Shown one piece after another: positions 1-55,818 of a DNA stretch of 55,818 bases (the first letter of the stretch is position 1; each line of letters opens with the position of its first letter). The stretch is from IMG/VR virus record IMGVR_UViG_3300042350_003432, positions 1 to 55,818 of that record; one strand, 5' to 3'. This stretch comes from a virus. Position numbers and translations under genes: made by a program. Under the pieces are notes generated by a model. It was not told the origin of the DNA. It saw only the letters and a list, made by a program, of their open reading frames with translations, and did no database searches.

Positions 1-1
1 T

Positions 2-1123
2 CCTGATGCGATGAATGGAGCGCCTATTATCAATGAAGAAGGTTTGGTACTTGGGGGCAATAGCCGCACAATGGCAATTAAACGAGCATACGCAAGACAC
101 CCAGAAAAAGCAGAAACCTATAAAAACTATTTGGCCGATCATGCAGACTCTTTCGGATTTGCCCCCGAATATATTTCACAGTTCAAAAACCCTATTTTAG
201 TTAGGGAATATGATCCTGAAGATAAGAGTGAAAAAAATATGAAGTTACTTGTTCGTCAAATGAATGAAGGTTTTACGCAATCAATGGATGAGAAAACAGA
301 GATCGCCGCTATCTCTAGACGCTTGACAGACAAATCAATAAATGCAATAGGAAAAGCGTTCTCAAATTCCGACGCCGCTAATATCTATGAACTTTTAAAT
401 CTAGGTGATGATTATTCGCAAGACGTAATCAACGCACTTATGAAAGATGGTATCTTGTCTTATCAAAATATGAATAAATACATTGATGTAGATACAAAAC
501 GAGTTTCGCCCGCATTTGCTCATATGTTATCCGACGTTCTAGTAGGCAAAGTATTAACAAACAAGACGATCATGGCTAAAATGTCCCCCGCTTTACATGA
601 AAGATTTTCGGCGGGCGTGATTTCTCTTGTTGCCCTCAATCTCTTTGATGAGAAACAAAGACACGCCCTAGAACATGCCATCTATGCTTACTCATTCGCA
701 CAAAAAACAAACTTTGTACGAACAAGAGGGACAGCCGAACAAAACTTATCAGGCCTTCAAAATTGGATTAGTCAAGGCAAGACGGACACAGGAAAGGGCG
801 ATATTGAAGATAAAGTACGTAGTGAGCTTACTAATAACCCCTTAGCGCTTGCATACCTTGAGACGCTAGGGATTGCCACAACAGCAAGTAAATTACGCGA
901 TATGTTTTCAGCCGCCGGCGCAAAGGCCTTGGGCAAGGGAGCAGATCAAGAGGTTGATTTATTCGGGGAAACCGCTTCTATGGAGAAAGAATTAAAGAAG
1001 TTAAATGATTTCTATATGCCAGGCAAGACACAGGCGGAAAAAGACGCATATAAACTAAAGAAATCAATGAAATCAAAGTTTTCATATACCGATCTAGTTA
1101 AATCACTACGCACTAAGAAATAA
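2..1123 (+). CDS. ParB/DdrB-like domain protein, 5' end cut by window
   Basis: The frame is already open at base 2 (Pro-Asp-Ala before the first ATG at 11), so the start lies outside the window. The visible N-terminal part has a GNSRTMAIKRAY segment, typical of the ParB-like fold of DdrB-type phage proteins, where a V-L-G-G-N-S-R-type signature binds or cleaves nucleotide or DNA. The rest is helical and charged, ending in a Lys-rich tail. It lies directly upstream of the capsid protease, where portal or minor head proteins often sit, so it could be the C-terminal part of a larger virion or ejected protein. Family recognition is from the motif only; the function is inferred. Confidence 0.6.
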   Translation, partial: PDAMNGAPIINEEGLVLGGNSRTMAIKRAYARHPEKAETYKNYLADHADSFGFAPEYISQFKNPILVREYDPEDKSEKNMKLLVRQMNEGFTQSMDEKTEIAAISRRLTDKSINAIGKAFSNSDAANIYELLNLGDDYSQDVINALMKDGILSYQNMNKYIDVDTKRVSPAFAHMLSDVLVGKVLTNKTIMAKMSPALHERFSAGVISLVALNLFDEKQRHALEHAIYAYSFAQKTNFVRTRGTAEQNLSGLQNWISQGKTDTGKGDIEDKVRSELTNNPLALAYLETLGIATTASKLRDMFSAAGAKALGKGADQEVDLFGETASMEKELKKLNDFYMPGKTQAEKDAYKLKKSMKSKFSYTDLVKSLRTKK

Positions 1124-1131
1124 AATAAGCA

Positions 1132-1155
1132 TGAAACTTGTGAACTTTGTAAAAT
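1132..1155 (+). promoter_or_regulatory. candidate late promoter element (TGAAAC-12-TAAAAT)
   Basis: TGAAAC at 1132-1137 is followed after 12 bases by TAAAAT at 1150-1155, just ahead of the protease gene. The same TGAAAC, 12-base gap and TATAAT occur ahead of the sheath gene at 7761-7784. The gap is too short for an ordinary sigma70 promoter, so this would have to be a phage-specific late element. Two examples are weak evidence. Confidence 0.25.
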
Positions 1156-1189
1156 GCAATTAAGAAACAAAGTGAACAGGATTAGAAAC

Positions 1190-2218
1190 ATGCCCTTTAA
1201 AAACGAACACGCCGCGAGGCAAACAGAACCCGAGCAATACAAAGAATTTAGACGATACCAGCCGAAGGGATTCCCTAAGGGCGTATCAGTGATCTTAGGT
1301 ATTAGCAACGATGGTAAAACAGAAATTCAAAGTGTCCGAGCAAACAAAGACGATATGACGCCCTCTGAATTTAAGCAATGGTTAAAAGAACACGATTTCA
1401 AAGATGAAGTAGAAGAGGCACAACTTGAAAAGGGCAATTACTTTGCTACTTGGATTCCCTTCACTACTCTTGCTAAAGCGAAAAAAGATAATGATGAACC
1501 TGAAATCATGGATGACAATGTAGGCATGATCGCCGGTATCGTATCAACTGATGATATGGATTTTGAAGGTGAGAAGATCAATCAAAGCGGCCTTGATTGG
1601 TCGTACTTTTTGAACAATGGTTGGTTTAATCATGAGCATAGGCCAGGGCCTGAAGCGGTTTTGGGGCATCCTACAAAGATTGAAAAGGTAGATGATCATA
1701 AAACACGCGTAGAAGGTAAATTGTATCTATCAAAACCATTAGCGAAAGAGTGCTATGATACAGCGGTAGCAATGCAAAAAGCCGGCGGGGAAAGATGCCT
1801 TGGTTTTTCGATTGAGGGAAAAGTGACACTTCGGGACCCTATCCAGCCTAAGAAGGTACTTAAAGCGAATGTGATCAATGTGGCTATTACTTCGCATCCT
1901 GTCAATCCGAATACCAATCTAGAAATCATTGCAAAGTCGATGAATGTTGGGTATCAAGAAGCGGCGATTCCTGATGCTGATGCTTCAATGTCCTCACTTG
2001 TAGAACAATCACTAGCGCAAAAAGTATCAAGCGCCACATATGGGGCGAACAACAAAGCACCCAAGAAAGAGAATAGAATGATTAGCAAAGAAGCCTTGAA
2101 AAACAAGTTAAAAGAACACTTTAGCGACTACACTAATGAGGAATTAGAGCGCCTTCTTAAACTTGTTATGGAGTCCGCAAAAAATAAGAGTCAAGAAAAA
2201 CTAAGAGATTATGAGTAA
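1190..2218 (+). CDS. capsid maturation (prohead) protease
   Basis: Predicted serine protease that processes the scaffold and capsid proteins inside the prohead. The core (residues about 112-245 of 342) has the order seen in HK97/T4-type prohead proteases: FNHEHR around residues 147-151 with candidate catalytic His148/His150, then GFSIEG with candidate nucleophile Ser207, then a conserved NVAITSHPVNPNT strand. I chose the ATG at 1190 because AGGA at 1178-1181 sits 8 bases upstream; an in-frame ATG at 1154 has no ribosome site. The first 110 residues are additional to the protease core. Position just before the scaffold-like and major capsid genes supports the call. Confidence 0.8.
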   Translation: MPFKNEHAARQTEPEQYKEFRRYQPKGFPKGVSVILGISNDGKTEIQSVRANKDDMTPSEFKQWLKEHDFKDEVEEAQLEKGNYFATWIPFTTLAKAKKDNDEPEIMDDNVGMIAGIVSTDDMDFEGEKINQSGLDWSYFLNNGWFNHEHRPGPEAVLGHPTKIEKVDDHKTRVEGKLYLSKPLAKECYDTAVAMQKAGGERCLGFSIEGKVTLRDPIQPKKVLKANVINVAITSHPVNPNTNLEIIAKSMNVGYQEAAIPDADASMSSLVEQSLAQKVSSATYGANNKAPKKENRMISKEALKNKLKEHFSDYTNEELERLLKLVMESAKNKSQEKLRDYE

Positions 2219-2274
2219 AAAGCTTGAAAAATACTTTGAACTCTAAAACAATGATCTATATAGGAGAATTTACG

Positions 2275-2988
2275 ATGAATAACGATTTAATCAAGCATCT
2301 TATGAATAAAGGGATGAGTGAGGCCGACGCCGTACAAGTCGCCGAAGGTTTCACCCCCGACGCCGTCAATGTTGACGATTTAACAATCGCCCTTGATGAT
2401 CTATCTAAAGCAATGAAAATGGATGATCAAGATCAAATGAGCGCCAAGAAAGCAAAGAAGGCCAAAACTCAAGGTTCTTTGTTTGAAAAGGGCAATGATG
2501 AAGATGGTTCTTCTTCTGAAGATGGTTCATCTTACGACGATGAAGATGAAGATGAAGATGAAGATGATGACAAGATGGAAAAAGCTATGATGGAGATGGC
2601 AAAAGGTACCGATGCCATTCTTGACGCTATGGACAAGCAATATAAAGCAATGCTTAAAGCGGTTGAAGCTTGTACAAAAGAAATCAAGGCGATGAAGGAC
2701 ACAGGGGCGGGCAAAATGCAACAAATGGAGAAATCTTTAAATCGTGCATTGCTTGAACCTGTCGCACCTACTTCTATCAATTTCAATAAGATTCCATATG
2801 TAGAACAAACAGCTAAGGCGCCCAGCTTCACTACTCAAGACGTAATGAACAAGGCCTTATCTTTAGTTCGTTCCGAGTCTGATTGGTCTAGAAAGTCCGA
2901 ACTTACAAGCGCAATTTCTAGATTAAGCGTTGGCGCTAATCCTCAAGAGATCATCGCTGAATTTAACATCAATATGAATAGCAAATAA
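2275..2988 (+). CDS. putative capsid scaffold/core protein
   Basis: Soluble, helix-rich and strongly charged 237-residue protein between protease and major capsid gene, the usual place of the scaffold. An acidic run of Asp/Glu/Ser lies at about residues 83-103 and is followed by a Met/Lys/Glu-rich predicted coiled coil (about 105-165). No catalytic motif was seen. The start at 2275 is set by AGGAG at 2262-2266; an upstream in-frame start at 2224 lacks such a site. Function is inferred from position and composition; an alternative is a head decoration or internal protein. Confidence 0.55.
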   Translation: MNNDLIKHLMNKGMSEADAVQVAEGFTPDAVNVDDLTIALDDLSKAMKMDDQDQMSAKKAKKAKTQGSLFEKGNDEDGSSSEDGSSYDDEDEDEDEDDDKMEKAMMEMAKGTDAILDAMDKQYKAMLKAVEACTKEIKAMKDTGAGKMQQMEKSLNRALLEPVAPTSINFNKIPYVEQTAKAPSFTTQDVMNKALSLVRSESDWSRKSELTSAISRLSVGANPQEIIAEFNINMNSK

Positions 2989-3002
2989 AGAGAGAGTAGA
3001 AC

Positions 3003-4433
3003 ATGAGTTTCAATTCATTAAATATCCCACAAGCCAACGGCCTTGTTTCCGCTGCTGATTTAGCTGATTTAAACAGTGCCCTTCGCAAGTCTGCAACTAT
3101 CGGTTATCAAACCCCCGCCGGCACTTCCGGTGGTGATACAGGTTCTTTAAGTCCTTTAGTTCCTCAAAGCATTGAAAACATTTTGGCAAGTGCTACTTAT
3201 AGCATGAAGCAACTTGCTTTATGGCCTGCAATGCCTAAAGTATCTGTTACTAATACCTTACACGAATACGCCGTAATCAATTCTCATGGCTTAGATATTG
3301 ATCCATTTATTAGCGAAGGTTCCGCCGGTACTACAAATCGCTCTGAATATCAAAGAAAGTCAATTCGTATCAAGTACTTAGCTGAAAGAAGAGAAGTAAC
3401 TGACGTAGGAACCTTGGTTGGCTTGATTGGCGCTAATCAAAATGCAATCGCATTAGAAACAGAACGCGGCACCCTCTCTTTACTTGCTAAGCTTGAAAAA
3501 GCAATGTTCCACGCTAAAGAAAGTAATAATCCTTTACATTTCGATGGTATCATTCATCAAATTGAATCCTATAACAACGGTTCAAATGTGTTTGATGCAC
3601 GCGGCGCAAGTCCATCACCTAGACTTCTTCAAGATATCTTGGCTAAACTTTATTCTGCGCCTTTATATGGTACTCCAGACTGTATCTATGTAACCCCAGA
3701 TATTCATGGCGAATTGATCAAGTTTGCTGTTCAATTTGGCCGTCATGATCAATTGGTTCTTACTAATTCTTCATCTATTACATATGGTACTCAAGAAATT
3801 TCTATCATGGGCCCAGTCGGACCAGTACCAGTAAAGAGCGCCCCATTCTTGGCGAACAATGGCAAAGCACCAGACACAGGAAGCGCAACCACCGGCGCCG
3901 CATCTACCCCTGTTCTTACTTCTGCTGTTGTTGCTAGTGATTCCGCTTCTCAATTTATTTCAAGCGACGCCGGCGATTACTTCTATAAGGTCGTAGCGAT
4001 CAATAATAGCGGTTATTCTGCTCCTGTTACTTCTGTTGCTAAGACAGTCGCCGCCGGTGAAAAAGTAACTTTGACCATCGCTCAACAATCAGACGCAATC
4101 TATTTCAAGATTTTCAGAACCCCTGTAGATCGTCCAGCTTCTGAAGCGGTCTTGATCAACGAAGTTCCCGCTACCAGTGGCGGGGCTACTGTGTTTGTTG
4201 ATCGCAATGAAAACTTAGCAAATGGTCATAAGATGGTATTTGTTCAACACAGTTCTGAAATTATGGAATTTGCAAAGTTACTTGATTTCTTCAGACGCCC
4301 CCTCGCTGAAGTACAAACAAGTAAACCATTCTTGCTCATGCTTTTTGGTTCACCTATTGTTAAAGTTCCTTCTAAGTGTTGGATTGTTAAGAATGTTCGT
4401 GTTGGTTCAAGCTTGATTGAAACTTTAGGCTAA
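3003..4433 (+). CDS. major capsid protein with Ig/FN3-like insertion
   Basis: Forms the icosahedral head shell. The order protease, scaffold, this gene, connectors identifies it, and the N-terminal two thirds (LSPLVPQSIENILASAT, a lengthy mixed alpha/beta region and a VTPDIHGELIKF segment) resemble HK97-fold capsid proteins of large myoviruses. Residues about 295-405 read like a small beta-sandwich domain: DYFYKVVAINNSGYSAPV followed by EKVTLTI and AIYFKIFRTP, the strand pattern of FN3/Ig-like domains. After it the capsid fold seems to resume (MVFVQHSSEIMEFAKLLDF). The insertion would probably be exposed on the head surface. The major capsid call is firm from context; the domain call is by eye. 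Confidence 0.85.
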   Translation: MSFNSLNIPQANGLVSAADLADLNSALRKSATIGYQTPAGTSGGDTGSLSPLVPQSIENILASATYSMKQLALWPAMPKVSVTNTLHEYAVINSHGLDIDPFISEGSAGTTNRSEYQRKSIRIKYLAERREVTDVGTLVGLIGANQNAIALETERGTLSLLAKLEKAMFHAKESNNPLHFDGIIHQIESYNNGSNVFDARGASPSPRLLQDILAKLYSAPLYGTPDCIYVTPDIHGELIKFAVQFGRHDQLVLTNSSSITYGTQEISIMGPVGPVPVKSAPFLANNGKAPDTGSATTGAASTPVLTSAVVASDSASQFISSDAGDYFYKVVAINNSGYSAPVTSVAKTVAAGEKVTLTIAQQSDAIYFKIFRTPVDRPASEAVLINEVPATSGGATVFVDRNENLANGHKMVFVQHSSEIMEFAKLLDFFRRPLAEVQTSKPFLLMLFGSPIVKVPSKCWIVKNVRVGSSLIETLG

Positions 4434-4441
4434 GTTTATTA

Positions 4442-4471
4442 TTTACTTATTTAATATGAAATTATGATAAT
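4442..4471 (+). promoter_or_regulatory. possible promoter after the capsid gene
   Basis: TTTACT (4442-4447), an 18-base spacer and GATAAT (4466-4471) resemble a sigma70 promoter in the 93-base gap between capsid and connector genes. It would let the neck/tail genes be transcribed independently of the head genes. The match is only moderate. Confidence 0.35.
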
Positions 4472-4487
4472 ATGAGGGCATAGAATA

Positions 4488-4515
4488 AAAGTTCTAGATC
4501 GTCAAAGTTCTAGAT
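4488..4515 (+). repeat. 12-bp direct repeat, 16-bp period
   Basis: AAAGTTCTAGAT occurs at 4488-4499 and again at 4504-4515, immediately upstream of the connector gene start at 4527 and downstream of the possible promoter. Each copy contains the TTCTAGAT half of a near-palindrome. It could be an operator or an mRNA element; nothing in the sequence decides between these. Confidence 0.6.
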
Positions 4516-4526
4516 TAAGGTGTCCC

Positions 4527-5495
4527 ATGAGTACTACAACTTTACTAGATATTATCACGCCCGATTACCTCAAGAAAACTTCTTTATTAGGTGTTGACTT
4601 GACCACAGACGACGGCGCCCCCTTCCCTAATGAGATATATGAAACCTCTATTCAAGCATCTATTCAACACATTGAAAACGATATAGGTATCAACTTAGAA
4701 CCTTTTAAGGTATCCAGGGAGACACACGACGCCGAAAGACAAGGGCGATTCTCATATTGGCCTATGAAGCTTGATTATAGGCCTATCGTATCAATTGACA
4801 AAGTACGAATTAGATTCGGTTCGTTTCAACCTGTTGACTTGCCTGTCTCATGGATTCGCATGGTGTCCGCTATTCATGGGCAAATGCATATCATTCCATC
4901 TCAAGAGAGCTTAGGATCATATTTTTTTACGGCGGGCATGCCTATTTTAGGGAATTACGGAATTTTCTATGAAGGGCGGGACTTTATACCAGGTTACTTT
5001 GAGTTTGACTATACAGCGGGATTTGAAACACGAAAAGAAACAATCACATTCCCAGCGGGACAAACACAATACACAGTCAATCTAAGTCGTCACTGTTTTT
5101 TAAAATATCGTATTGCATTGACCTTGCCCGCCGGCGTTACCGGTAAAGCGATAACACTTGGTCAAGACTCATTTGTCATCGAACTAAATAGCGCCCCCGT
5201 AACAGATATTCAAATTACTTATCTACTTGATACTTTACCAAGTGACATTAAGCACATGATCACATTAAAAGCATCAAGTAATATGATTTTACAAGTAGCG
5301 GGGGATTTGATTTTAGGCGCCGGTATTGCATCAAGTTCTATTGGCATTGATGGTTTGTCTCAAAGTATTCAAACAACGTCAAGCGCTATGTATTCAGGTT
5401 ATTCATCGCGTGTTGATTACTATGAAAAACAGTATGACACACTAAAGAAGGCCGTAAAAGCACAGTACAAAATCAACCAGTTCGGAGTAATCTAA
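4527..5495 (+). CDS. head-tail connector / adaptor protein
   Basis: 322-residue protein directly after the major capsid gene, where phages encode the adaptor that docks to the portal. It begins with a helical segment (residues about 30-60) followed by a long beta-rich body with YRPIVSIDKVRIRFG and a C-terminal helix with LDTLPSDIKHMITLKAS, a pattern familiar from gp6/gp15-type connector proteins, which here carry a large beta insertion. It is followed without a gap by the next connector gene. The assignment rests mainly on order; it could alternatively be a neck protein. Confidence 0.55.
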   Translation: MSTTTLLDIITPDYLKKTSLLGVDLTTDDGAPFPNEIYETSIQASIQHIENDIGINLEPFKVSRETHDAERQGRFSYWPMKLDYRPIVSIDKVRIRFGSFQPVDLPVSWIRMVSAIHGQMHIIPSQESLGSYFFTAGMPILGNYGIFYEGRDFIPGYFEFDYTAGFETRKETITFPAGQTQYTVNLSRHCFLKYRIALTLPAGVTGKAITLGQDSFVIELNSAPVTDIQITYLLDTLPSDIKHMITLKASSNMILQVAGDLILGAGIASSSIGIDGLSQSIQTTSSAMYSGYSSRVDYYEKQYDTLKKAVKAQYKINQFGVI

Positions 5496-6323
5496 ATGAC
5501 TACGATCACCCCTAGAATACCAACAAAACTAAGGCCCCGCGTTGATTGGCTAAATGAGGAATTTAGAAAACAATTTTTCACAAGATCAATGCTCGTATCT
5601 TGGGAAATGTGCGCCGAATGCCCATGCTCAAATAAGGGCGGGGCGGTGGTGCTTGATCTTCCTAGTATAGATGCAAACTTAGAGAAACAAGGCGAAGTTC
5701 GTTCAGATTGCCCCCTATGCAAGGGCATTGGCTATTTTTGGCATAGCAAACAAGATACAAGGGCACTAATCACTAGCGCAAGTTCAGATGAATCAAGGTT
5801 TCATGAGTATGGAGAATACGCAAGAGGAATGGTAAACATTACGCTACTACCTGAAACATTGCCTTCATTCGGCGATCGCTTTACAATGGTAGATTCAAGC
5901 ATGATCTTTAAAGAGACAAAGACGCGAAAGACGGGGGCGATTCAGTCCCTTAGAAATCCTATTGTTCCTCGTGTACTAGATACACAGGGCGGGGCGACTA
6001 CTTTACGTGTTTTGCATCTACATACGGCGAATAGTACAGGTTTAGGCGTTCTAAATGGTAGCTTGATTGAGGGCGTAGACTTTGAAGTCAATGTAGATGG
6101 AGACATTGATTTTTCTAAAGGTGATCTAAATGGCAAAGCGCCGGCGGTGGGCGTGAGATACTCAATCTCTTATTATGGGCATCCTAGATACTATGTGGCG
6201 GATAACCCCCATACTCACAGGGATTCAAGATATGTTCGCAAGTCAACAGATGAACAAATTAGACTGATGCCAGTTCAATGTAAAGCAACCCTAGAATTCA
6301 TGGGGGCCGGTTTAAATGGTTAA
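5496..6323 (+). CDS. neck/head-completion protein with zinc-knuckle Cys cluster
   Basis: 275-residue protein in the connector cluster; GGAG at 5484-5487 precedes the start by 8 bases, and the stop codon of the previous gene abuts it. The N-terminal part has Cys39, Cys42, Cys44 and a second pair Cys72, Cys75 (CPLC), a rubredoxin- or DnaJ-like metal-binding arrangement unusual in neck proteins. The rest is beta-rich. Function is inferred from position between the connector and the HK97 gp10-like protein. Its 3' end overlaps the next gene by 8 bases, implying coupled translation. Confidence 0.5.
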   Translation: MTTITPRIPTKLRPRVDWLNEEFRKQFFTRSMLVSWEMCAECPCSNKGGAVVLDLPSIDANLEKQGEVRSDCPLCKGIGYFWHSKQDTRALITSASSDESRFHEYGEYARGMVNITLLPETLPSFGDRFTMVDSSMIFKETKTRKTGAIQSLRNPIVPRVLDTQGGATTLRVLHLHTANSTGLGVLNGSLIEGVDFEVNVDGDIDFSKGDLNGKAPAVGVRYSISYYGHPRYYVADNPHTHRDSRYVRKSTDEQIRLMPVQCKATLEFMGAGLNG

Positions 6324-7098
6324 CATTAAACGCTTATCCCTTGTAGATTTGATAGAGGGCTTAGGCCTTGGCAAACAAGACCAAAAACAACGATCAAGAC
6401 AACTTGCAAGCATGATACTTGCCGAATGGTCAGCGGAGGCCAGAAGCGCCCTTAAAGGTTCTGTTCAACAAAGTTATCTTAGATCATTATCAATCAATAA
6501 AGCGGATGAATACGGCGTATCTGTTAGCCTACCTAAACCAGGACAAAGCGCAACAATTGCCCTCATGTATGAACTTGGAATGGGGCCAGGGGGCATCGGG
6601 ACAACAGGGCCTTATGATATGCGTAAATTTATGCTTCAAGAGAAAACTAGAAACATAAGACGGGATAAAAAAGGCAATTTATATCTGAATGTTCCCTTTA
6701 AAAAGAGCGCTAAGAAACTACAGGCGGAGAACCCCGCTATCTATAAGCAAGCAAAGAAATTAGCCCCTATGATTTCTTTTCATGCAAATGCTCACAATGT
6801 TACGCCTCAAGGTAGCCCCCGCGGCGCTAAAGGTAATCAATTACCCCGCGGGCTAGTACCTAAAAAAGCGCCTCATCATGCTACTGATATCTATGCAGGT
6901 ATGAGAAGACAAGCGAGCGCATATTCAAACAAACAGGGGCGGCCAGTGATACAAACTAGCGGTTATATTACTTGGCGTAGAATGACAATTGATCAGAAGC
7001 CCCCTAAGTGGATGCACCCAGGTATCAAACCCTTAAATCTTGGCGATCGTGTCTTTAGAATGCTTCCGCAAATGATTAACCATATATATGGAGTATAA
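6316..7098 (+). CDS. neck / tail-completion protein (HK97 gp10-like position)
   Basis: Basic 260-residue protein starting inside the preceding gene (ATG at 6316). It has an N-terminal helix, a beta segment (YGVSVSLPKPGQSATIALMYELG) of the kind found in minor neck proteins, a Lys/Arg-rich linker and a conserved-looking WMHPGIKPLNLGDRVFRM ending: the W-x-H-P-G motif is frequent in HK97 gp10-type and related tail-completion proteins. It is followed by a probable tail-terminator gene. Good support for virion neck function, moderate for the exact homologue. Confidence 0.6.
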   Translation: MVNIKRLSLVDLIEGLGLGKQDQKQRSRQLASMILAEWSAEARSALKGSVQQSYLRSLSINKADEYGVSVSLPKPGQSATIALMYELGMGPGGIGTTGPYDMRKFMLQEKTRNIRRDKKGNLYLNVPFKKSAKKLQAENPAIYKQAKKLAPMISFHANAHNVTPQGSPRGAKGNQLPRGLVPKKAPHHATDIYAGMRRQASAYSNKQGRPVIQTSGYITWRRMTIDQKPPKWMHPGIKPLNLGDRVFRMLPQMINHIYGV

Positions 7099-7101
7099 AT
7101 T

Positions 7102-7746
7102 ATGTTCGATCTACTATTACTAGAAACTTTACACAATGGATTTGAATACTACCTTCAAAACAAGAATGATTTTAAAGCTTTGTTCTTTGGCCTTAGTGAT
7201 GCGACTCTTGAACAGTGGTTTTCATTATTCATTGCACAAAAGCCGGTATTTCGTGCAAGATACGCACAAGGTACCGCTCAAGCGCCTATGATTACCATTT
7301 TAACAGGTCAAGAAGACGTACAAGAAAAGTTTATGGGTAAAACAGAATATAGGGGCAACGATGGGCGTATGGTTGTAGGCTACCATGTTTCAGAGAATGC
7401 TCAAGCGGTAATCTTTGCAAAGTCGCCCGAACTTGCAAGAGTTTATTTTATCGTACTTAGGGCAGCATTTGAGCAAGGCGCTAGGGCGCTAATGAAAGCG
7501 GGATACTCACAAACAGCGTACGAGGGCACAACGCTACTTGATCCAGAAGAAGAACTATCAAGCGAAGAATTAGGCATCTATGTAAGAAAGATGAACTTTA
7601 GCGCTAGTTATCCAGTAGAGATCAAACTTACTAAAGATGCAGAATTCGGAGATCAAACAACCTATTCAACCATTGATGATCTTCTCATTTTAGCCAGTGA
7701 TCAAGAAAAGAATAGCATCAAGGGCGGAGTCACCCCCGAAACCTAA
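7102..7746 (+). CDS. putative tail terminator / neck protein
   Basis: 214-residue acidic protein in the last position before the sheath gene, where the tail terminator is generally encoded. GGAG at 7090-7093 lies 8 bases ahead of the ATG. Mixed alpha/beta sequence with a central segment VIFAKSPELARVYFIVLRAAFEQG, which looks like the long helix of a tail-terminator fold. No catalytic motifs. The assignment is from gene order and size; a baseplate or connector role cannot be excluded. Confidence 0.45.
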   Translation: MFDLLLLETLHNGFEYYLQNKNDFKALFFGLSDATLEQWFSLFIAQKPVFRARYAQGTAQAPMITILTGQEDVQEKFMGKTEYRGNDGRMVVGYHVSENAQAVIFAKSPELARVYFIVLRAAFEQGARALMKAGYSQTAYEGTTLLDPEEELSSEELGIYVRKMNFSASYPVEIKLTKDAEFGDQTTYSTIDDLLILASDQEKNSIKGGVTPET

Positions 7747-7760
7747 CAAAAAATCAAACA

Positions 7761-7784
7761 TGAAACTTTTATTTATTTTATAAT
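7761..7784 (+). promoter_or_regulatory. candidate late promoter ahead of sheath gene
   Basis: TATAAT at 7779-7784 is an exact -10 consensus, but the region 17 bases upstream has no -35 match. Instead TGAAAC lies 12 bases upstream (7761-7766), the same layout as at 1132-1155. It would drive the sheath and tube genes, whose products are needed in high copy. Confidence 0.4.
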
Positions 7785-7810
7785 AGAAAAAAAGATGAAG
7801 GAGTCTATAA

Positions 7811-9751
7811 ATGCCCAGTTCTTTAAATCTCAATGGATTAAGAATCTATAAACCAGGCGTATACGCAACAATCGACGCAAGCGCCTTAGGTGGTCAAAAT
7901 ACAAGTACAGGCAACGTTTGCCTAGTCGGTGCTTTTCCTAGTTTTGAAGCTGACAATCCGCTAACCTTTACAAGCGCCGGAGCGCTAAGGGATTATGACA
8001 GCACAGACAAAGAACTAGCGCTACTAGGCAAACTCGCCTTTGCCCCTAGCGTAGATGATCGTGTGCCCGCCGGCGTCAATTCGCTTACTATTTTGAATGT
8101 GCAAACATGCGCACAAGCTAAATACAACTTAGTAAATGACAACGCGGACACAGTGGCAACCTTTGAAGCTTCTGTGTGGGGCGCAAAAGGTAATAATACT
8201 TATTTAACTTGTTCTTTTGATGGTGCGTTCGATGTTGCTTTAAATCGTAATGGACTTGCAGAAGAATTCTTGAATGTGTCTAGTGGTGATGTTTGTTCTT
8301 TTGAGTATACAGGTACAGCCCTAACAACCGCAAGCCTTGATCTTAGCGATACAAGTAATCTAGTAATTACTTGGACTAAGACCGTTGATCTTAGTTCAAA
8401 TAATGCTTCTGTAAATGTTACCGATATGAAAACAGTGGCCGGCTTAGGTTTTCAATTGGATGAAGCGCCAACAGGGAATGTAGTAATCGTGATTAGTGGC
8501 TATAATGTGGCCGGCGTAGAGACTACACAAACGATTACCCTTAGCAATACAACTAAAGTGACAAGTAACGTGTTTTCTCAAATTTACGGGCTAACTATTA
8601 CAAATACAGCTAAGGCCGGCCTTGTTCTCACAATTGACGGCGTCGCGTTTGATCTTGATCTATCAACCTTTGAAACAGTGAATGACGTAGTCGACTTTGT
8701 AAATCAAGCGAACAATGATTATCATTTTACAGCAAACTACTTAGCATCTAAATCATACAATGCAACCGCTTTAGATGGTTTCAGAAGTGTACAAGATATC
8801 AAGGGCGTAGAAGTAGCCGTAACAGCGAATCTACAAGAGTTAATTGATACCTTGAGCGCTTCTAAAGTAGCTTCTTTGGTTCGTGTGGGAACGAATGCAT
8901 GCGATGATTTTACAAATATTACAGGTACTTTCTTGATCGGTGGTACTCAATCAAACGTAGTTCTTGGTGATTGGACTGATGCGCTTGAACTCATTGAAAC
9001 AAGCGATATTCAAATCGTTGTCCCTTTCTCAAGTGATGTAGATGTCCATAAAGAAGTTTTGAAACATTGTACTAAATCAGCGCTTGCAGGTAGTGAAAGA
9101 AATGGTTGGGTTGGTGCCAGTGCTAATCAATCAATCACTGATTTAAAGAACAATTGGGTTAAAGCGCTCAATAATAGAAACATTGCTTTAGTAGGTCAAA
9201 GCGTAAAAGTGACTAATCCTCAAGGCGTCATTCAGACACTTGAACCTAAATATTTTGCGTTGATCTGTGCAGCTATGCAAGCCGGTACGCCTGTTGCTAC
9301 GCCTCTCACTAGAAAGCGCCCCGACGTGGTCGATGTTCTTGGCGCTTGGATTGCTAATAGAGACGTAACAGACGCAATCAAGGCCGGCGTTTGCGCTTTA
9401 ACTTCTGATAATTTAGGGTGGCGCATTGAACGATCTGTGACTACATGGATCAAAGATGATAATCCTATTTATTCAGAAGTATCAGCGAATGAAAGTATCA
9501 ATACCAGCGTCAGAGACCTTAGAAACGCATTAGATATTTATATTGGCGATCGTAATTTAAATATTACCAGTTCAAGAATTCAAGGTATCGTTTCGGCCCG
9601 TCTCGATCAACAAGTAACAGATGGTATTATTAAAGCATATAAAAACATAGTCTTAGAGAACTTAGGCGATACGCTCAAAGTAAATTACACAGTCGCAGCC
9701 GTTGAACCTTTGAACTTTATTTCTATCACCGCCAGCGTTAGCAGATTTTAA
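7811..9751 (+). CDS. contractile tail sheath protein
   Basis: 646-residue protein that polymerises around the tail tube and contracts on infection. It starts with a PGVY segment typical of sheath proteins (YKPGVYATIDASALGG), has a variable beta-rich middle (about 150-340) and a C-terminal half with the conserved sheath pattern: GDWTDALELIE, then a stretch around WIKDDNPIYSEVS and VRDLRNALDIYIGDRN, ending in a strand (VEPLNFISITASV) that would hand over to neighbouring subunits. The tube gene follows 13 bases later with its own AAGGAG site, the standard sheath-tube pair of myoviruses. Confidence 0.9.
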   Translation: MPSSLNLNGLRIYKPGVYATIDASALGGQNTSTGNVCLVGAFPSFEADNPLTFTSAGALRDYDSTDKELALLGKLAFAPSVDDRVPAGVNSLTILNVQTCAQAKYNLVNDNADTVATFEASVWGAKGNNTYLTCSFDGAFDVALNRNGLAEEFLNVSSGDVCSFEYTGTALTTASLDLSDTSNLVITWTKTVDLSSNNASVNVTDMKTVAGLGFQLDEAPTGNVVIVISGYNVAGVETTQTITLSNTTKVTSNVFSQIYGLTITNTAKAGLVLTIDGVAFDLDLSTFETVNDVVDFVNQANNDYHFTANYLASKSYNATALDGFRSVQDIKGVEVAVTANLQELIDTLSASKVASLVRVGTNACDDFTNITGTFLIGGTQSNVVLGDWTDALELIETSDIQIVVPFSSDVDVHKEVLKHCTKSALAGSERNGWVGASANQSITDLKNNWVKALNNRNIALVGQSVKVTNPQGVIQTLEPKYFALICAAMQAGTPVATPLTRKRPDVVDVLGAWIANRDVTDAIKAGVCALTSDNLGWRIERSVTTWIKDDNPIYSEVSANESINTSVRDLRNALDIYIGDRNLNITSSRIQGIVSARLDQQVTDGIIKAYKNIVLENLGDTLKVNYTVAAVEPLNFISITASVSRF

Positions 9752-9764
9752 AGGAGCTTAGAAA

Positions 9765-10202
9765 ATGGAAAAAGTTTTTAGTGGTGCAAGAGCAAAGCTC
9801 TATTTTAACACAGCAACAGGGCAAGTAGAAGCGGGATTCGCTACCGGTATCAGTGTAAACGAAAATCACACTTTACAGCGTGTAAATGTGCTTGGTAACC
9901 TTGATTCAGAAGAAATCATAGCAACCTCTAGAACTGTTGATGTTCGTTGCGACCTAGTTCGTATTAGTGGCAAGTCTCTACGTACTTTGGGCATTTGGCC
10001 TAAGGGGCAAACTATCGACGTTCTAAACTTCCCTGAACTTACTATTGTTGTTTATGATGGAGTAGAGAACAAGATCGTTGCTCAAATTGAAGGGGCTAGA
10101 TGTGAAACAAGATCATTTCAAGTTCAAGCGGGCGCGATTGTGTCAGAAAATGCCAGTTTCCAAGCTAAGAGACTCAAAGACGAAGCCGATTTGACGTTGT
10201 AG
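9765..10202 (+). CDS. tail tube protein
   Basis: 145-residue protein directly after the sheath gene, the canonical place of the tube subunit, and of the usual tube length. It is beta-rich with the tube-like opening FSGARAKLYFNTATGQVEAG, where an early strand carries a GxxA-type segment, and NVLGNLDSEEIIATSRTVDV in the middle. Ribosome site AAGGAG lies 8 bases before the ATG. It is the last gene of the late operon before the inverted methyltransferase cassette. Confidence 0.85.
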   Translation: MEKVFSGARAKLYFNTATGQVEAGFATGISVNENHTLQRVNVLGNLDSEEIIATSRTVDVRCDLVRISGKSLRTLGIWPKGQTIDVLNFPELTIVVYDGVENKIVAQIEGARCETRSFQVQAGAIVSENASFQAKRLKDEADLTL

Positions 10203-10211
10203 AGTAGAATC

Positions 10212-10427
10212 ATGGATGAACAACAAAAGACAATTGGCGCCCCTGTTGATGATATCTCACAGATCAAAGATTTGATGAGTATGACACAAAACAACGCCCC
10301 TTTAGCCCTTGCCATCTTTGCCGTACTTATGCTTAACAAGGTAAAAAATAATCAAGTAAAATCTGAACTTGAAACAAAGATCAATGATCTTGCTAGCCGA
10401 ATTAAGAAGATTGAAAACAAAGATTAA
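10212..10427 (+). CDS. small membrane/coiled-coil protein
   Basis: 71-residue protein with a central hydrophobic helix (APLALAIFAVLMLNKV, about residues 36-51) and a charged C-terminal predicted coiled coil. It follows the tube gene by 9 bases and its stop codon overlaps the stop of the convergent cytosine methyltransferase gene by 3 bases, so there is no room for a terminator between the converging operons. Function unknown; the single membrane segment could suggest a role in the envelope, but the position suggests a virion-assembly factor. Confidence 0.5.
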   Translation: MDEQQKTIGAPVDDISQIKDLMSMTQNNAPLALAIFAVLMLNKVKNNQVKSELETKINDLASRIKKIENKD

Positions 10428-12073
10428 AGAAACTTGCTAAATAGAATTCTAAAAGCAAGTTCAGCGGTTGCAGGGACAACCCCATTCCCTAGTAAAGCTA
10501 TTTCGTCCACGATACTTGTATAACTTGTACACAATTTTTCATAGTCCAACCAATCGGAAGCCCCATCAACATTTCTACCCATCTCGGATTCAACATTTCC
10601 CGATAGTTCAATAGGTTGATCTCTTCCTGTGTTCTCTCTGATTCCGGCTTCGCTAGTGCTTGTTCTCTCATCGCTCGTAGTTCGGTGAATGTTAGTTTGT
10701 TCGATCGTAGGGCTTGCATTGCTAACATATCCATTCTTTGATTCTCTAATGCAAGATCCACAGATTCCGGCGTTAGTTTGTATGCGGTGCAATCCCCTTT
10801 CATCGGTGATTGCCAATTCATTGAATCCTTGTTCGTGTCCGATCGTAGGGCTTGAATTGGCATAGATTCTTGATGCCCGTTTTGAATGTATGTTGCTAAC
10901 GCTTCCGGAGAATAAGCAATCTGTTTGAAATCCGTCTTTTTCGGTGTTTGCCAATTCATTACTTGCTCGTTCATCGTGGCTAAGTGAACTTGCCTTGATA
11001 CTTTCGCATTCTCTCGGTCGAATATTTGATCTTCCTTGATCGGTGTTATCATTGTCACATCTAGGGCATCGCTCTTTGTTGGTGTTTGCCAGTGTTGCCC
11101 TGTCATTGTCTCTATGTGTACTTGCATCCCTAAATCTAATTGCCTGTTCTCTTCTAGTCTCTTGTTCAAGGTGTCCATCTGAAGAGGATAAATCGACCGG
11201 CGCGCTATGCTTTCCATTGGCGTTGCCCAAGTCTTTACTAAGGGTTCTTGGGGGTTCGTAGAATTGTTGTTCTCGGTCTCTACCGCTAGGCGTGCAAATG
11301 CTTGAGGATTGGATTTTTTCAGCGCTAAAAGCTGATGCAGTAATCTTTTGTAGTAAAATGGTTGCGTTGTCATTCCCATATCCGCCCTGATCATACTTAA
11401 GTTTTGATTCACATACACGCTCGCCATTACTGTTGCATGTATCCGACTTGCTTTTACCGGTGTGAAAAATGTATCGGGAAAACTCTTCAAGCCTAGACGT
11501 TTCAATATCTGTTCTTTTTCCCAAGATAAAGACTCTTTGCCTAAGATGGGGGAGGCCTGTTTCTCTCGCAGAGAATAAGCCCCAATGGCACTCGTAACCG
11601 ATTCTTTCCATTTCTCTAAGGACATGAAGCAATACGGGCGTTTCTTTGGGGTCTGTCCATTCGTCTGATTGGAGCTTTGAGCTGACAAGCCCTCGAACAT
11701 TTTCCAAGAGAACAAAGGCAGGTCTTGACTCAATGATTCCTTGTTTGATGAATGGGAATAAGTGGCGGGGGTCTGTGTCACCGTCTCTTCGTCCAGCACT
11801 TGAAAAAGGTTGACATGGGAAACCGCCAGATAAGATATCCACGCATCCACGAAATTTGCCGAATGGGAATGTTTTAAGGTTCGACCATATAGGAGCGGGC
11901 GCAATGATTCCTTTTTCCATTTTGTCAATAATGTTTTCGATTGCGTAAAGTTCGATCTCACAGTAAGCGAGGGTTCGCAGGTTTGGCAAAACTCTTGCAA
12001 GTCCAAGATCAATCCCGCCGTATCCTGTACAAAGGGAGATATGATTAAATTTTTTGGTAGTATCCACATTCAT
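10424..12073 (-). CDS. DNA C5-cytosine methyltransferase (frame A)
   Basis: Transfers methyl groups to C5 of cytosine in a short DNA target. Motif I (CTGYGGIDLGL, residues 15-25), motif IV PCQPFS with catalytic Cys87, motif VI ENV (124-126), the motif VIII-like QRVFILG, and the motif X-like LLGNGVVPATAELAF near the C-terminus are all in this one frame. Residues about 190-500 between them are hydrophilic with repeated ELANT/LANTN segments and form the variable target-recognition region. The gene is inverted relative to the flanking tail genes. It is read with a second, also open, frame over most of its length (see the overlapping entry). No cognate endonuclease was seen, so a DNA-protecting role is likely. 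Confidence 0.85.
   Translation of the reverse strand: MNVDTTKKFNHISLCTGYGGIDLGLARVLPNLRTLAYCEIELYAIENIIDKMEKGIIAPAPIWSNLKTFPFGKFRGCVDILSGGFPCQPFSSAGRRDGDTDPRHLFPFIKQGIIESRPAFVLLENVRGLVSSKLQSDEWTDPKETPVLLHVLREMERIGYECHWGLFSARETGLPHLRQRVFILGKRTDIETSRLEEFSRYIFHTGKSKSDTCNSNGERVCESKLKYDQGGYGNDNATILLQKITASAFSAEKIQSSSICTPSGRDREQQFYEPPRTLSKDLGNANGKHSAPVDLSSSDGHLEQETRREQAIRFRDASTHRDNDRATLANTNKERCPRCDNDNTDQGRSNIRPRECESIKASSLSHDERASNELANTEKDGFQTDCLFSGSVSNIHSKRASRIYANSSPTIGHEQGFNELAITDERGLHRIQTNAGICGSCIRESKNGYVSNASPTIEQTNIHRTTSDERTSTSEAGIRENTGRDQPIELSGNVESEMGRNVDGASDWLDYEKLCTSYTSIVDEIALLGNGVVPATAELAFRILFSKFL
10498..11394 (-). CDS. second, overlapping frame with C5-MTase target-recognition motifs (frame B)
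   Basis: One base out of register with the methyltransferase frame, this frame is open without a stop from 12069 to 10498, 523 codons. Its 3' half reads like the target-recognition part of known C5 methyltransferases: WATP, WQTPTKSDA, NWQTPKKTD and NWQSPMKGD segments at intervals of about 45-60 residues, then LNPRWVEMLMGLPIGWT, which in relatives immediately precedes the GNGVVP motif found here in frame A. The interval given begins at an internal ATG (11394) without a good ribosome site. It may be reached by frameshifting, be a separate protein, or be a relic; conservation in both frames is what makes it real to me. Confidence 0.45.
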   Translation of the reverse strand: MIRADMGMTTQPFYYKRLLHQLLALKKSNPQAFARLAVETENNNSTNPQEPLVKTWATPMESIARRSIYPLQMDTLNKRLEENRQLDLGMQVHIETMTGQHWQTPTKSDALDVTMITPIKEDQIFDRENAKVSRQVHLATMNEQVMNWQTPKKTDFKQIAYSPEALATYIQNGHQESMPIQALRSDTNKDSMNWQSPMKGDCTAYKLTPESVDLALENQRMDMLAMQALRSNKLTFTELRAMREQALAKPESERTQEEINLLNYREMLNPRWVEMLMGLPIGWTMKNCVQVIQVSWTK

Positions 12074-12156
12074 TTTTTGCTTTCGTAGATTGATTAATTA
12101 GCGAATGAATTAAATATATAACAGTAACTTAGAAATAATATAAATTTGAAAAGTAA

Positions 12157-12492
12157 TTAGATGTACTTAATTTCTTTTTCTAAGCGATCTAAGATATCTT
12201 GCTTAGCCTTTAAGTAATCATTGATCGCGCTTGTGTATGCACTAAGTAATCTATAAACAGTGAGTTCAATTTCAGAAGAACCGAAGGCCCTGAACATGCC
12301 GATTTTAGAATGTTCTTTCATGCCATCCGCTTCTAAGAAGTATAAGTATTCATCGGAACTCATAACATAATTTACTGTGATTTGTGCTGTTTGTCCTTTT
12401 TCTCTTACGATCATTTGTAAGCGATCATCATTGTATTGTACTTCGTAGCCTTCGCTAATGAATAGGCAACTTGCGAACTGTAAAGAATCCAT
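12157..12492 (-). CDS. small hypothetical early protein in the methyltransferase cassette
   Basis: 111-residue alpha/beta protein (MDSLQFASCLFISEGYEVQY...) of unknown function upstream of the cytosine methyltransferase in the same orientation. An in-frame ATG at 12534 lies directly against the -10 box of the promoter at 12535-12563 and would be ahead of the transcript start, so I place the start at 12492. Size, overall strand pattern and promoter match the small early proteins near 50 kb. It may be an early host-directed or anti-restriction factor, which is inference only. Confidence 0.55.
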   Translation of the reverse strand: MDSLQFASCLFISEGYEVQYNDDRLQMIVREKGQTAQITVNYVMSSDEYLYFLEADGMKEHSKIGMFRAFGSSEIELTVYRLLSAYTSAINDYLKAKQDILDRLEKEIKYI

Positions 12493-12534
12493 GTGAAAAC
12501 TCGTTTCATAGTGGTTTTGGTTAAGGGTGAACAC

Positions 12535-12563
12535 ATACTAAATCAAGGTTTTTACTTTGTCAA
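12535..12563 (-). promoter_or_regulatory. early-type promoter, TTGACA-17-TAGTAT
   Basis: On the - strand TTGACA (12563-12558), 17 bases and TAGTAT (12540-12535), preceded by an AAAATTTA tract as a possible UP element. The -35 flank (AATTTATTGACAAAGTAAAAACC) and part of the downstream leader (CCTTAACCAA) recur at 50002-50030 and 50935-50963. It would transcribe the small gene and the cytosine methyltransferase independently of the surrounding late operon. Confidence 0.7.
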
Positions 12564-12645
12564 TAAATTTTACAAAGATTTATATTTTTATTTTTTACTT
12601 GAATTGCATAGTATCAAGGCAAACATGAACCAGGAGAAAAGAAAA

Positions 12646-13074
12646 ATGGACTTAAGAAACCTAGTAACAGAAGACGAAGCGATCAAGCCTCTAATCAAAA
12701 GAGAATTGCCCTTGATCATTACTTATCATGATCCAGAAGGAGAGAGGCATCAAGACACAGTGATTTCAAAAGTACCTGATGGAGACGGTAAACTATTGAT
12801 TGAACGAAAAATGGCACTTTTGGCCGCCGGCCCTTGGGAGAATTTAAGCCCGCTAGCTAAGTTAAGAATTGAGGCTATAGCCGTTTTAAGCGTGCAACTT
12901 GTGCAGCCCCCCGAATGGTTGAATAAATGGGCGGTGATTGATGATGAACTACTTTTCGATTTAAGGGAGCAACTTGGCAAGCATGCTAATTTATACTTTC
13001 GCTCAAGTGTTGGACAGGGTACGGGCGATTCGGCGGTCTCAAGAGTGGCGATTTATTCAAAAGAACTTGCCTAA
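12646..13074 (+). CDS. tail assembly chaperone, upstream frame (gpG-like)
   Basis: 142-residue acidic, helical protein located between the tube and tape-measure genes, the position of the gpG-type chaperone that coats the tape measure during tail assembly. AGGAG at 12630-12634 precedes the ATG at 12646; the frame is open further upstream to a GTG at 12493 but that part overlaps the divergent promoter. The 3' end overlaps another open frame by about 100 bases, the layout used by tailed phages for a frameshifted G-T fusion. The role is inferred from position and overlap. Confidence 0.6.
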   Translation: MDLRNLVTEDEAIKPLIKRELPLIITYHDPEGERHQDTVISKVPDGDGKLLIERKMALLAAGPWENLSPLAKLRIEAIAVLSVQLVQPPEWLNKWAVIDDELLFDLREQLGKHANLYFRSSVGQGTGDSAVSRVAIYSKELA

Positions 13075-13282
13075 TACATACACTAGATCACAAGTAAACG
13101 TTGTTTATTCGTCCCTGTCAGAAAATGATCAATTTGAATCGTGGCTTTTATCCCTATCTGATGAAGATTATGATAAAATCCAACCTAGATACAAAGTAAA
13201 TCAAGACAAAACCATCAAGCACGAAAACAAGATCGATGATCAGTGGGAACGTGAATTTTGGCAAAAAGAAAAGGGGGAATAG
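12974..13282 (+). CDS. tail assembly chaperone, overlapping downstream frame (gpT-like)
   Basis: Open from 12965 (stop TAA at 12962-12964) to 13282, with possible starts TTG 12974 and ATG 12983. It overlaps the previous gene by about 100 bases and ends one base before the tape measure, exactly where the T part of a G-T frameshift product is found. Relative to the upstream frame it is +1, so a +1 or -2 shift is required; -2 shifts are known from Mu-type tail genes. Acidic with Trp-rich C-terminus (DDQWEREFWQKEKGE). Independent translation is possible: AGGGAG at 12964-12969 precedes the TTG. Confidence 0.5.
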   Translation: MASMLIYTFAQVLDRVRAIRRSQEWRFIQKNLPNTYTRSQVNVVYSSLSENDQFESWLLSLSDEDYDKIQPRYKVNQDKTIKHENKIDDQWEREFWQKEKGE

Positions 13283-14917
13283 ATGGCAACGCAAAGAGTA
13301 GAAATTGTTGTAGATCTCAATGATCAAGCGGCCGTACAAGCCTTGAACACATTTAAAACACAGTTTCAATCAGTATCTAAAGACGCAGAAGACACACAAG
13401 AAAATTTAAAGCGTACACAAGAAACAATTCAAAAGAATGAAGAATATAGAGATTATCTAAGGCAGACAAGAGCACGAAGAGAACAAAGAGAAAGACGCGA
13501 AGAACAGCAGCACCAACAGCAGATGGCAAATGGTCAAACAACAATGATCACGCAGGCCGATCAGGCAAATAGACGACAGGCCCAGATTGAAAAAGAAAGA
13601 GTACAACAGCAACGATTAAACATACTTCAAGGGGCGGGGCGTATACTTACGGCGGGCGTCTCTACAGGTATGAACATTGCTACAAGTTCGGATGCCAGCG
13701 GTATCATTAGCGCATTAAGTAGCGGGGCGGGGCAAGGCGTCAATGCGCTTGGGGGCTTACTTAGTAATTTAGGCATGCAGAAAACCGGTTCTATTGTTCA
13801 GACAGCCGGTTCACTTGTCCCGCTCATTGGTCAAGGTATCTCTCAAGCGATAGGGCAACTCTATTCACGATATACCGAAGTAGCACAGTATGAATTGCCC
13901 AAAATGCTTGCGGGGTATAGGTTTAATGATGCATTTAGAGCAAAAGAAGCGCCTAAACTTGGCGGGGCTTATGGGTATTCTATGGCCGAATCATTGAACA
14001 ATATGAATGCTTATGCTTCCGCTTTTGGTACTAGAAGCGTTGACGCCCTCTCAACAAGTACGATCTTTTCAGATATGAGAAGCGCCGAAATGATGGGCCT
14101 TAACCCCTTAGCGATTCCCCAGTTCGCCGCTTTAGGTGGTATGGGCGGGGCAATGCAAGACGAAAGCGCAATGGCAGGGATTGCCCGCGGCGTTTTACAA
14201 TATGCAAATGATAAAAATATGTTAGGTTCACAGGCTGAAAAGTTACTAGGTGCGATCAATTCAGGAATTCAAGGGATGGCATCTAAGGGGCTTAATGTCA
14301 ATGCTGAAAAATTAACAGATTTTATCATTGGCGTATCGAATGCAGGTATCAAATCAGTACAAGGGGCGGGGGCGGTTCGTGCAATTCAAGGCATTGAGGC
14401 AATCGCGGGGCAGGCAAAGGGCGGATACTTAGGCAATTTTCAAGGTTTAGCAATGCAAGCCCTACAAGCGGAGGCCGCGGCCACAAGTGACGGTTCACCG
14501 CTTGGGATGGTTACTAAGCTTGAAGAGTTTCAAGCGGACCCAAGACAGGCAACAAATATTATCAAAAAGAGACTAGGGCAAACAGTTTCTAAACTTGCTT
14601 TAGGTGGTGCAGGTTTATCACAGGCACAAGTTAGCGCTTTATTCGGTGCAGGTAGTGGCGGACTTGGAACAAGCTTTGATCTTACGGGGCAGATTGGCGA
14701 TCAATTAGATGTCACTAAGAAGCTTAATAAATTAGAACGTGAACGAGTCGAACGCAATTTTGATTATACCAGGACCACAGAGGGGCAAGCTCAATTAGAT
14801 GCATTGTTAAAGATACAACAAGACTTAGAATTGATTATAGAGAATATAGCAACAAGCACACTATCAACAAAATTAATCGAACTTGCAAACACAATTAGCG
14901 ATTACTTTAAACCATAG
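13283..14917 (+). CDS. tape measure protein (short)
   Basis: Sets tail length and is ejected through the tube. N-terminal VVDLNDQAAVQALNTFK is typical of tape-measure openings; residues about 30-115 are a Gln/Arg/Glu-rich predicted coiled coil, followed by a Gly/Ala-rich hydrophobic middle (about 115-200) and a helical C-terminal half. At 544 residues it is short for a myovirus; at about 1.5 angstrom per residue the tail would be roughly 80 nm, an inference from the general length rule. The ATG follows an AAGGGGG ribosome site inside the end of the chaperone frame. Confidence 0.8.
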   Translation: MATQRVEIVVDLNDQAAVQALNTFKTQFQSVSKDAEDTQENLKRTQETIQKNEEYRDYLRQTRARREQRERREEQQHQQQMANGQTTMITQADQANRRQAQIEKERVQQQRLNILQGAGRILTAGVSTGMNIATSSDASGIISALSSGAGQGVNALGGLLSNLGMQKTGSIVQTAGSLVPLIGQGISQAIGQLYSRYTEVAQYELPKMLAGYRFNDAFRAKEAPKLGGAYGYSMAESLNNMNAYASAFGTRSVDALSTSTIFSDMRSAEMMGLNPLAIPQFAALGGMGGAMQDESAMAGIARGVLQYANDKNMLGSQAEKLLGAINSGIQGMASKGLNVNAEKLTDFIIGVSNAGIKSVQGAGAVRAIQGIEAIAGQAKGGYLGNFQGLAMQALQAEAAATSDGSPLGMVTKLEEFQADPRQATNIIKKRLGQTVSKLALGGAGLSQAQVSALFGAGSGGLGTSFDLTGQIGDQLDVTKKLNKLERERVERNFDYTRTTEGQAQLDALLKIQQDLELIIENIATSTLSTKLIELANTISDYFKP

Positions 14918-14929
14918 GGAATAGTACAT

Positions 14930-16489
14930 ATGATTAAATTTGAAGTCTATTTGACACAATACAAACAAGATGAGTTTACAAGACCGGAACAATTAAACAC
15001 TGTATCAATTAGCGATTATATCACAGAAATTCAATATACATATATGATCAGAGCGCCCTATGAACAGGCAAGCATCAAGGCAAAGATGCCATTTAATGAC
15101 TTGTTTCTACAAATGGGGCGCGTTGTACAGCCACGCAATGAGGATTTACTAGAATATAAGATTATGCATGTTGACGGATGGGCTACGATCTATGAGATTG
15201 ATGATGAAAAGAACACAAGAACACTTAGATTTTTTGGCGTAGTTTCATCAATCAGTTCGGGACTTGTAGCAGATCAAAACGGCCTAAAAACTACTATTGA
15301 TCTAAATATTACTTTGAATTGTTGGTTGTCCGTCTTACAAACGCCTATTAAATTGATACTTTCAGAATATTACAACGCCCAAGGCCTAAAAGTAGATAGC
15401 GGCGCATCAAGTGAACTTGCTTATTATGGTAAACTTGACAGCATCCTAAAGAATTTTCAAGATCCTAAAGATGCGATTAAACAATGGTTCACTGTATTTG
15501 CCACATTTAAACCAGGCCCCGAGATCACAGATAAAGCGCTAAAGGATGTTATCTTTTTAACTAGAACGAACGAGTTAAAGAAATATTCAATCACAGGGCG
15601 CACGCTCACCGAAATCATATCATTTAACTTTGATACACTGTTTCCAGCTTTAAACAATTCTCTTTTGAGTTCATTGACTTCATCTTTTCAAGGTGAAATG
15701 GATAGTGTTCTTGAGTTCTTCCCATCTTATGAACAAGTGACAACTTTTGAAGGCCTTTTTTCAGATGAAGTAGAAACAGGCCCGCCAAGAACACAAGTTC
15801 AACCAGTTCTTATTTATCGCTATAGACCTTTACCAAGTGACTACATAAACGCGCCGGCATCTTCTGAAATCGTGTTGAATAAAGGTAAAGTACAAGGTGA
15901 ATTGGGTACGGGCGAACAAGGTGAAGCGCAACTAGAATTTAATAGATCAGGGGCTTCATTAACATTTACTTCTATTAAACCTAATATCTTGAAACCTATT
16001 AGAATTGACACAGTATCAAGTTTATCAATTTCATGGAATACGAACAACCGCTTGAATTTGATCAATGTATCTACAAGGGCGAGCGGCGTAAACAATATTC
16101 TAGGGACTACTACAGACTTCTTTATTGATGAAGAATCAATTAAAAAATACGGCGTGTTTTCGTATGAATCTACATATCCATTTTTCGGGGCAACTGATAA
16201 AAATGAGAACATAAGAGCTTTTGCAAAAGAATTAACTTTGTATGTTCGTTTGTTACTTGGTAGCGGTGAGACTTATGGAAATGCGCAATGTACTTCATAC
16301 TATGAACCTAATATCAAACAGGGTGAGTACGTAATAATTGGCATAGGTTATCAAAAAGACTTCCCAACAAGTTACTATATTGGCTATTGCACTCAAATCA
16401 CTCATAATCATAGAGCGCTTGCAGATGGTAGAATACAAAGATCATCAAGTTTCACACTAGAACGCTTACAAGAATATCAAGGAGGGTAG
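14930..16489 (+). CDS. baseplate/tail-tip structural protein
   Basis: 519-residue protein immediately after the tape measure. Beta-rich, with an opening VYLTQYKQDEF...VSISDYITEIQYTY and repeated strand-turn segments ending YYIGYCTQITHNHRALADGRIQRSSSFTLERL, which resembles the end of gpD/gp27-type hub proteins that bind the tube and spike. No enzymatic motif was seen. The short gap to the next gene (AAGGAGGG site) places it in the baseplate operon. A hub role is likely from order but not proven. Confidence 0.5.
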   Translation: MIKFEVYLTQYKQDEFTRPEQLNTVSISDYITEIQYTYMIRAPYEQASIKAKMPFNDLFLQMGRVVQPRNEDLLEYKIMHVDGWATIYEIDDEKNTRTLRFFGVVSSISSGLVADQNGLKTTIDLNITLNCWLSVLQTPIKLILSEYYNAQGLKVDSGASSELAYYGKLDSILKNFQDPKDAIKQWFTVFATFKPGPEITDKALKDVIFLTRTNELKKYSITGRTLTEIISFNFDTLFPALNNSLLSSLTSSFQGEMDSVLEFFPSYEQVTTFEGLFSDEVETGPPRTQVQPVLIYRYRPLPSDYINAPASSEIVLNKGKVQGELGTGEQGEAQLEFNRSGASLTFTSIKPNILKPIRIDTVSSLSISWNTNNRLNLINVSTRASGVNNILGTTTDFFIDEESIKKYGVFSYESTYPFFGATDKNENIRAFAKELTLYVRLLLGSGETYGNAQCTSYYEPNIKQGEYVIIGIGYQKDFPTSYYIGYCTQITHNHRALADGRIQRSSSFTLERLQEYQGG

Positions 16490-16495
16490 TAGACC

Positions 16496-17209
16496 ATGTT
16501 AAACATAAAGAAACCAGGGACAAGCACAGCACGCATACAGGGCAGCCCCTCAAAATCAAACAGCCAGCCAACAATCGGCGCTACTGTGTACAATGGTGCG
16601 GCGTCTCTCTATACGCCTATCATGGGAATCGGCGGCGGGCAATCCTTTGTTTATGCGCCCCCCGAAGATCAATCAGAAGCATTCATAGAGTACAATGATA
16701 AAATTTCAAGAGGTTTCTATGTATCTTCAGCAATTCCGAACGTATCAGACTTGCAAGAAGAGACAGACGCCCCGACCGCTGATTATGTGTACAGAGCATC
16801 AATTCAAGATGTACTTATGAAACAGGGCGATTCAGTGATTGCGGTATCAAGAAACAATGGTATTCTTTTGGATACCTCAAACACTGATCAATCAATTAGG
16901 ATTCAATTATCAGGGGCGGGCAAATTAAGAATTTCTTCAAATGGTGAAAGTGAGGATTTTGTAATAATTGCCAGTGACACAATGAACTATTTGACCGCCG
17001 AGACTCAAAAACAAGTTCTACTTGTGAACACGTTACTTGCAATCATAGAATCAATGATTGTCACACTGAACAGCATAAGCGGCGCCCCTGTAACAGGTAC
17101 AATCTTAGCGGGGCTAATAACACCAATTCAAACAATCTTAAATAATACAAATTTCTCAAATCCGCCCCCAAGTATGGTATCATCAAAAATAAAGATTCCT
17201 AGAGGATAG
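16496..17209 (+). CDS. baseplate spike-like protein (gpV/gp45 position)
   Basis: 237-residue protein between the hub-like and the LysM/gp25 protein. Low-complexity N-terminus rich in Ser, Gly and Pro, then an OB-like beta segment (MKQGDSVIAVSRNNGILLDTS) and IRIQLSGAGKLRISSNGESEDFVII, short strands as in central-spike proteins, and a hydrophobic helix (VLLVNTLLAIIESMIVTLNS) near the C-terminus. The order hub, spike, gp25, J is the typical baseplate order in P2/Mu-type phages. Assignment is inferred from order and fold pattern. Confidence 0.45.
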   Translation: MLNIKKPGTSTARIQGSPSKSNSQPTIGATVYNGAASLYTPIMGIGGGQSFVYAPPEDQSEAFIEYNDKISRGFYVSSAIPNVSDLQEETDAPTADYVYRASIQDVLMKQGDSVIAVSRNNGILLDTSNTDQSIRIQLSGAGKLRISSNGESEDFVIIASDTMNYLTAETQKQVLLVNTLLAIIESMIVTLNSISGAPVTGTILAGLITPIQTILNNTNFSNPPPSMVSSKIKIPRG

Positions 17210-17217
17210 GGGGCAAA

Positions 17218-18795
17218 ATGCCAAGCTCAATGCCTAAGGGCGTATCAGTACCTAAAACAGGGCGCTTAGGTACTCTATTTAAAGTGCCTATTGACTACAT
17301 AATAGAGACTAGCAAGGGCGATATGATCACGCTACCGAATAAACCTACAATGTATATGCAATCAAGGCCCAGTGCCTCACTGATTACATATACTTTGAAT
17401 TCGTATGTAAAAGAAAACACGCCCTATAGAAATACGCATATCGAACTAAGAGGTTCAAGCGGATACATGGAGCGAACCGGCTATAATAGGCAAGGTGATG
17501 TAATTTTTCAAAATGGCTTGATCATTCTAGAAGAGTTTGATCATTGGCTTAATGAGTGGCAAAAGACAGCCACGAACAAAGATTATCTAGTCTTTAGGAG
17601 CTTAAATGAAGGTTTCGCATATAAAGTAGGCGTAGAAAAATTTGAATGGTCAAGAGACGCGGACGCCTCTAAATTTTCGTATCAATGGACTTTGTCGCTT
17701 CATGCCTATGACAGCGCCCCCGAAAGCAAGTTAACACCTATCTTTTCACCAGTTACGGAGGCCGTCAAAGCGATCACAGATCAAATCGACGTTGCCAGCG
17801 CAAGCATTGCAATTCTTGACAACGCAATTCAAAACACAAATAAAGAAGTATCACAAATCATCAGAGGCCCTATTCAAGCGGTGAATCGTGTATCTTTAGC
17901 GATTAGGCAAGTAGCAAACAGCTTAGACGGGATTCTATTCCAGTTACCAAGCGCCATACTATCCGATATGGTCAACGTTTTTGGCAACCTTACGGCAGCG
18001 CTACGAACCGTAAAAGGGACAGCGCAGGGCTTACTAGGTATCAATGAGACTTTTGACCCATATCAAGATCAAATTGATGAGCTTATTAGCGAGACGCAAC
18101 AGGCGCAAAATTCGGTTATTGAATTGGCCGGCGTAACAAATCAATTGATTAGCGCCAGTACAAACAAAGAAGCTCAAGTAGAACTTGCAATCAATCAAAA
18201 CTTAGTTTCTTTATTGTACACAGTGCGAGCGGGCGAAAGCATTCGGACCATTGCGCAAAGGCAATTAAATAATGAGGGCGCATTAGGCGTAATTTTAACA
18301 CTTAATAACATGCTTGATCAATATACGTACGCAAATGGGCGCCCTTTGTTGCCAGGTGATGAAATCCTGATTCCTATTCTTGAAGGTGGCAACGCAAACG
18401 AATTTAAATTTAAACAGGATGATTACTTTTATACAGATTTACTATTAAATAATGATGGAGACCTTGAAATCAAGAACAACGATTTCAATTTGATTACTCA
18501 AGAAGATAACTTGGTTCAAGCTATAAAAAATCGTGTACTCACTGAAAAAGGAAGCGCTAGAACAATGCTTGATTATGGTTTACCTGTTCTTATTGGGGGC
18601 AATGTAAACAATCGAACAAGCGCTTTTCTATCTATGCATATCAAAGAACAATTAAACAGAGACCCCCGAATCGTGGGAGTGACACAAATTGAAATCATTG
18701 TTCAAGGTGATCAAATTGCTTTATCATGCATAGTTTCAAGTGTTCAAGGCGTCTCAATCCCTCTAATCGTACCAGTTAAAAAAGAGATAAACTAA
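17218..18795 (+). CDS. baseplate protein with LysM and gp25/gpW-like domains
   Basis: A multi-domain protein of 525 residues. The N-terminal part (1-180) is a beta-rich tail-adhesion domain with YLVFRSLNEGFAYKVGVEKF; a helical linker follows; residues about 333-395 are a LysM peptidoglycan-binding domain (YTVRAGESIRTIAQRQLN through LPGDEILIPI); residues about 405-520 are a GPW/gp25-like baseplate wedge domain (FNLITQEDNLVQAIKNRVLT, then ARTMLDYGLPVLIG). In other phages LysM tail proteins and gp25 are usually separate genes. The J-type gene follows after one base. Confidence 0.8.
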   Translation: MPSSMPKGVSVPKTGRLGTLFKVPIDYIIETSKGDMITLPNKPTMYMQSRPSASLITYTLNSYVKENTPYRNTHIELRGSSGYMERTGYNRQGDVIFQNGLIILEEFDHWLNEWQKTATNKDYLVFRSLNEGFAYKVGVEKFEWSRDADASKFSYQWTLSLHAYDSAPESKLTPIFSPVTEAVKAITDQIDVASASIAILDNAIQNTNKEVSQIIRGPIQAVNRVSLAIRQVANSLDGILFQLPSAILSDMVNVFGNLTAALRTVKGTAQGLLGINETFDPYQDQIDELISETQQAQNSVIELAGVTNQLISASTNKEAQVELAINQNLVSLLYTVRAGESIRTIAQRQLNNEGALGVILTLNNMLDQYTYANGRPLLPGDEILIPILEGGNANEFKFKQDDYFYTDLLLNNDGDLEIKNNDFNLITQEDNLVQAIKNRVLTEKGSARTMLDYGLPVLIGGNVNNRTSAFLSMHIKEQLNRDPRIVGVTQIEIIVQGDQIALSCIVSSVQGVSIPLIVPVKKEIN

Positions 18796-18796
18796 A

Positions 18797-20182
18797 ATGG
18801 CATATGTACAAAGAACAAAAGATGAAATCTTAACAAGTTTACTTGCCCGTATGGTAGCAAGAAGCGCCGTAACCGATATTGTTGAAGGTAGCGTAATTTA
18901 TACTTTGATGAGTGCTATTGCTGAACAGATAGCAGATTCAGAATATAAACTAGCGAAACTAAGACAACAATTTACACTTACAAACACTACAGGGACTGAT
19001 CTAGATGATCGGGCGCTTGAAATTGGTATTAGTAGACTACAACCAACCAACGCAACCGGTGAAATCACTTTGACACGATCAAGCATAGGGGCAACTCTTA
19101 CACTAGAAGCGGGCCTTCGTGTATCAAATCCTAGTAATCAAGCGCTAGTTTATTACACAAGAGAACAGGCCGTATTTGGTACTAATGATTTAACGAAAAC
19201 AGTTTCAATTATTGCAGGCGTAGCCGGTAGCGTAGGGAACGCAATAAATAACACGATTACACGCCTTGAGAATTTCCCAAGCTCCATTATTGCCTGTACA
19301 AATGTTAATGCGCTCACAAATGGACTTGATGAAGAGACAGATGATCAATTGCGCAATCGTTGTAAACAATTTATTCAATCACTTGCAAAGAGTCAACCAC
19401 AGGCAATTCAAACACTAGCTAAATCATACATTGCGACAGATGGGACACGAGCATTTAACGCAGCAATCTATGAGTCTGAAAACTTGCCCGCTTATTGTGA
19501 ACTTTTGATAGATGATGGTAGCGCCCTATATAACAACGTAGTAACTCAAACAATTACTAGCACGTCTTTTGTTGTGTATGGTGATCAAAGTCCTCTTGTG
19601 ATGCCAGTTTCAAGCCCTATCACAGATGCATCTAATCTTGTACTGACTAGAACAAGAGGGTCACTTGTGATCAATCCGAATAAATATCGAATTATTCATG
19701 AACGCGGCTTAATCATCTTCTTAGATCGTAGTGATTTAGTAGATGGTGATATTGTTACTACGAACTCTTATAGTATCTATACAGGCCTAATTAGTGAACT
19801 ACAAAACTTGATTGAAGGTTCGCCGGCGGATCCTATCAATAATCCAGGCTATAGGGCGGCGGGCGTTCGTGTTCGTGTACTACCGGCACCTATTACGCTT
19901 GTTTCTTTTGATTTACAAATTACCGCTTATAATGGCGTAGACCTAGCCGCACTACAAGCTAGACTACAGGGAATCGCCAATGGTTTTGTAAATTCGCTTG
20001 AGGCGGGGCAACCTTTATTAATTGCTCAATTGATTGACGCACTTATGAACGATGTAGATTTACAGAATGTTAAAGTATATTCAAGTAACACATTGAACCT
20101 AAGCCCCGATATTTACCCAACAACACAAAGACACATACTAAAAGCAGACACTATCAATCTATTTGTTAGTACTAGGAGATAA
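18797..20182 (+). CDS. baseplate J-like protein
   Basis: 461-residue baseplate wedge protein. It has the gpJ layout: an N-terminal helical part (TLMSAIAEQIADSEYKLAKL) and TGTDLDDRALEIGISRLQPT, a beta-barrel with VSIIAGVAGSVGNAI, the strongly characteristic GLDEETDDQLRNRCKQFIQS (about residues 176-195) and a C-terminal domain with LRQ-like helices. The start at 18797 follows the gp25-domain gene directly. With the upstream gp25 domain it builds the wedge around the hub. Confidence 0.85.
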   Translation: MAYVQRTKDEILTSLLARMVARSAVTDIVEGSVIYTLMSAIAEQIADSEYKLAKLRQQFTLTNTTGTDLDDRALEIGISRLQPTNATGEITLTRSSIGATLTLEAGLRVSNPSNQALVYYTREQAVFGTNDLTKTVSIIAGVAGSVGNAINNTITRLENFPSSIIACTNVNALTNGLDEETDDQLRNRCKQFIQSLAKSQPQAIQTLAKSYIATDGTRAFNAAIYESENLPAYCELLIDDGSALYNNVVTQTITSTSFVVYGDQSPLVMPVSSPITDASNLVLTRTRGSLVINPNKYRIIHERGLIIFLDRSDLVDGDIVTTNSYSIYTGLISELQNLIEGSPADPINNPGYRAAGVRVRVLPAPITLVSFDLQITAYNGVDLAALQARLQGIANGFVNSLEAGQPLLIAQLIDALMNDVDLQNVKVYSSNTLNLSPDIYPTTQRHILKADTINLFVSTRR

Positions 20183-20183
20183 A

Positions 20184-21554
20184 ATGGATAAAGTTAAATT
20201 ATACCCCCAAGAACGATTAGACTTAGGAGACGCCGGCGCTCTACAACAATTAGTCTATGACTATGTACAAGATGCTTTAGGTTCACTAATTGGCCCCGCT
20301 AGAGGTTGCCTCTCTCAACCGCTTGTTACTTTTATCAATGGAACACCTGATAAAATTTCACTTAGTGACTTCTCATTTATTGCCAGTAAACCTATCGGTA
20401 ATGCACTTTTAGGCTTGTATAAAGTTAATTTTTCATCTCACATTGTCAAGTTTGATAGTTTGCTTACTGATCATGGTAATTACCCCATTCCATTAACCGG
20501 CGTAGATAATACGATGTTTCTTTGGGCCCGCCCGCTTATGGTTGATACTGATCTAGGTAATCGTAGAAAATGGGACGTAGCACAGGGCGGAGAGGTTACT
20601 TTTTCAGACAATACACGTGAGCGCATGCGTGTTGAATTTGCTTTCGGCGCTACTGATCCCACAATAGAGGGTGATGATTTTCAATATTCACCATTAGCAA
20701 AAGTTCGGGCGATTACCGGAACTTATGTATTGTTTGATTTTATTTCGGCGTTTGATTCCGAAGATATGCAAGCAGTGACAGGCGAAAGCGGGACTTTTTA
20801 CGATAGTACAAATACAAACGCAACAGCTTTTAGCGGCATGCTTCCAACATATCAACAGAGCGCATTAGATGTAAATGTTGGCCTATTAAGTGTGATTCAT
20901 GCACTAGGTAGAATGACAAGACAGATGCACGCAAAGGGCGAAAATGATCCAGTCGGCACAAGTACGCCCGCCGCTTGGTATAATACACAGCCTAAAATCT
21001 CTTTGAATGGAGCATATAAGAAGATCGATGCGCACGATACACAAATCGACGATCTACAAGGGCAAGTAGACAACCTAGAAACGCAAGTTCTTGAACGTGG
21101 AACTGTTCCTTTTGCTTATTGGATTGTGCAAGGTAACCCGCTATTTGCTTCTAATATTTGGCAAGTAATACGTGGGACTACAACCGGTATTTACGTTGAT
21201 CCTAATAATCCTAATAATTTTAGATTGCTTATGAATACGGAAATGGTGAACAGTGGTTTTTATGTGAATGGTTGTAGTATCACACAAAGACACCAACCTT
21301 CAAACAAGAATCATAATAGAGTAAGTACACAATTACGATGGTTTGCTACACCTACAAGTCATACAGATTGGATTGATCCAGATGTAGGCAATCAAAGAAC
21401 ATTTTCATTTGACACAATCCCTTGGCAACTATCAAATGAAGCATCATTCACAAGTACCGCCGGTTCCGCCGATTACAACAATTTGACAAACGCAGCAAGT
21501 ATCACACTTCTAATTACGCTATTTGGCGCCCCTGTCAATCCTTATGGAGCGTAA
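20184..21554 (+). CDS. tail-tip / receptor-proximal structural protein
   Basis: 456-residue protein after the J-type gene, where phages commonly encode the next wedge or a fibre-attachment protein. ATG at 20184 with AGGAG 5 bases upstream; an in-frame TTG at 20163 is less likely because it overlaps gpJ. It has a beta-rich first half, a coiled-coil motif (DAHDTQIDDLQGQVDNLETQ, about residues 293-312) that could trimerise it, and a distinct beta domain at the end. I do not recognise a family; tail-fibre base is a guess. Confidence 0.4.
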   Translation: MDKVKLYPQERLDLGDAGALQQLVYDYVQDALGSLIGPARGCLSQPLVTFINGTPDKISLSDFSFIASKPIGNALLGLYKVNFSSHIVKFDSLLTDHGNYPIPLTGVDNTMFLWARPLMVDTDLGNRRKWDVAQGGEVTFSDNTRERMRVEFAFGATDPTIEGDDFQYSPLAKVRAITGTYVLFDFISAFDSEDMQAVTGESGTFYDSTNTNATAFSGMLPTYQQSALDVNVGLLSVIHALGRMTRQMHAKGENDPVGTSTPAAWYNTQPKISLNGAYKKIDAHDTQIDDLQGQVDNLETQVLERGTVPFAYWIVQGNPLFASNIWQVIRGTTTGIYVDPNNPNNFRLLMNTEMVNSGFYVNGCSITQRHQPSNKNHNRVSTQLRWFATPTSHTDWIDPDVGNQRTFSFDTIPWQLSNEASFTSTAGSADYNNLTNAASITLLITLFGAPVNPYGA

Positions 21555-21557
21555 CAA

Positions 21558-22304
21558 ATGGCAAACCTAGAAATTAGTCCCCTATCAACAACGATCGGTG
21601 ATAATGGTGGATACTTGATTTATGTAATCGGTGACTATTTCACAGATGGCACGATTTCAAATGATCAAGAGATCAAGATCAGGCTTAAGAATACAAGTAC
21701 TCTTGCTTATACACAGTATCTTTATTCATGTATATCAGGGCAGGGCGTAAATTGCCAAGTACAAAGGGGCCAATACGTTTTATGCGCCTCACCTATCCTT
21801 GAACCAGGTATTTATGATCTAGTGTTAACCTACGGCGTACAAAATTACACAGTGAGCGCCGGCATACAGGTTAAACGAAGATTAAGAAGTCTTGAGGCGT
21901 ATGAGCTTCGGGCGTCTTTGCCCCCTCTATATAAGGCCGGCGAACGCATATTAAATCAAGATACATTGTTTGCGTATGGTTCAAGTGATCTTGATCAAAC
22001 AGAACTTAGCAACTTAGCGATTTTGACTTCTTGCATAGGCGACGAATTAACTTATCTAAAGGGCAAATCTAGAACAAGAGTAGCGGAACAAGTCACAATG
22101 CCCTATGAAATCAATTCTAGTGATAATTCACTGATCAAACTAGAAAGTAACTTAGGACTTGAGGCCGGTCAAATTATCTATGTACAGGGCATTAAATGCG
22201 TAGTCAATAGCATTGCAGGCCACGCCGTCTATATTCAAACACAACAACCCTTTTCAATCGTACAACAGGGGGCAGAGATTACATATGCTACTATCACAAA
22301 TTGA
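21558..22304 (+). CDS. hypothetical virion protein, beta-rich N-terminus
   Basis: 248 residues. Residues 1-105 look like an Ig/IPT-type domain (ISPLSTTIGDNGGYLIYVIG..., strands and turns ending in VSAGIQVKRRL); the C-terminal half mixes a helix with strands (LGLEAGQIIYVQGIKCVVNS). GGAG lies 8 bases before the start. It sits between two tail-tip genes and its 3' end overlaps the next gene, so it is likely part of the virion tail; specific function unknown. Confidence 0.45.
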   Translation: MANLEISPLSTTIGDNGGYLIYVIGDYFTDGTISNDQEIKIRLKNTSTLAYTQYLYSCISGQGVNCQVQRGQYVLCASPILEPGIYDLVLTYGVQNYTVSAGIQVKRRLRSLEAYELRASLPPLYKAGERILNQDTLFAYGSSDLDQTELSNLAILTSCIGDELTYLKGKSRTRVAEQVTMPYEINSSDNSLIKLESNLGLEAGQIIYVQGIKCVVNSIAGHAVYIQTQQPFSIVQQGAEITYATITN

Positions 22305-23199
22305 CAAGGCCCGACATTCTACGATCTTCACTAGGGCGACCACGACCGATCTAGATAGACTAAGTTTTTTTTATGATCTAGTCCGCCCCGCATCGTTCCC
22401 TCGTGCATATTGGGCAAAGGTGATGCAATCCATTATCTACCAGCCAAAAGGCACTTATGCACAGCTATTCAATGTTCTCTATTGGCTATTCAAACCATGG
22501 ACCGATCAAGAGACTTATGAAAATGTGACAATTAGCACCGATGGGCGTTTTGTACTACCTACCGGCGATCTGTCTGATGGTAGAGTACATAAATTGCTAA
22601 GATGCACCTTTAGCGATGGTTCAGTAAAAATTTACATGGTTTATCAAATACATGAAACAGGGACGCCCCCGATCGTGGTTCGTAGGTATCAATTGTTTAC
22701 TGATCAAACATTTGCCAGTAATTCAATGTTTTCAGTGTATACACGCGGGCAAAATGTGACAGTGAGCACGATGGAATTTTTACCATTCTTAATCTTTGAG
22801 ACTACAGGCGGGGGCCTTGGGAATGTAAATGCCTTAGATGATCTAAGAAATGGTAAGCTTACAATTTACCTTGATTCTACACTAGCTAAAGCGCCCCCAA
22901 CGTATATGAAAGAAGATAATGAAGAGAGAGACGCCGGCGAACCATTCGGGGGGCAATTACTAGAATTGTTTGATCTTAACCCAGACACAGAGAACTATGG
23001 CGATCAGATCACAGGGCCCTTTCCTCTATATGTAGGAGGTTCACAATTAGAAGGCGTATTTGGTACGATTTTAAATAAATGCATTTCAGCCGGTATCAAG
23101 TACGAACTTGTAAATCAAGATTGGGATACTTCCCTTGACTATCAGTCACTTAGCATCTACGCACAGCAAGGACTTTACCCGTTCCCGCCTAAAATTTAG
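22285..23199 (+). CDS. tail-associated protein (gpI-like position)
   Basis: 304-residue protein, last of the late operon. I chose the ATG at 22285, which overlaps the previous gene by 20 bases; an upstream TTG at 22213 is unlikely. Segment LDRLSFFYDLVRPASFPRAYWAKVM and YAQLFNVLYWLFKPW is an aromatic-rich helical part; the rest is beta-rich. In P2-type order gpI follows gpJ, but similarity to gpI is not clear by eye. The stop codon TAG overlaps the first iteron of the following R1 region. Confidence 0.4.
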   Translation: MLLSQIDKARHSTIFTRATTTDLDRLSFFYDLVRPASFPRAYWAKVMQSIIYQPKGTYAQLFNVLYWLFKPWTDQETYENVTISTDGRFVLPTGDLSDGRVHKLLRCTFSDGSVKIYMVYQIHETGTPPIVVRRYQLFTDQTFASNSMFSVYTRGQNVTVSTMEFLPFLIFETTGGGLGNVNALDDLRNGKLTIYLDSTLAKAPPTYMKEDNEERDAGEPFGGQLLELFDLNPDTENYGDQITGPFPLYVGGSQLEGVFGTILNKCISAGIKYELVNQDWDTSLDYQSLSIYAQQGLYPFPPKI

Positions 23200-23442
23200 T
23201 TAAGATACTTGATCATAGTTAAGATGTTTCTTGTATATCGTAACTAGAAAATCTTGTTATGTTTCAACAATTTACCAAGATAATTAAGATAATTAAGATA
23301 TTTTGAAGAGTAGTATAATATTAAAAATAAAATATATGTACATGATGTATATGTGATTTATATATATAGGGGCTATCGGGCCAATAATTATCTAATCATC
23401 TATGTAAATCATTGATTTATAACAATATTCTCTAGTTAAGAT
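23198..23442. repeat. R1: iteron and inverted-repeat region, candidate replication origin
   Basis: Non-coding stretch from 23200 to 23536. It contains AGTTAAGAT at 23198 and 23217 (19-bp period), then TAACTAGAAAATCTTGTTAT (23241-23260), then ATTAAGAT at 23283 and 23292 (9-bp period), an AT-rich core (about 23300-23410, with ATATGTACAT), then the inverted arm ATAACAATATTCTCTAGTTA (23419-23438, 18 of 20 bases complementary) and AGTTAAGAT at 23434. The same plan is found at 51541-51799. It lies just before the primase-helicase gene, typical of a replication origin; an operator region is the alternative. Confidence 0.65.
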
Positions 23443-23473
23443 GTTTTTCACATATCTTTTTCATGGTTTTAGT

Positions 23474-23502
23474 TTGACAAATCACACTTTTTTCTCTATT
23501 TT
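23474..23502 (+). promoter_or_regulatory. promoter of replication module, TTGACA-17-TATTTT
   Basis: TTGACA (23474-23479), 17 bases, TATTTT (23497-23502). It lies 35 bases upstream of the primase-helicase start and just downstream of the last R1 iteron, so a protein bound at R1 could influence it. The -35 is exact and the -10 moderate. Confidence 0.6.
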
Positions 23503-23536
23503 GATTCAACCTTAATCCATTGCTAGGAGTACAGCC

Positions 23537-26500
23537 ATGAACGAAGCAAAAGGCAAGTTCTATCCTCATCTATCCAGTGAAGTTTTGAATCAGTGGTATA
23601 ATGAACCCTTATTCTGTTCCATTTTGCCTAATCTCAAAGTTAAAGCGGGCCAGTATACAAACCCCGCCGTTTTTCATGTAGACTTGAAAGATGCACTTAG
23701 AACACAGTTTAACACAGATGCACAGATGCAACCTGCATACGCATCACAACTTGTTAAAGCAACAGCACAAACTTGGAGACTTGGGACAGAACATATCAAA
23801 GATTTACAAGTACAAATTGATTTTATCGCTTTAGATTTTGATGCAAAGAGGGAAGAGAGTCCACGTGAAAAATGGGCTTGGTCAAATGATGACTTTAGCG
23901 CTTGCGTTATCTCTTGGGCGGCGCATCCTATTCTAGGAAATTCATTGACCTATAAGACAAAACATGGTCTACGCGTTCTAATCCCTCTTGAAGCGCCCTT
24001 TATGATTGATAAAGAGTTACGGGGTAAAGATTGGGAGAAAGTCTATGAATCCATTTTGGCCAGGTTGCCTAAATCATCTTTTGGCGCGTTTGATGTATCT
24101 TGCGACACAGTAGTAAAAACTTATAGATTGCCACAAGTAATTAGAGAAAAAGAATACTTGTACTCTTTTTTCTATGTGCCAGCTAAACAATATGTACATA
24201 AAATTGATATGCTCTCTATGTTCTCTGATATTTCATACATTACAGCACAGAGACAAGCAATCAGGGGCGTAAGTCAAGGCTTAATCGAAGTATTCAAAGA
24301 AAACAAGCTTTATATCGAACCTATGAACAAGCAAATCAACGGCGAATTAGTTCATCGTGTTCAATGCCCTTGGCATGATTTACATTCATCAAACGACGAT
24401 AAAAGCACCGCTAGCGTTCTTTTTCTTGGTGATAATGGTTGGGTTTTCAATTGTATGCATGCATCTTGTAAAACTGAACGAACTAAACCTAATGCGCTTC
24501 GGAACAAGTTCCCTAGAGGTTGGAGTGATTTTGTTCAAGATGGTTTTGAATATGAGTTTAACAGCATAGACGGGCAAGAGATTATTAGAAACTTAGTAGA
24601 AGTTCTAAAATCATCTAAAGAAGCGCCCTTTTATCAAAGAGGGAATGAAATTGTTCGTGTAAAAATGAACTTAGAAATTGATAGAGAGACTATCTACACG
24701 CCAAGCGTAGAAGAAATTACGGGGTACATTTTACAGTTTTCTAGATGGTACACAGTAAAGACAACAAAAGAAGGTTTGACACGAAATTACATAGCTTTAC
24801 AAGTAGCCACGATCAAAATTTACTATGCATATATCAAAGACATGTTGCCACGTATTGAGGGCGTGACTAGCATCCCCCCGATCAATAGCGCATTTGAACC
24901 ATTGCAAACACATAAGGGCTATTGTGAGGCCCAAGCATGCTTTTATTCACCTGTACGCCATTTCAATTTTAAGGCGTTGCAAGATATACCATCTAGCACT
25001 CAAGCAGCGAAAGATGCAGCACTTAGACTACTTGATCTATTTTGCGATTTCCCATTTGCGCAGGACCATTATAGACTTATGGCACTAGCTACACTATTCA
25101 CAGCCGGTTTCCGTAAGAAGATTGACGCCCCCGCCCCTTTGTTTCTAGTATCCGCAAACACTAAGGCCGCCGGTAAAACTACCTTTATTCAGACCGCTTT
25201 GGCCGGCGTGTATGGTATCCGCCAGCCTTCAATCATGGCAACACCAGAAAAACAAGAAGAACTTGAGAAACAATTAAATACAATGCTCTTAGAAGGTGAA
25301 GATTTCATTGTACTTGATAATATTACACAGGCCCTCGGTTCAGGTAGTATCGATGCGATCTTAACAAGTTCAGTTTATAAAACTCGTATTCTTGGCAAAA
25401 GTCACATGCCAACAATTAAGATTAGATCATTCTTTGCGGGCACTTCTAACAATGCAGTTATGAAAGCGGATACAGATAGACGCGTAATTACTGTTCGCCT
25501 TGTATCTGATTTAGATAGACCAGATGAACGAAGAGACTTTAAACATAGAGATATCTTGACTTTTGCGTCTCAAAATACAAGTTCTATTTGGCGTGATATG
25601 CTCACCATTCAAAAGAGCTTTCAGGAATTGGCAGACGTAGAAGAGTTATCAAAAGAACTTTCATCAATGGGAAGTTTCACAGAATGGGCGGATTGGGTTC
25701 AATATCCTGTCGCATGGGTGGGCAAGTTACTAGGTTTCATGAATGTTGATATTGTTGAAATGTCACGATCTGAAATTGTATCAAGAGAAAACGATGATCT
25801 AAATACAATATTTCAAGGCCTATACAGTTATCAAAGAGATTTAGGGGCGGGCGTTCAATGGAATGCACCAGACTTGTACACAGCCTTAAAAAATAAGCAT
25901 TCAGAAGATGAATACTTAGAACCTTTACAAGATGCACTACTTCAAGGCATCTCTTTAAGCGTTGTTAATTTAGGCCGTAGATTGATGAGATACAAAGATA
26001 AAGTATGTAACGGGTATAAACTACAATACTACAGATTAGCAGGTAATAAGAGTGTATACTCTTTAGTACGTATTACACCACCTACCGAACGAAAAGATTT
26101 TACACCAGAACAAACGTATCAAGATCATTTAAATACACAAGAAGCGCCAAAAGAAACAAATCAACCTATCAATCAAGTAACAAGTAGCGTGAATACAAGT
26201 ACTACAACAATTGAAAGTATTTTGTCACTTTGTGGGCATAAGGAAGATGCAGACAAGAAGCAGCCTTGTAAATTCATTCAAAAGGGCAATGTTTGCGCGC
26301 TAAATGATGGTGAACCTTGCGAAGCATCTTTTGTGTATCAGGTTGAAGAACCTAAAAAGAAAGAAGAGACCAAAGAAGCATTGTTCGAACTTGAGACCAT
26401 TGACACATTCAAGCAAATATGCACAGAAGCCTTGAAACAAAGATTAACTACGTTACTGAATGATCTAAAGAAGCCCGCTGAAATCGTGGATATCTTGAAT

Positions 26501-26884
26501 AAAGAAGGATTCGCCGTAGACAAGGGCAAATGGTCAAGTATCAAGGTAAATAAAGCAATCGAATTCTTTAGATTGACACAAAAGAAGATCACCGGCGCCG
26601 AACAGAAACTTGAAAAAAGGGGCGTGTATGATCATCGTTGGCTTGCGGGGTATCCAACAACCAGGATTTCACAAGAAGAATATTTATCTAAGCATTCAGA
26701 AGGTTTACCGATTGGCGGCGTAACATGTGGATCAAGTACAGATAGAAAGAGTGTACTATTTACCGGCGCTTCCCTTATTCAAAGCGTGCTAGGCGTAACA
26801 CAGATCAAAGATGCTATCGCTAAGGCGACCACGCCCGAACAAAGAGAGCAGGCAGCAAAAGAGAAATATGGTGATAAAGAATAA
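23537..26884 (+). CDS. DNA primase-helicase (AEP primase, zinc finger, SF3/D5-like ATPase)
   Basis: 1115-residue replication protein that would make primers and unwind DNA. Residues 1-260: archaeo-eukaryotic (prim-pol) primase fold with the metal-binding Asp100-x-Asp102 (IALDFDAK) and HGLRVLIPL. Residues 277-311: zinc site Cys277-x2-His280 and Cys306-x4-Cys311. Residues about 535-720: AAA-type helicase with Walker A ANTKAAGKTT (Gly546-Lys547-Thr548), Walker B EDFIVLDN and sensor FAGTSNN. The C-terminus has a cluster of Cys (CGHKEDADKKQPC...) of unknown role. It begins the replication operon and its stop overlaps the next start (TAATG). Confidence 0.9.
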   Translation: MNEAKGKFYPHLSSEVLNQWYNEPLFCSILPNLKVKAGQYTNPAVFHVDLKDALRTQFNTDAQMQPAYASQLVKATAQTWRLGTEHIKDLQVQIDFIALDFDAKREESPREKWAWSNDDFSACVISWAAHPILGNSLTYKTKHGLRVLIPLEAPFMIDKELRGKDWEKVYESILARLPKSSFGAFDVSCDTVVKTYRLPQVIREKEYLYSFFYVPAKQYVHKIDMLSMFSDISYITAQRQAIRGVSQGLIEVFKENKLYIEPMNKQINGELVHRVQCPWHDLHSSNDDKSTASVLFLGDNGWVFNCMHASCKTERTKPNALRNKFPRGWSDFVQDGFEYEFNSIDGQEIIRNLVEVLKSSKEAPFYQRGNEIVRVKMNLEIDRETIYTPSVEEITGYILQFSRWYTVKTTKEGLTRNYIALQVATIKIYYAYIKDMLPRIEGVTSIPPINSAFEPLQTHKGYCEAQACFYSPVRHFNFKALQDIPSSTQAAKDAALRLLDLFCDFPFAQDHYRLMALATLFTAGFRKKIDAPAPLFLVSANTKAAGKTTFIQTALAGVYGIRQPSIMATPEKQEELEKQLNTMLLEGEDFIVLDNITQALGSGSIDAILTSSVYKTRILGKSHMPTIKIRSFFAGTSNNAVMKADTDRRVITVRLVSDLDRPDERRDFKHRDILTFASQNTSSIWRDMLTIQKSFQELADVEELSKELSSMGSFTEWADWVQYPVAWVGKLLGFMNVDIVEMSRSEIVSRENDDLNTIFQGLYSYQRDLGAGVQWNAPDLYTALKNKHSEDEYLEPLQDALLQGISLSVVNLGRRLMRYKDKVCNGYKLQYYRLAGNKSVYSLVRITPPTERKDFTPEQTYQDHLNTQEAPKETNQPINQVTSSVNTSTTTIESILSLCGHKEDADKKQPCKFIQKGNVCALNDGEPCEASFVYQVEEPKKKEETKEALFELETIDTFKQICTEALKQRLTTLLNDLKKPAEIVDILNKEGFAVDKGKWSSIKVNKAIEFFRLTQKKITGAEQKLEKRGVYDHRWLAGYPTTRISQEEYLSKHSEGLPIGGVTCGSSTDRKSVLFTGASLIQSVLGVTQIKDAIAKATTPEQREQAAKEKYGDKE

Positions 26885-28038
26885 TGAGTTCAAAATTTAC
26901 GCATGTTTCCGCATCACAGATCAAAACTTATCTTGATTGCCCCCGCAAATGGTATCTACAAAAGATCGTTGGGCTACCGTCTCCATCAAGCGCATCTACT
27001 GAACTTGGTAAAGATATACATAGCATCATAGAAGCCTATTTCAGAGATGGGCTAGATATCCCAGAAACAGACACAGGGGCAATCGCTAAACGCGGGCTTG
27101 AGTATTTACCTAGTAGAGATGAAGATTTATCAATTGAATTAGGTATTCATGAGGCCCTACCGATCAAAGATTCCCCCGTCCCTATTATGGGATTCATTGA
27201 TTTACTCCATAAAGGGGCGGGGTTTGTACGTATCATTGATCATAAAACGACCAGTTCAAAGAAGTATACAAAGACTTCAAAAGAACTAGGTTATGATGTT
27301 CAAATGAATATCTATGCACGATCAATCTTTGATAATATGCCCGCCCTTGAACAGGTTGAGGTTGTGCATGTTTACTATGGTACGAAAGCGCCGGCGTGGT
27401 CGTCTAGTGTTTCATATGTACTCACTAGACAAGAAAACGATGATCATTTTAATGAAATTGTAAAAACGATTGACAAAATGAAAATCGACGCTATAAAAGA
27501 AGAAAACGAGGTTGAAAAAAACCTTGAAGCATGTTTCAAGTTCGGGGGTTGCCCTTATCGCTCCGAATGCCTTTTAAAACGAAAAGAGATTGACACTATG
27601 ACACAGACACAAGGTCAAGATTTAGCAAGTAAGTTAGGACTTACAGCGCCTAAAGCACCAGTACAAGCAGCACCAGTACAAGCAACACAAGTAGAAGCAA
27701 AGATTCAAGCACAAATTGAACGCCCTTTAGCAATTGTCCCGCCGTATGAACGCCGATCATTGTTCATTGGTTGTTTGCCCCAAAAGAGTACGATTGCACC
27801 TGTCACATTTTACGAAGCATTTAGAGAAGAAATTCAGATGATTTGTAATCAGTTTCAAGTTTTTCATTTGTCTCAAGTCGATTATGGTAAAGGTTGGAAT
27901 GCGTTCCAGTCTTTACTAGCTTCTCAAAGTTGGTCAAAGACAACAACAGCTATCTACATTGATCCTATGAGCGATGAATTTACAAGAGTCGGCAGCTTAT
28001 TAATTGCGAATGCAAGTACAGTGATTCGAAGAGTCTAG
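26884..28038 (+). CDS. Cas4/RecB-like PD-(D/E)XK exonuclease with Fe-S Cys
   Basis: Predicted DNA exonuclease of the PD-(D/E)XK superfamily. Cys19 at the N-terminus and Cys217, Cys223, Cys229 towards the middle form the four-Cys set of Cas4/AddB-type iron-sulphur nucleases; the nuclease centre includes GFIDLL (Asp106) and IIDHKTT (Asp119, Lys121). Residues about 240-384 are an extra Ala/Gln-rich linker and a compact C-terminal domain not found in Cas4. The start codon overlaps the stop of the primase-helicase gene. There is no CRISPR context; recombination or DNA end processing is likely. Confidence 0.85.
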   Translation: MSSKFTHVSASQIKTYLDCPRKWYLQKIVGLPSPSSASTELGKDIHSIIEAYFRDGLDIPETDTGAIAKRGLEYLPSRDEDLSIELGIHEALPIKDSPVPIMGFIDLLHKGAGFVRIIDHKTTSSKKYTKTSKELGYDVQMNIYARSIFDNMPALEQVEVVHVYYGTKAPAWSSSVSYVLTRQENDDHFNEIVKTIDKMKIDAIKEENEVEKNLEACFKFGGCPYRSECLLKRKEIDTMTQTQGQDLASKLGLTAPKAPVQAAPVQATQVEAKIQAQIERPLAIVPPYERRSLFIGCLPQKSTIAPVTFYEAFREEIQMICNQFQVFHLSQVDYGKGWNAFQSLLASQSWSKTTTAIYIDPMSDEFTRVGSLLIANASTVIRRV

Positions 28039-28044
28039 AATAAA

Positions 28045-29676
28045 ATGATTGCTACTGAATGGGAACGCCTCCGATTAGTTCCCTTAGATAAAATTGAACA
28101 TAAGCAAGATTTGACAAAATACTTAAAGAGACCAGAAGGCAAACAACAATTACGGCCTATTCAAAATGAGATGCTATGGCAAGCAATCGACCGAAGGGGC
28201 TTACTTGGTTTTGTTGCCTGTGGTGAAGGTAAAACGCTAGTTTCTATGCTTCTACCATCTGTATTGCGTTCTAATCGCCCTTTGTTATTGTTGCCCGCGT
28301 TTATGATTACACAGCATAAATCCGATCGTAGTTCTTATGGTTTACATTGGGACTTGAAAGAGATGAAAGTGTTATCATATGAAACTCTTTCAAGTCCTAA
28401 AAGACTAAAAGAACTTGAGGACTACGCCCCAGATCTGATCATATGTGACGAAGCGCACTTACTACGCAACCTAAAAAGCGCAAGAGTGAGACGCCTTGAT
28501 AACTACATGATCAAGTTTAGTCCTATGTTCTGTGCGCTAAGTGGTACTTTGGTTGCACGCTCAATCGTTGATTATTCGCATTTGGCATCATGGGCGCTTG
28601 GTGCATATTCAACAATTCCTAGAATTGCTTCTATCGTGCAAGAATGGTGCTTGAGCATTGAGGAAGGGATACACTCTAAATTAGTAAATACGATCATCCC
28701 TAAAGGTTCAAAAGAAGAATATCTATCAAGACTACAAAGAACAAAGGGAATCGTTATAACTAAAAGTCAAGAGGTTGGGGCGTCCCTAGTAATCAATAAA
28801 GAGAAAATAAGCATGCCAGCCAGTCTAAAAAAGAGTATTGCAATTGCTATGAGTACTAATGACATTGTAAGCGCAACAAATGAAATCCTAGACGCCGAAC
28901 AGCTTGAAGCAGTGTTTCAATCATCCGATCTATGGACGCCAAAAGACGCGTTTTTACTTAGAGTATGGGGGCAAATTTCATGCGGTTTTATCTATGCTTG
29001 GGATTGGGAAGATAGAGAAATTGATCATGAATGGATTGAGTACAAGAGGGCATGGGGGCGGGCATCGTTTCAAATGCTTGAGCGATCAAGTTTTGATAGT
29101 ATCTCTTTGATTTCACAGTATGCAGAAACAAAAGAAGCGCCTAAGGCCCTTTCTATAGCGTGGCAAAATTGGAAGAGTGTAAAGGATAGGGAAGCGCCAA
29201 AAACTAAAGCGATTTGGCTTGATGATTTCTTGATTGACTATGTTAAAAAGTGGACTCTTGAACAGCCTGAACCTGTTTTAATATGGTGTGCATATTCCGC
29301 CCTAGCGCATAGATTAAAGGGCGCTTTGAATTGTGAATTATATGGGGCGGGCAACGATGATGCAAAAAGACTTGATACAAATAAGCACAAGGCACATACG
29401 GCGATCATGAGCATTCAAGCACATGGGACAGGGAAGAATTTACAGGCTTGGAATAATCAGATCATCGTTCATCCGCTCTCTCATCCTAGCACATGGGAAC
29501 AAATGATCGCTAGGACACACAGACCAGGGCAAGCAGCGGATGAAGTACATGTATCTATTTTAAACATGGGCTTATTTGCTAAATCGTTTAATAAGGCGCT
29601 TAGAGATGCTCAATATATCCAAGATACAACAGGGCAAAAGCAACGCTTAATCTATGCAACAAAGAATGATAAATAA
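28045..29676 (+). CDS. SNF2-type SF2 helicase/ATPase
   Basis: 543-residue DNA-dependent ATPase. Motif I ACGEGKT (residues 58-64), motif II DEAH (135-138), motif III SGTLVARS, and at the C-terminal lobe the SNF2-characteristic motif VI ARTHRPGQ. The central part (about 250-380) between the two lobes is irregular and not a known nuclease. It follows the Cas4-like gene by 6 bases and is the third gene of the replication operon; fork remodelling or recombination is the likely role. Confidence 0.85.
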   Translation: MIATEWERLRLVPLDKIEHKQDLTKYLKRPEGKQQLRPIQNEMLWQAIDRRGLLGFVACGEGKTLVSMLLPSVLRSNRPLLLLPAFMITQHKSDRSSYGLHWDLKEMKVLSYETLSSPKRLKELEDYAPDLIICDEAHLLRNLKSARVRRLDNYMIKFSPMFCALSGTLVARSIVDYSHLASWALGAYSTIPRIASIVQEWCLSIEEGIHSKLVNTIIPKGSKEEYLSRLQRTKGIVITKSQEVGASLVINKEKISMPASLKKSIAIAMSTNDIVSATNEILDAEQLEAVFQSSDLWTPKDAFLLRVWGQISCGFIYAWDWEDREIDHEWIEYKRAWGRASFQMLERSSFDSISLISQYAETKEAPKALSIAWQNWKSVKDREAPKTKAIWLDDFLIDYVKKWTLEQPEPVLIWCAYSALAHRLKGALNCELYGAGNDDAKRLDTNKHKAHTAIMSIQAHGTGKNLQAWNNQIIVHPLSHPSTWEQMIARTHRPGQAADEVHVSILNMGLFAKSFNKALRDAQYIQDTTGQKQRLIYATKNDK

Positions 29677-29689
29677 TTTGTAAAATAAT

Positions 29690-29717
29690 TTGACAAACTA
29701 GAAAAACATGCTAATTT
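29690..29717 (+). promoter_or_regulatory. promoter of SSB-like gene, TTGACA-16-TAATTT
   Basis: Exact TTGACA at 29690-29695, a 16-base spacer and TAATTT at 29712-29717, 45 bases upstream of the SSB-like gene. It would boost expression of a protein needed in stoichiometric amounts. The A/T-rich sequence before the -35 could act as an UP element. Confidence 0.5.
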
Positions 29718-29761
29718 GAACTTATCAATCATGCTCAACCCTTAAAACAAGGAAATGACAA

Positions 29762-30274
29762 ATGACATTTGACATTAGCAAATACGCCGGACAAATCGCA
29801 CAAGCAACACAAGCCCGCGTCTCTCGTGAAAACATCGCCCAAGGTGATCACATTCTACAAATCGAAGGCGTCAAAGGCCTCACAAGTCAAAACGACGGTT
29901 CAGATTATATCATTATCGAGGCGTCTATTTACACAAGTAACACAATGAAGCCAGGCACACCAGTAAAGCACATGTACAAATTAACAGGCGTACCATCTTG
30001 GAAGCAAAAGGGCAATCTTGAAGCGCTCAAGTCTTTTGTTTGTTCTGTTTTGCCCCCTGAATTTCGTTCACAAGTTACGGCTGAAGTGGTGATCAATGCT
30101 TGCAATGGTGGCACTGAATCAGCGCTTGTAAATCATCAAGTTCGTTGTAGAGTCGTTGAAAAGAAAAGCAAACTTGATAAAGCGTTTCTTGAGACTAATT
30201 GGATGCCTGTAGATGGTGCATTGCCTCAAGCGGTAACAAACGATGATGATGACGCCAACGATTTACCATTCTAA
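29762..30274 (+). CDS. single-stranded DNA-binding-like protein
   Basis: 170-residue protein in the replication operon. Its beta-rich body has an OB-like look (GDHILQIEGVKGL... DYIIIEASIYTS...) and the C-terminus ends NDDDDANDLPF, an acidic tail closing in a hydrophobic tip like bacterial SSB (DDDIPF), which recruits partner proteins. Body similarity to SSB is not obvious, so this is probably an analogue or divergent. It has a dedicated promoter and an AAGGAAATGACAA ribosome site, and is followed by the candidate small RNA. Confidence 0.65.
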   Translation: MTFDISKYAGQIAQATQARVSRENIAQGDHILQIEGVKGLTSQNDGSDYIIIEASIYTSNTMKPGTPVKHMYKLTGVPSWKQKGNLEALKSFVCSVLPPEFRSQVTAEVVINACNGGTESALVNHQVRCRVVEKKSKLDKAFLETNWMPVDGALPQAVTNDDDDANDLPF

Positions 30275-30301
30275 AAGATTGAAAAATCTAAAAGAAATTT
30301 G

Positions 30302-30329
30302 TTGACAAAGTACAAAAAACAGCTAAAAT
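30302..30329 (+). promoter_or_regulatory. promoter of candidate small RNA, TTGACA-16-TAAAAT
   Basis: Exact TTGACA (30302-30307), 16-base spacer and TAAAAT (30324-30329). Only about 60 bases further on there is a strong terminator, with no ATG-led frame between, so the promoter seems to serve a short untranslated RNA. Confidence 0.65.
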
Positions 30330-30335
30330 CAAAAC

Positions 30336-30396
30336 AACTCCGTAGTGGAGGTTAAGGCGTAGAAAAGCCCGAGCGTTAATTCGTTCGGGTTTTTTT
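30336..30396 (+). ncRNA. candidate ~60-nt small RNA
   Basis: Predicted transcript between the promoter at 30302-30329 and the terminator at 30368-30396. It contains a first hairpin (CTCC-GTAGT-GGAG, 30338-30350, extensible by AA/TT with a bulge) holding a GGAGG sequence, an unpaired linker GTTAAGGCGTAGAAAA, and the terminator hairpin. No start codon is present. It is not a riboswitch or tRNA that I recognise. It could act in trans on ribosomes or mRNA, be a decoy, or be a regulatory leader that stops before the polymerase gene (whose own promoter follows). Evidence is sequence architecture only. Confidence 0.5.
30368..30396 (+). terminator. rho-independent terminator
   Basis: CCCGAGCG (30368-30375), loop TTAATT, CGTTCGGG (30382-30389), an 8-bp stem with one G-T pair, followed by seven T (30390-30396). 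It ends transcripts from the SSB-like gene and from the small-RNA promoter. Confidence 0.85.
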
Positions 30397-30438
30397 ACAT
30401 TTAGGCCCGAAGATACATATTTTAATTATTTAAATTTA

Positions 30439-30467
30439 TTGACAATTTGAAGAACACAAGTTATTAT
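30439..30467 (+). promoter_or_regulatory. strong promoter of DNA polymerase gene, TTGACA-17-TATTAT
   Basis: TTGACA (30439-30444), 17-base spacer, TATTAT (30462-30467), preceded by the AT-rich AAATTTA tract that also flanks the early promoters near 12.5 and 50 kb. It lies 33 bases before the polymerase start with its AGGAG site. Confidence 0.8.
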
Positions 30468-30500
30468 GGGACACCTTAGCCACACAACAGGAGAAAACCA

Positions 30501-32387
30501 ATGAAATATGTTGCTATTGATACCGAAACACATCTAATCGTTGATAACAATGTGCCCGCCCCTATTTGCTTGACCGCTTTTTTAATGGATGATCAAGATA
30601 ACACTGATTCATTTATTGCCCGCTTTGATGCTTCATTGTACACATGGTTAAAAAGTATCTTTCTAGACACCAGCCGAACAATCATCATGCACAACGCCGC
30701 TTTTGATCTATCTGTCATCTGTGCCGCGTATCCCACGCTCTACGCCCCAGTATTCAAGGCACTTCAAGAAGGTAGAGTACATGATACAGGTATCATCGAA
30801 AAATTGCATAAGATCGCACATGGGGGCGAGGGCGTAGGGATGATGGATGTAAATGGTTCAAAAGTATCTAAATTAAGCCTTGCCGGCCTTGTATACAAAT
30901 ACTTCATGATCGACATTACAGCCTCTAAACAGGCCGATTCCGTACGCTATAACTATGATTCACTTAGAAATCAATCCCTTGATATTTGGAGTCATGAGGC
31001 TAAGATTTATGCGGTTTATGATGCAATGTATACATTCCTTGTGTATCAAGTTCAGATGGTTCAAATTCCACAAGATGAGATCATGGGACACGCTAAACAA
31101 GTAGCCTACGATTTCGCTTTACGCTTGACCGGTTCGCATGGCATCTGTGTTGATCAATCAAAAGTAGAATCAGTAAAAAAGAACCTAGAGGATGCAATCA
31201 AAGAGACAGCAGCCCCCTTACTTGAAAAAGGTATCTTGAAGATTGAAAAGAATGAGATCAAAGAAAACAAGAGCATTTTGAAAGCAAAAGTACAAAGTGC
31301 ATATGAGAGCATGAAAAAAGAGATCAAGAAGACAAATTCGGGAGAAATTAGCATAGATAAGGGCGCATTAGAAGAGAGTGAAGATGCAGACCTGTTATCA
31401 CTCTTAGAATATAGGGAAGTAACTAAATTGCTAAGTACATATATTGATTCTGTTGAAATGGTCAATTTGCCCCTTATGGATGGTAGATTACGATGTGATT
31501 ATGAAGTCTTACAGGCAACAGGGCGCACCAGTTCAAAAGATCCTAATTTACAAAATTTGCCCCGTCGTGAAGGCATTCGTGATTGTTTTGTCCCTAGTAA
31601 TGGATTTGTATTTGTTGCATGTGATTATGACGCCGCCGAACTTAGAACACTTGCCCAATGCCACTACTCAATAACAGGCAAAGAAAGCCCCCTTTTAAGC
31701 ATGTATAAGAAAGATTCGGGGTTTGATCCTCATACTTGGTTTGCGTGCAAAATGCTTGGGATTACCTATGAAGAGGGCATGACTAGAAAAGCACAAGGCG
31801 ACAAAGAAATCAAGAAGCAACGACAAAGGGCGAAAGCTTGTAATTTCGGATTTCCAGGCGGTATGGGGGCAAGTTCCTTTATGGCATACGCTAAGGGGTA
31901 CGGCGTAACACTGACAAGAGACGAAGCGCAAGAGTTAAAGAATCAATGGTTTGACGCGTGGCAATTGTGGGATTGGCTAGATCATGCACAAGATGCACAA
32001 GATCAAGGATTTGTCATTATTCCACAGTCACAACGAAAGCGGGGGCGTGTATCATTTACGCAGGCCTGTAATACACCATTTCAAGGCTTGGCAAGCGACG
32101 GGGCAAAAGAAGCGCTATTTCGTGTTTCTTTTGAGTGTTTTGCTGATACTAAATCTTCTTTGTATGACTCTAGACCGGTTGTCTTTATTCATGATGAAAT
32201 TATTATTGAGTCGCCAGAACATAAGGCGCAGGCAGCATCTAGACGATTGCAAGAAGTCATGATTGAAGCAATGCAAGCATTTTGCCCCGATACACCTATT
32301 GAGGCATCACCAACGCTTATGCGCCAATGGTCAAAGAATGCAGAAAGTAAACTAGATAATAACGGGAACTATACGATTTGGGGCTAA
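30501..32387 (+). CDS. polA: family A DNA polymerase with 3'-5' exonuclease
   Basis: Replicative polymerase, 628 residues, without the 5'-3' exonuclease domain of bacterial Pol I. Exonuclease: Asp7-Thr-Glu9 (DTET) and HNAAFD. Polymerase: motif A CDYDAAEL with Asp375, motif B RQRAKACNFGFPGG, motif C FIHDEIIIE with Asp565. Motif B has the expected KxxNFG, but the usual LIYG is replaced by FPGG, a change seen in many phage enzymes. Ribosome site AGGAG lies ahead of the ATG, and the gene ends abutting the convergent lysis operon without a terminator between. Confidence 0.95.
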   Translation: MKYVAIDTETHLIVDNNVPAPICLTAFLMDDQDNTDSFIARFDASLYTWLKSIFLDTSRTIIMHNAAFDLSVICAAYPTLYAPVFKALQEGRVHDTGIIEKLHKIAHGGEGVGMMDVNGSKVSKLSLAGLVYKYFMIDITASKQADSVRYNYDSLRNQSLDIWSHEAKIYAVYDAMYTFLVYQVQMVQIPQDEIMGHAKQVAYDFALRLTGSHGICVDQSKVESVKKNLEDAIKETAAPLLEKGILKIEKNEIKENKSILKAKVQSAYESMKKEIKKTNSGEISIDKGALEESEDADLLSLLEYREVTKLLSTYIDSVEMVNLPLMDGRLRCDYEVLQATGRTSSKDPNLQNLPRREGIRDCFVPSNGFVFVACDYDAAELRTLAQCHYSITGKESPLLSMYKKDSGFDPHTWFACKMLGITYEEGMTRKAQGDKEIKKQRQRAKACNFGFPGGMGASSFMAYAKGYGVTLTRDEAQELKNQWFDAWQLWDWLDHAQDAQDQGFVIIPQSQRKRGRVSFTQACNTPFQGLASDGAKEALFRVSFECFADTKSSLYDSRPVVFIHDEIIIESPEHKAQAASRRLQEVMIEAMQAFCPDTPIEASPTLMRQWSKNAESKLDNNGNYTIWG

Positions 32388-32675
32388 TTAAATATTTTTC
32401 TTTTGTTGTAGGTTTACTAATCGTTCTTCAATCCTACCAAGTAAAACCTTGATATCTGAAATTTCTGACACTAATTTATCTTGCTTAGTATCCATTGATC
32501 TAATCTCTTGATCAATAGAAACATGTTTATCATTTAAACTCTTTAACTCTTGTTCAAGGCGTACCAATCTTTGTTCTTTATCGCTAAGAGATTTGTAAAT
32601 AGGATAGACAGAAGAAATCAAGGTAGATAGGCCGGCGATTGAAATTGTGATTGTTTGATTATCCATTTTGCTCAT
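32388..32675 (-). CDS. small membrane-anchored coiled-coil protein, lysis cluster
   Basis: 95-residue protein. A hydrophobic segment near the N-terminus (TITISIAGLSTLISSVYPIY, about residues 8-27) is followed by a long predicted coiled coil (EQRLVRLEQELKSLNDK...). The start overlaps the stop of the M15 peptidase gene as ATGA; a further ATG lies at 32666. Small proteins with one membrane helix next to an endolysin may be holin-related or spanin-like, but there is no decisive motif. Confidence 0.5.
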   Translation of the reverse strand: MSKMDNQTITISIAGLSTLISSVYPIYKSLSDKEQRLVRLEQELKSLNDKHVSIDQEIRSMDTKQDKLVSEISDIKVLLGRIEERLVNLQQKKNI

Positions 32676-33151
32676 CCCTTCCACTGTGTGAGAGTGCCAC
32701 GAATATCATAATGAACAAAGTTTTCATAGATACCTACGCCGCCCTGTTTCATCTTGCCTTGATCAATAAGTTTCAAGATTGTTTGTTGAACTTGTGCGGG
32801 CGTTAAACCTTCAATTCTAATATCAGACGCCTTCGCTTGTAGGTGCTGACTATTCTTTGAACCTTTACACTGTGTATTTAGCTTTTGATCACGATAGCCC
32901 CCGCCAGGAATGATCTTGATGGGGCGCTTTACTTCGTTTCTAAGTACTTGTAAATTTTCAAGTAACTCTTGGGCATTGTCTAGTAATTCGCTAGGGATTT
33001 CGCATGAGTACTCTAATTCTTTGATTGAAAAGTTTTCAGTGCCTAGTTTCTTATCTACCAAGGGCACAGAATCCGCCGGCAATTGCTCCGATGGTGCTAA
33101 ATCCAAGATTGAGGTATTCAGAGACTTTGATATTTTTGTTCTCGCAGCCAT
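32672..33151 (-). CDS. M15-type peptidoglycan peptidase (endolysin)
   Basis: 159-residue metallopeptidase of the VanY/M15A type, which cuts peptide links in peptidoglycan. Zinc ligands are His103 and Asp110 in SQHLQAKASDI and His147 in FVHYDIRG, with Asp149 as neighbouring catalytic residue; GGYRDQKLN precedes them as in M15 enzymes. There is no signal peptide in the chosen frame, so export would need a holin. The gene overlaps the upstream secreted protein by about 100 bases and the downstream membrane protein by ATGA, forming a compact lysis cassette. Confidence 0.85.
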   Translation of the reverse strand: MAARTKISKSLNTSILDLAPSEQLPADSVPLVDKKLGTENFSIKELEYSCEIPSELLDNAQELLENLQVLRNEVKRPIKIIPGGGYRDQKLNTQCKGSKNSQHLQAKASDIRIEGLTPAQVQQTILKLIDQGKMKQGGVGIYENFVHYDIRGTLTQWKG

Positions 33152-33329
33152 TTAGTTTGTCCTTTAGTTCGTCATTTTGTTGTGTTAATTGTCTATTCTC
33201 TTCTTTTAGTCTATTTATTTCAAGTTTCAAGTTTCTAAGTTCTTGAGCAAATAGCTTGATCAATGCATCATCATCTTGAGCTTGAATAGGTGATAAGAAG
33301 ATTAGTGTAAAAAATACTATGTTTTTCAT
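33051..33329 (-). CDS. secreted/anchored coiled-coil protein (spanin-like candidate)
   Basis: 92 residues: an N-terminal hydrophobic signal or anchor (IVFFTLIFLSPIQAQ), a coiled coil (FAQELRNLKLEINRLKEENR and on), and a second hydrophobic stretch near the C-terminus (LGFSTIGAIAGGFCALG). It overlaps the M15 peptidase start by about 100 bases in another frame, an arrangement typical of Rz/Rz1-type genes, although no lipobox is seen. A spanin-like role in fusing membranes is possible. The start follows an AAGG site. Confidence 0.5.
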   Translation of the reverse strand: MKNIVFFTLIFLSPIQAQDDDALIKLFAQELRNLKLEINRLKEENRQLTQQNDELKDKLNGCENKNIKVSEYLNLGFSTIGAIAGGFCALGR

Positions 33330-33330
33330 T

Positions 33331-34248
33331 TTAGGCCTTTACATAGCCCTCATTTGATACCGGTACTTCTACCCATCGTATGCCTGTCCATACCCATTTC
33401 CAAGCAACACGCCCGCCCATATCTTTATTGTTACCTGCCGCGCCAGTAGAACCAACAACCGAACTAATTAGAGTTTGAGATGTTGGGGGGCTTGTGATTG
33501 TGATCGCCGCCGTTGTTGAATTATTTAATTGAAAAAATCCGAACCAGTCCCCAACCTGTGAAGGAATCGGGGCGTAAAAAGTTTGTGTGAGCGCTGTTGT
33601 ATTCACCCAAAATTTATTCAAAGTTTCAGCGGGCATCTGTTGCGCTCCGCCCCAAGATGCTATGCTATTTGTTGCGTCTAGTGTACTAACTACCGGATTA
33701 ACATATGACGCAACCTCAATCGCATAAATATCTATATGTGACTTATGAGACGTTGTAAGGGCGGTTGTTGTTTGTTGGTTATCAAAATAAACATTGCCCA
33801 TACTTGCCCAGCCTGCGCCCCTAGCAACAATTTTTAGAGTCTTAGAGGATGCTGAACAGTCTACAAAGCGTAAGCCCCTATAAGATGCGTTTGACCCTGT
33901 GGGCTGATCGCTCACATAATGACTTTGAAACCTTGGGACTGTGTCCACGCCGTCAATATTCCAAGTAAAATAAGGCGTGGCTACATATGTACTCCCTGAA
34001 GAATAATACATATAAGGATCAAGAAGAAAATAGTAACCTTGAGGCAAAACAAGACCATCTACAGATGTTGAAACGCCTTCAATGTACTTGCCCACAAAAT
34101 GAACCTGTCTTGTAAAGAATTGATGGACCTCTACACCGTCTAAAATGCGGGGGTTATATGTGGGATCTTGTACACCGGCCACAGAGTCAAAACCTGTTTC
34201 AAGTGTGAAGATTGATTGATTTGTGGATTGAATAGGAATATGTGACAT
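33331..34248 (-). CDS. tail-tip/fibre-associated virion protein
   Basis: 305-residue beta-rich protein of the fibre operon. The start at 34248 (MSHIPIQSTNQSIF) follows a GGGAGG ribosome site just after the stop of the previous gene; an upstream in-frame ATG-like start at 34389 lies within that gene. Repetitive Gly/Thr/Ser-rich strands and a C-terminal WKWVWTGIRWVEVPV motif, common at the end of receptor-binding or fibre-tip proteins. No enzyme domain recognised. Confidence 0.5.
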   Translation of the reverse strand: MSHIPIQSTNQSIFTLETGFDSVAGVQDPTYNPRILDGVEVHQFFTRQVHFVGKYIEGVSTSVDGLVLPQGYYFLLDPYMYYSSGSTYVATPYFTWNIDGVDTVPRFQSHYVSDQPTGSNASYRGLRFVDCSASSKTLKIVARGAGWASMGNVYFDNQQTTTALTTSHKSHIDIYAIEVASYVNPVVSTLDATNSIASWGGAQQMPAETLNKFWVNTTALTQTFYAPIPSQVGDWFGFFQLNNSTTAAITITSPPTSQTLISSVVGSTGAAGNNKDMGGRVAWKWVWTGIRWVEVPVSNEGYVKA

Positions 34249-34249
34249 A

Positions 34250-34645
34250 CTACACCTCCCATTCAATGCGCATGGTTGCGGTACTGCCTGTGGTTGTATT
34301 CCAACTATCCATTCCGTAGTAATCACAAGAGGCAACGCCCTTTGAAAATGGGGGATACCATCGTTGGACAACCGCCGTAGGACTTCCAAGCCACATAGAT
34401 TTATTTGGCAACAAGTCGGCGCCTGTCAATGTTCTTTGAAAATTGTAAGAAAAACCTGTTGTTCCCGCCCCGCCAGTATCCGGAATAAGCCGAAGCATCG
34501 TTTTATTAAAAGTATTACGATAGACTACATACGGACCGGAAACAATCCTATGACTTGTAGTCATATTAGGATACACACTAGACGAATTCCCGCAAAAAAT
34601 TTGTACATATTTTGAATTGCGAGATGTTGAACCTTCATAACTCAT
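34250..34645 (-). CDS. small beta-rich virion protein of the fibre cluster
   Basis: 131-residue Ser/Thr-rich beta protein; ATG at 34645 overlaps the previous stop (ATGA) and has a GGAGG site 8 bases upstream, so I prefer it to the in-frame ATG at 34660. It lies with two similar-sized beta proteins downstream of the long tail fibre, so it probably forms part of the distal fibre or its chaperone. Family not recognised. Confidence 0.45.
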   Translation of the reverse strand: MSYEGSTSRNSKYVQIFCGNSSSVYPNMTTSHRIVSGPYVVYRNTFNKTMLRLIPDTGGAGTTGFSYNFQRTLTGADLLPNKSMWLGSPTAVVQRWYPPFSKGVASCDYYGMDSWNTTTGSTATMRIEWEV

Positions 34646-35067
34646 AGCGGAAACCTCCATATTAAAAGAGAAGAAGATGTGCTTTCATAAAAAGATGCGC
34701 CCATTTGAATTTCACAATCGCAAGGGGCATCAAAGACGACAGACGCTTCATGTGTCTGAACATTGTATGTACCCCCAACATCAGATGTGACTTCTCTTGA
34801 AACTAGATAATTTGATGTTACAGATGAACCGCCTGTAAACCTCACAACACTAAAAGTGGTAGATCTAAGTGCTGTTGTTGTGTTAGACGATGCCCAATTC
34901 CATACAACCATGTAACGAAAACCACCTTCAAGAGTCACATAATAGCCATTAATAGTAGGCGTAAAAGTTCCCCCTTGTATTTGCCAAGCAAAATTAATGC
35001 CAGTTCCTGCACGATTGAGAACACAAAAGCCCGCATGCCCTGTAAAGTCTTTGATTAAGAAACTCAT
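34642..35067 (-). CDS. small beta-rich virion protein of the fibre cluster
   Basis: 141 residues with a beta pattern and aromatic-rich segments (TLEGGFRYMVVWNWASSN). The C-terminus ends SLLIWRFPL. It follows the tail fibre by 9 bases and overlaps the next gene. Likely a fibre tip, decoration or adhesin accessory; family not recognised. Confidence 0.45.
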   Translation of the reverse strand: MSFLIKDFTGHAGFCVLNRAGTGINFAWQIQGGTFTPTINGYYVTLEGGFRYMVVWNWASSNTTTALRSTTFSVVRFTGGSSVTSNYLVSREVTSDVGGTYNVQTHEASVVFDAPCDCEIQMGASFYESTSSSLLIWRFPL

Positions 35068-35076
35068 AGAAAATCC

Positions 35077-38000
35077 TTATAGAATGATCCAGGCTGAACC
35101 GGTTGACTGTAAAGTCAATGCGGAATATTGTTGAATCATATCCGTACCACTTGTTAAACCGTCAATCGCAACCCCAGTACTAGGCGTAATTAATACATAG
35201 AACGAAGTTAATTTTTTAAAGTTTAACTTCATCCCTTTATTGCCTGCGCTAGGTACGATATTGGTTAGATTTACGGTTGAATTGGCGGTAGGACTAAGAA
35301 GATAGGTTACTTCAAGCGTGCCGGCGCTAGGTTCTGCGGGGGTATAGATATTTGAAACAAAAGTAGCGTTTAGCACATCAGGCAAAGAACCACCACCACC
35401 GCCCCCGCTAATTGTGCCAGGTTTCCATAATGAACTTGCGCTTTCCCATACTAGCGCCTGTCCATTGGTTGGGGCTGTTGTGGCTGTGTCAACATCTGAA
35501 AGCGCATTGACAGAAAAACCGGCAAGAGAGACAACGGCGTCAATTCTTGATGCGCCTGTGTTATTTGTGAATGTTATCCCTGTATTTGTTGCGTTGCCAC
35601 TAGCAAGACCGGCGCCGGCGGCGCTTCGTGCTAGTGCGTCTGTGTACTGTGTCAATGTTGTACTAATAACACCAGTAGCGGAAGTAAACACGATCGGGGC
35701 CGTTGCGCTTAGTAAACTTCGCACATTTGTTGCGCTTGCGTACTTGTTTGTAGAACCTTCGGTCAAGTCGTCTGTGGTTCTAATTGCCCGATCATTTGTG
35801 TTTGTGACTTCCCAAGATACCGTAGAGGTTGTAGTATCCTTGGCGGTGCATCTAAAGACATATTCACCAGAAGAACGCAAAGAGGCTAAACTATTTGTAC
35901 TTGTTGTATTGTTATAATAAAAAGTCGCTGTGTAATTATTCGCGGGGCGTGTGATTGTGAATGCACCAGTTCCACGAATACGCAAATAAATGAGATCGCC
36001 TAGATTTGTATTTGCAAAACTAGGAATTCTAATGCTCCAATTCCCCGAACTATTCATCAAATGGTAAAATCCAGAAGTCATAGAACTATTATCAGCGGTT
36101 AATGCAATGATGCCCATATTACCATTTGACAAAAGACTTTCAGTATTATCAATCACGATAAAATCAGTAGCTTGAACAACGCCCCCCGAAACATTAGCAA
36201 TAAAGACAATTTGATCATTAGCTGTTAATGTTACGCCGGCAAGAGTCCCGCTAGTCGATACTTGATAAAAGAATCCTTTTTTCGCATTTGCAAGACTTGG
36301 CACCGCTGTTGCTGCGTTATATGTACCTTGATAAATAAGCGCACCATTTGCCCCGATGGTTGATTGTACATTTGCAATCGCTGAATCAACATACTTTGAA
36401 TTTACGCCCTTGGTTGAATTGTCATTGGCGCTTAGATCGGGCAAAATAGGTGACGCCGAAAAAGTCTTTGTTCCTGCAATTGTTTGATCTGTTGTCATTC
36501 GTACGAAATCGCTTGAGTCTAAGCCATCAAGTAAATCAGCATCTAGCCCGCTTCCTGAACCGTCAACAGTCTTGATCTTTGTTAGTACGTCGTTCGCTGT
36601 ATAACTTGTACTATCAAGCTTGCCCGCTAGTCCATTATCAACATATGTAGTAGTCGCAAAGGTCAAAGCGCTTGTTTCTAGTGTGTCTACGCGGGAATCT
36701 AAAGCGTCTGTGATACCGGTAACATAGAGTTTGACTGTTGGCGCATCGGGCGCTTTGGTTGCATCATCAATATCATTTGTTACGGTGGCGCTTAAAGCTC
36801 TTGAATCGGTGAAATAAAGTTTAGATGCTTCACCTTGCGCCCCTACGCCTTCGCTAATGTCTCCAGTGTATAAAGTAACGTCGCCAATTTGTCCATTTAC
36901 TTGGTTAACAGGTGATGAAGAGTTATATAACTTAATCCACGAAGGACCATCGGAATCATAGATATAATTCCCATTGTTTGAGGGCGTGGGATCATCTACC
37001 ACGATCGCAACGTCGCCGGTATTGATTCCGGTCAAGGCGTCTCGTTCTGCAATGGTTTGAACTACATATGGCTTAGTTAATGCAAGAGGCGGAATATGGT
37101 GATTAGGAATATAGCCGTTTGCGTCTAGTTCAGCGACACCATTCGCCACGCCCTTATCAGAAGTTCTAAGAAGCTGCGCTGAATCGGTTAATTGCGTGCT
37201 AGCGGTTACCAAGGTTGGTTTGTCTCTTAGTTCGGTATAACTACCGGTGAAAGAAGTTTCTACACCTAAAGCACTAATGAAATTCGCTGAAGTGGTGAAG
37301 GTTTTTACTGTGTTATTTGAATATCCGGTACGCCCTACAATGGCTACGCCACTCGTCAAATTAGTTTGTAGTGTGTTTAGTCCGCTACATTCTGAAACAA
37401 TGATTAGGAATGGCGATGCAACATTTGAAGGGATAATACGAAGATTATTCAGTGAGCAACGATTAAAGTAGATTGTGCAATTTGTGATATTTGAAATCAG
37501 AATGTTTTGGCTTGCAAATTCGCAATCTGTAAAGGTCATAAAGGTAGCGCTTGAGTCTGTCACGCCGTCAATAGTGAGACCTCCTAAAAAGTCAACACGA
37601 TTAAAGATATGGCGGCCCTTAGTCCCTGTAATGCTAGCCGCACCCTCAATTTGCAAGTTAGTAATGCGAATGCGTTCACTTGTCCCGCTGATTGAAAGAC
37701 CACGCCCGCCCGCTAGTTCACAAATTGTGTTGCCTACTTCGGGGCAAACGATACCTAAATTAACTTTGTTTTCAATAGACAAAGTAGCCCCACCATACGA
37801 ACCGGCGGAAGCATAGATAACATTCCCTTGATCAGCTCCAATTTCATTGATCACCGCTTGAAAATCGTTTAGGCCGTCGTTTACATAGTATGAGTTACTA
37901 TGTAAATGATGAGCTTCTACATCATCTAAACGAAGATCAAGGGCGTTGTCTGCATTGGTCCTATTAGTGATCTCACTTTGTAAATCAGCCTCTAAAGCTC

Positions 38001-38688
38001 TAAGATCAACGCCGGCGGTTAGTGTGAGAATGTCCGCTTGTAGGTTGTCAATATCCGCTTCCGCTGTGGTTACTCTTGCCGCCAAGTCTGTCACAGATTG
38101 AGAAGATGCCTTGTTTGATAAATCAGTTTGTAGGTTATCAATATCTGTTTCAGCGCTTGTCACTCTTGTTGCTAAGTCTGTCACAGATTGAGAAGATGCC
38201 TTGTTTGATAGATCAGTTTGTAGGTTATCAATATCTGTTTCAGCGCTTGTCAATCGTGTATCAAGTCCGCTTACTTGCCCGTCTAGTGTGCTTACTTGCC
38301 CTTCTAGCGTGCTTACTTGCCCTTCTAGCGTGCTTACTCTTGTATCAAGTGCATTGTCACCATTTGTTCTATTAGTGATTTCTGTTGCTAAGTCTGTTTC
38401 AAGAGTTTGTAAACCTAGTTCAAGGCTTGCGGAAGCGCTATCATACGCCGTATTAAAGCGTGTTTGTGTCCAGTAAAGATTTGTCCCTTCAGGCATGTTT
38501 GAAGTAGTCATTGAAACATTGCCATTTACATCCGGAAGAATTCCATTGACTGAATCTACATCACCTTGACCAAGCCCACCAGGGATTTGATCAGCGGGAA
38601 TTTTGCCAGTTTCGTCTAGTGTGGCAACCCCGCCCGCTTGTCCCTTTTCTGATTCGGGAATACCTTTGTTCTTGTAAAGAGTAGCCAT
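35077..38688 (-). CDS. long tail fibre protein with coiled-coil repeats
   Basis: 1203-residue fibre. It begins with YKNKGIPESEKGQAGGVATL and the repeated GVAxLDxxGxIPxxxIP element (again near residue 505), typical of phage fibre shafts. Residues about 100-230 contain tandem coiled-coil repeats: 7-residue STLEGQV units and 30-residue units (TRVTSAETDIDNLQ...). A beta-helix-like region follows (about 260-480), then repeated VNGxxGxVTLxTxxI modules (LYFTDSRALS). The Gly-rich hinge (GGGGGSLP) near residue 1098 precedes the C-terminal domain. Trimeric host-attachment fibre is the likely role. Confidence 0.85.
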   Translation of the reverse strand: MATLYKNKGIPESEKGQAGGVATLDETGKIPADQIPGGLGQGDVDSVNGILPDVNGNVSMTTSNMPEGTNLYWTQTRFNTAYDSASASLELGLQTLETDLATEITNRTNGDNALDTRVSTLEGQVSTLEGQVSTLDGQVSGLDTRLTSAETDIDNLQTDLSNKASSQSVTDLATRVTSAETDIDNLQTDLSNKASSQSVTDLAARVTTAEADIDNLQADILTLTAGVDLRALEADLQSEITNRTNADNALDLRLDDVEAHHLHSNSYYVNDGLNDFQAVINEIGADQGNVIYASAGSYGGATLSIENKVNLGIVCPEVGNTICELAGGRGLSISGTSERIRITNLQIEGAASITGTKGRHIFNRVDFLGGLTIDGVTDSSATFMTFTDCEFASQNILISNITNCTIYFNRCSLNNLRIIPSNVASPFLIIVSECSGLNTLQTNLTSGVAIVGRTGYSNNTVKTFTTSANFISALGVETSFTGSYTELRDKPTLVTASTQLTDSAQLLRTSDKGVANGVAELDANGYIPNHHIPPLALTKPYVVQTIAERDALTGINTGDVAIVVDDPTPSNNGNYIYDSDGPSWIKLYNSSSPVNQVNGQIGDVTLYTGDISEGVGAQGEASKLYFTDSRALSATVTNDIDDATKAPDAPTVKLYVTGITDALDSRVDTLETSALTFATTTYVDNGLAGKLDSTSYTANDVLTKIKTVDGSGSGLDADLLDGLDSSDFVRMTTDQTIAGTKTFSASPILPDLSANDNSTKGVNSKYVDSAIANVQSTIGANGALIYQGTYNAATAVPSLANAKKGFFYQVSTSGTLAGVTLTANDQIVFIANVSGGVVQATDFIVIDNTESLLSNGNMGIIALTADNSSMTSGFYHLMNSSGNWSIRIPSFANTNLGDLIYLRIRGTGAFTITRPANNYTATFYYNNTTSTNSLASLRSSGEYVFRCTAKDTTTSTVSWEVTNTNDRAIRTTDDLTEGSTNKYASATNVRSLLSATAPIVFTSATGVISTTLTQYTDALARSAAGAGLASGNATNTGITFTNNTGASRIDAVVSLAGFSVNALSDVDTATTAPTNGQALVWESASSLWKPGTISGGGGGGSLPDVLNATFVSNIYTPAEPSAGTLEVTYLLSPTANSTVNLTNIVPSAGNKGMKLNFKKLTSFYVLITPSTGVAIDGLTSGTDMIQQYSALTLQSTGSAWIIL
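38084..38252 (-). repeat. 90-bp tandem repeat in fibre gene
   Basis: Two near-identical 90-bp units (38084-38173 and 38174-38252, the second partial) encode the 30-residue coiled-coil repeat of the fibre. They differ in one base over the shared part (aaatcag/gatcag). Such recent duplications allow changes of fibre length by recombination. Confidence 0.85.
38270..38332 (-). repeat. 21-bp tandem repeats in fibre gene
   Basis: Three 21-bp units starting at 38270, 38291 and 38312 (each with CTTACTTGCCC) encode heptads of the fibre coiled coil. They adjoin the 90-bp repeats and are also prone to slippage. Confidence 0.85.
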
Positions 38689-39003
38689 TTAAATACCTCG
38701 TTCCCATGCTGTCAATGTGGCTGTTACTTCGTCTAAATTGTCATTGAAGATTACTTTCACTTGCTCAAATAAAGGGGCATCTTTGCCGGCGATCATCACT
38801 GTATCAAGTTCACTTGCTCCTAAGATATGAGACTTAAAGTCACTTTCACCACAGGGCAAAATGTAAACGTCAAAAGTGCCCCCGCCAAGATTACTACATG
38901 AAACTTGAACATTTGAGGGATAGCGGGCAAAGTCTACACGTGAATTGCTGCGTGTAAAAGTTACTTGATTTATATCAGTTAACTTCGTTGTTTGGTAAGT
39001 CAT
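38689..39003 (-). CDS. hypothetical virion protein upstream of the tail fibre
   Basis: 104 residues, beta-rich with two Cys, no recognised family. It begins with an AAGGAGAAACAATT ribosome site and ends directly at the fibre start. It lies between large terminase and fibre, so it is probably co-expressed with the fibre as a base or attachment protein. Confidence 0.45.
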   Translation of the reverse strand: MTYQTTKLTDINQVTFTRSNSRVDFARYPSNVQVSCSNLGGGTFDVYILPCGESDFKSHILGASELDTVMIAGKDAPLFEQVKVIFNDNLDEVTATLTAWERGI

Positions 39004-39042
39004 AATTGTTTCTCCTTCTTATTGATCATAGTATCTTGTTAT

Positions 39043-40743
39043 TTAGTTTTCATCATCAAAATCATCTTTGAAGTCCCAACTTGCTAAAATTCTATGTAAA
39101 TCTTTTGTGTCCTCTTCTCGTAGATCGTTGACTGTTTGATCTAGATCATCCAGATACTCACGATCACCGAATGAGATGATATGTTGAAATCTTTCTTCTC
39201 TTAGTACACAATGAGCAATCCATAAACTCATAACAGTATCATCATGCTTCTCTCTACCAAGCCCCCATAATTCTTGTATTAATGGATCACTTATTTCTTT
39301 ATCAACACTCGTACGGCTAGGAATTATCACTTTCCCATTTTCAAAGAGAACAGATAAAGAGGTTACGCCGTCCCAAGGACTCGCTTTTTTTGCCCCTGTG
39401 GTCAAGTGAGGGCGTAAAGGTAGATCGGAAGTTTGTTTGAGACCTACATAATGCAATTCACCGAATGCGTTTCGTTCTACGGCGACTGCGTAAACTTTGC
39501 CCCTAAATCTTTCATATTCACGAATCACCGCGTTTCTAAGTTCGCTTGTACTCATACCCCGCTTTCTAAACAAACCTAGTAAATAATGATCACCAGTTCG
39601 CCTATCTCTTGCCCAAGTAGTGCCAACAGTAAAATCCGAATCCTTTGTTTCCGCATGTTGTGCATTTTGCACAAGTGAAAAATCCCAACCTTGCACAATA
39701 TCAAACTGATCTTGATTAACATGTTTAGGGACTTCATAAAAACTTAGATTTCTTCCTCTCTCTTGTGCATGTTGCAACCATTCCCATTTAAAGGCCGCCG
39801 CCGTATCGTCTTGAACTTGGTTTAAAAATTCTCTTGCGAACATTTGTGATCCAATAGTCATGCGTTCTTCCATGAGCATTTCAAAAGGCCTATGTTCCTT
39901 CCATAAAACTACCGGTTCGCCTACTACCTTTACGCCGGTTATTCTTGATTTACCATTGATTTCTTTTGTCTCATATTCATAATGTTCAGGCCACTTGATA
40001 ATTGCGGGATCTTCTTGAACTGACCATGTTGCATCAACTTTTAAATGTCCGTAGAGATCATCGTGATGCTTCCTAGTCCCAATTACAATCATAAGGCCCC
40101 CAGGTTCTAACATTGGTTGAACAGTACCCCGAAACCATCTTCTAGTTTTCTCTCTACTTGTTTGTGAATAGACTGTGTCATCATCCTCTAAGTCGTCCGC
40201 TAGGATAATATCAAAATGCGCCCCTGTGATTGCGCCCCCCGCCCCAATTGCTTGAATAGTAGGATCAACACTATGATTTTTTCTTTTTACATAGATTTGT
40301 CTTTGTGTCCAGCTTTCGCCGCCCCCTTCAAATGGTAAACAGCCCGCATCTTGATCACTTGCCCAATCTTCTATAATTCGATCACTCTTTAAAAGTTCTT
40401 TCACGCGGGACATACGGCGCTCCGCCTGTGGGGCGCTTGCACATATCCACAAGATACGCACATCCCTGTTTAAACAAATTGCACGAAGGGCATACGTTAC
40501 CGCTAGTTCAGTTTTACCATGAGAACGAGGGGCAAGTAATAGGATTCTATTTTTACGCCTCTCTTTGATTGCTTGATTGCGTTCATCCTCTAATCGTTTA
40601 AGCCATTGCACGCGGTGCTTTGCGTATTGCATACCACAATAATAAACATCAAAGAAAACCGGCGAATGTGCAGCTAATAATCTACGTTCAGCCGGCGTAC
40701 TAGGCAAAATCATTTTATTTGACAAACTTTGATTGTTTGGCAT
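39043..40743 (-). CDS. terL: terminase large subunit
   Basis: Packaging motor, 566 residues. ATPase: Walker A APRSHGKT (71-78) and Walker B FDIILADD (Asp183/Asp184). Nuclease: Asp354 in GWDFSL, then AVERNAFGE and KHDDTVMSLWIA, which supply the RNase H-like metal site. The usual terminase order is complete. It lies on the - strand ahead of the fibre operon and about 11 kb from the probable small subunit gene. The upstream gap of 38 bases is shared with the divergent transglycosylase gene. Confidence 0.95.
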   Translation of the reverse strand: MPNNQSLSNKMILPSTPAERRLLAAHSPVFFDVYYCGMQYAKHRVQWLKRLEDERNQAIKERRKNRILLLAPRSHGKTELAVTYALRAICLNRDVRILWICASAPQAERRMSRVKELLKSDRIIEDWASDQDAGCLPFEGGGESWTQRQIYVKRKNHSVDPTIQAIGAGGAITGAHFDIILADDLEDDDTVYSQTSREKTRRWFRGTVQPMLEPGGLMIVIGTRKHHDDLYGHLKVDATWSVQEDPAIIKWPEHYEYETKEINGKSRITGVKVVGEPVVLWKEHRPFEMLMEERMTIGSQMFAREFLNQVQDDTAAAFKWEWLQHAQERGRNLSFYEVPKHVNQDQFDIVQGWDFSLVQNAQHAETKDSDFTVGTTWARDRRTGDHYLLGLFRKRGMSTSELRNAVIREYERFRGKVYAVAVERNAFGELHYVGLKQTSDLPLRPHLTTGAKKASPWDGVTSLSVLFENGKVIIPSRTSVDKEISDPLIQELWGLGREKHDDTVMSLWIAHCVLREERFQHIISFGDREYLDDLDQTVNDLREEDTKDLHRILASWDFKDDFDDEN

Positions 40744-40747
40744 ACTA
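40719..40747 (+). promoter_or_regulatory. promoter of transglycosylase/clamp operon
   Basis: TTGACA (40719-40724) lies inside the terminase gene start, with CATACT (40741-40746) 16 bases downstream or TACTAG one register later. The -10 flank TTTGGCATACTA recurs at 51816-51827 near R2. It would transcribe the lytic transglycosylase, clamp and methyltransferase. Confidence 0.5.
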
Positions 40748-40781
40748 GATAAACCCTTTCAACCTCTATAAAGGCTTAAAA

Positions 40782-41258
40782 ATGCTTTGTTATATCATGA
40801 TCTTATCACTTTTTACACATGATCAATCAATCGACTATTCAAAAAAACTAAGTAAAACTTTTCAAAATAGATTGAAAACGTGTAAGATGGTCGCCCAAGA
40901 AGCGAAGAATCAGGCTATTGACCCAGTCTTAGCAGTTTCAATCGCATTCAATGAATCTAAGTTTACACAAGACGCAATCGCTTTTGATAACAAAGGTTTT
41001 GGACCTATGCAGGCAACCCCCCGCCTATGGTGCGAAAACAAAAAACTTGAGAATTGCGACTTGATCAAGGCCGGCGTAACAGCCCTTAGAACCTATTTAG
41101 AAATTCATGATGGTGATGAGTTTCAAGCGGTCAAGGCATATGCAGGCAAGGGCGAAAAGGCGCATAAGTACGCCCGCCGTATCCTTAGAATCAAGGCTAA
41201 AACAATCAACCTTTTAGAAGGAATTCAAGATGAAGATCTCATTATCATTGAAAACTAA
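40782..41258 (+). CDS. lytic transglycosylase (SLT-like)
   Basis: 158-residue muramidase-type enzyme. It has the SLT signature: catalytic Glu58 in FNESKF followed by GFGPMQATP (residues 72-80) and a C-terminal AVKAYAGKG segment. The short N-terminal hydrophobic part (CYIMILSLF) could be a signal or anchor. It is not in the fibre-lysis cluster but beside replication and terminase genes, so it could be a virion cell-wall enzyme or a second lysin. Its 3' end overlaps the clamp gene by 29 bases. Confidence 0.85.
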   Translation: MLCYIMILSLFTHDQSIDYSKKLSKTFQNRLKTCKMVAQEAKNQAIDPVLAVSIAFNESKFTQDAIAFDNKGFGPMQATPRLWCENKKLENCDLIKAGVTALRTYLEIHDGDEFQAVKAYAGKGEKAHKYARRILRIKAKTINLLEGIQDEDLIIIEN

Positions 41259-42342
41259 TATCAAAGCTATCAAAGAAATCATCGCCGTAGCAAAACGCAA
41301 GAAGACGCCTGATTATTTATCGTTCGTTCATGTTGATTGTGTTGTTGTTGGCGCTGATCGCTTTGTGCGTCTGTCCGCTACCGATCTTGAAACTACGATC
41401 ACACATAAACTTGTTGATTGTGATTTTGTTGGTGATGCGTCTTTTAGTACCTTGATTCATCATGATGCATTGGCCAAGTTACTACCAACATACAAGACTA
41501 TTGATATCATTGACGACAAGATCAAGGCCGGACAAGCTGAAATCACGCATCAAATCCTTGATTCAAGAGACTATGCAGACATTTTAAACGATATTCAAGG
41601 GATCAAGGGGCAAGACGGCGCCTACGCCCTTACTGATGATGATATTATTGAGCTTAGAACCGCTTTATCTACCGCCCTTATTGCATCATCAAACGAAGAA
41701 TCAAGAGTCCGCCTATGTAGTGTGTACTTATCCACAAATGAAGAGGGGTTTCTAATCGCTACCGCTACCGATGGACACAGATTGACAATCTACAAAACAG
41801 GCATCAAAACAAGTTTAAATGCGCTACTTCCAAAAGGTCAAGTTCCTCTTCTTTGTGACGTGCTCAATGGTAACTTTGATGTAAAGATTTGGGCAACAAA
41901 GAGTATGTTATACATATCAAGGGGGCAAGATTTCATTTTAGCCGTCCGCTTGATTGCTGAAGATTTCCCAGATACTTCTAAAATTATTCCTAAGAACAAT
42001 GAGTACTTGATTACATTCAACAGCGCTCATCTATTTAGTATCAAAGAAGCTTTGTTATTTGCACAGGATAAAGCGGGGGCGGGTATCACTTTGAAACACC
42101 AAAAAGAAGGTAACAAATTATTTATCAGTCTCAAAGATGCAAATACAACCGGTTTGACATATGAGTCAAAAGATGAAGGATTTGAGCGTATTGATTACTC
42201 TATTTGCTTTTCACCTAAGTATCTTTTAGACGCCCTACAAAATACGCCAACCATGCTCGCCGGTCATAGTGAGTTTTCCCCTGTACTTTGTATAGAAGAG
42301 ACAGGCAAGATCATGAATATTTTGATGGCTAGACGTGGCTAA
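41230..42342 (+). CDS. DNA polymerase sliding clamp (DnaN-like)
   Basis: 370-residue clamp, close in length to bacterial DnaN. The three-domain clamp pattern is visible: VRLSATDLETTI in domain 1, SRVRLCSVYLS and the DnaN-type ATATDGHRL in domain 2 (about residues 178-186), and a DLNPRYL-like QxPKYLLDAL segment in domain 3. It starts inside the transglycosylase gene with an AAGGA site. The phage supplies its own processivity factor for its family A polymerase, which is uncommon in combination; a host-clamp substitute is the alternative role. Confidence 0.85.
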   Translation: MKISLSLKTNIKAIKEIIAVAKRKKTPDYLSFVHVDCVVVGADRFVRLSATDLETTITHKLVDCDFVGDASFSTLIHHDALAKLLPTYKTIDIIDDKIKAGQAEITHQILDSRDYADILNDIQGIKGQDGAYALTDDDIIELRTALSTALIASSNEESRVRLCSVYLSTNEEGFLIATATDGHRLTIYKTGIKTSLNALLPKGQVPLLCDVLNGNFDVKIWATKSMLYISRGQDFILAVRLIAEDFPDTSKIIPKNNEYLITFNSAHLFSIKEALLFAQDKAGAGITLKHQKEGNKLFISLKDANTTGLTYESKDEGFERIDYSICFSPKYLLDALQNTPTMLAGHSEFSPVLCIEETGKIMNILMARRG

Positions 42343-42366
42343 CATTTAAAAAAGTTATTATTTACA

Positions 42367-43374
42367 ATGAAAACTAATCAAATTTATCATGGTGATTGTC
42401 TTGACCTCATGCCGTCAATTCCCAGTAAATCGGTTGATATGATCCTTTGCGATTTGCCTTATGGAACAACGGCTTGTGAATGGGATTCGATAATTGATAT
42501 GGGTAGACTATGGGAGCAATATGAGAGAGTGATCAAAGATAACGGGAATATCATTTTAACAAGTCAAGGCATGTTCACAGCTAAATTGATGGTTTACAAA
42601 GAGGCATGGTTTAATCACGATTATGTATGGATTAAGAACATCCAATCTAATTTTGCTTTAACAGGATACCAACCGCATAGAATATTTGAAAATGTTTTAG
42701 TGTTTAGACCACCTAGAAAAGAAGATTTAAATATTCAATTCAATTTAGAGCTTCGTACTTATTCTCATAAGATATTATCTTTTATCAATATGCCAAGTAA
42801 AAAGATTTGTGAGAAATTGGGCAATAGGAAAGCAGAACACTTCTTTTACTATAACAGCTCACAATTTGGATTGTGTACAAAAGAAACATATCAAGAGTTG
42901 ATCGAGCATTTCAAGATTGACCAGATGCAGGGCTTTTTGAATTATGAAACTTTGCAATCTATGAATCCCCCTTTCACTTTTAACTTTGATGATCGTATTA
43001 AAAGTACAAAGCAAAAAATAAAAGCTAATTTTGACATAAGAATGTACGGTGATACTAATAAAAAAGAAACAAGATATGTAGAAAAAGCATACGAAAATTA
43101 TCCAAGAAATACATTATATTTTGATCGAGAAATAGGATTACACCCAACACAGAAACCGGTATCCCTGTTTGAATATTTAATAAGAACCTACAGCAATGAA
43201 AATGAAGTAGTCTTAGATAATTGCAGCGGTTCAGGGACTACAGCGATAGCGTGTTTAAATAGTAATAGGCAATATATTTGCATAGAAAAAGATGAAGCAT
43301 ACTACAAGAAATCACTTGAACGCGTAGCAAATCATGAACCTCTTTTAAATTTACAAAATATCAATGAAAACTAA
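42367..43374 (+). CDS. DNA methyltransferase, beta class (N6-adenine/N4-cytosine)
   Basis: 335 residues. Catalytic motif IV DLPY (29-32, in place of DPPY) comes first and motif I-like DNCSGSGTTA (about 284-293) last, the order of the beta class. HPTQKP precedes motif I as in M.type DNA methylases. The middle (about 100-270) is the target-recognition part. No neighbouring endonuclease gene. It follows the clamp by 24 bases. Confidence 0.85.
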   Translation: MKTNQIYHGDCLDLMPSIPSKSVDMILCDLPYGTTACEWDSIIDMGRLWEQYERVIKDNGNIILTSQGMFTAKLMVYKEAWFNHDYVWIKNIQSNFALTGYQPHRIFENVLVFRPPRKEDLNIQFNLELRTYSHKILSFINMPSKKICEKLGNRKAEHFFYYNSSQFGLCTKETYQELIEHFKIDQMQGFLNYETLQSMNPPFTFNFDDRIKSTKQKIKANFDIRMYGDTNKKETRYVEKAYENYPRNTLYFDREIGLHPTQKPVSLFEYLIRTYSNENEVVLDNCSGSGTTAIACLNSNRQYICIEKDEAYYKKSLERVANHEPLLNLQNINEN

Positions 43375-43475
43375 GAAAGAAAAATAAAAAGTTCTTTGTT
43401 TATCATGCGACTCATTTTGAAAGAAAGTGAGGACTAGACGGGCGAACCTTTAAAAAGTTATTAGGGAGATACAGG

Positions 43476-43883
43476 ATGCAAAAAGAAATGAGCAATGATT
43501 TACAAAGAACACTGATGATTGAAGAGATGATGGAACGGGGCGAAGTTTACGAAGGTTATCGGGAAAATCAAAAGTTCATACTTGAACATAAGCGATTTTA
43601 CAACAAATGCACAAAAGAACGCTTTCTAAGTGAGTTCTCTTACGATTTAACTTGGGGCGAAATTGCTTTAAAACTTGGAATTAGTAAATATTCCGCCCGC
43701 GAACTTGGGATTTATTATGGTATCCATAAGAAACAAAAGAACAAGAATAGAACTGTGACAGATGCACAACTTATAGAAGCATTCAAAGAGTATCCACGTA
43801 AAGCAATCAAAGAGATCAAGGATGATTTGAAATTAAGCTTCTCTACTGTTTGGCGAAGAGCAAAAGAACTAGGCCTACTATGA
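43476..43883 (+). CDS. HTH DNA-binding protein
   Basis: 135-residue protein with two predicted helix-turn-helix segments: LTWGEIALKLGISKYSAREL (about 58-77) and KEIKDDLKLSFSTVWRRAKE (about 112-131). Acidic/basic alternation fits a small transcription factor. A GGGAGATACAGG ribosome site precedes the ATG. The gap of about 100 bases before it holds no convincing promoter. It is the last gene of the + strand group, converging with the reductase gene; a regulator of phage genes is possible. Confidence 0.55.
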   Translation: MQKEMSNDLQRTLMIEEMMERGEVYEGYRENQKFILEHKRFYNKCTKERFLSEFSYDLTWGEIALKLGISKYSARELGIYYGIHKKQKNKNRTVTDAQLIEAFKEYPRKAIKEIKDDLKLSFSTVWRRAKELGLL

Positions 43884-43935
43884 TCAATGATATAGAGAAA
43901 CTAAGCGCCTTATTATATAAGAATTTAGCTACTTT

Positions 43936-46527
43936 TTAAATGATACAAGCGCCGCCCGCACATGCCAGCTCTTGGGCCTGTGTTGTCTCATCTGTGCCCT
44001 CTAAAACGCTATCAAAGTCAACCGCATTGCTTGATCTAAGAGATACCCATAAATCGAATGCTTCCGCCCGTTCTTGCTTCTTTTGGCGTGCTCTCTCTAA
44101 GTCTTGTTCTAGTGTAGTTTTTGAATTGTGTTCTTTGTATGCATGTTCAAGCTGTTCAACCTCATCAAAGTACATGTTCTGATTCTCTATGTGATCATAT
44201 ACCGCTTTGAATGGGGGTTGTTGGTAGTCATAATCGCCGCTCATGCTTAGGAATGATACACCGCAAAAATACTCTTGATTATCAAAGACAAATTCGCCCG
44301 CCTGTTCCCATTCGTTAGGGCGTACGTTGCAAGTATTTGAAACATTATGATCAGAACCTTCAAGGGATTTAGGGCGTGCGTTGCCATTCTTTACCCATGA
44401 ATTATAGACCATCTTAACAAGTGATAAGAATTCTGTTGCTTTGAGATCGTTTTTAAACACGTTTTCGGGGTTGCATTCTACAGCGAAGATCAAACATTTA
44501 TCAGTTCCATTCGCCGCCCATACACTGTTTTTCACCGCTTGGGGGTTAAGTTCCTCAAACTTTTGAACAAGTGCGGAATCGGCGGGAACTTGTACATGTC
44601 TTAGAAACCGGCGGGCGTGTTCGGGGTGAATGCCAGACGCACAGCCCAAAATTACGGAAGCGGTCCCGCTAGGTTTTACACATGTAATTCTAGCCGCCGG
44701 TTTGATACCTATTTTCTTTGAAAATTGCTTATTGATTACGATTGCAAATTCAGCAAGCGACTTGAGCAAAAATGATGCCCGATCTTCTTCATGCTTGAAA
44801 AAGAAAGCGGAATTGGCTAGACCGGTCAACGATACCCCTAACAATGCTTCACGCTCTACAATTTGCTCACTTACAGGGCCTAAGTAGTCTGATTTAGTAT
44901 AACTTGCTTGCAATGTGCCAAGTTTTACAGCGTTCTTAACAGCTATGTAAAACGCATCAATAGAATCAATAGAGAAATCTTTAAATTTGGATGCATTAAC
45001 TTCTGTTAAATTGCACGCTTGCCAGCCGCTCTCAAATGTGTATCCTTGATCTTCGTATTTGGTTCTATTTTCGGGGTTGATAAGATCAAGTGTATATTCG
45101 TCAACAATGTGGCCCGCATTGTCTTTGATGAGCATAGGACACATAGAAATTTCTACGCAATTATGAACAACAACACCATTCGCAATAAAACTATGCGTTT
45201 TGTTTTCTGTGAGATCATAAACTTCTTCTTTAGCAACAAAATCAAAAGAGACTACGGCGGAAACATCAACATTTGAAACATTATCATCTAAGACAACATG
45301 CACAAGATCACCAGGCAACAAATCGCCCGCTTCAATCCAGCCTTTAGAAGTCATGATTTGATGGTTTTTAGTACATTCTACAAAGTATCCATTTTCTAAG
45401 GTTAATTTGTACACGTCTTGAATACCGGTAGAAAATACGCCCTTATCTGTGCTTTCTGAATAAGTCCCTTGCTTAAATCGTGGGTCAATTCGTAAAGATG
45501 TTTTTTGTTTTGCGTCAAATAGTTGCTTGGCTGTCTTGTACCCCTCAGCGGTCAAGATTTTTGTTCTACCACTAACGCATGGATTGAAACAGAACTCTGT
45601 TGACTCGGTAAACACGAATCCAGGTTCGCCCCATTGTGGCACATTGTCTAGGAATTTCTTCATGAAATCTTGTTTGTCAAGTTTATTTTTCAAGGCTACC
45701 GCTGAAATATTGGCCCTTGCTCTATATGGTGCATCTTTCCACCAATTCCCAGTTTTAGCGGTCCACATGTCCGAATCATCCATGCTGAAAATTGCAATGG
45801 TTGCACTTCTACGCACGCCACCAGATAACACACAATCAGACGCAACGCACACGATATCAAGGCAATCAATACTACGTAGAGTCATGCCCGCCCTTGAGAC
45901 AAGTATCTTTTCAATCATTTGTAAACTGAATTTGAGAGGCACGGGCCCGGGCGCTTTACCACCATGAGACAAAGGGGCGCCTTTCTTTCTAATCAGTGAA
46001 TAATTGAAGATGGGCATGGTATCAGATTGACCAAGATAGAACTGAATAAGGGCATCAAGCGCATCAGCCCAGCCCTCAATCGTATCTTTGATCATGAGGA
46101 TCCTCATTTGTGCGTTGTTAATTTGATCAGATGAGATCACAGGGGGCAACTTTGAAACGTGGTGCTTTTGTACAGAATAACCCACGCCACAGCCACACAG
46201 AAGAAGCCATAGTGACTCCGCAAAGAAGCGGGGGCGGTCACAAAATGAAGTAGTACAATTGAAAATGCGCCAAGGCTTATCAAGTATCGCCTTGCCCCCA
46301 AATTGCAATGATCTTTGAGAACCTAGAATATCTTTACGCTTTAGTGAATCTTCGATCTCGTTCAAATCCTCAAAGATTTCAATGTTATCAATGAACTTTG
46401 AGGCGTGCATATTCATAAGCCTATCTACAGACTCGCCCCAGTTCTCACGCCGTCTCTTAGATGGTAGATACTTTGCGTAGGTTTGTTTAAATGTGAAATT
46501 GGCAAGGTTGCTGCGTTGAATATCCAT
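43936..46527 (-). CDS. adenosylcobalamin-dependent (class II) ribonucleotide reductase, intein-containing precursor
   Basis: Makes deoxynucleotides from ribonucleoside triphosphates using adenosylcobalamin. The monomeric RTPR layout is clear: NCTTSFC with Cys91, GVRRSATIAIF, the catalytic loop Asn-Pro-Cys-x-Glu, a second active-site Cys (Cys505 in QACNL), and a C-terminal redox pair Cys856-x4-Cys861 (CAGGAC). The reading frame is interrupted after Asn315-Pro316 by a 140-residue intein (residues 317-456); Cys457 is both the first extein residue and the radical Cys, and Glu459 follows. The spliced protein has 723 residues, near the 739 of Lactobacillus RTPR. I start at 46527 because GGAG lies 9 bases upstream; ATG 46542 overlaps it. 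Confidence 0.92.
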   Translation of the reverse strand: MDIQRSNLANFTFKQTYAKYLPSKRRRENWGESVDRLMNMHASKFIDNIEIFEDLNEIEDSLKRKDILGSQRSLQFGGKAILDKPWRIFNCTTSFCDRPRFFAESLWLLLCGCGVGYSVQKHHVSKLPPVISSDQINNAQMRILMIKDTIEGWADALDALIQFYLGQSDTMPIFNYSLIRKKGAPLSHGGKAPGPVPLKFSLQMIEKILVSRAGMTLRSIDCLDIVCVASDCVLSGGVRRSATIAIFSMDDSDMWTAKTGNWWKDAPYRARANISAVALKNKLDKQDFMKKFLDNVPQWGEPGFVFTESTEFCFNPCVSGRTKILTAEGYKTAKQLFDAKQKTSLRIDPRFKQGTYSESTDKGVFSTGIQDVYKLTLENGYFVECTKNHQIMTSKGWIEAGDLLPGDLVHVVLDDNVSNVDVSAVVSFDFVAKEEVYDLTENKTHSFIANGVVVHNCVEISMCPMLIKDNAGHIVDEYTLDLINPENRTKYEDQGYTFESGWQACNLTEVNASKFKDFSIDSIDAFYIAVKNAVKLGTLQASYTKSDYLGPVSEQIVEREALLGVSLTGLANSAFFFKHEEDRASFLLKSLAEFAIVINKQFSKKIGIKPAARITCVKPSGTASVILGCASGIHPEHARRFLRHVQVPADSALVQKFEELNPQAVKNSVWAANGTDKCLIFAVECNPENVFKNDLKATEFLSLVKMVYNSWVKNGNARPKSLEGSDHNVSNTCNVRPNEWEQAGEFVFDNQEYFCGVSFLSMSGDYDYQQPPFKAVYDHIENQNMYFDEVEQLEHAYKEHNSKTTLEQDLERARQKKQERAEAFDLWVSLRSSNAVDFDSVLEGTDETTQAQELACAGGACII
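45160..45579 (-). other. mini-intein in ribonucleotide reductase
   Basis: 140-residue protein-splicing element. It starts with Cys1 (CVSGRTKILTAEGY, block A), has block B TKNHQIM with the conserved Thr-x2-His, block F VYDLTENKTHSFIANGVVVHN ending His-Asn, and Cys as the following +1 residue; all catalytic residues of a class 1 intein are present. It is too short to hold a homing endonuclease and no such motif (LAGLIDADG) is seen. Excision should restore the active-site sequence Asn-Pro-Cys-Val-Glu. Confidence 0.92.
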
Positions 46528-46566
46528 GTTTATTTTCTCCATGGTTTACAGTGATGAAAGTTCTTA

Positions 46567-46595
46567 AGTATAATTCTTTAAATGCCAGTAAACAA
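46567..46595 (-). promoter_or_regulatory. possible promoter of reductase gene, TTGTTT-17-TATACT
   Basis: On the - strand TTGTTT (46595-46590), 17 bases and TATACT (46572-46567), about 40 bases ahead of the reductase start. The -10 is good, the -35 weak. It would separate the reductase from the small genes upstream. Confidence 0.4.
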
Positions 46596-46604
46596 TTTTA
46601 TTTT

Positions 46605-47051
46605 TTATCTTGTGTACTCAAGTTCAATGAGTTCTTGAATTTCCTGATTTACTTCTTTTACTTCTGTTTCAATGGTCAATTGAATCTCTTTCATCTCTTT
46701 TGCGCCCTTGCCTACATAGAAAAACACAAGAGAAAGAGACAATGTAAACAAAGTAAATTCGCCGAAGGTCAGTAGTGAGACAATATCAACAAATAACAGG
46801 GGCAACAAACAGGCAATTAGAAAACAAGTAAAAATTGTTAGCGCCGCTTTTCTTTGTCTATAAAGTTCTTTTTGAACAAATAACAATTTTTGAAGGGTTA
46901 AGCGGTAAACCATTAGATTTAAGAGGTCAACGCCCGCTTGTTTCAAGTTAATTTGTTCGGGGTTGGGATTGATTTCGTTGTCTTGGTCGATCATCGTTTT
47001 TTGTGTCCTTTTTGTGAGTTTCTTTGATCCATTGTTGAACAATCCAGGCAT
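46605..47051 (-). CDS. two-helix membrane protein
   Basis: 148 residues with a long hydrophobic hairpin (AALTIFTCFLIACLLPLLFV and LTFGEFTLFTLSLSLVFFYVG, about 69-115) and charged, helical tails. It starts with TGAATG directly after the methylase stop; an alternative ATG at 46994 has a better AAGGA site. Unknown function; an inner-membrane protein acting early in infection, for example on superinfection, is possible but unsupported. Confidence 0.5.
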   Translation of the reverse strand: MPGLFNNGSKKLTKRTQKTMIDQDNEINPNPEQINLKQAGVDLLNLMVYRLTLQKLLFVQKELYRQRKAALTIFTCFLIACLLPLLFVDIVSLLTFGEFTLFTLSLSLVFFYVGKGAKEMKEIQLTIETEVKEVNQEIQELIELEYTR

Positions 47052-47825
47052 TCATTTTTGTTCATCCATATTCAATTTTAATTGTGTTTCGGTGAGTCCT
47101 TGGTAATAGACTACTTCTTGTGTTTGTCTTGCTCTACAATTTTGTAAAGATGAGAAAGGTTCAAAAGGTAGCCAATCAGCACCTTGATTCTCACATACGA
47201 TGATCTCACCTTGCCTTTCTTTGCACCATTTACCAAGATGCTTGAAATCAATATTTTTACTTGATTCCTTGTAGCTTTTTCCAGCTAATTGATAAGGAGG
47301 GTCAATAAACCATGTTGCATCTTCATTCTCGATTTCATCGTAACTTTTTTGCTCAATTTTCCAATGTCTTATGTATTCTAATTGATTTGCTATTTTGTTC
47401 TTATTTTGAATCGTCCAACAACAAAAGTTTCTCGGTTTTCTTGTGGTATAATAATCCCCTTCAATTAGAATTTTTGATCTACTTGTATGCTTGATTCCAG
47501 GTTTTGTACTTGTAAGCATAAGCCAGAAACCAATCAAATATTTAGCTTCTTGGCAAATAGGATACTCATCAACAGATTTATCAAAATCAATCAATGGTAA
47601 ACTAAGAAACTCGCTTTCAGATACACTGATTAAGTAATCCCAGATCGAACATATAACATCGTACTTGTCAAACAATTTTACTTGTTTGTGTGGATAGTGT
47701 AATGAGTAACACGCGCTACCTGCAAACGGTTCTATTATCACATTTTTTGTTGGTGCATGGTACTTTTTAGATAATCTATACTTGCTGCCAAAATAACTAA
47801 AGAACGGTTTTAATGGTTTACTCAT
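47052..47825 (-). CDS. Dam-type (D12 class) DNA adenine methylase
   Basis: 257-residue N6-adenine methyltransferase of the alpha class. N-terminal FSYFGSK (9-15), motif I EPFAGS (32-37) and catalytic DPPY (175-178) are in place and in order. The central part, about 95-170, is the target-recognition segment. Its start overlaps the preceding gene by ATGA. The second Dam-type gene (53354-54196) is only distantly similar. Confidence 0.85.
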   Translation of the reverse strand: MSKPLKPFFSYFGSKYRLSKKYHAPTKNVIIEPFAGSACYSLHYPHKQVKLFDKYDVICSIWDYLISVSESEFLSLPLIDFDKSVDEYPICQEAKYLIGFWLMLTSTKPGIKHTSRSKILIEGDYYTTRKPRNFCCWTIQNKNKIANQLEYIRHWKIEQKSYDEIENEDATWFIDPPYQLAGKSYKESSKNIDFKHLGKWCKERQGEIIVCENQGADWLPFEPFSSLQNCRARQTQEVVYYQGLTETQLKLNMDEQK

Positions 47826-48112
47826 GTTTCATCCATATTCAAAATAAATTGATTATTGATACCGGTAACAGTGAAATTTGCGTCACTGTTGGCGGGGTGA
47901 ATTTTTACTAGAAACTTGCCACTAACGACCGGATGAAAATCAATTTCCCAGTTATCAAACACGCGGTAAATGTTTTTATCTGTCACCTCTGCAATCATCG
48001 AAGCTGCTTCTATCAAAGAATACATAGATGAAAACTTAGTAGGGATTCCCATTTCTTTTTCATGGTCGCATTTGCGTACAAAGTCTATTTCAAACTTTTC
48101 GGGGGTTCTCAT
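47822..48112 (-). CDS. small hypothetical protein between ThyX and methylase
   Basis: 96-residue alpha/beta protein that overlaps thyX by 23 bases and the methylase by ATGA, so it is translated from the same message. No recognised domain; the DNA around it has the same base use as its neighbours. Confidence 0.5.
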   Translation of the reverse strand: MRTPEKFEIDFVRKCDHEKEMGIPTKFSSMYSLIEAASMIAEVTDKNIYRVFDNWEIDFHPVVSGKFLVKIHPANSDANFTVTGINNQFILNMDET

Positions 48113-48818
48113 AGGTTCTCCATAGTTCAGATTTCATGTGTTCTAGTTCTTTTTTAACGTAGATTGATTTGTCTAGTAGCTTCATAGATTCAGGGAATAA
48201 GCCCGCCGTAATATGTTTCACAGCGCTTGCAAACTCTCTAATCTCTTCTTGTGCGTGCTCATCAAGTCTTAGCGTTAAAAAGTGCATAATCGCTTGTAAA
48301 TCAGCCTTCCAGATACAAGAAGAGTACATACCAACGGGCAATTGTACGCGTGCTTGTTCCCTGCATATACCCTGTTCAAGCATCCACTTATAATTATCAT
48401 AGCATGTTCTATAGGTTTCTTCTAGTCTTGCGAAGGCCTCTAGTTCAACATTGTTTTCAATTTGCCCGTAACTTGATTGCTTGCTTGTTGGGTGCTGCTT
48501 TCTCCATAGTACAGGCTTAAAGAACTCTTCTTTGATTTCTACATATCGCCCGCTTACCTCATTCCACGAACAGCCGATAACATGCTTCATCCATTGCCTA
48601 AGAACAAAAATCGGCGCTTTAACTCTAAATTTAATCGTTGCCATTCTAAAGGGTGATGTATGCTCATGCTCCCATAGGTAGTTCATCAGTTTTGCATCTT
48701 TATCAGTGAAATCTTGAGTTTGTGCGCCAAAAGACACGCGGGCGGCGTTTACAATTGCGCAATCATCGCCGAATACGTCGACCAGTTCAACGAATCCTTC
48801 ATATACATTGATTTTCAT
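48090..48818 (-). CDS. thyX: FAD-dependent thymidylate synthase (ThyX)
   Basis: 242-residue flavin enzyme converting dUMP to dTMP. It has EHTSPF (52-57), FVLRQWMKHVIGCSWNEVSGRY (71-92 region, split here for length) and the C-terminal LPVGMYSSCIWKADLQAI segment. The canonical RHR of the ThyX motif is Lys78-His79-Val80 here, with one additional residue before the conserved Ser, a pattern seen in some phage ThyX. It serves deoxynucleotide supply together with the reductase. Ribosome site AAGG precedes the start. Confidence 0.9.
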   Translation of the reverse strand: MKINVYEGFVELVDVFGDDCAIVNAARVSFGAQTQDFTDKDAKLMNYLWEHEHTSPFRMATIKFRVKAPIFVLRQWMKHVIGCSWNEVSGRYVEIKEEFFKPVLWRKQHPTSKQSSYGQIENNVELEAFARLEETYRTCYDNYKWMLEQGICREQARVQLPVGMYSSCIWKADLQAIMHFLTLRLDEHAQEEIREFASAVKHITAGLFPESMKLLDKSIYVKKELEHMKSELWRTYENPRKV

Positions 48819-48851
48819 TTGTCTGCCTTACTGTTTGCTAGTTTCAAGGAC

Positions 48852-49385
48852 CTATTCTATTTTGTTCAAATATAATTCGTTTATTTTAGATACTAGATCG
48901 GGCAAGTCTGTATTTGGTACTAAGTCTACTTTGTAGGCTTGTAAATCCTTAGTATTGAGGGACTTTTTAGACTCATGCACAAAGTTTCTAAAGGGAATAA
49001 GAAACCATTGATCATCTGCATCTTTGGGCGTGAGACAAACTAGAATACAGGCAATAAAGCCCCACCGGTCAAGAAGTCTAAGTTCATCGATTTGTTTCTC
49101 ATTGATTGCGTCTAGTGTGATCATTGTACTTGATCTGTACTTTAGTTCAAAGAGTCCACTTTTACCATTACTTAAAAAGATTTCAAAGTCTGCGCCCGCC
49201 GCTCCAGTGTTCACCGCTAAAAACCTATGATTACTTAAGTTCTTTGATACGCGTACATATGGTTCAAATCTCTTTTTGATTAGTGCGCTATCAGTGCTTA
49301 GATAGTACGTATTCAAGCGGTCAATAAGGCGTTCATAGTAATCGCCCGCCCGCTTTGATTTCAAGCCCCGTCTTAGATTGTCCAT
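48852..49385 (-). CDS. RecU-like Holliday junction resolvase / PD-(D/E)XK nuclease
   Basis: 177 residues. GAAGADFEIF (61-70, Asp66) and FELKYRSS (Glu80, Lys82) form the D...ExK nuclease centre, followed by AINEKQIDELRLLDRWGFIAC, which closely follows the RecU-type layout of strand and helix after the centre. Resolution of recombination intermediates before packaging is the likely role. AGGAG site 12 bases before the ATG. Confidence 0.7.
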   Translation of the reverse strand: MDNLRRGLKSKRAGDYYERLIDRLNTYYLSTDSALIKKRFEPYVRVSKNLSNHRFLAVNTGAAGADFEIFLSNGKSGLFELKYRSSTMITLDAINEKQIDELRLLDRWGFIACILVCLTPKDADDQWFLIPFRNFVHESKKSLNTKDLQAYKVDLVPNTDLPDLVSKINELYLNKIE

Positions 49386-49426
49386 TTGGTTCTATGCTCC
49401 TATGTGTAAAAGAGCATGATAACAGT

Positions 49427-49963
49427 TTAAAGAGAAAAAGATTTAACTTTATATCGTGCGCTTGATAAATATAGTTTCTTATGATCAGCTAGGAACTTTG
49501 CCCAGCGCACATTTGGTTCATGTGTATCAATTGTATTCTTGATCTCTTGCCCGATGCTTGAGACTGCATCAAACAAAGATGATACAACGTTTCTTGTGGT
49601 GATTGCTGCGGTCGCAATGCTACCGAATGAATTTCGACAAAAGACGTAGTTTTGACCGATATAATATCGCGCGCTGATCATATGTTGACCATGAGCGACG
49701 CCCATATTTAAAACTACGAATGAGTATTTATAAGCGCAATGAACTTCTAAAACATTGTTTTCACTAATGGACATATTCAACACTTGTACGCCGTCAATCG
49801 CTAATTGTTGATCAAGTTCTTGGGCTACTTCTTCTAAGCGTACAGGCAACACAATATCATTTCTTTCGCCGGTGATTGCTGCTTCAAGCACATGTTCAAT
49901 TTCGTTCATTGTGCCTGTGATTACGATTGCGCCTGTGTTTACTGTGGTTAATTGGTAGATCAT
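49427..49963 (-). CDS. small hypothetical early protein
   Basis: 178 residues, unknown function, alpha/beta, two Cys. The ATG at 49963 follows GGAG; an in-frame ATG at 50011 lies upstream of the transcript start set by the promoter at 50002-50030. It is the first gene after that promoter. The leader between promoter and gene matches those of the other small early genes. Confidence 0.55.
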   Translation of the reverse strand: MIYQLTTVNTGAIVITGTMNEIEHVLEAAITGERNDIVLPVRLEEVAQELDQQLAIDGVQVLNMSISENNVLEVHCAYKYSFVVLNMGVAHGQHMISARYYIGQNYVFCRNSFGSIATAAITTRNVVSSLFDAVSSIGQEIKNTIDTHEPNVRWAKFLADHKKLYLSSARYKVKSFSL

Positions 49964-50001
49964 TTTGTTCTCCATAGTGTGTTCTTGGTTAAGGTATATT
50001 C

Positions 50002-50030
50002 TAAATAACACAGGTTTTGTACATTGTCAA
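50002..50030 (-). promoter_or_regulatory. early-type promoter, TTGACA-17-TATTTA
   Basis: - strand TTGACA (50030-50025), 17 bases, TATTTA (50007-50002), with the AAAATTTA flank. It shares both core and leader (TTATTTAGAATATACCTTAACC) with the copy at 50935-50963 and serves the small gene at 49427-49963 and probably the RecU-like gene. Confidence 0.75.
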
Positions 50031-50063
50031 TAAATTTTACAAAGTAAATAAGATAAAAGTAAA

Positions 50064-50258
50064 TTAGAACATATTGACTACATATTGTACGAGTAAACAC
50101 CAGCCAACCAACAAGGCGGGGATTAAGATCACACCTAAGACGCATACAACACAAGTCGCCACGAACGAATAAACTTCGCTTAAAAATGTATTCTTTGTTG
50201 TCTTTGTCTCTTCTTTTTGCACGATTGGGAATAGTCCGCATGGTTCAGGTTTTCTCAT
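50064..50258 (-). CDS. small membrane protein
   Basis: 64 residues with a hydrophobic stretch from about residue 31 to 61 (SFVATCVVCVLGVILIPALLVGW..., one or two membrane helices). Its start overlaps the stop of the previous gene as ATGA. No family recognised; small early membrane proteins often act on the host envelope. Confidence 0.55.
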   Translation of the reverse strand: MRKPEPCGLFPIVQKEETKTTKNTFLSEVYSFVATCVVCVLGVILIPALLVGWCLLVQYVVNMF

Positions 50259-50584
50259 TTGCTTAGTACGCTTTCTCTTGTTTCAAGTTCATTGATTTCT
50301 TGTTTGATAAATTCGATTTTAGAGGCCAACACTGATTCAAATGTATCTTTTTTGCTTAGGTTAAAGCGTAGATACTTTGTTGTAAAGTGGCGGCCAAGGG
50401 ATACGTGAATAAATCTGTAATCATTGAATACGTTGAGTACAATGACTACATCTACTTCACCGATACACGCACTCAATAGAACTTCATGCAATTCTTCTTT
50501 GTTGTCTAGTTCTAAGCGGCGTTCTGTTACTTCCCAAGCGAGGCCGGATGGTTCAAGGCCGGCATTTAGTAAATTGGCGATCAT
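50255..50584 (-). CDS. small hypothetical early protein, paralogue of the next upstream gene
   Basis: 109 residues. The first 15 codons (MIANLLNAGLEPSGL) and the middle strand RFIHVSLGR resemble the upstream gene (MIAQIKDTLLNAGL and KYVHVSIS), and both start with an identical GGAGAAAACAAATGATCGC ribosome-start sequence. Function unknown; tandem duplication is likely. Confidence 0.55.
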   Translation of the reverse strand: MIANLLNAGLEPSGLAWEVTERRLELDNKEELHEVLLSACIGEVDVVIVLNVFNDYRFIHVSLGRHFTTKYLRFNLSKKDTFESVLASKIEFIKQEINELETRESVLSK

Positions 50585-50605
50585 TTGTTTTCTCCTGTCT
50601 CTTTC

Positions 50606-50890
50606 TTAGTTTGATTGTGTGTATTGCTTAACAAAGTTACATGCCTCTACAAGTGCTTCATCAAGGCAACCATCAGCAAATTCAATTTGTGTAGCATGGT
50701 AAACAAGGGCGCTAATTGAAACATGCACATATTTTGTATGGTCCGCATAAAAGATTGTCATTGTGACATAGCGGCCAAGATAGTACGCAAACACTGTGAA
50801 GCTTTTTTCTTCTGTCTCACTTGCGTAGTCATTGATTTGGGCAACGTTCAAGCCAGCATTTAGCAAAGTGTCTTTGATTTGTGCGATCAT
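50606..50890 (-). CDS. small hypothetical early protein
   Basis: 94-residue alpha/beta protein, first gene behind the promoter at 50935-50963. The ATG at 50890 is chosen because GGAG lies just upstream; the in-frame ATG at 50944 would be ahead of the transcript start. It resembles the following gene in its first helix and one central strand. Function unknown. Confidence 0.55.
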   Translation of the reverse strand: MIAQIKDTLLNAGLNVAQINDYASETEEKSFTVFAYYLGRYVTMTIFYADHTKYVHVSISALVYHATQIEFADGCLDEALVEACNFVKQYTQSN

Positions 50891-50934
50891 TTGTTTTCTC
50901 CGTAGTGTGTGATCGTTTTTGTTAAGGTACTTTC

Positions 50935-50963
50935 TAAATAACATACGGTTTTTACTTTGTCAA
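50935..50963 (-). promoter_or_regulatory. early-type promoter, TTGACA-17-TATTTA
   Basis: - strand TTGACA (50963-50958), 17 bases, TATTTA (50940-50935), with AAAATTTA upstream. Leader TTATTTAGAAAGTACCTTAAC is shared with the 50.0 kb copy. It drives the operon of at least three small genes down to 50064. Confidence 0.75.
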
Positions 50964-51056
50964 TAAATTTTACAAATTAAATTGAAAATATTTTACTTGT
51001 CTTCTTTGTCTCATTTTTTCTTTGCTTCATATGCACTAAAAACACCGATCTTTTGA

Positions 51057-51085
51057 TTGATACATATAAGCATAGTTCATAAAAT
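51057..51085 (+). promoter_or_regulatory. promoter of the + strand membrane protein gene
   Basis: TTGATA (51057-51062), 17 bases, TAAAAT (51080-51085), divergent from the early promoter at 50935-50963 and 19 bases upstream of the gene at 51105. Both boxes match 5 of 6 consensus bases. Confidence 0.6.
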
Positions 51086-51104
51086 CAAAGAGAAAGGATA
51101 AATC

Positions 51105-51485
51105 ATGTACGATTACGAATTACAACAATGCACCATAGAACCGCCGCCACCTAATACCCCGATCATGTATCAAGGTACTTTTGACCCAGTGAAGCACGAT
51201 AGAAGAGAACCCATTGATTTTGTTCTCTTTAACTTGCCCCTTGTTCTCATCTTTCTTTTTTGCTTAGTGGCTAGGCTGCTAAAGAAGCCCAGTAGGCAAA
51301 TCGACCATTTCACCATTCAAACAGATACTAGAATAAATCAGTTACGCCTTAGAATTGAAACACTAGAAAGACAAAGTAGACAAGACCCATTGAACCTGAA
51401 CGCAAAGATTAGCCGGTTGGAAGATATACTAAGATCACTTGAGACACCAGCCCCATTTTTACCAAAAAACACAGATCAGGACTAA
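51105..51485 (+). CDS. small membrane protein with coiled coil
   Basis: 126 residues: Pro-rich N-terminus (EPPPPNTP), one membrane helix (FVLFNLPLVLIFLFCLVARLL, about 39-59), and a C-terminal coiled coil (INQLRLRIETLERQSRQ). A start with GAAAGGATAAATC ahead. No recognised family. It lies between the divergent early genes and R2. Confidence 0.5.
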   Translation: MYDYELQQCTIEPPPPNTPIMYQGTFDPVKHDRREPIDFVLFNLPLVLIFLFCLVARLLKKPSRQIDHFTIQTDTRINQLRLRIETLERQSRQDPLNLNAKISRLEDILRSLETPAPFLPKNTDQD

Positions 51486-51540
51486 AGGGCTAATTTTGCC
51501 CCTGTGTCTACTATGTAGCCCCGCCCAAAAGTGGCGTTTT

Positions 51541-51799
51541 AGTTAAGATCTTGGCTAGTAGTTAAGATCTTAACTGTACATCTTAACTAGAAAATATTGT
51601 TATAGATCAATAAGTTACATAGATGATTAAGATTATTAAGATAGTTTAAGGCTTAATGATAAACTAAAAACACATAAGAAAATAAATTATGTGTTTTGTG
51701 TTTATATATAAGAGTATAGAAAAAATCTTCATTTTCCTTACCATCCTAACAGGGGCGAGTTAAACTATTGATCTATAACAATATTTTCTAGTTAAGATG
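51541..51799. repeat. R2: iteron and inverted-repeat region, candidate replication origin
   Basis: Non-coding stretch 51486-51924. AGTTAAGAT at 51541 and 51560 (19-bp period), the palindrome AGTTAAGATCTTAACT (51560-51575), a third inverted copy at 51580, ATTAAGAT at 51626 and 51635 (9-bp period), a hairpin at 51667-51697, and a 34-bp perfect inverted repeat with arms 51579-51612 and 51766-51799. The last arm ends in AGTTAAGATG. Layout and spacing match R1 at 23198-23442. TTTGGCATACTA at 51816-51827 is a possible -10 region for the small-terminase gene. An origin, a packaging or recombination site, or a shared operator are possible; an origin fits the iterons best. Confidence 0.7.
51667..51697 (+). 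other. 11-bp perfect hairpin inside R2
   Basis: AAAACACATAA (51667-51677), 9-base loop GAAAATAAA, TTATGTGTTTT (51687-51697). It sits in the AT-rich core of R2 without a following T run, so it is not a normal terminator. It could present a single-stranded initiation hairpin. Confidence 0.6.
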
Positions 51800-51924
51800 T
51801 TTTTTTTTAGTACCTTTTGGCATACTAACAAGACCGCCCTATCCTCATCTTCTTAATTTTTGAGGCCTAAAAAGAAAACAAGTATCATGAAAACTATAGA
51901 CCAGGACCGAAAGAGAGAACGAAC

Positions 51925-52467
51925 ATGATCGCTAGTGAATATTTTGAGATGCTTAGCGCGTCTGAATGGCAAGTGGCCAATCTAGATACTTTTCTTAGAG
52001 AAGTACAGGGCGGGGCAACCTTGAAGAATGCGGGCATATTAGCCGAGTACACGCCAAAACAGATTAAAAAGATAGAAAGTATCTATGCGCAATTTTGTAA
52101 TGATGAACTAGATGAACCATCGATTGAATTTGTTGTAGGTTTCTATGTATCCAAGGCCGTTGCGTACAGGGATAAACGATGGATAGGATTTGTAGAGGCC
52201 GGCGGCAAACAGGCGAGCGCCGGCATGTGGCTATTAGAAAGACGTGTAGGCGGTGAGTTTGGCGCACCAGTTCAAAAAGTACAGCAAGAGATCAAGGCGG
52301 GCGTTATGTACTCAAGCGTACAAGAGGCAATAGAGGCAACACAAAAGAAGCTTGGTATCAAGCAAATAGAGGAACAGGGCGACTATTGGGCAAAACTACA
52401 AACAGCCGCGGCCCTATCTCAAGAGTTGCCAGTGTTGCCCATAGAGACACCGAACAAAAAAGATTAG
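51925..52467 (+). CDS. probable terminase small subunit
   Basis: 180 residues. An N-terminal helix-turn-helix-like part (FLREVQGGATLKNAGILAEY, about 18-37) is followed by helical oligomerisation sequence and the segment ASAGMWLLERRVGGEFG, which is typical of small terminase proteins (...WLERR....FG) that pass DNA to TerL. It lies just downstream of R2 and about 11 kb from terL on the opposite strand. The call is by motif and size, not certain. Confidence 0.6.
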   Translation: MIASEYFEMLSASEWQVANLDTFLREVQGGATLKNAGILAEYTPKQIKKIESIYAQFCNDELDEPSIEFVVGFYVSKAVAYRDKRWIGFVEAGGKQASAGMWLLERRVGGEFGAPVQKVQQEIKAGVMYSSVQEAIEATQKKLGIKQIEEQGDYWAKLQTAAALSQELPVLPIETPNKKD

Positions 52468-52620
52468 TGAACATGATCAAAAAATACAAAGTAGAATATG
52501 AAACTTGTTATCATGCTCTAGATTGCTTTAAAACCTATCTAAAATAGATCATACGCCCTTAGTGAATAGGTTGACTAGGTAACCATTAACAAAATAGAAA
52601 ATCATAGGGAATTAGAGCAT

Positions 52621-53343
52621 ATGAAAAAGAAATATAGTACGCGGGACTTTTTGAAACCTAAGAGCACATGTGAAGGGGCATTGATTGCGACGCGCCGCGC
52701 TTTAGCTGATTGCGAAGTACGGGGGTGGCTTGCGGAAGATTTGGGCGTCTCATATTCAAAGTTTTGTGATTACCTATCAACATATGAAGACAAAGCAAAC
52801 ATATTGCCCACTTGGTCAAAGCATTGGGACATAGCGCCCTCTATACTTCAAAAGATCGTACTCATTGATCCTAGTATTCCTAGCATACTAAAGACAACAC
52901 GAATGGAGCACGTGACGGCCTCACAGGTTCTAGCTAATTTAAAGTTCTGTGTTTCCATAGTACAAAGAAACCTAAATCAATCAATCATTGATCAAAAGAT
53001 AGCTATTCGCAAATGGACAGGCCTAAATAGTGACTATGCAATCTTAGCCCCTAGCCTGTATCACTGTTCAGAAGTCTTAATTGATGCCAGTATTGACGAG
53101 GGCGATTGTGAGTGTCATATAGATGAACGAATTCTTTTTATCGTGGCAACTTGGGGCGGGTGGCAACTAAGGGCGGAGATTGAACATTGGCTAACAAATG
53201 TAGCTACGATTTTTAGGGGCGTGTCTCTTGGTTACTATCCACATGATCAACATGTTGACTTTACAACATGCTCAATTAAGAAGGCACCTGTAGATACGCT
53301 TGAAAAACATAAGCTTGATCAAATTAGAAAAATCTTTGTTTAG
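52621..53343 (+). CDS. hypothetical protein
   Basis: 240 residues, soluble, alpha/beta with scattered Trp and Cys (WGGWQLRAEIEHW). No domain recognised. AGGGA precedes the ATG by 9 bases. It lies between the small terminase and a Dam-type methylase whose gene follows after 10 bases. The preceding gap (52468-52620, 153 bases) holds no clear promoter; a TGAAAC at 52499 without a matching -10 is noted. Confidence 0.5.
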   Translation: MKKKYSTRDFLKPKSTCEGALIATRRALADCEVRGWLAEDLGVSYSKFCDYLSTYEDKANILPTWSKHWDIAPSILQKIVLIDPSIPSILKTTRMEHVTASQVLANLKFCVSIVQRNLNQSIIDQKIAIRKWTGLNSDYAILAPSLYHCSEVLIDASIDEGDCECHIDERILFIVATWGGWQLRAEIEHWLTNVATIFRGVSLGYYPHDQHVDFTTCSIKKAPVDTLEKHKLDQIRKIFV

Positions 53344-53353
53344 AAAGTATGCT

Positions 53354-54196
53354 ATGAAACCACTTCTTAAATATCCAGGCGGGAAGCTTGATGAACTTGT
53401 TCATATTTTGCCTGTGTTGCCTACATATAAGAGATATGTTGAACCATTTATTGGCGGGGGCGCTTTATACTTTTTCTTAGCACCTGATCAAGCCTGTATC
53501 AATGATCTAAATAGTAATGTGATCAATTTTTATAAGACAATTAGAGATGATTATGACTTGTTCATGAACCAGATTACAAAGATACATGAACTCTATCTAC
53601 ACAATCAAAATAGATACGCTAAGCAATGCGCCCAAGGTATGGAGAACCCAACAAATGAGAATGAAGCTTTATACTATGCCCTACGAAACGCGTTCAATGG
53701 TGAACCTTCTGACTATTTGCCCGCCGTCCTATACTACTTTATCAATAAAACAGCGTATGGAGGCCTTACACGATACAACAATAAAGGGCGGTTCAATGTA
53801 CCATTCGGGCGCTATGCTTCTTTTAACATTGATAGCGTGAGTAAGTATCATAGTACGTTACTACAAAATACACAGATACAAAATCAAGACTATTCAAGCA
53901 TCTTTGAGCACATAGAAACAAGTGATTTCATGTTTCTAGATCCGCCCTATGATTGCAAGTTTCATGAGTATGGTAATCAAGAGATCAAAGATGCAGATAA
54001 TGAAGCATTTCAGAGGAGACTAGCAGCCGATTTTAAGAATTTACATTGTTCGGCGCTGATGGTAGTAGCAGAAACACCATTGATCAAAGATTTGTACGCT
54101 AATTATATCTTTGCCAGCTATCAGAAAAAGTACGCCGTCAACATTAAGAACCGGTTCAATCAAGAAGTAAAGCACTTGATCATAAAAAACTATTAA
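53354..54196 (+). CDS. Dam-type (D12 class) DNA adenine methylase
   Basis: 280-residue alpha-class N6-adenine methyltransferase, more like bacterial Dam than the first copy: KYPGGK (6-11), VEPFIGGGALYF (29-40), NKTAYGGLTRYNNKGRFNVPF (131-151 region) and catalytic DPPYD (196-200). Start taken at ATG 53354; an in-frame TTG at 53300 overlaps the previous gene. With the other three methyltransferases it probably modifies phage DNA. Confidence 0.9.
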   Translation: MKPLLKYPGGKLDELVHILPVLPTYKRYVEPFIGGGALYFFLAPDQACINDLNSNVINFYKTIRDDYDLFMNQITKIHELYLHNQNRYAKQCAQGMENPTNENEALYYALRNAFNGEPSDYLPAVLYYFINKTAYGGLTRYNNKGRFNVPFGRYASFNIDSVSKYHSTLLQNTQIQNQDYSSIFEHIETSDFMFLDPPYDCKFHEYGNQEIKDADNEAFQRRLAADFKNLHCSALMVVAETPLIKDLYANYIFASYQKKYAVNIKNRFNQEVKHLIIKNY

Positions 54197-54271
54197 ATCT
54201 TTATTTAAATATACTATGAAAGATTAAACTTGTTAAAAGTGTTTACAAGTCACAAAACACACGAGGGAATC

Positions 54272-54571
54272 ATGAAAAAGATTAAGCCAGCACCTAGACA
54301 GGTTGTACATTTAGACCGCCCACAAACAGCGATTCTAAAGCTCATTGCCCTAATGGGCGAAGTATCACAGAAACAAGCAATCACAGCTATTTTCAATATG
54401 GGCCTTGGCGCTTTACTCAAGGCAATCAATGAAAAAGATGATATTCAGTTTCTAGCGACTCTCAAAACCTATGGCAACGATGAGACCACAGATCATTTAT
54501 TCACAGAACTTTTCAAGCTTAGTGACTCAAGGAAGGCCCACAATGAACGCACACAATCAGACGAGACTTGA
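54272..54571 (+). CDS. ribbon-helix-helix-like DNA-binding protein
   Basis: 99 residues; the first half (RQVVHLDRPQTAILKLIALM, then SQKQAITAIFNMGLGALL) reads as strand-helix-helix, as in RHH/MetJ-type regulators. Start ATG 54272 has a GAGGGAATC ribosome site; an upstream TTG at 54230 is unlikely. Its 3' end overlaps the next gene by 29 bases. Regulator role is inferred. Confidence 0.5.
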   Translation: MKKIKPAPRQVVHLDRPQTAILKLIALMGEVSQKQAITAIFNMGLGALLKAINEKDDIQFLATLKTYGNDETTDHLFTELFKLSDSRKAHNERTQSDET

Positions 54572-55145
54572 AATCTTTGAATTTCTTTGTTGCAAAGACC
54601 ACTTGAAAGAGAATGAACCTATGAGAAATAGAACACTATATGAAGATTTAAACAATGAACTTGCGACTTCAAAAGATATCGCTGATCTTTGCGATCGATC
54701 ATCCATTTTACTAGCAAACATTATCAAACTTGCAGACAACCCAGACGCCGTAGATATCTTCATGAAACAGGCTGAAGTTTTAAGTTACATGTTCAAAGAT
54801 ATGGCGTACAAATGCCCTAAGAAGTCCGTTCGTTCTCTTGTATCTGAATGGATCAGAGAAGAAAAGACACTACGGGAAATGGCTAAATTGCTCAATGAGC
54901 AAGGATTGACCACCAACACAGGTAAACCATGGACTTACGCGCTAGTTGCCTATACCTTCAAAGACTTGTTCGATGCAAACAAGGCAAACCCCGCACAAGT
55001 TAGCGCACCAGTTCGGGCAAAAGAATTGCGAGATCGAGGATGGACACTAGAAGCAATTGCACAGGCGCTCAATGATGAAGGATTTACCACGCTACGAGGC
55101 GGGGCGTATTCATCCGGTACTGTGCATCACCTATTGAAGGATTAA
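54543..55145 (+). CDS. protein with two recombinase-type HTH repeats
   Basis: 200 residues. The C-terminal half holds two related units: SEWIREEKTLREMAKLLNEQGL...GKPWTYALV and AKELRDRGWTLEAIAQALNDEG...GGAYSSGTV, each like the G-x-S-x-R-x-IA-x-x-LN helical unit of the large serine recombinase DNA-binding domain, but no catalytic resolvase domain is present. Possibly a DNA-binding protein derived from such a recombinase. AAGGAAGG site ahead of the ATG 54543. Confidence 0.55.
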   Translation: MNAHNQTRLEIFEFLCCKDHLKENEPMRNRTLYEDLNNELATSKDIADLCDRSSILLANIIKLADNPDAVDIFMKQAEVLSYMFKDMAYKCPKKSVRSLVSEWIREEKTLREMAKLLNEQGLTTNTGKPWTYALVAYTFKDLFDANKANPAQVSAPVRAKELRDRGWTLEAIAQALNDEGFTTLRGGAYSSGTVHHLLKD

Positions 55146-55147
55146 CT

Positions 55148-55288
55148 ATGAACGCTATTATGATTGCCAGCCTTGGGCTACTACGACAGATTGCCGAACC
55201 TATCCTAAGGGAAGATGAAACAATTCAAAGAAGAGTCTTAGATTTCTTAGATACCTTGATCAGTGAACTTGAGGGAATTGATAAATGA
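55148..55288 (+). CDS. 46-residue hypothetical peptide
   Basis: Short frame with an AAGGA site 8 bases before the ATG, within a cluster of overlapping genes; its stop overlaps the next start as ATGA. Amphipathic helical sequence (IMIASLGLLRQIAEPILRED..., DFLDTLISELEGIDK) with no family. Spacing and overlap support translation. Confidence 0.5.
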   Translation: MNAIMIASLGLLRQIAEPILREDETIQRRVLDFLDTLISELEGIDK

Positions 55289-55746
55289 AGATCAAAGAAC
55301 AGATACAGGAACTAAGAGAACAAATCGCACGCTTAACGATGCACCTTGTCAATAAGAATGAAGTACTTAGAGAACATAGATATGAGATTGCCAGCCTCAA
55401 AGAAGAAAACAAGCTATTGAGGGCGTGCGTAGATGAAACACGCTTAAAAGTACTAGCGTTATTCCTGAAACAAGATATTCATCATCCAGTTTATTCCCAT
55501 GACTTTGAAACATTGTATCAGTCGATCGGTGATTACTTCTTTTCGCCGATCATGGCAGACAATGTGTATCCCGCCCTTTTTGCGTCTGAAGACTTAGCAC
55601 ATAAAAACATTTGTATTCATGCACTCTATGAGCAAATGAAAGACAATGAACGCACGCTTGAAGATGCAAGGATAATAGAAATCATTGAGAAGGCTAGCCA
55701 GTACCGAGCAGCACAGAACCAACAGGGCAAGAACGATGAAGAGTGA
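55285..55746 (+). CDS. coiled-coil hypothetical protein
   Basis: 153 residues, predicted coiled coil over the first 50 (IQELREQIARLTMHLVNKNE...), then a helical domain with His residues. Overlaps the previous gene (ATGA). No family recognised. Scaffolding or DNA-associated role unknown. Confidence 0.5.
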   Translation: MKIKEQIQELREQIARLTMHLVNKNEVLREHRYEIASLKEENKLLRACVDETRLKVLALFLKQDIHHPVYSHDFETLYQSIGDYFFSPIMADNVYPALFASEDLAHKNICIHALYEQMKDNERTLEDARIIEIIEKASQYRAAQNQQGKNDEE

Positions 55747-55818
55747 GCACCTAAAACAAAGAATGAATCAAGTCTTAGTACTTGCTCAATCGTCTAAATG
55801 CCCACGAAAACAATTCGG
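55736..55818 (+). CDS. 3'-truncated gene at the window edge
   Basis: Open frame from ATG 55736 inside the end of the previous gene to the last base (MKSEHLKQRMNQVLVLAQ...), no stop in 27 codons. An AGGGC sequence precedes it. It continues outside the window; the overlap style fits the rest of this cluster. Confidence 0.4.
   Translation, partial: MKSEHLKQRMNQVLVLAQSSKCPRKQF

Follow-up and report, generated by a model that had tools for sequence, protein, structure and literature searches.

Twin mirror-symmetric iteron arrays as a probable pair of replication origins in a tailed phage

In Bacillus phage SPP1, the two origins oriL and oriR share one organisation and both bind gp38 (PMC6316719). 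These sites consist of direct repeats and an AT region, and gp38, together with gp39, loads a separate DnaB-type helicase (PMC6316719). In HSV, the origins oriS and oriL are made of inverted sites around an AT-rich spacer, with hairpin formation, and several origins are present per genome (PMC12543377). In origins of the Vibrio phage satellite PLE, iterons differ between close relatives together with the DNA-binding domain of RepA, and origin-targeting nucleases (such as Odn of ICP1) are one possible reason for iteron change (PMC8263062). Here we compare with these systems two distant arrays, R1 (23198-23442) and R2 (51541-51798), found in an incomplete virus record of 55,818 nt (hereafter the window, labelled G000 in comparisons of genomes).

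Like oriL and oriR, R1 and R2 are two distant sites of like organisation in a single phage genome, with repeats and an AT-rich, presumed unwinding region, one located near replication genes and the other in the late region. As both SPP1 sites are served by one phage protein, SPP1 appears to be the nearest precedent for two like origins with a common phage-encoded reader. In contrast to SPP1, the arrays here have mirror symmetry and arms fixed at 45-50 bp, iteron words are exchanged within the clade, and the helicase gene encodes a primase-helicase; no gp38-, gp39- or gp40-type initiator, loader or DnaB-type helicase was detected with PHROG among the scanned genes of the incomplete genome. The inverted binding sites flanking an AT-rich spacer recall HSV oriS and oriL with UL9, although these contain three boxes instead of about 6-12 iterons, their initiator is unrelated (an SF2 helicase), and so is the virus. 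Similarly, iteron sequence varies between close relatives as in PLE, whereas PLE iterons are semi-palindromic and about 30 bp long, the PLE initiator is of the RepA_N type, and we found no sign of such a nuclease or satellite here. The last comparison is with satellite phage P4, whose alpha protein has iteron targets in both ori and crr, two separate sites. Four relatives of the window phage (G009, G010, G012, and G015) encode a P4-family primase (TIGR01613 match over the curated cut-off), the gene of which lies directly before the array in two of them (G009 and G010), whereas the window's own protein has no match to this family model up to E 1.

Read from the upstream side, both R1 and R2 start with direct iterons and an inverted outer iteron, followed, after a spacer of 36 bp, by a tandem inner pair, a core, and a mirrored arm that terminates with an outer iteron. 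In both regions, all elements were located, the outer iteron (- strand) is 45 bp from the inner pair (both + strand), and the members of this pair are spaced by 9 bp. Much of this plan had been proposed in the initial annotation and is confirmed here, namely the AGTTAAGAT pairs 19 bp apart (starts 23198/23217 and 51541/51560), the common left arm AACTAGAAAATNTTGTTAT (starts 23242 and 51585), the ATTAAGAT pairs 9 bp apart (starts 23283/23292 and 51626/51635), and the inverse arms (ends 23442 and 51798). The likeness of the two regions is far beyond chance, as their local alignment scores 197, versus a mean of 38 and a maximum of 62 in 500 dinucleotide shuffles. All eight copies of AGTTAAGAT in the window fall inside R1 or R2 (mean 0.77 and maximum 4 in shuffles), as do the four copies of the 19-bp arm (two per region, inverted; 0.18 expected). 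No third array was found in the window, nor in the near-complete relatives G001 and G002. Thus, the twin arrays are real and well above chance, and they form clusters of multiple short repeats in non-coding DNA, as iteron origins do.

An imperfect long inverted repeat spans each region, with arms of 50 nt at 78% identity in R1 and of 40 nt at 95% in R2; in G001, the R1 arms match at 49 of 50 positions (counted by eye). For 18 of the 19 arrays tested, none of 200 shuffles was as mirror-symmetric as the array itself. The right-side inner pair is degenerate in R1 and R2 and clear in relatives. The arms on both sides each contain an IHF-like site, and a TATATA run is found within the AT-rich core of both copies.

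R1, a whole symmetric array upstream of the primase-helicase operon, starts with two outer upstream AGTTAAGAT iterons (23198-23225, + strand), the first of which overlaps the preceding gene (22213-23199) at its stop codon. Next come the outer-left inverted iteron ATCGTAACT (23237-23245, - strand, one mismatch), the left spacer (23246-23281, + strand) with an IHF-like site TTTCAACAATTTA at 23262-23274 (1 mismatch), and the inner iteron pair AATTAAGAT AATTAAGAT (23282-23299, + strand). The AT-rich core (23300-23377, + strand), presumably the unwinding element, carries TTTATATATATAGGGG at about 23357-23372. The right arm (23378-23433, - strand) is made of the degenerate inner pair and a spacer, in which the IHF-like site AATCAATGATTTA (23405-23417, - strand) has 0 mismatches, and the array ends with the outer-right iteron AGTTAAGAT (23434-23442, + strand). 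A sigma-70-like promoter, TTGACA-17-TATTTT (23474-23502, + strand), separates R1 from the gene of a divergent primase-helicase of 1115 aa (23537-26884, + strand), which has a C-terminal recombinase-type HTH at about residues 966-1012 (26432-26572, + strand).

R2 is likewise a whole symmetric array, upstream of a terminase-small-like gene. Its outer upstream iterons (51541-51575) lie on the + strand at 51541 and 51560 and on the - strand at 51567, and are followed by the outer-left inverted iteron ATCTTAACT (51580-51588, - strand); the inverted iterons at 51567 and 51580 are two more than earlier described. The left spacer (51589-51624, + strand) includes an IHF-like site GATCAATAAGTTA at 51605-51617 (1 mismatch), and the inner iteron pair GATTAAGAT TATTAAGAT (51625-51642, + strand) precedes an AT-rich core with a hairpin and then GTTTATATATAAGAG (51643-51733, + strand). 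The right arm (51734-51789, - strand) again combines a degenerate inner pair and a spacer, with an IHF-like site at 51761-51773 (- strand, 1 mismatch), and leads to the outer-right iteron AGTTAAGAT (51790-51798, + strand). The gene downstream (51925-52467, + strand, 180 aa), which adjoins the array in several relatives, had been annotated as the small-terminase gene. Its product has a W-LERR-G motif conserved in alignment, which we take to be small-terminase-like, and no match in Pfam, PHROG or NCBIfam; the assignment is thus inferred, and we call the gene terminase-small-like. The R2 module also encodes a 224-aa protein with a recombinase-type HTH (PF07508; 54471-55145, + strand).

In R1 and R2 of G000 and G001, the core has an AT content of 0.77-0.82, compared with 0.60-0.61 genome-wide, in keeping with an AT-rich unwinding element. 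Core AT is as low as 0.48-0.53 in relatives (versus 0.30-0.40 for those genomes), and some GC-rich ones lack a strongly AT-rich core. The R2 core hairpin (stems 51667-51677 and 51687-51697) has a z of -4.2, versus 0.45 in R1, and we rejected the hairpin as a universal part of the arrays because it is strong in some of them only. IHF-like sites (WATCAANNNNTTR) occupy like positions in both arms of window-type lineages, and their summed mismatches in spacers amount to 18 over seven lineages, versus 34.1 in shuffled sequences (minimum 27 in 1000), for arms that are related by descent. In the L127, L128, and L131 lineages, IHF-like sites were not significant relative to shuffles. In G000, G001, and G002, the GC skew reaches a local minimum at R2, which coincides with a switch in gene orientation. 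As skew is not independent of gene direction, and as third-position skew of coding strands gave no independent origin signal, we discarded it as proof of an origin.

The uncultured phage is myovirus-like: it has baseplate wedge proteins, and its major capsid protein bears a distant resemblance to that of SPO1-type phages. It also encodes DNA polymerase A, an exonuclease, a helicase, several DNA methyltransferases, and a protein that resembles a sliding clamp; one methyltransferase gene (42367-43374) has fragments and extra copies scattered in G001 and G002. An intein-like insertion seems to be present in the ribonucleotide reductase gene (43936-46542, - strand): stretches of a terminase, a helicase, and a head protein, all of them unrelated phage proteins, match residues 322-428, and the homologues in G002 and G003 align over 407 and 325 residues only. 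The group shows no close isolate in the collection searched (best large-terminase identity about 27%), and among species genomes a related terminase was found only once, on a 3.6-kb contig belonging to a deltaproteobacterial metagenome bin. R1 DNA gave only chance-level matches to known phages. Two records retrieved by an exact IMG/VR scan for the iteron pair (L053 and L054) do not align to the window and were set aside as probable chance matches.

Relatives were collected from IMG/VR via the large terminase, the terminase-small-like protein, and the primase-helicase. The two near-complete ones, G001 (67.6 kb, with a 144-bp end overlap) and G002 (65.8 kb), each carry two arrays and no more, at loci that correspond to those of the window. 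The array plan recurs across a clade of uncultured phages whose large terminases are related, and only one array was found in the examined sequence of the distant ones; two arrays per genome are thus a feature of the window's lineage. The iteron word, on the other hand, changes within the clade: it is AGTTAAGAT in G000, G001, and G003, of the AGTGATGAT and AGGGGAGAT types in G002, G024, and G025, TGCATAAGAT in G026, ATGTAGTTA in G006, GTGCAGGAT in G015, GGTGTGTCACTT in G012, AGTTACGA in L127, GGTGTCGAG in L128 and L132, AAGTGGAGTA in L131, and GC-rich in G009, G010, and G034. In L130 (G034; about 1540-1738), two iteron types, GGGGGGCTAG and GGTGGTCGAG, alternate in mirror order around the core. 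A second inverted array with eight copies of the word GTGACTAG/CTAGTCAC is located directly upstream of the iteron array in L127 (1802-1994). In L128 (1857-2034), L132 (434-632), and L130 (1871-2018), the interval between the array and the terminase-small-like gene contains tandem repeats of about 23-34 bp, the word of which differs from one relative to the next and which may be a packaging or regulatory site.

Under these changing words, the geometry stays constant. The 14 clade arrays contain 25 outer(-)/inner(+) pairs at 43-50 bp, versus 6.6 expected and a maximum of 15 in 2000 random placements, a count based on words picked from clusters by the analyst and on arrays that share ancestry. 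The arrays of G010 and L133 have no 43-50 bp pair with the words used. As the right inner pair is degenerate, an automated geometry search with exact 7-mers misses the window arrays, and the geometry claim therefore rests on word-by-word site lists.

If a single protein reads both arrays, R1 and R2 are expected to resemble each other within a genome more than they resemble their orthologues, which is what a comparison of the G000/G001 lineage with the G002 lineage reveals for the inner iterons and the left arm. Left spacers are 78-83% identical between R1 and R2 of the same genome and 53-69% identical between orthologues of the two lineages; the corresponding values are 83-94% and 56-83% for inner iterons. 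The core shows no such within-genome excess (55% between R1 and R2, versus 59-61% between orthologues). Likewise, G032 and G034 have conserved core and spacers, and their left-inner, right-inner, and outer iterons have changed together. Both the R1/R2 likeness in G000, G001, and G002 and the joint change in G032 and G034 would fit a single trans-acting reader, and part of the likeness could stem from local gene conversion between the two arrays.

From these sequence features and the adjacency of the arrays to replication genes, we consider that R1 and R2 are probably a pair of iteron-type replication origins of this tailed phage. The initial annotation had hesitated between linked origins and a master operator joining replication and packaging. 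Symmetry, AT-rich core, clade geometry, and paired evolution best support the former; the latter is weaker because arrays of relatives adjoin genes for a P4-family primase or for dCMP deaminase and VRR-NUC, and because distant relatives have a single array. Alternatively, one of the two arrays might be the true origin, the other being a cis-acting partner of the same initiator (a replication enhancer, or a site for handcuffing or fork arrest). Indeed, R1 and R2 differ mainly in the core and in the hairpin, with inner iterons and left arm staying alike, and the second SPP1 site, oriR, has been proposed to possibly stall forks (PMC6316719). However, both arrays exhibit the complete plan, including the AT-rich TATATA core, and neither shows any sequence sign of lost start function, so we view this arrangement as unlikely.

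Gene neighbourhoods bear on another possibility, according to which R1 and R2 are operators through which a phage regulator controls the replication operon (R1) and the terminase or late module (R2). Each array precedes a module, a site similar to the promoter downstream of R1 is found in relatives, and small HTH proteins are encoded (the 224-aa protein, and one of 135 aa at 43476-43883). Yet promoter-like sites in the R1 region are not more numerous than in shuffles, and an operator would not need 250 bp of mirror-symmetric repeats around an AT-rich core. Furthermore, there is no constant downstream gene: a terminase-small-like gene follows the array in R2, G003, G006, G026, L127, L128, L131, and L132, whereas the array comes after the primase gene in G009 and G010, before VRR-NUC in G009, and between dCMP deaminase and VRR-NUC in G012 and G015 (dCMP deaminase and VRR-NUC were named because their sequences are recognisable, and not through a family search). 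Such variable neighbours with constant geometry point to a movable cis element such as an origin, instead of the operator of one gene, and make an operator function quite improbable. Serine recombinase genes are also found beside or near the array in G032 and G003 and are absent from the window lineage.

Packaging sites (pac) are often located near the small-terminase gene, and R2 (perhaps also R1) might be one, recognised by the terminase-small-like protein encoded beside R2. R2-type arrays are indeed located 0.1 to 1.3 kb upstream of terminase-small-like genes in G000, G001, G002, G003, G026, G006, L127, L128, L131, L132, and L133, and the pac site of ICP1 has been suggested to lie near a predicted rolling-circle origin (PMC7145576). 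However, no terminase gene lies anywhere near R1, whose plan is the same, concatemers would be shortened by cuts at a second pac site, and the G009 and G010 arrays abut a primase gene instead, all of which makes a pac function very improbable. Finally, it is highly unlikely that a serine recombinase or its domesticated DNA-binding derivative uses the arrays as its sites (for dimer resolution or inversion), despite the recombinase-type HTH of the 224-aa protein, the serine recombinase gene divergent from the array in G032 (43116-44474), and the resolvase near R2 in G003 (12957-13778), as a search with the latter found no homologue in G000, G001, and G002, recombination between two direct copies would delete 28 kb, and tandem 9-mers are unlike a resolvase res site.

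If R1 and R2 are origins, which protein reads their iterons? No obvious iteron-binding protein had been recognised initially, but two proteins with a serine-recombinase-type HTH can now be proposed as putative binders, the primase-helicase and the 224-aa protein. The leading candidate initiator is the primase-helicase beside R1, an assignment to which we give about an even chance. With the exception of G006, every array-bearing relative of at least 34 kb encodes a primase-helicase, and the protein of the window lineage is 29-31% identical to those of G031, G032, and G034. Its C-terminal HTH has a conserved KW-S-KV motif, matches PF07508 in the G032 homologue (E 4.6e-4), and aligns with the HTH of the 224-aa protein (hhalign 89.8%). 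The predicted structure of the C-terminal 89 residues has three helices (pLDDT 68, moderate), with a serine recombinase (Bxb1) as a best but non-significant PDB match (E 2.5); the full-length prediction reached a pLDDT of 30 only, and sequence searches of PDB gave no useful relative.

The window protein matches no Pfam or NCBIfam primase model, and profile comparison with P4-type primases yielded a weak N-terminal match only (probability 12%). The G032 primase-helicase, for its part, matches the P4-type primase of G009 (phmmer E 1.6e-5), which suggests that P4-type and window-type helicases are related. The primases of G032 and G034 are 92% identical and have nearly identical HTHs, although their iteron words differ. 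This is contrary to a simple model of covariation between HTH residues and iteron words, and the primase HTH may therefore not set specificity. The second candidate binder, the 224-aa protein, consists of the Recombinase/HTH part, with no resolvase catalytic domain (PF00239) detected. The 135-aa HTH protein is another possible binder; it is present in G000 and G001, which share the same word, and has no homologue in G002, which has another one.

For the origin pair, the following mechanism can be envisaged. A phage-encoded initiator, possibly the primase-helicase, which could also regulate its own promoter via R1, would bind the 9-bp iterons. One folded half-complex would arise on each side of the core, from the inverted outer iteron and the tandem inner pair, which are 45-50 bp apart and separated by a spacer presumably bendable at its IHF-like site. 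The two mirrored half-complexes would then stress and open the AT-rich core, onto which helicases facing both directions could be loaded. R1 and R2 share one orientation, and on the G001 circle the distances between them are about 31 and 37 kb. Two such sites could allow two starts or, alternatively, provide a start and a fork block leading to a switch to concatemer synthesis, as proposed for SPP1. We would also suggest, with considerable doubt, that the origins of this clade combine a fixed mirror geometry with a rapidly replaced word, all iterons of an origin (and of both origins in genomes with two) changing together between close relatives, perhaps under pressure from origin-targeting rivals, and that the co-evolving copies of the window link replication to packaging.

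If R1 and R2 are indeed origins, they would provide a testable origin architecture for a phage group without close isolate in the collection searched. Their word-independent signature (mirrored arms around a core, each with an inverted outer iteron 45-50 bp away from a tandem inner pair) could be used to find origins in metagenomes, and the clade would offer a natural series of word changes to study how initiator specificity shifts under a fixed geometry.
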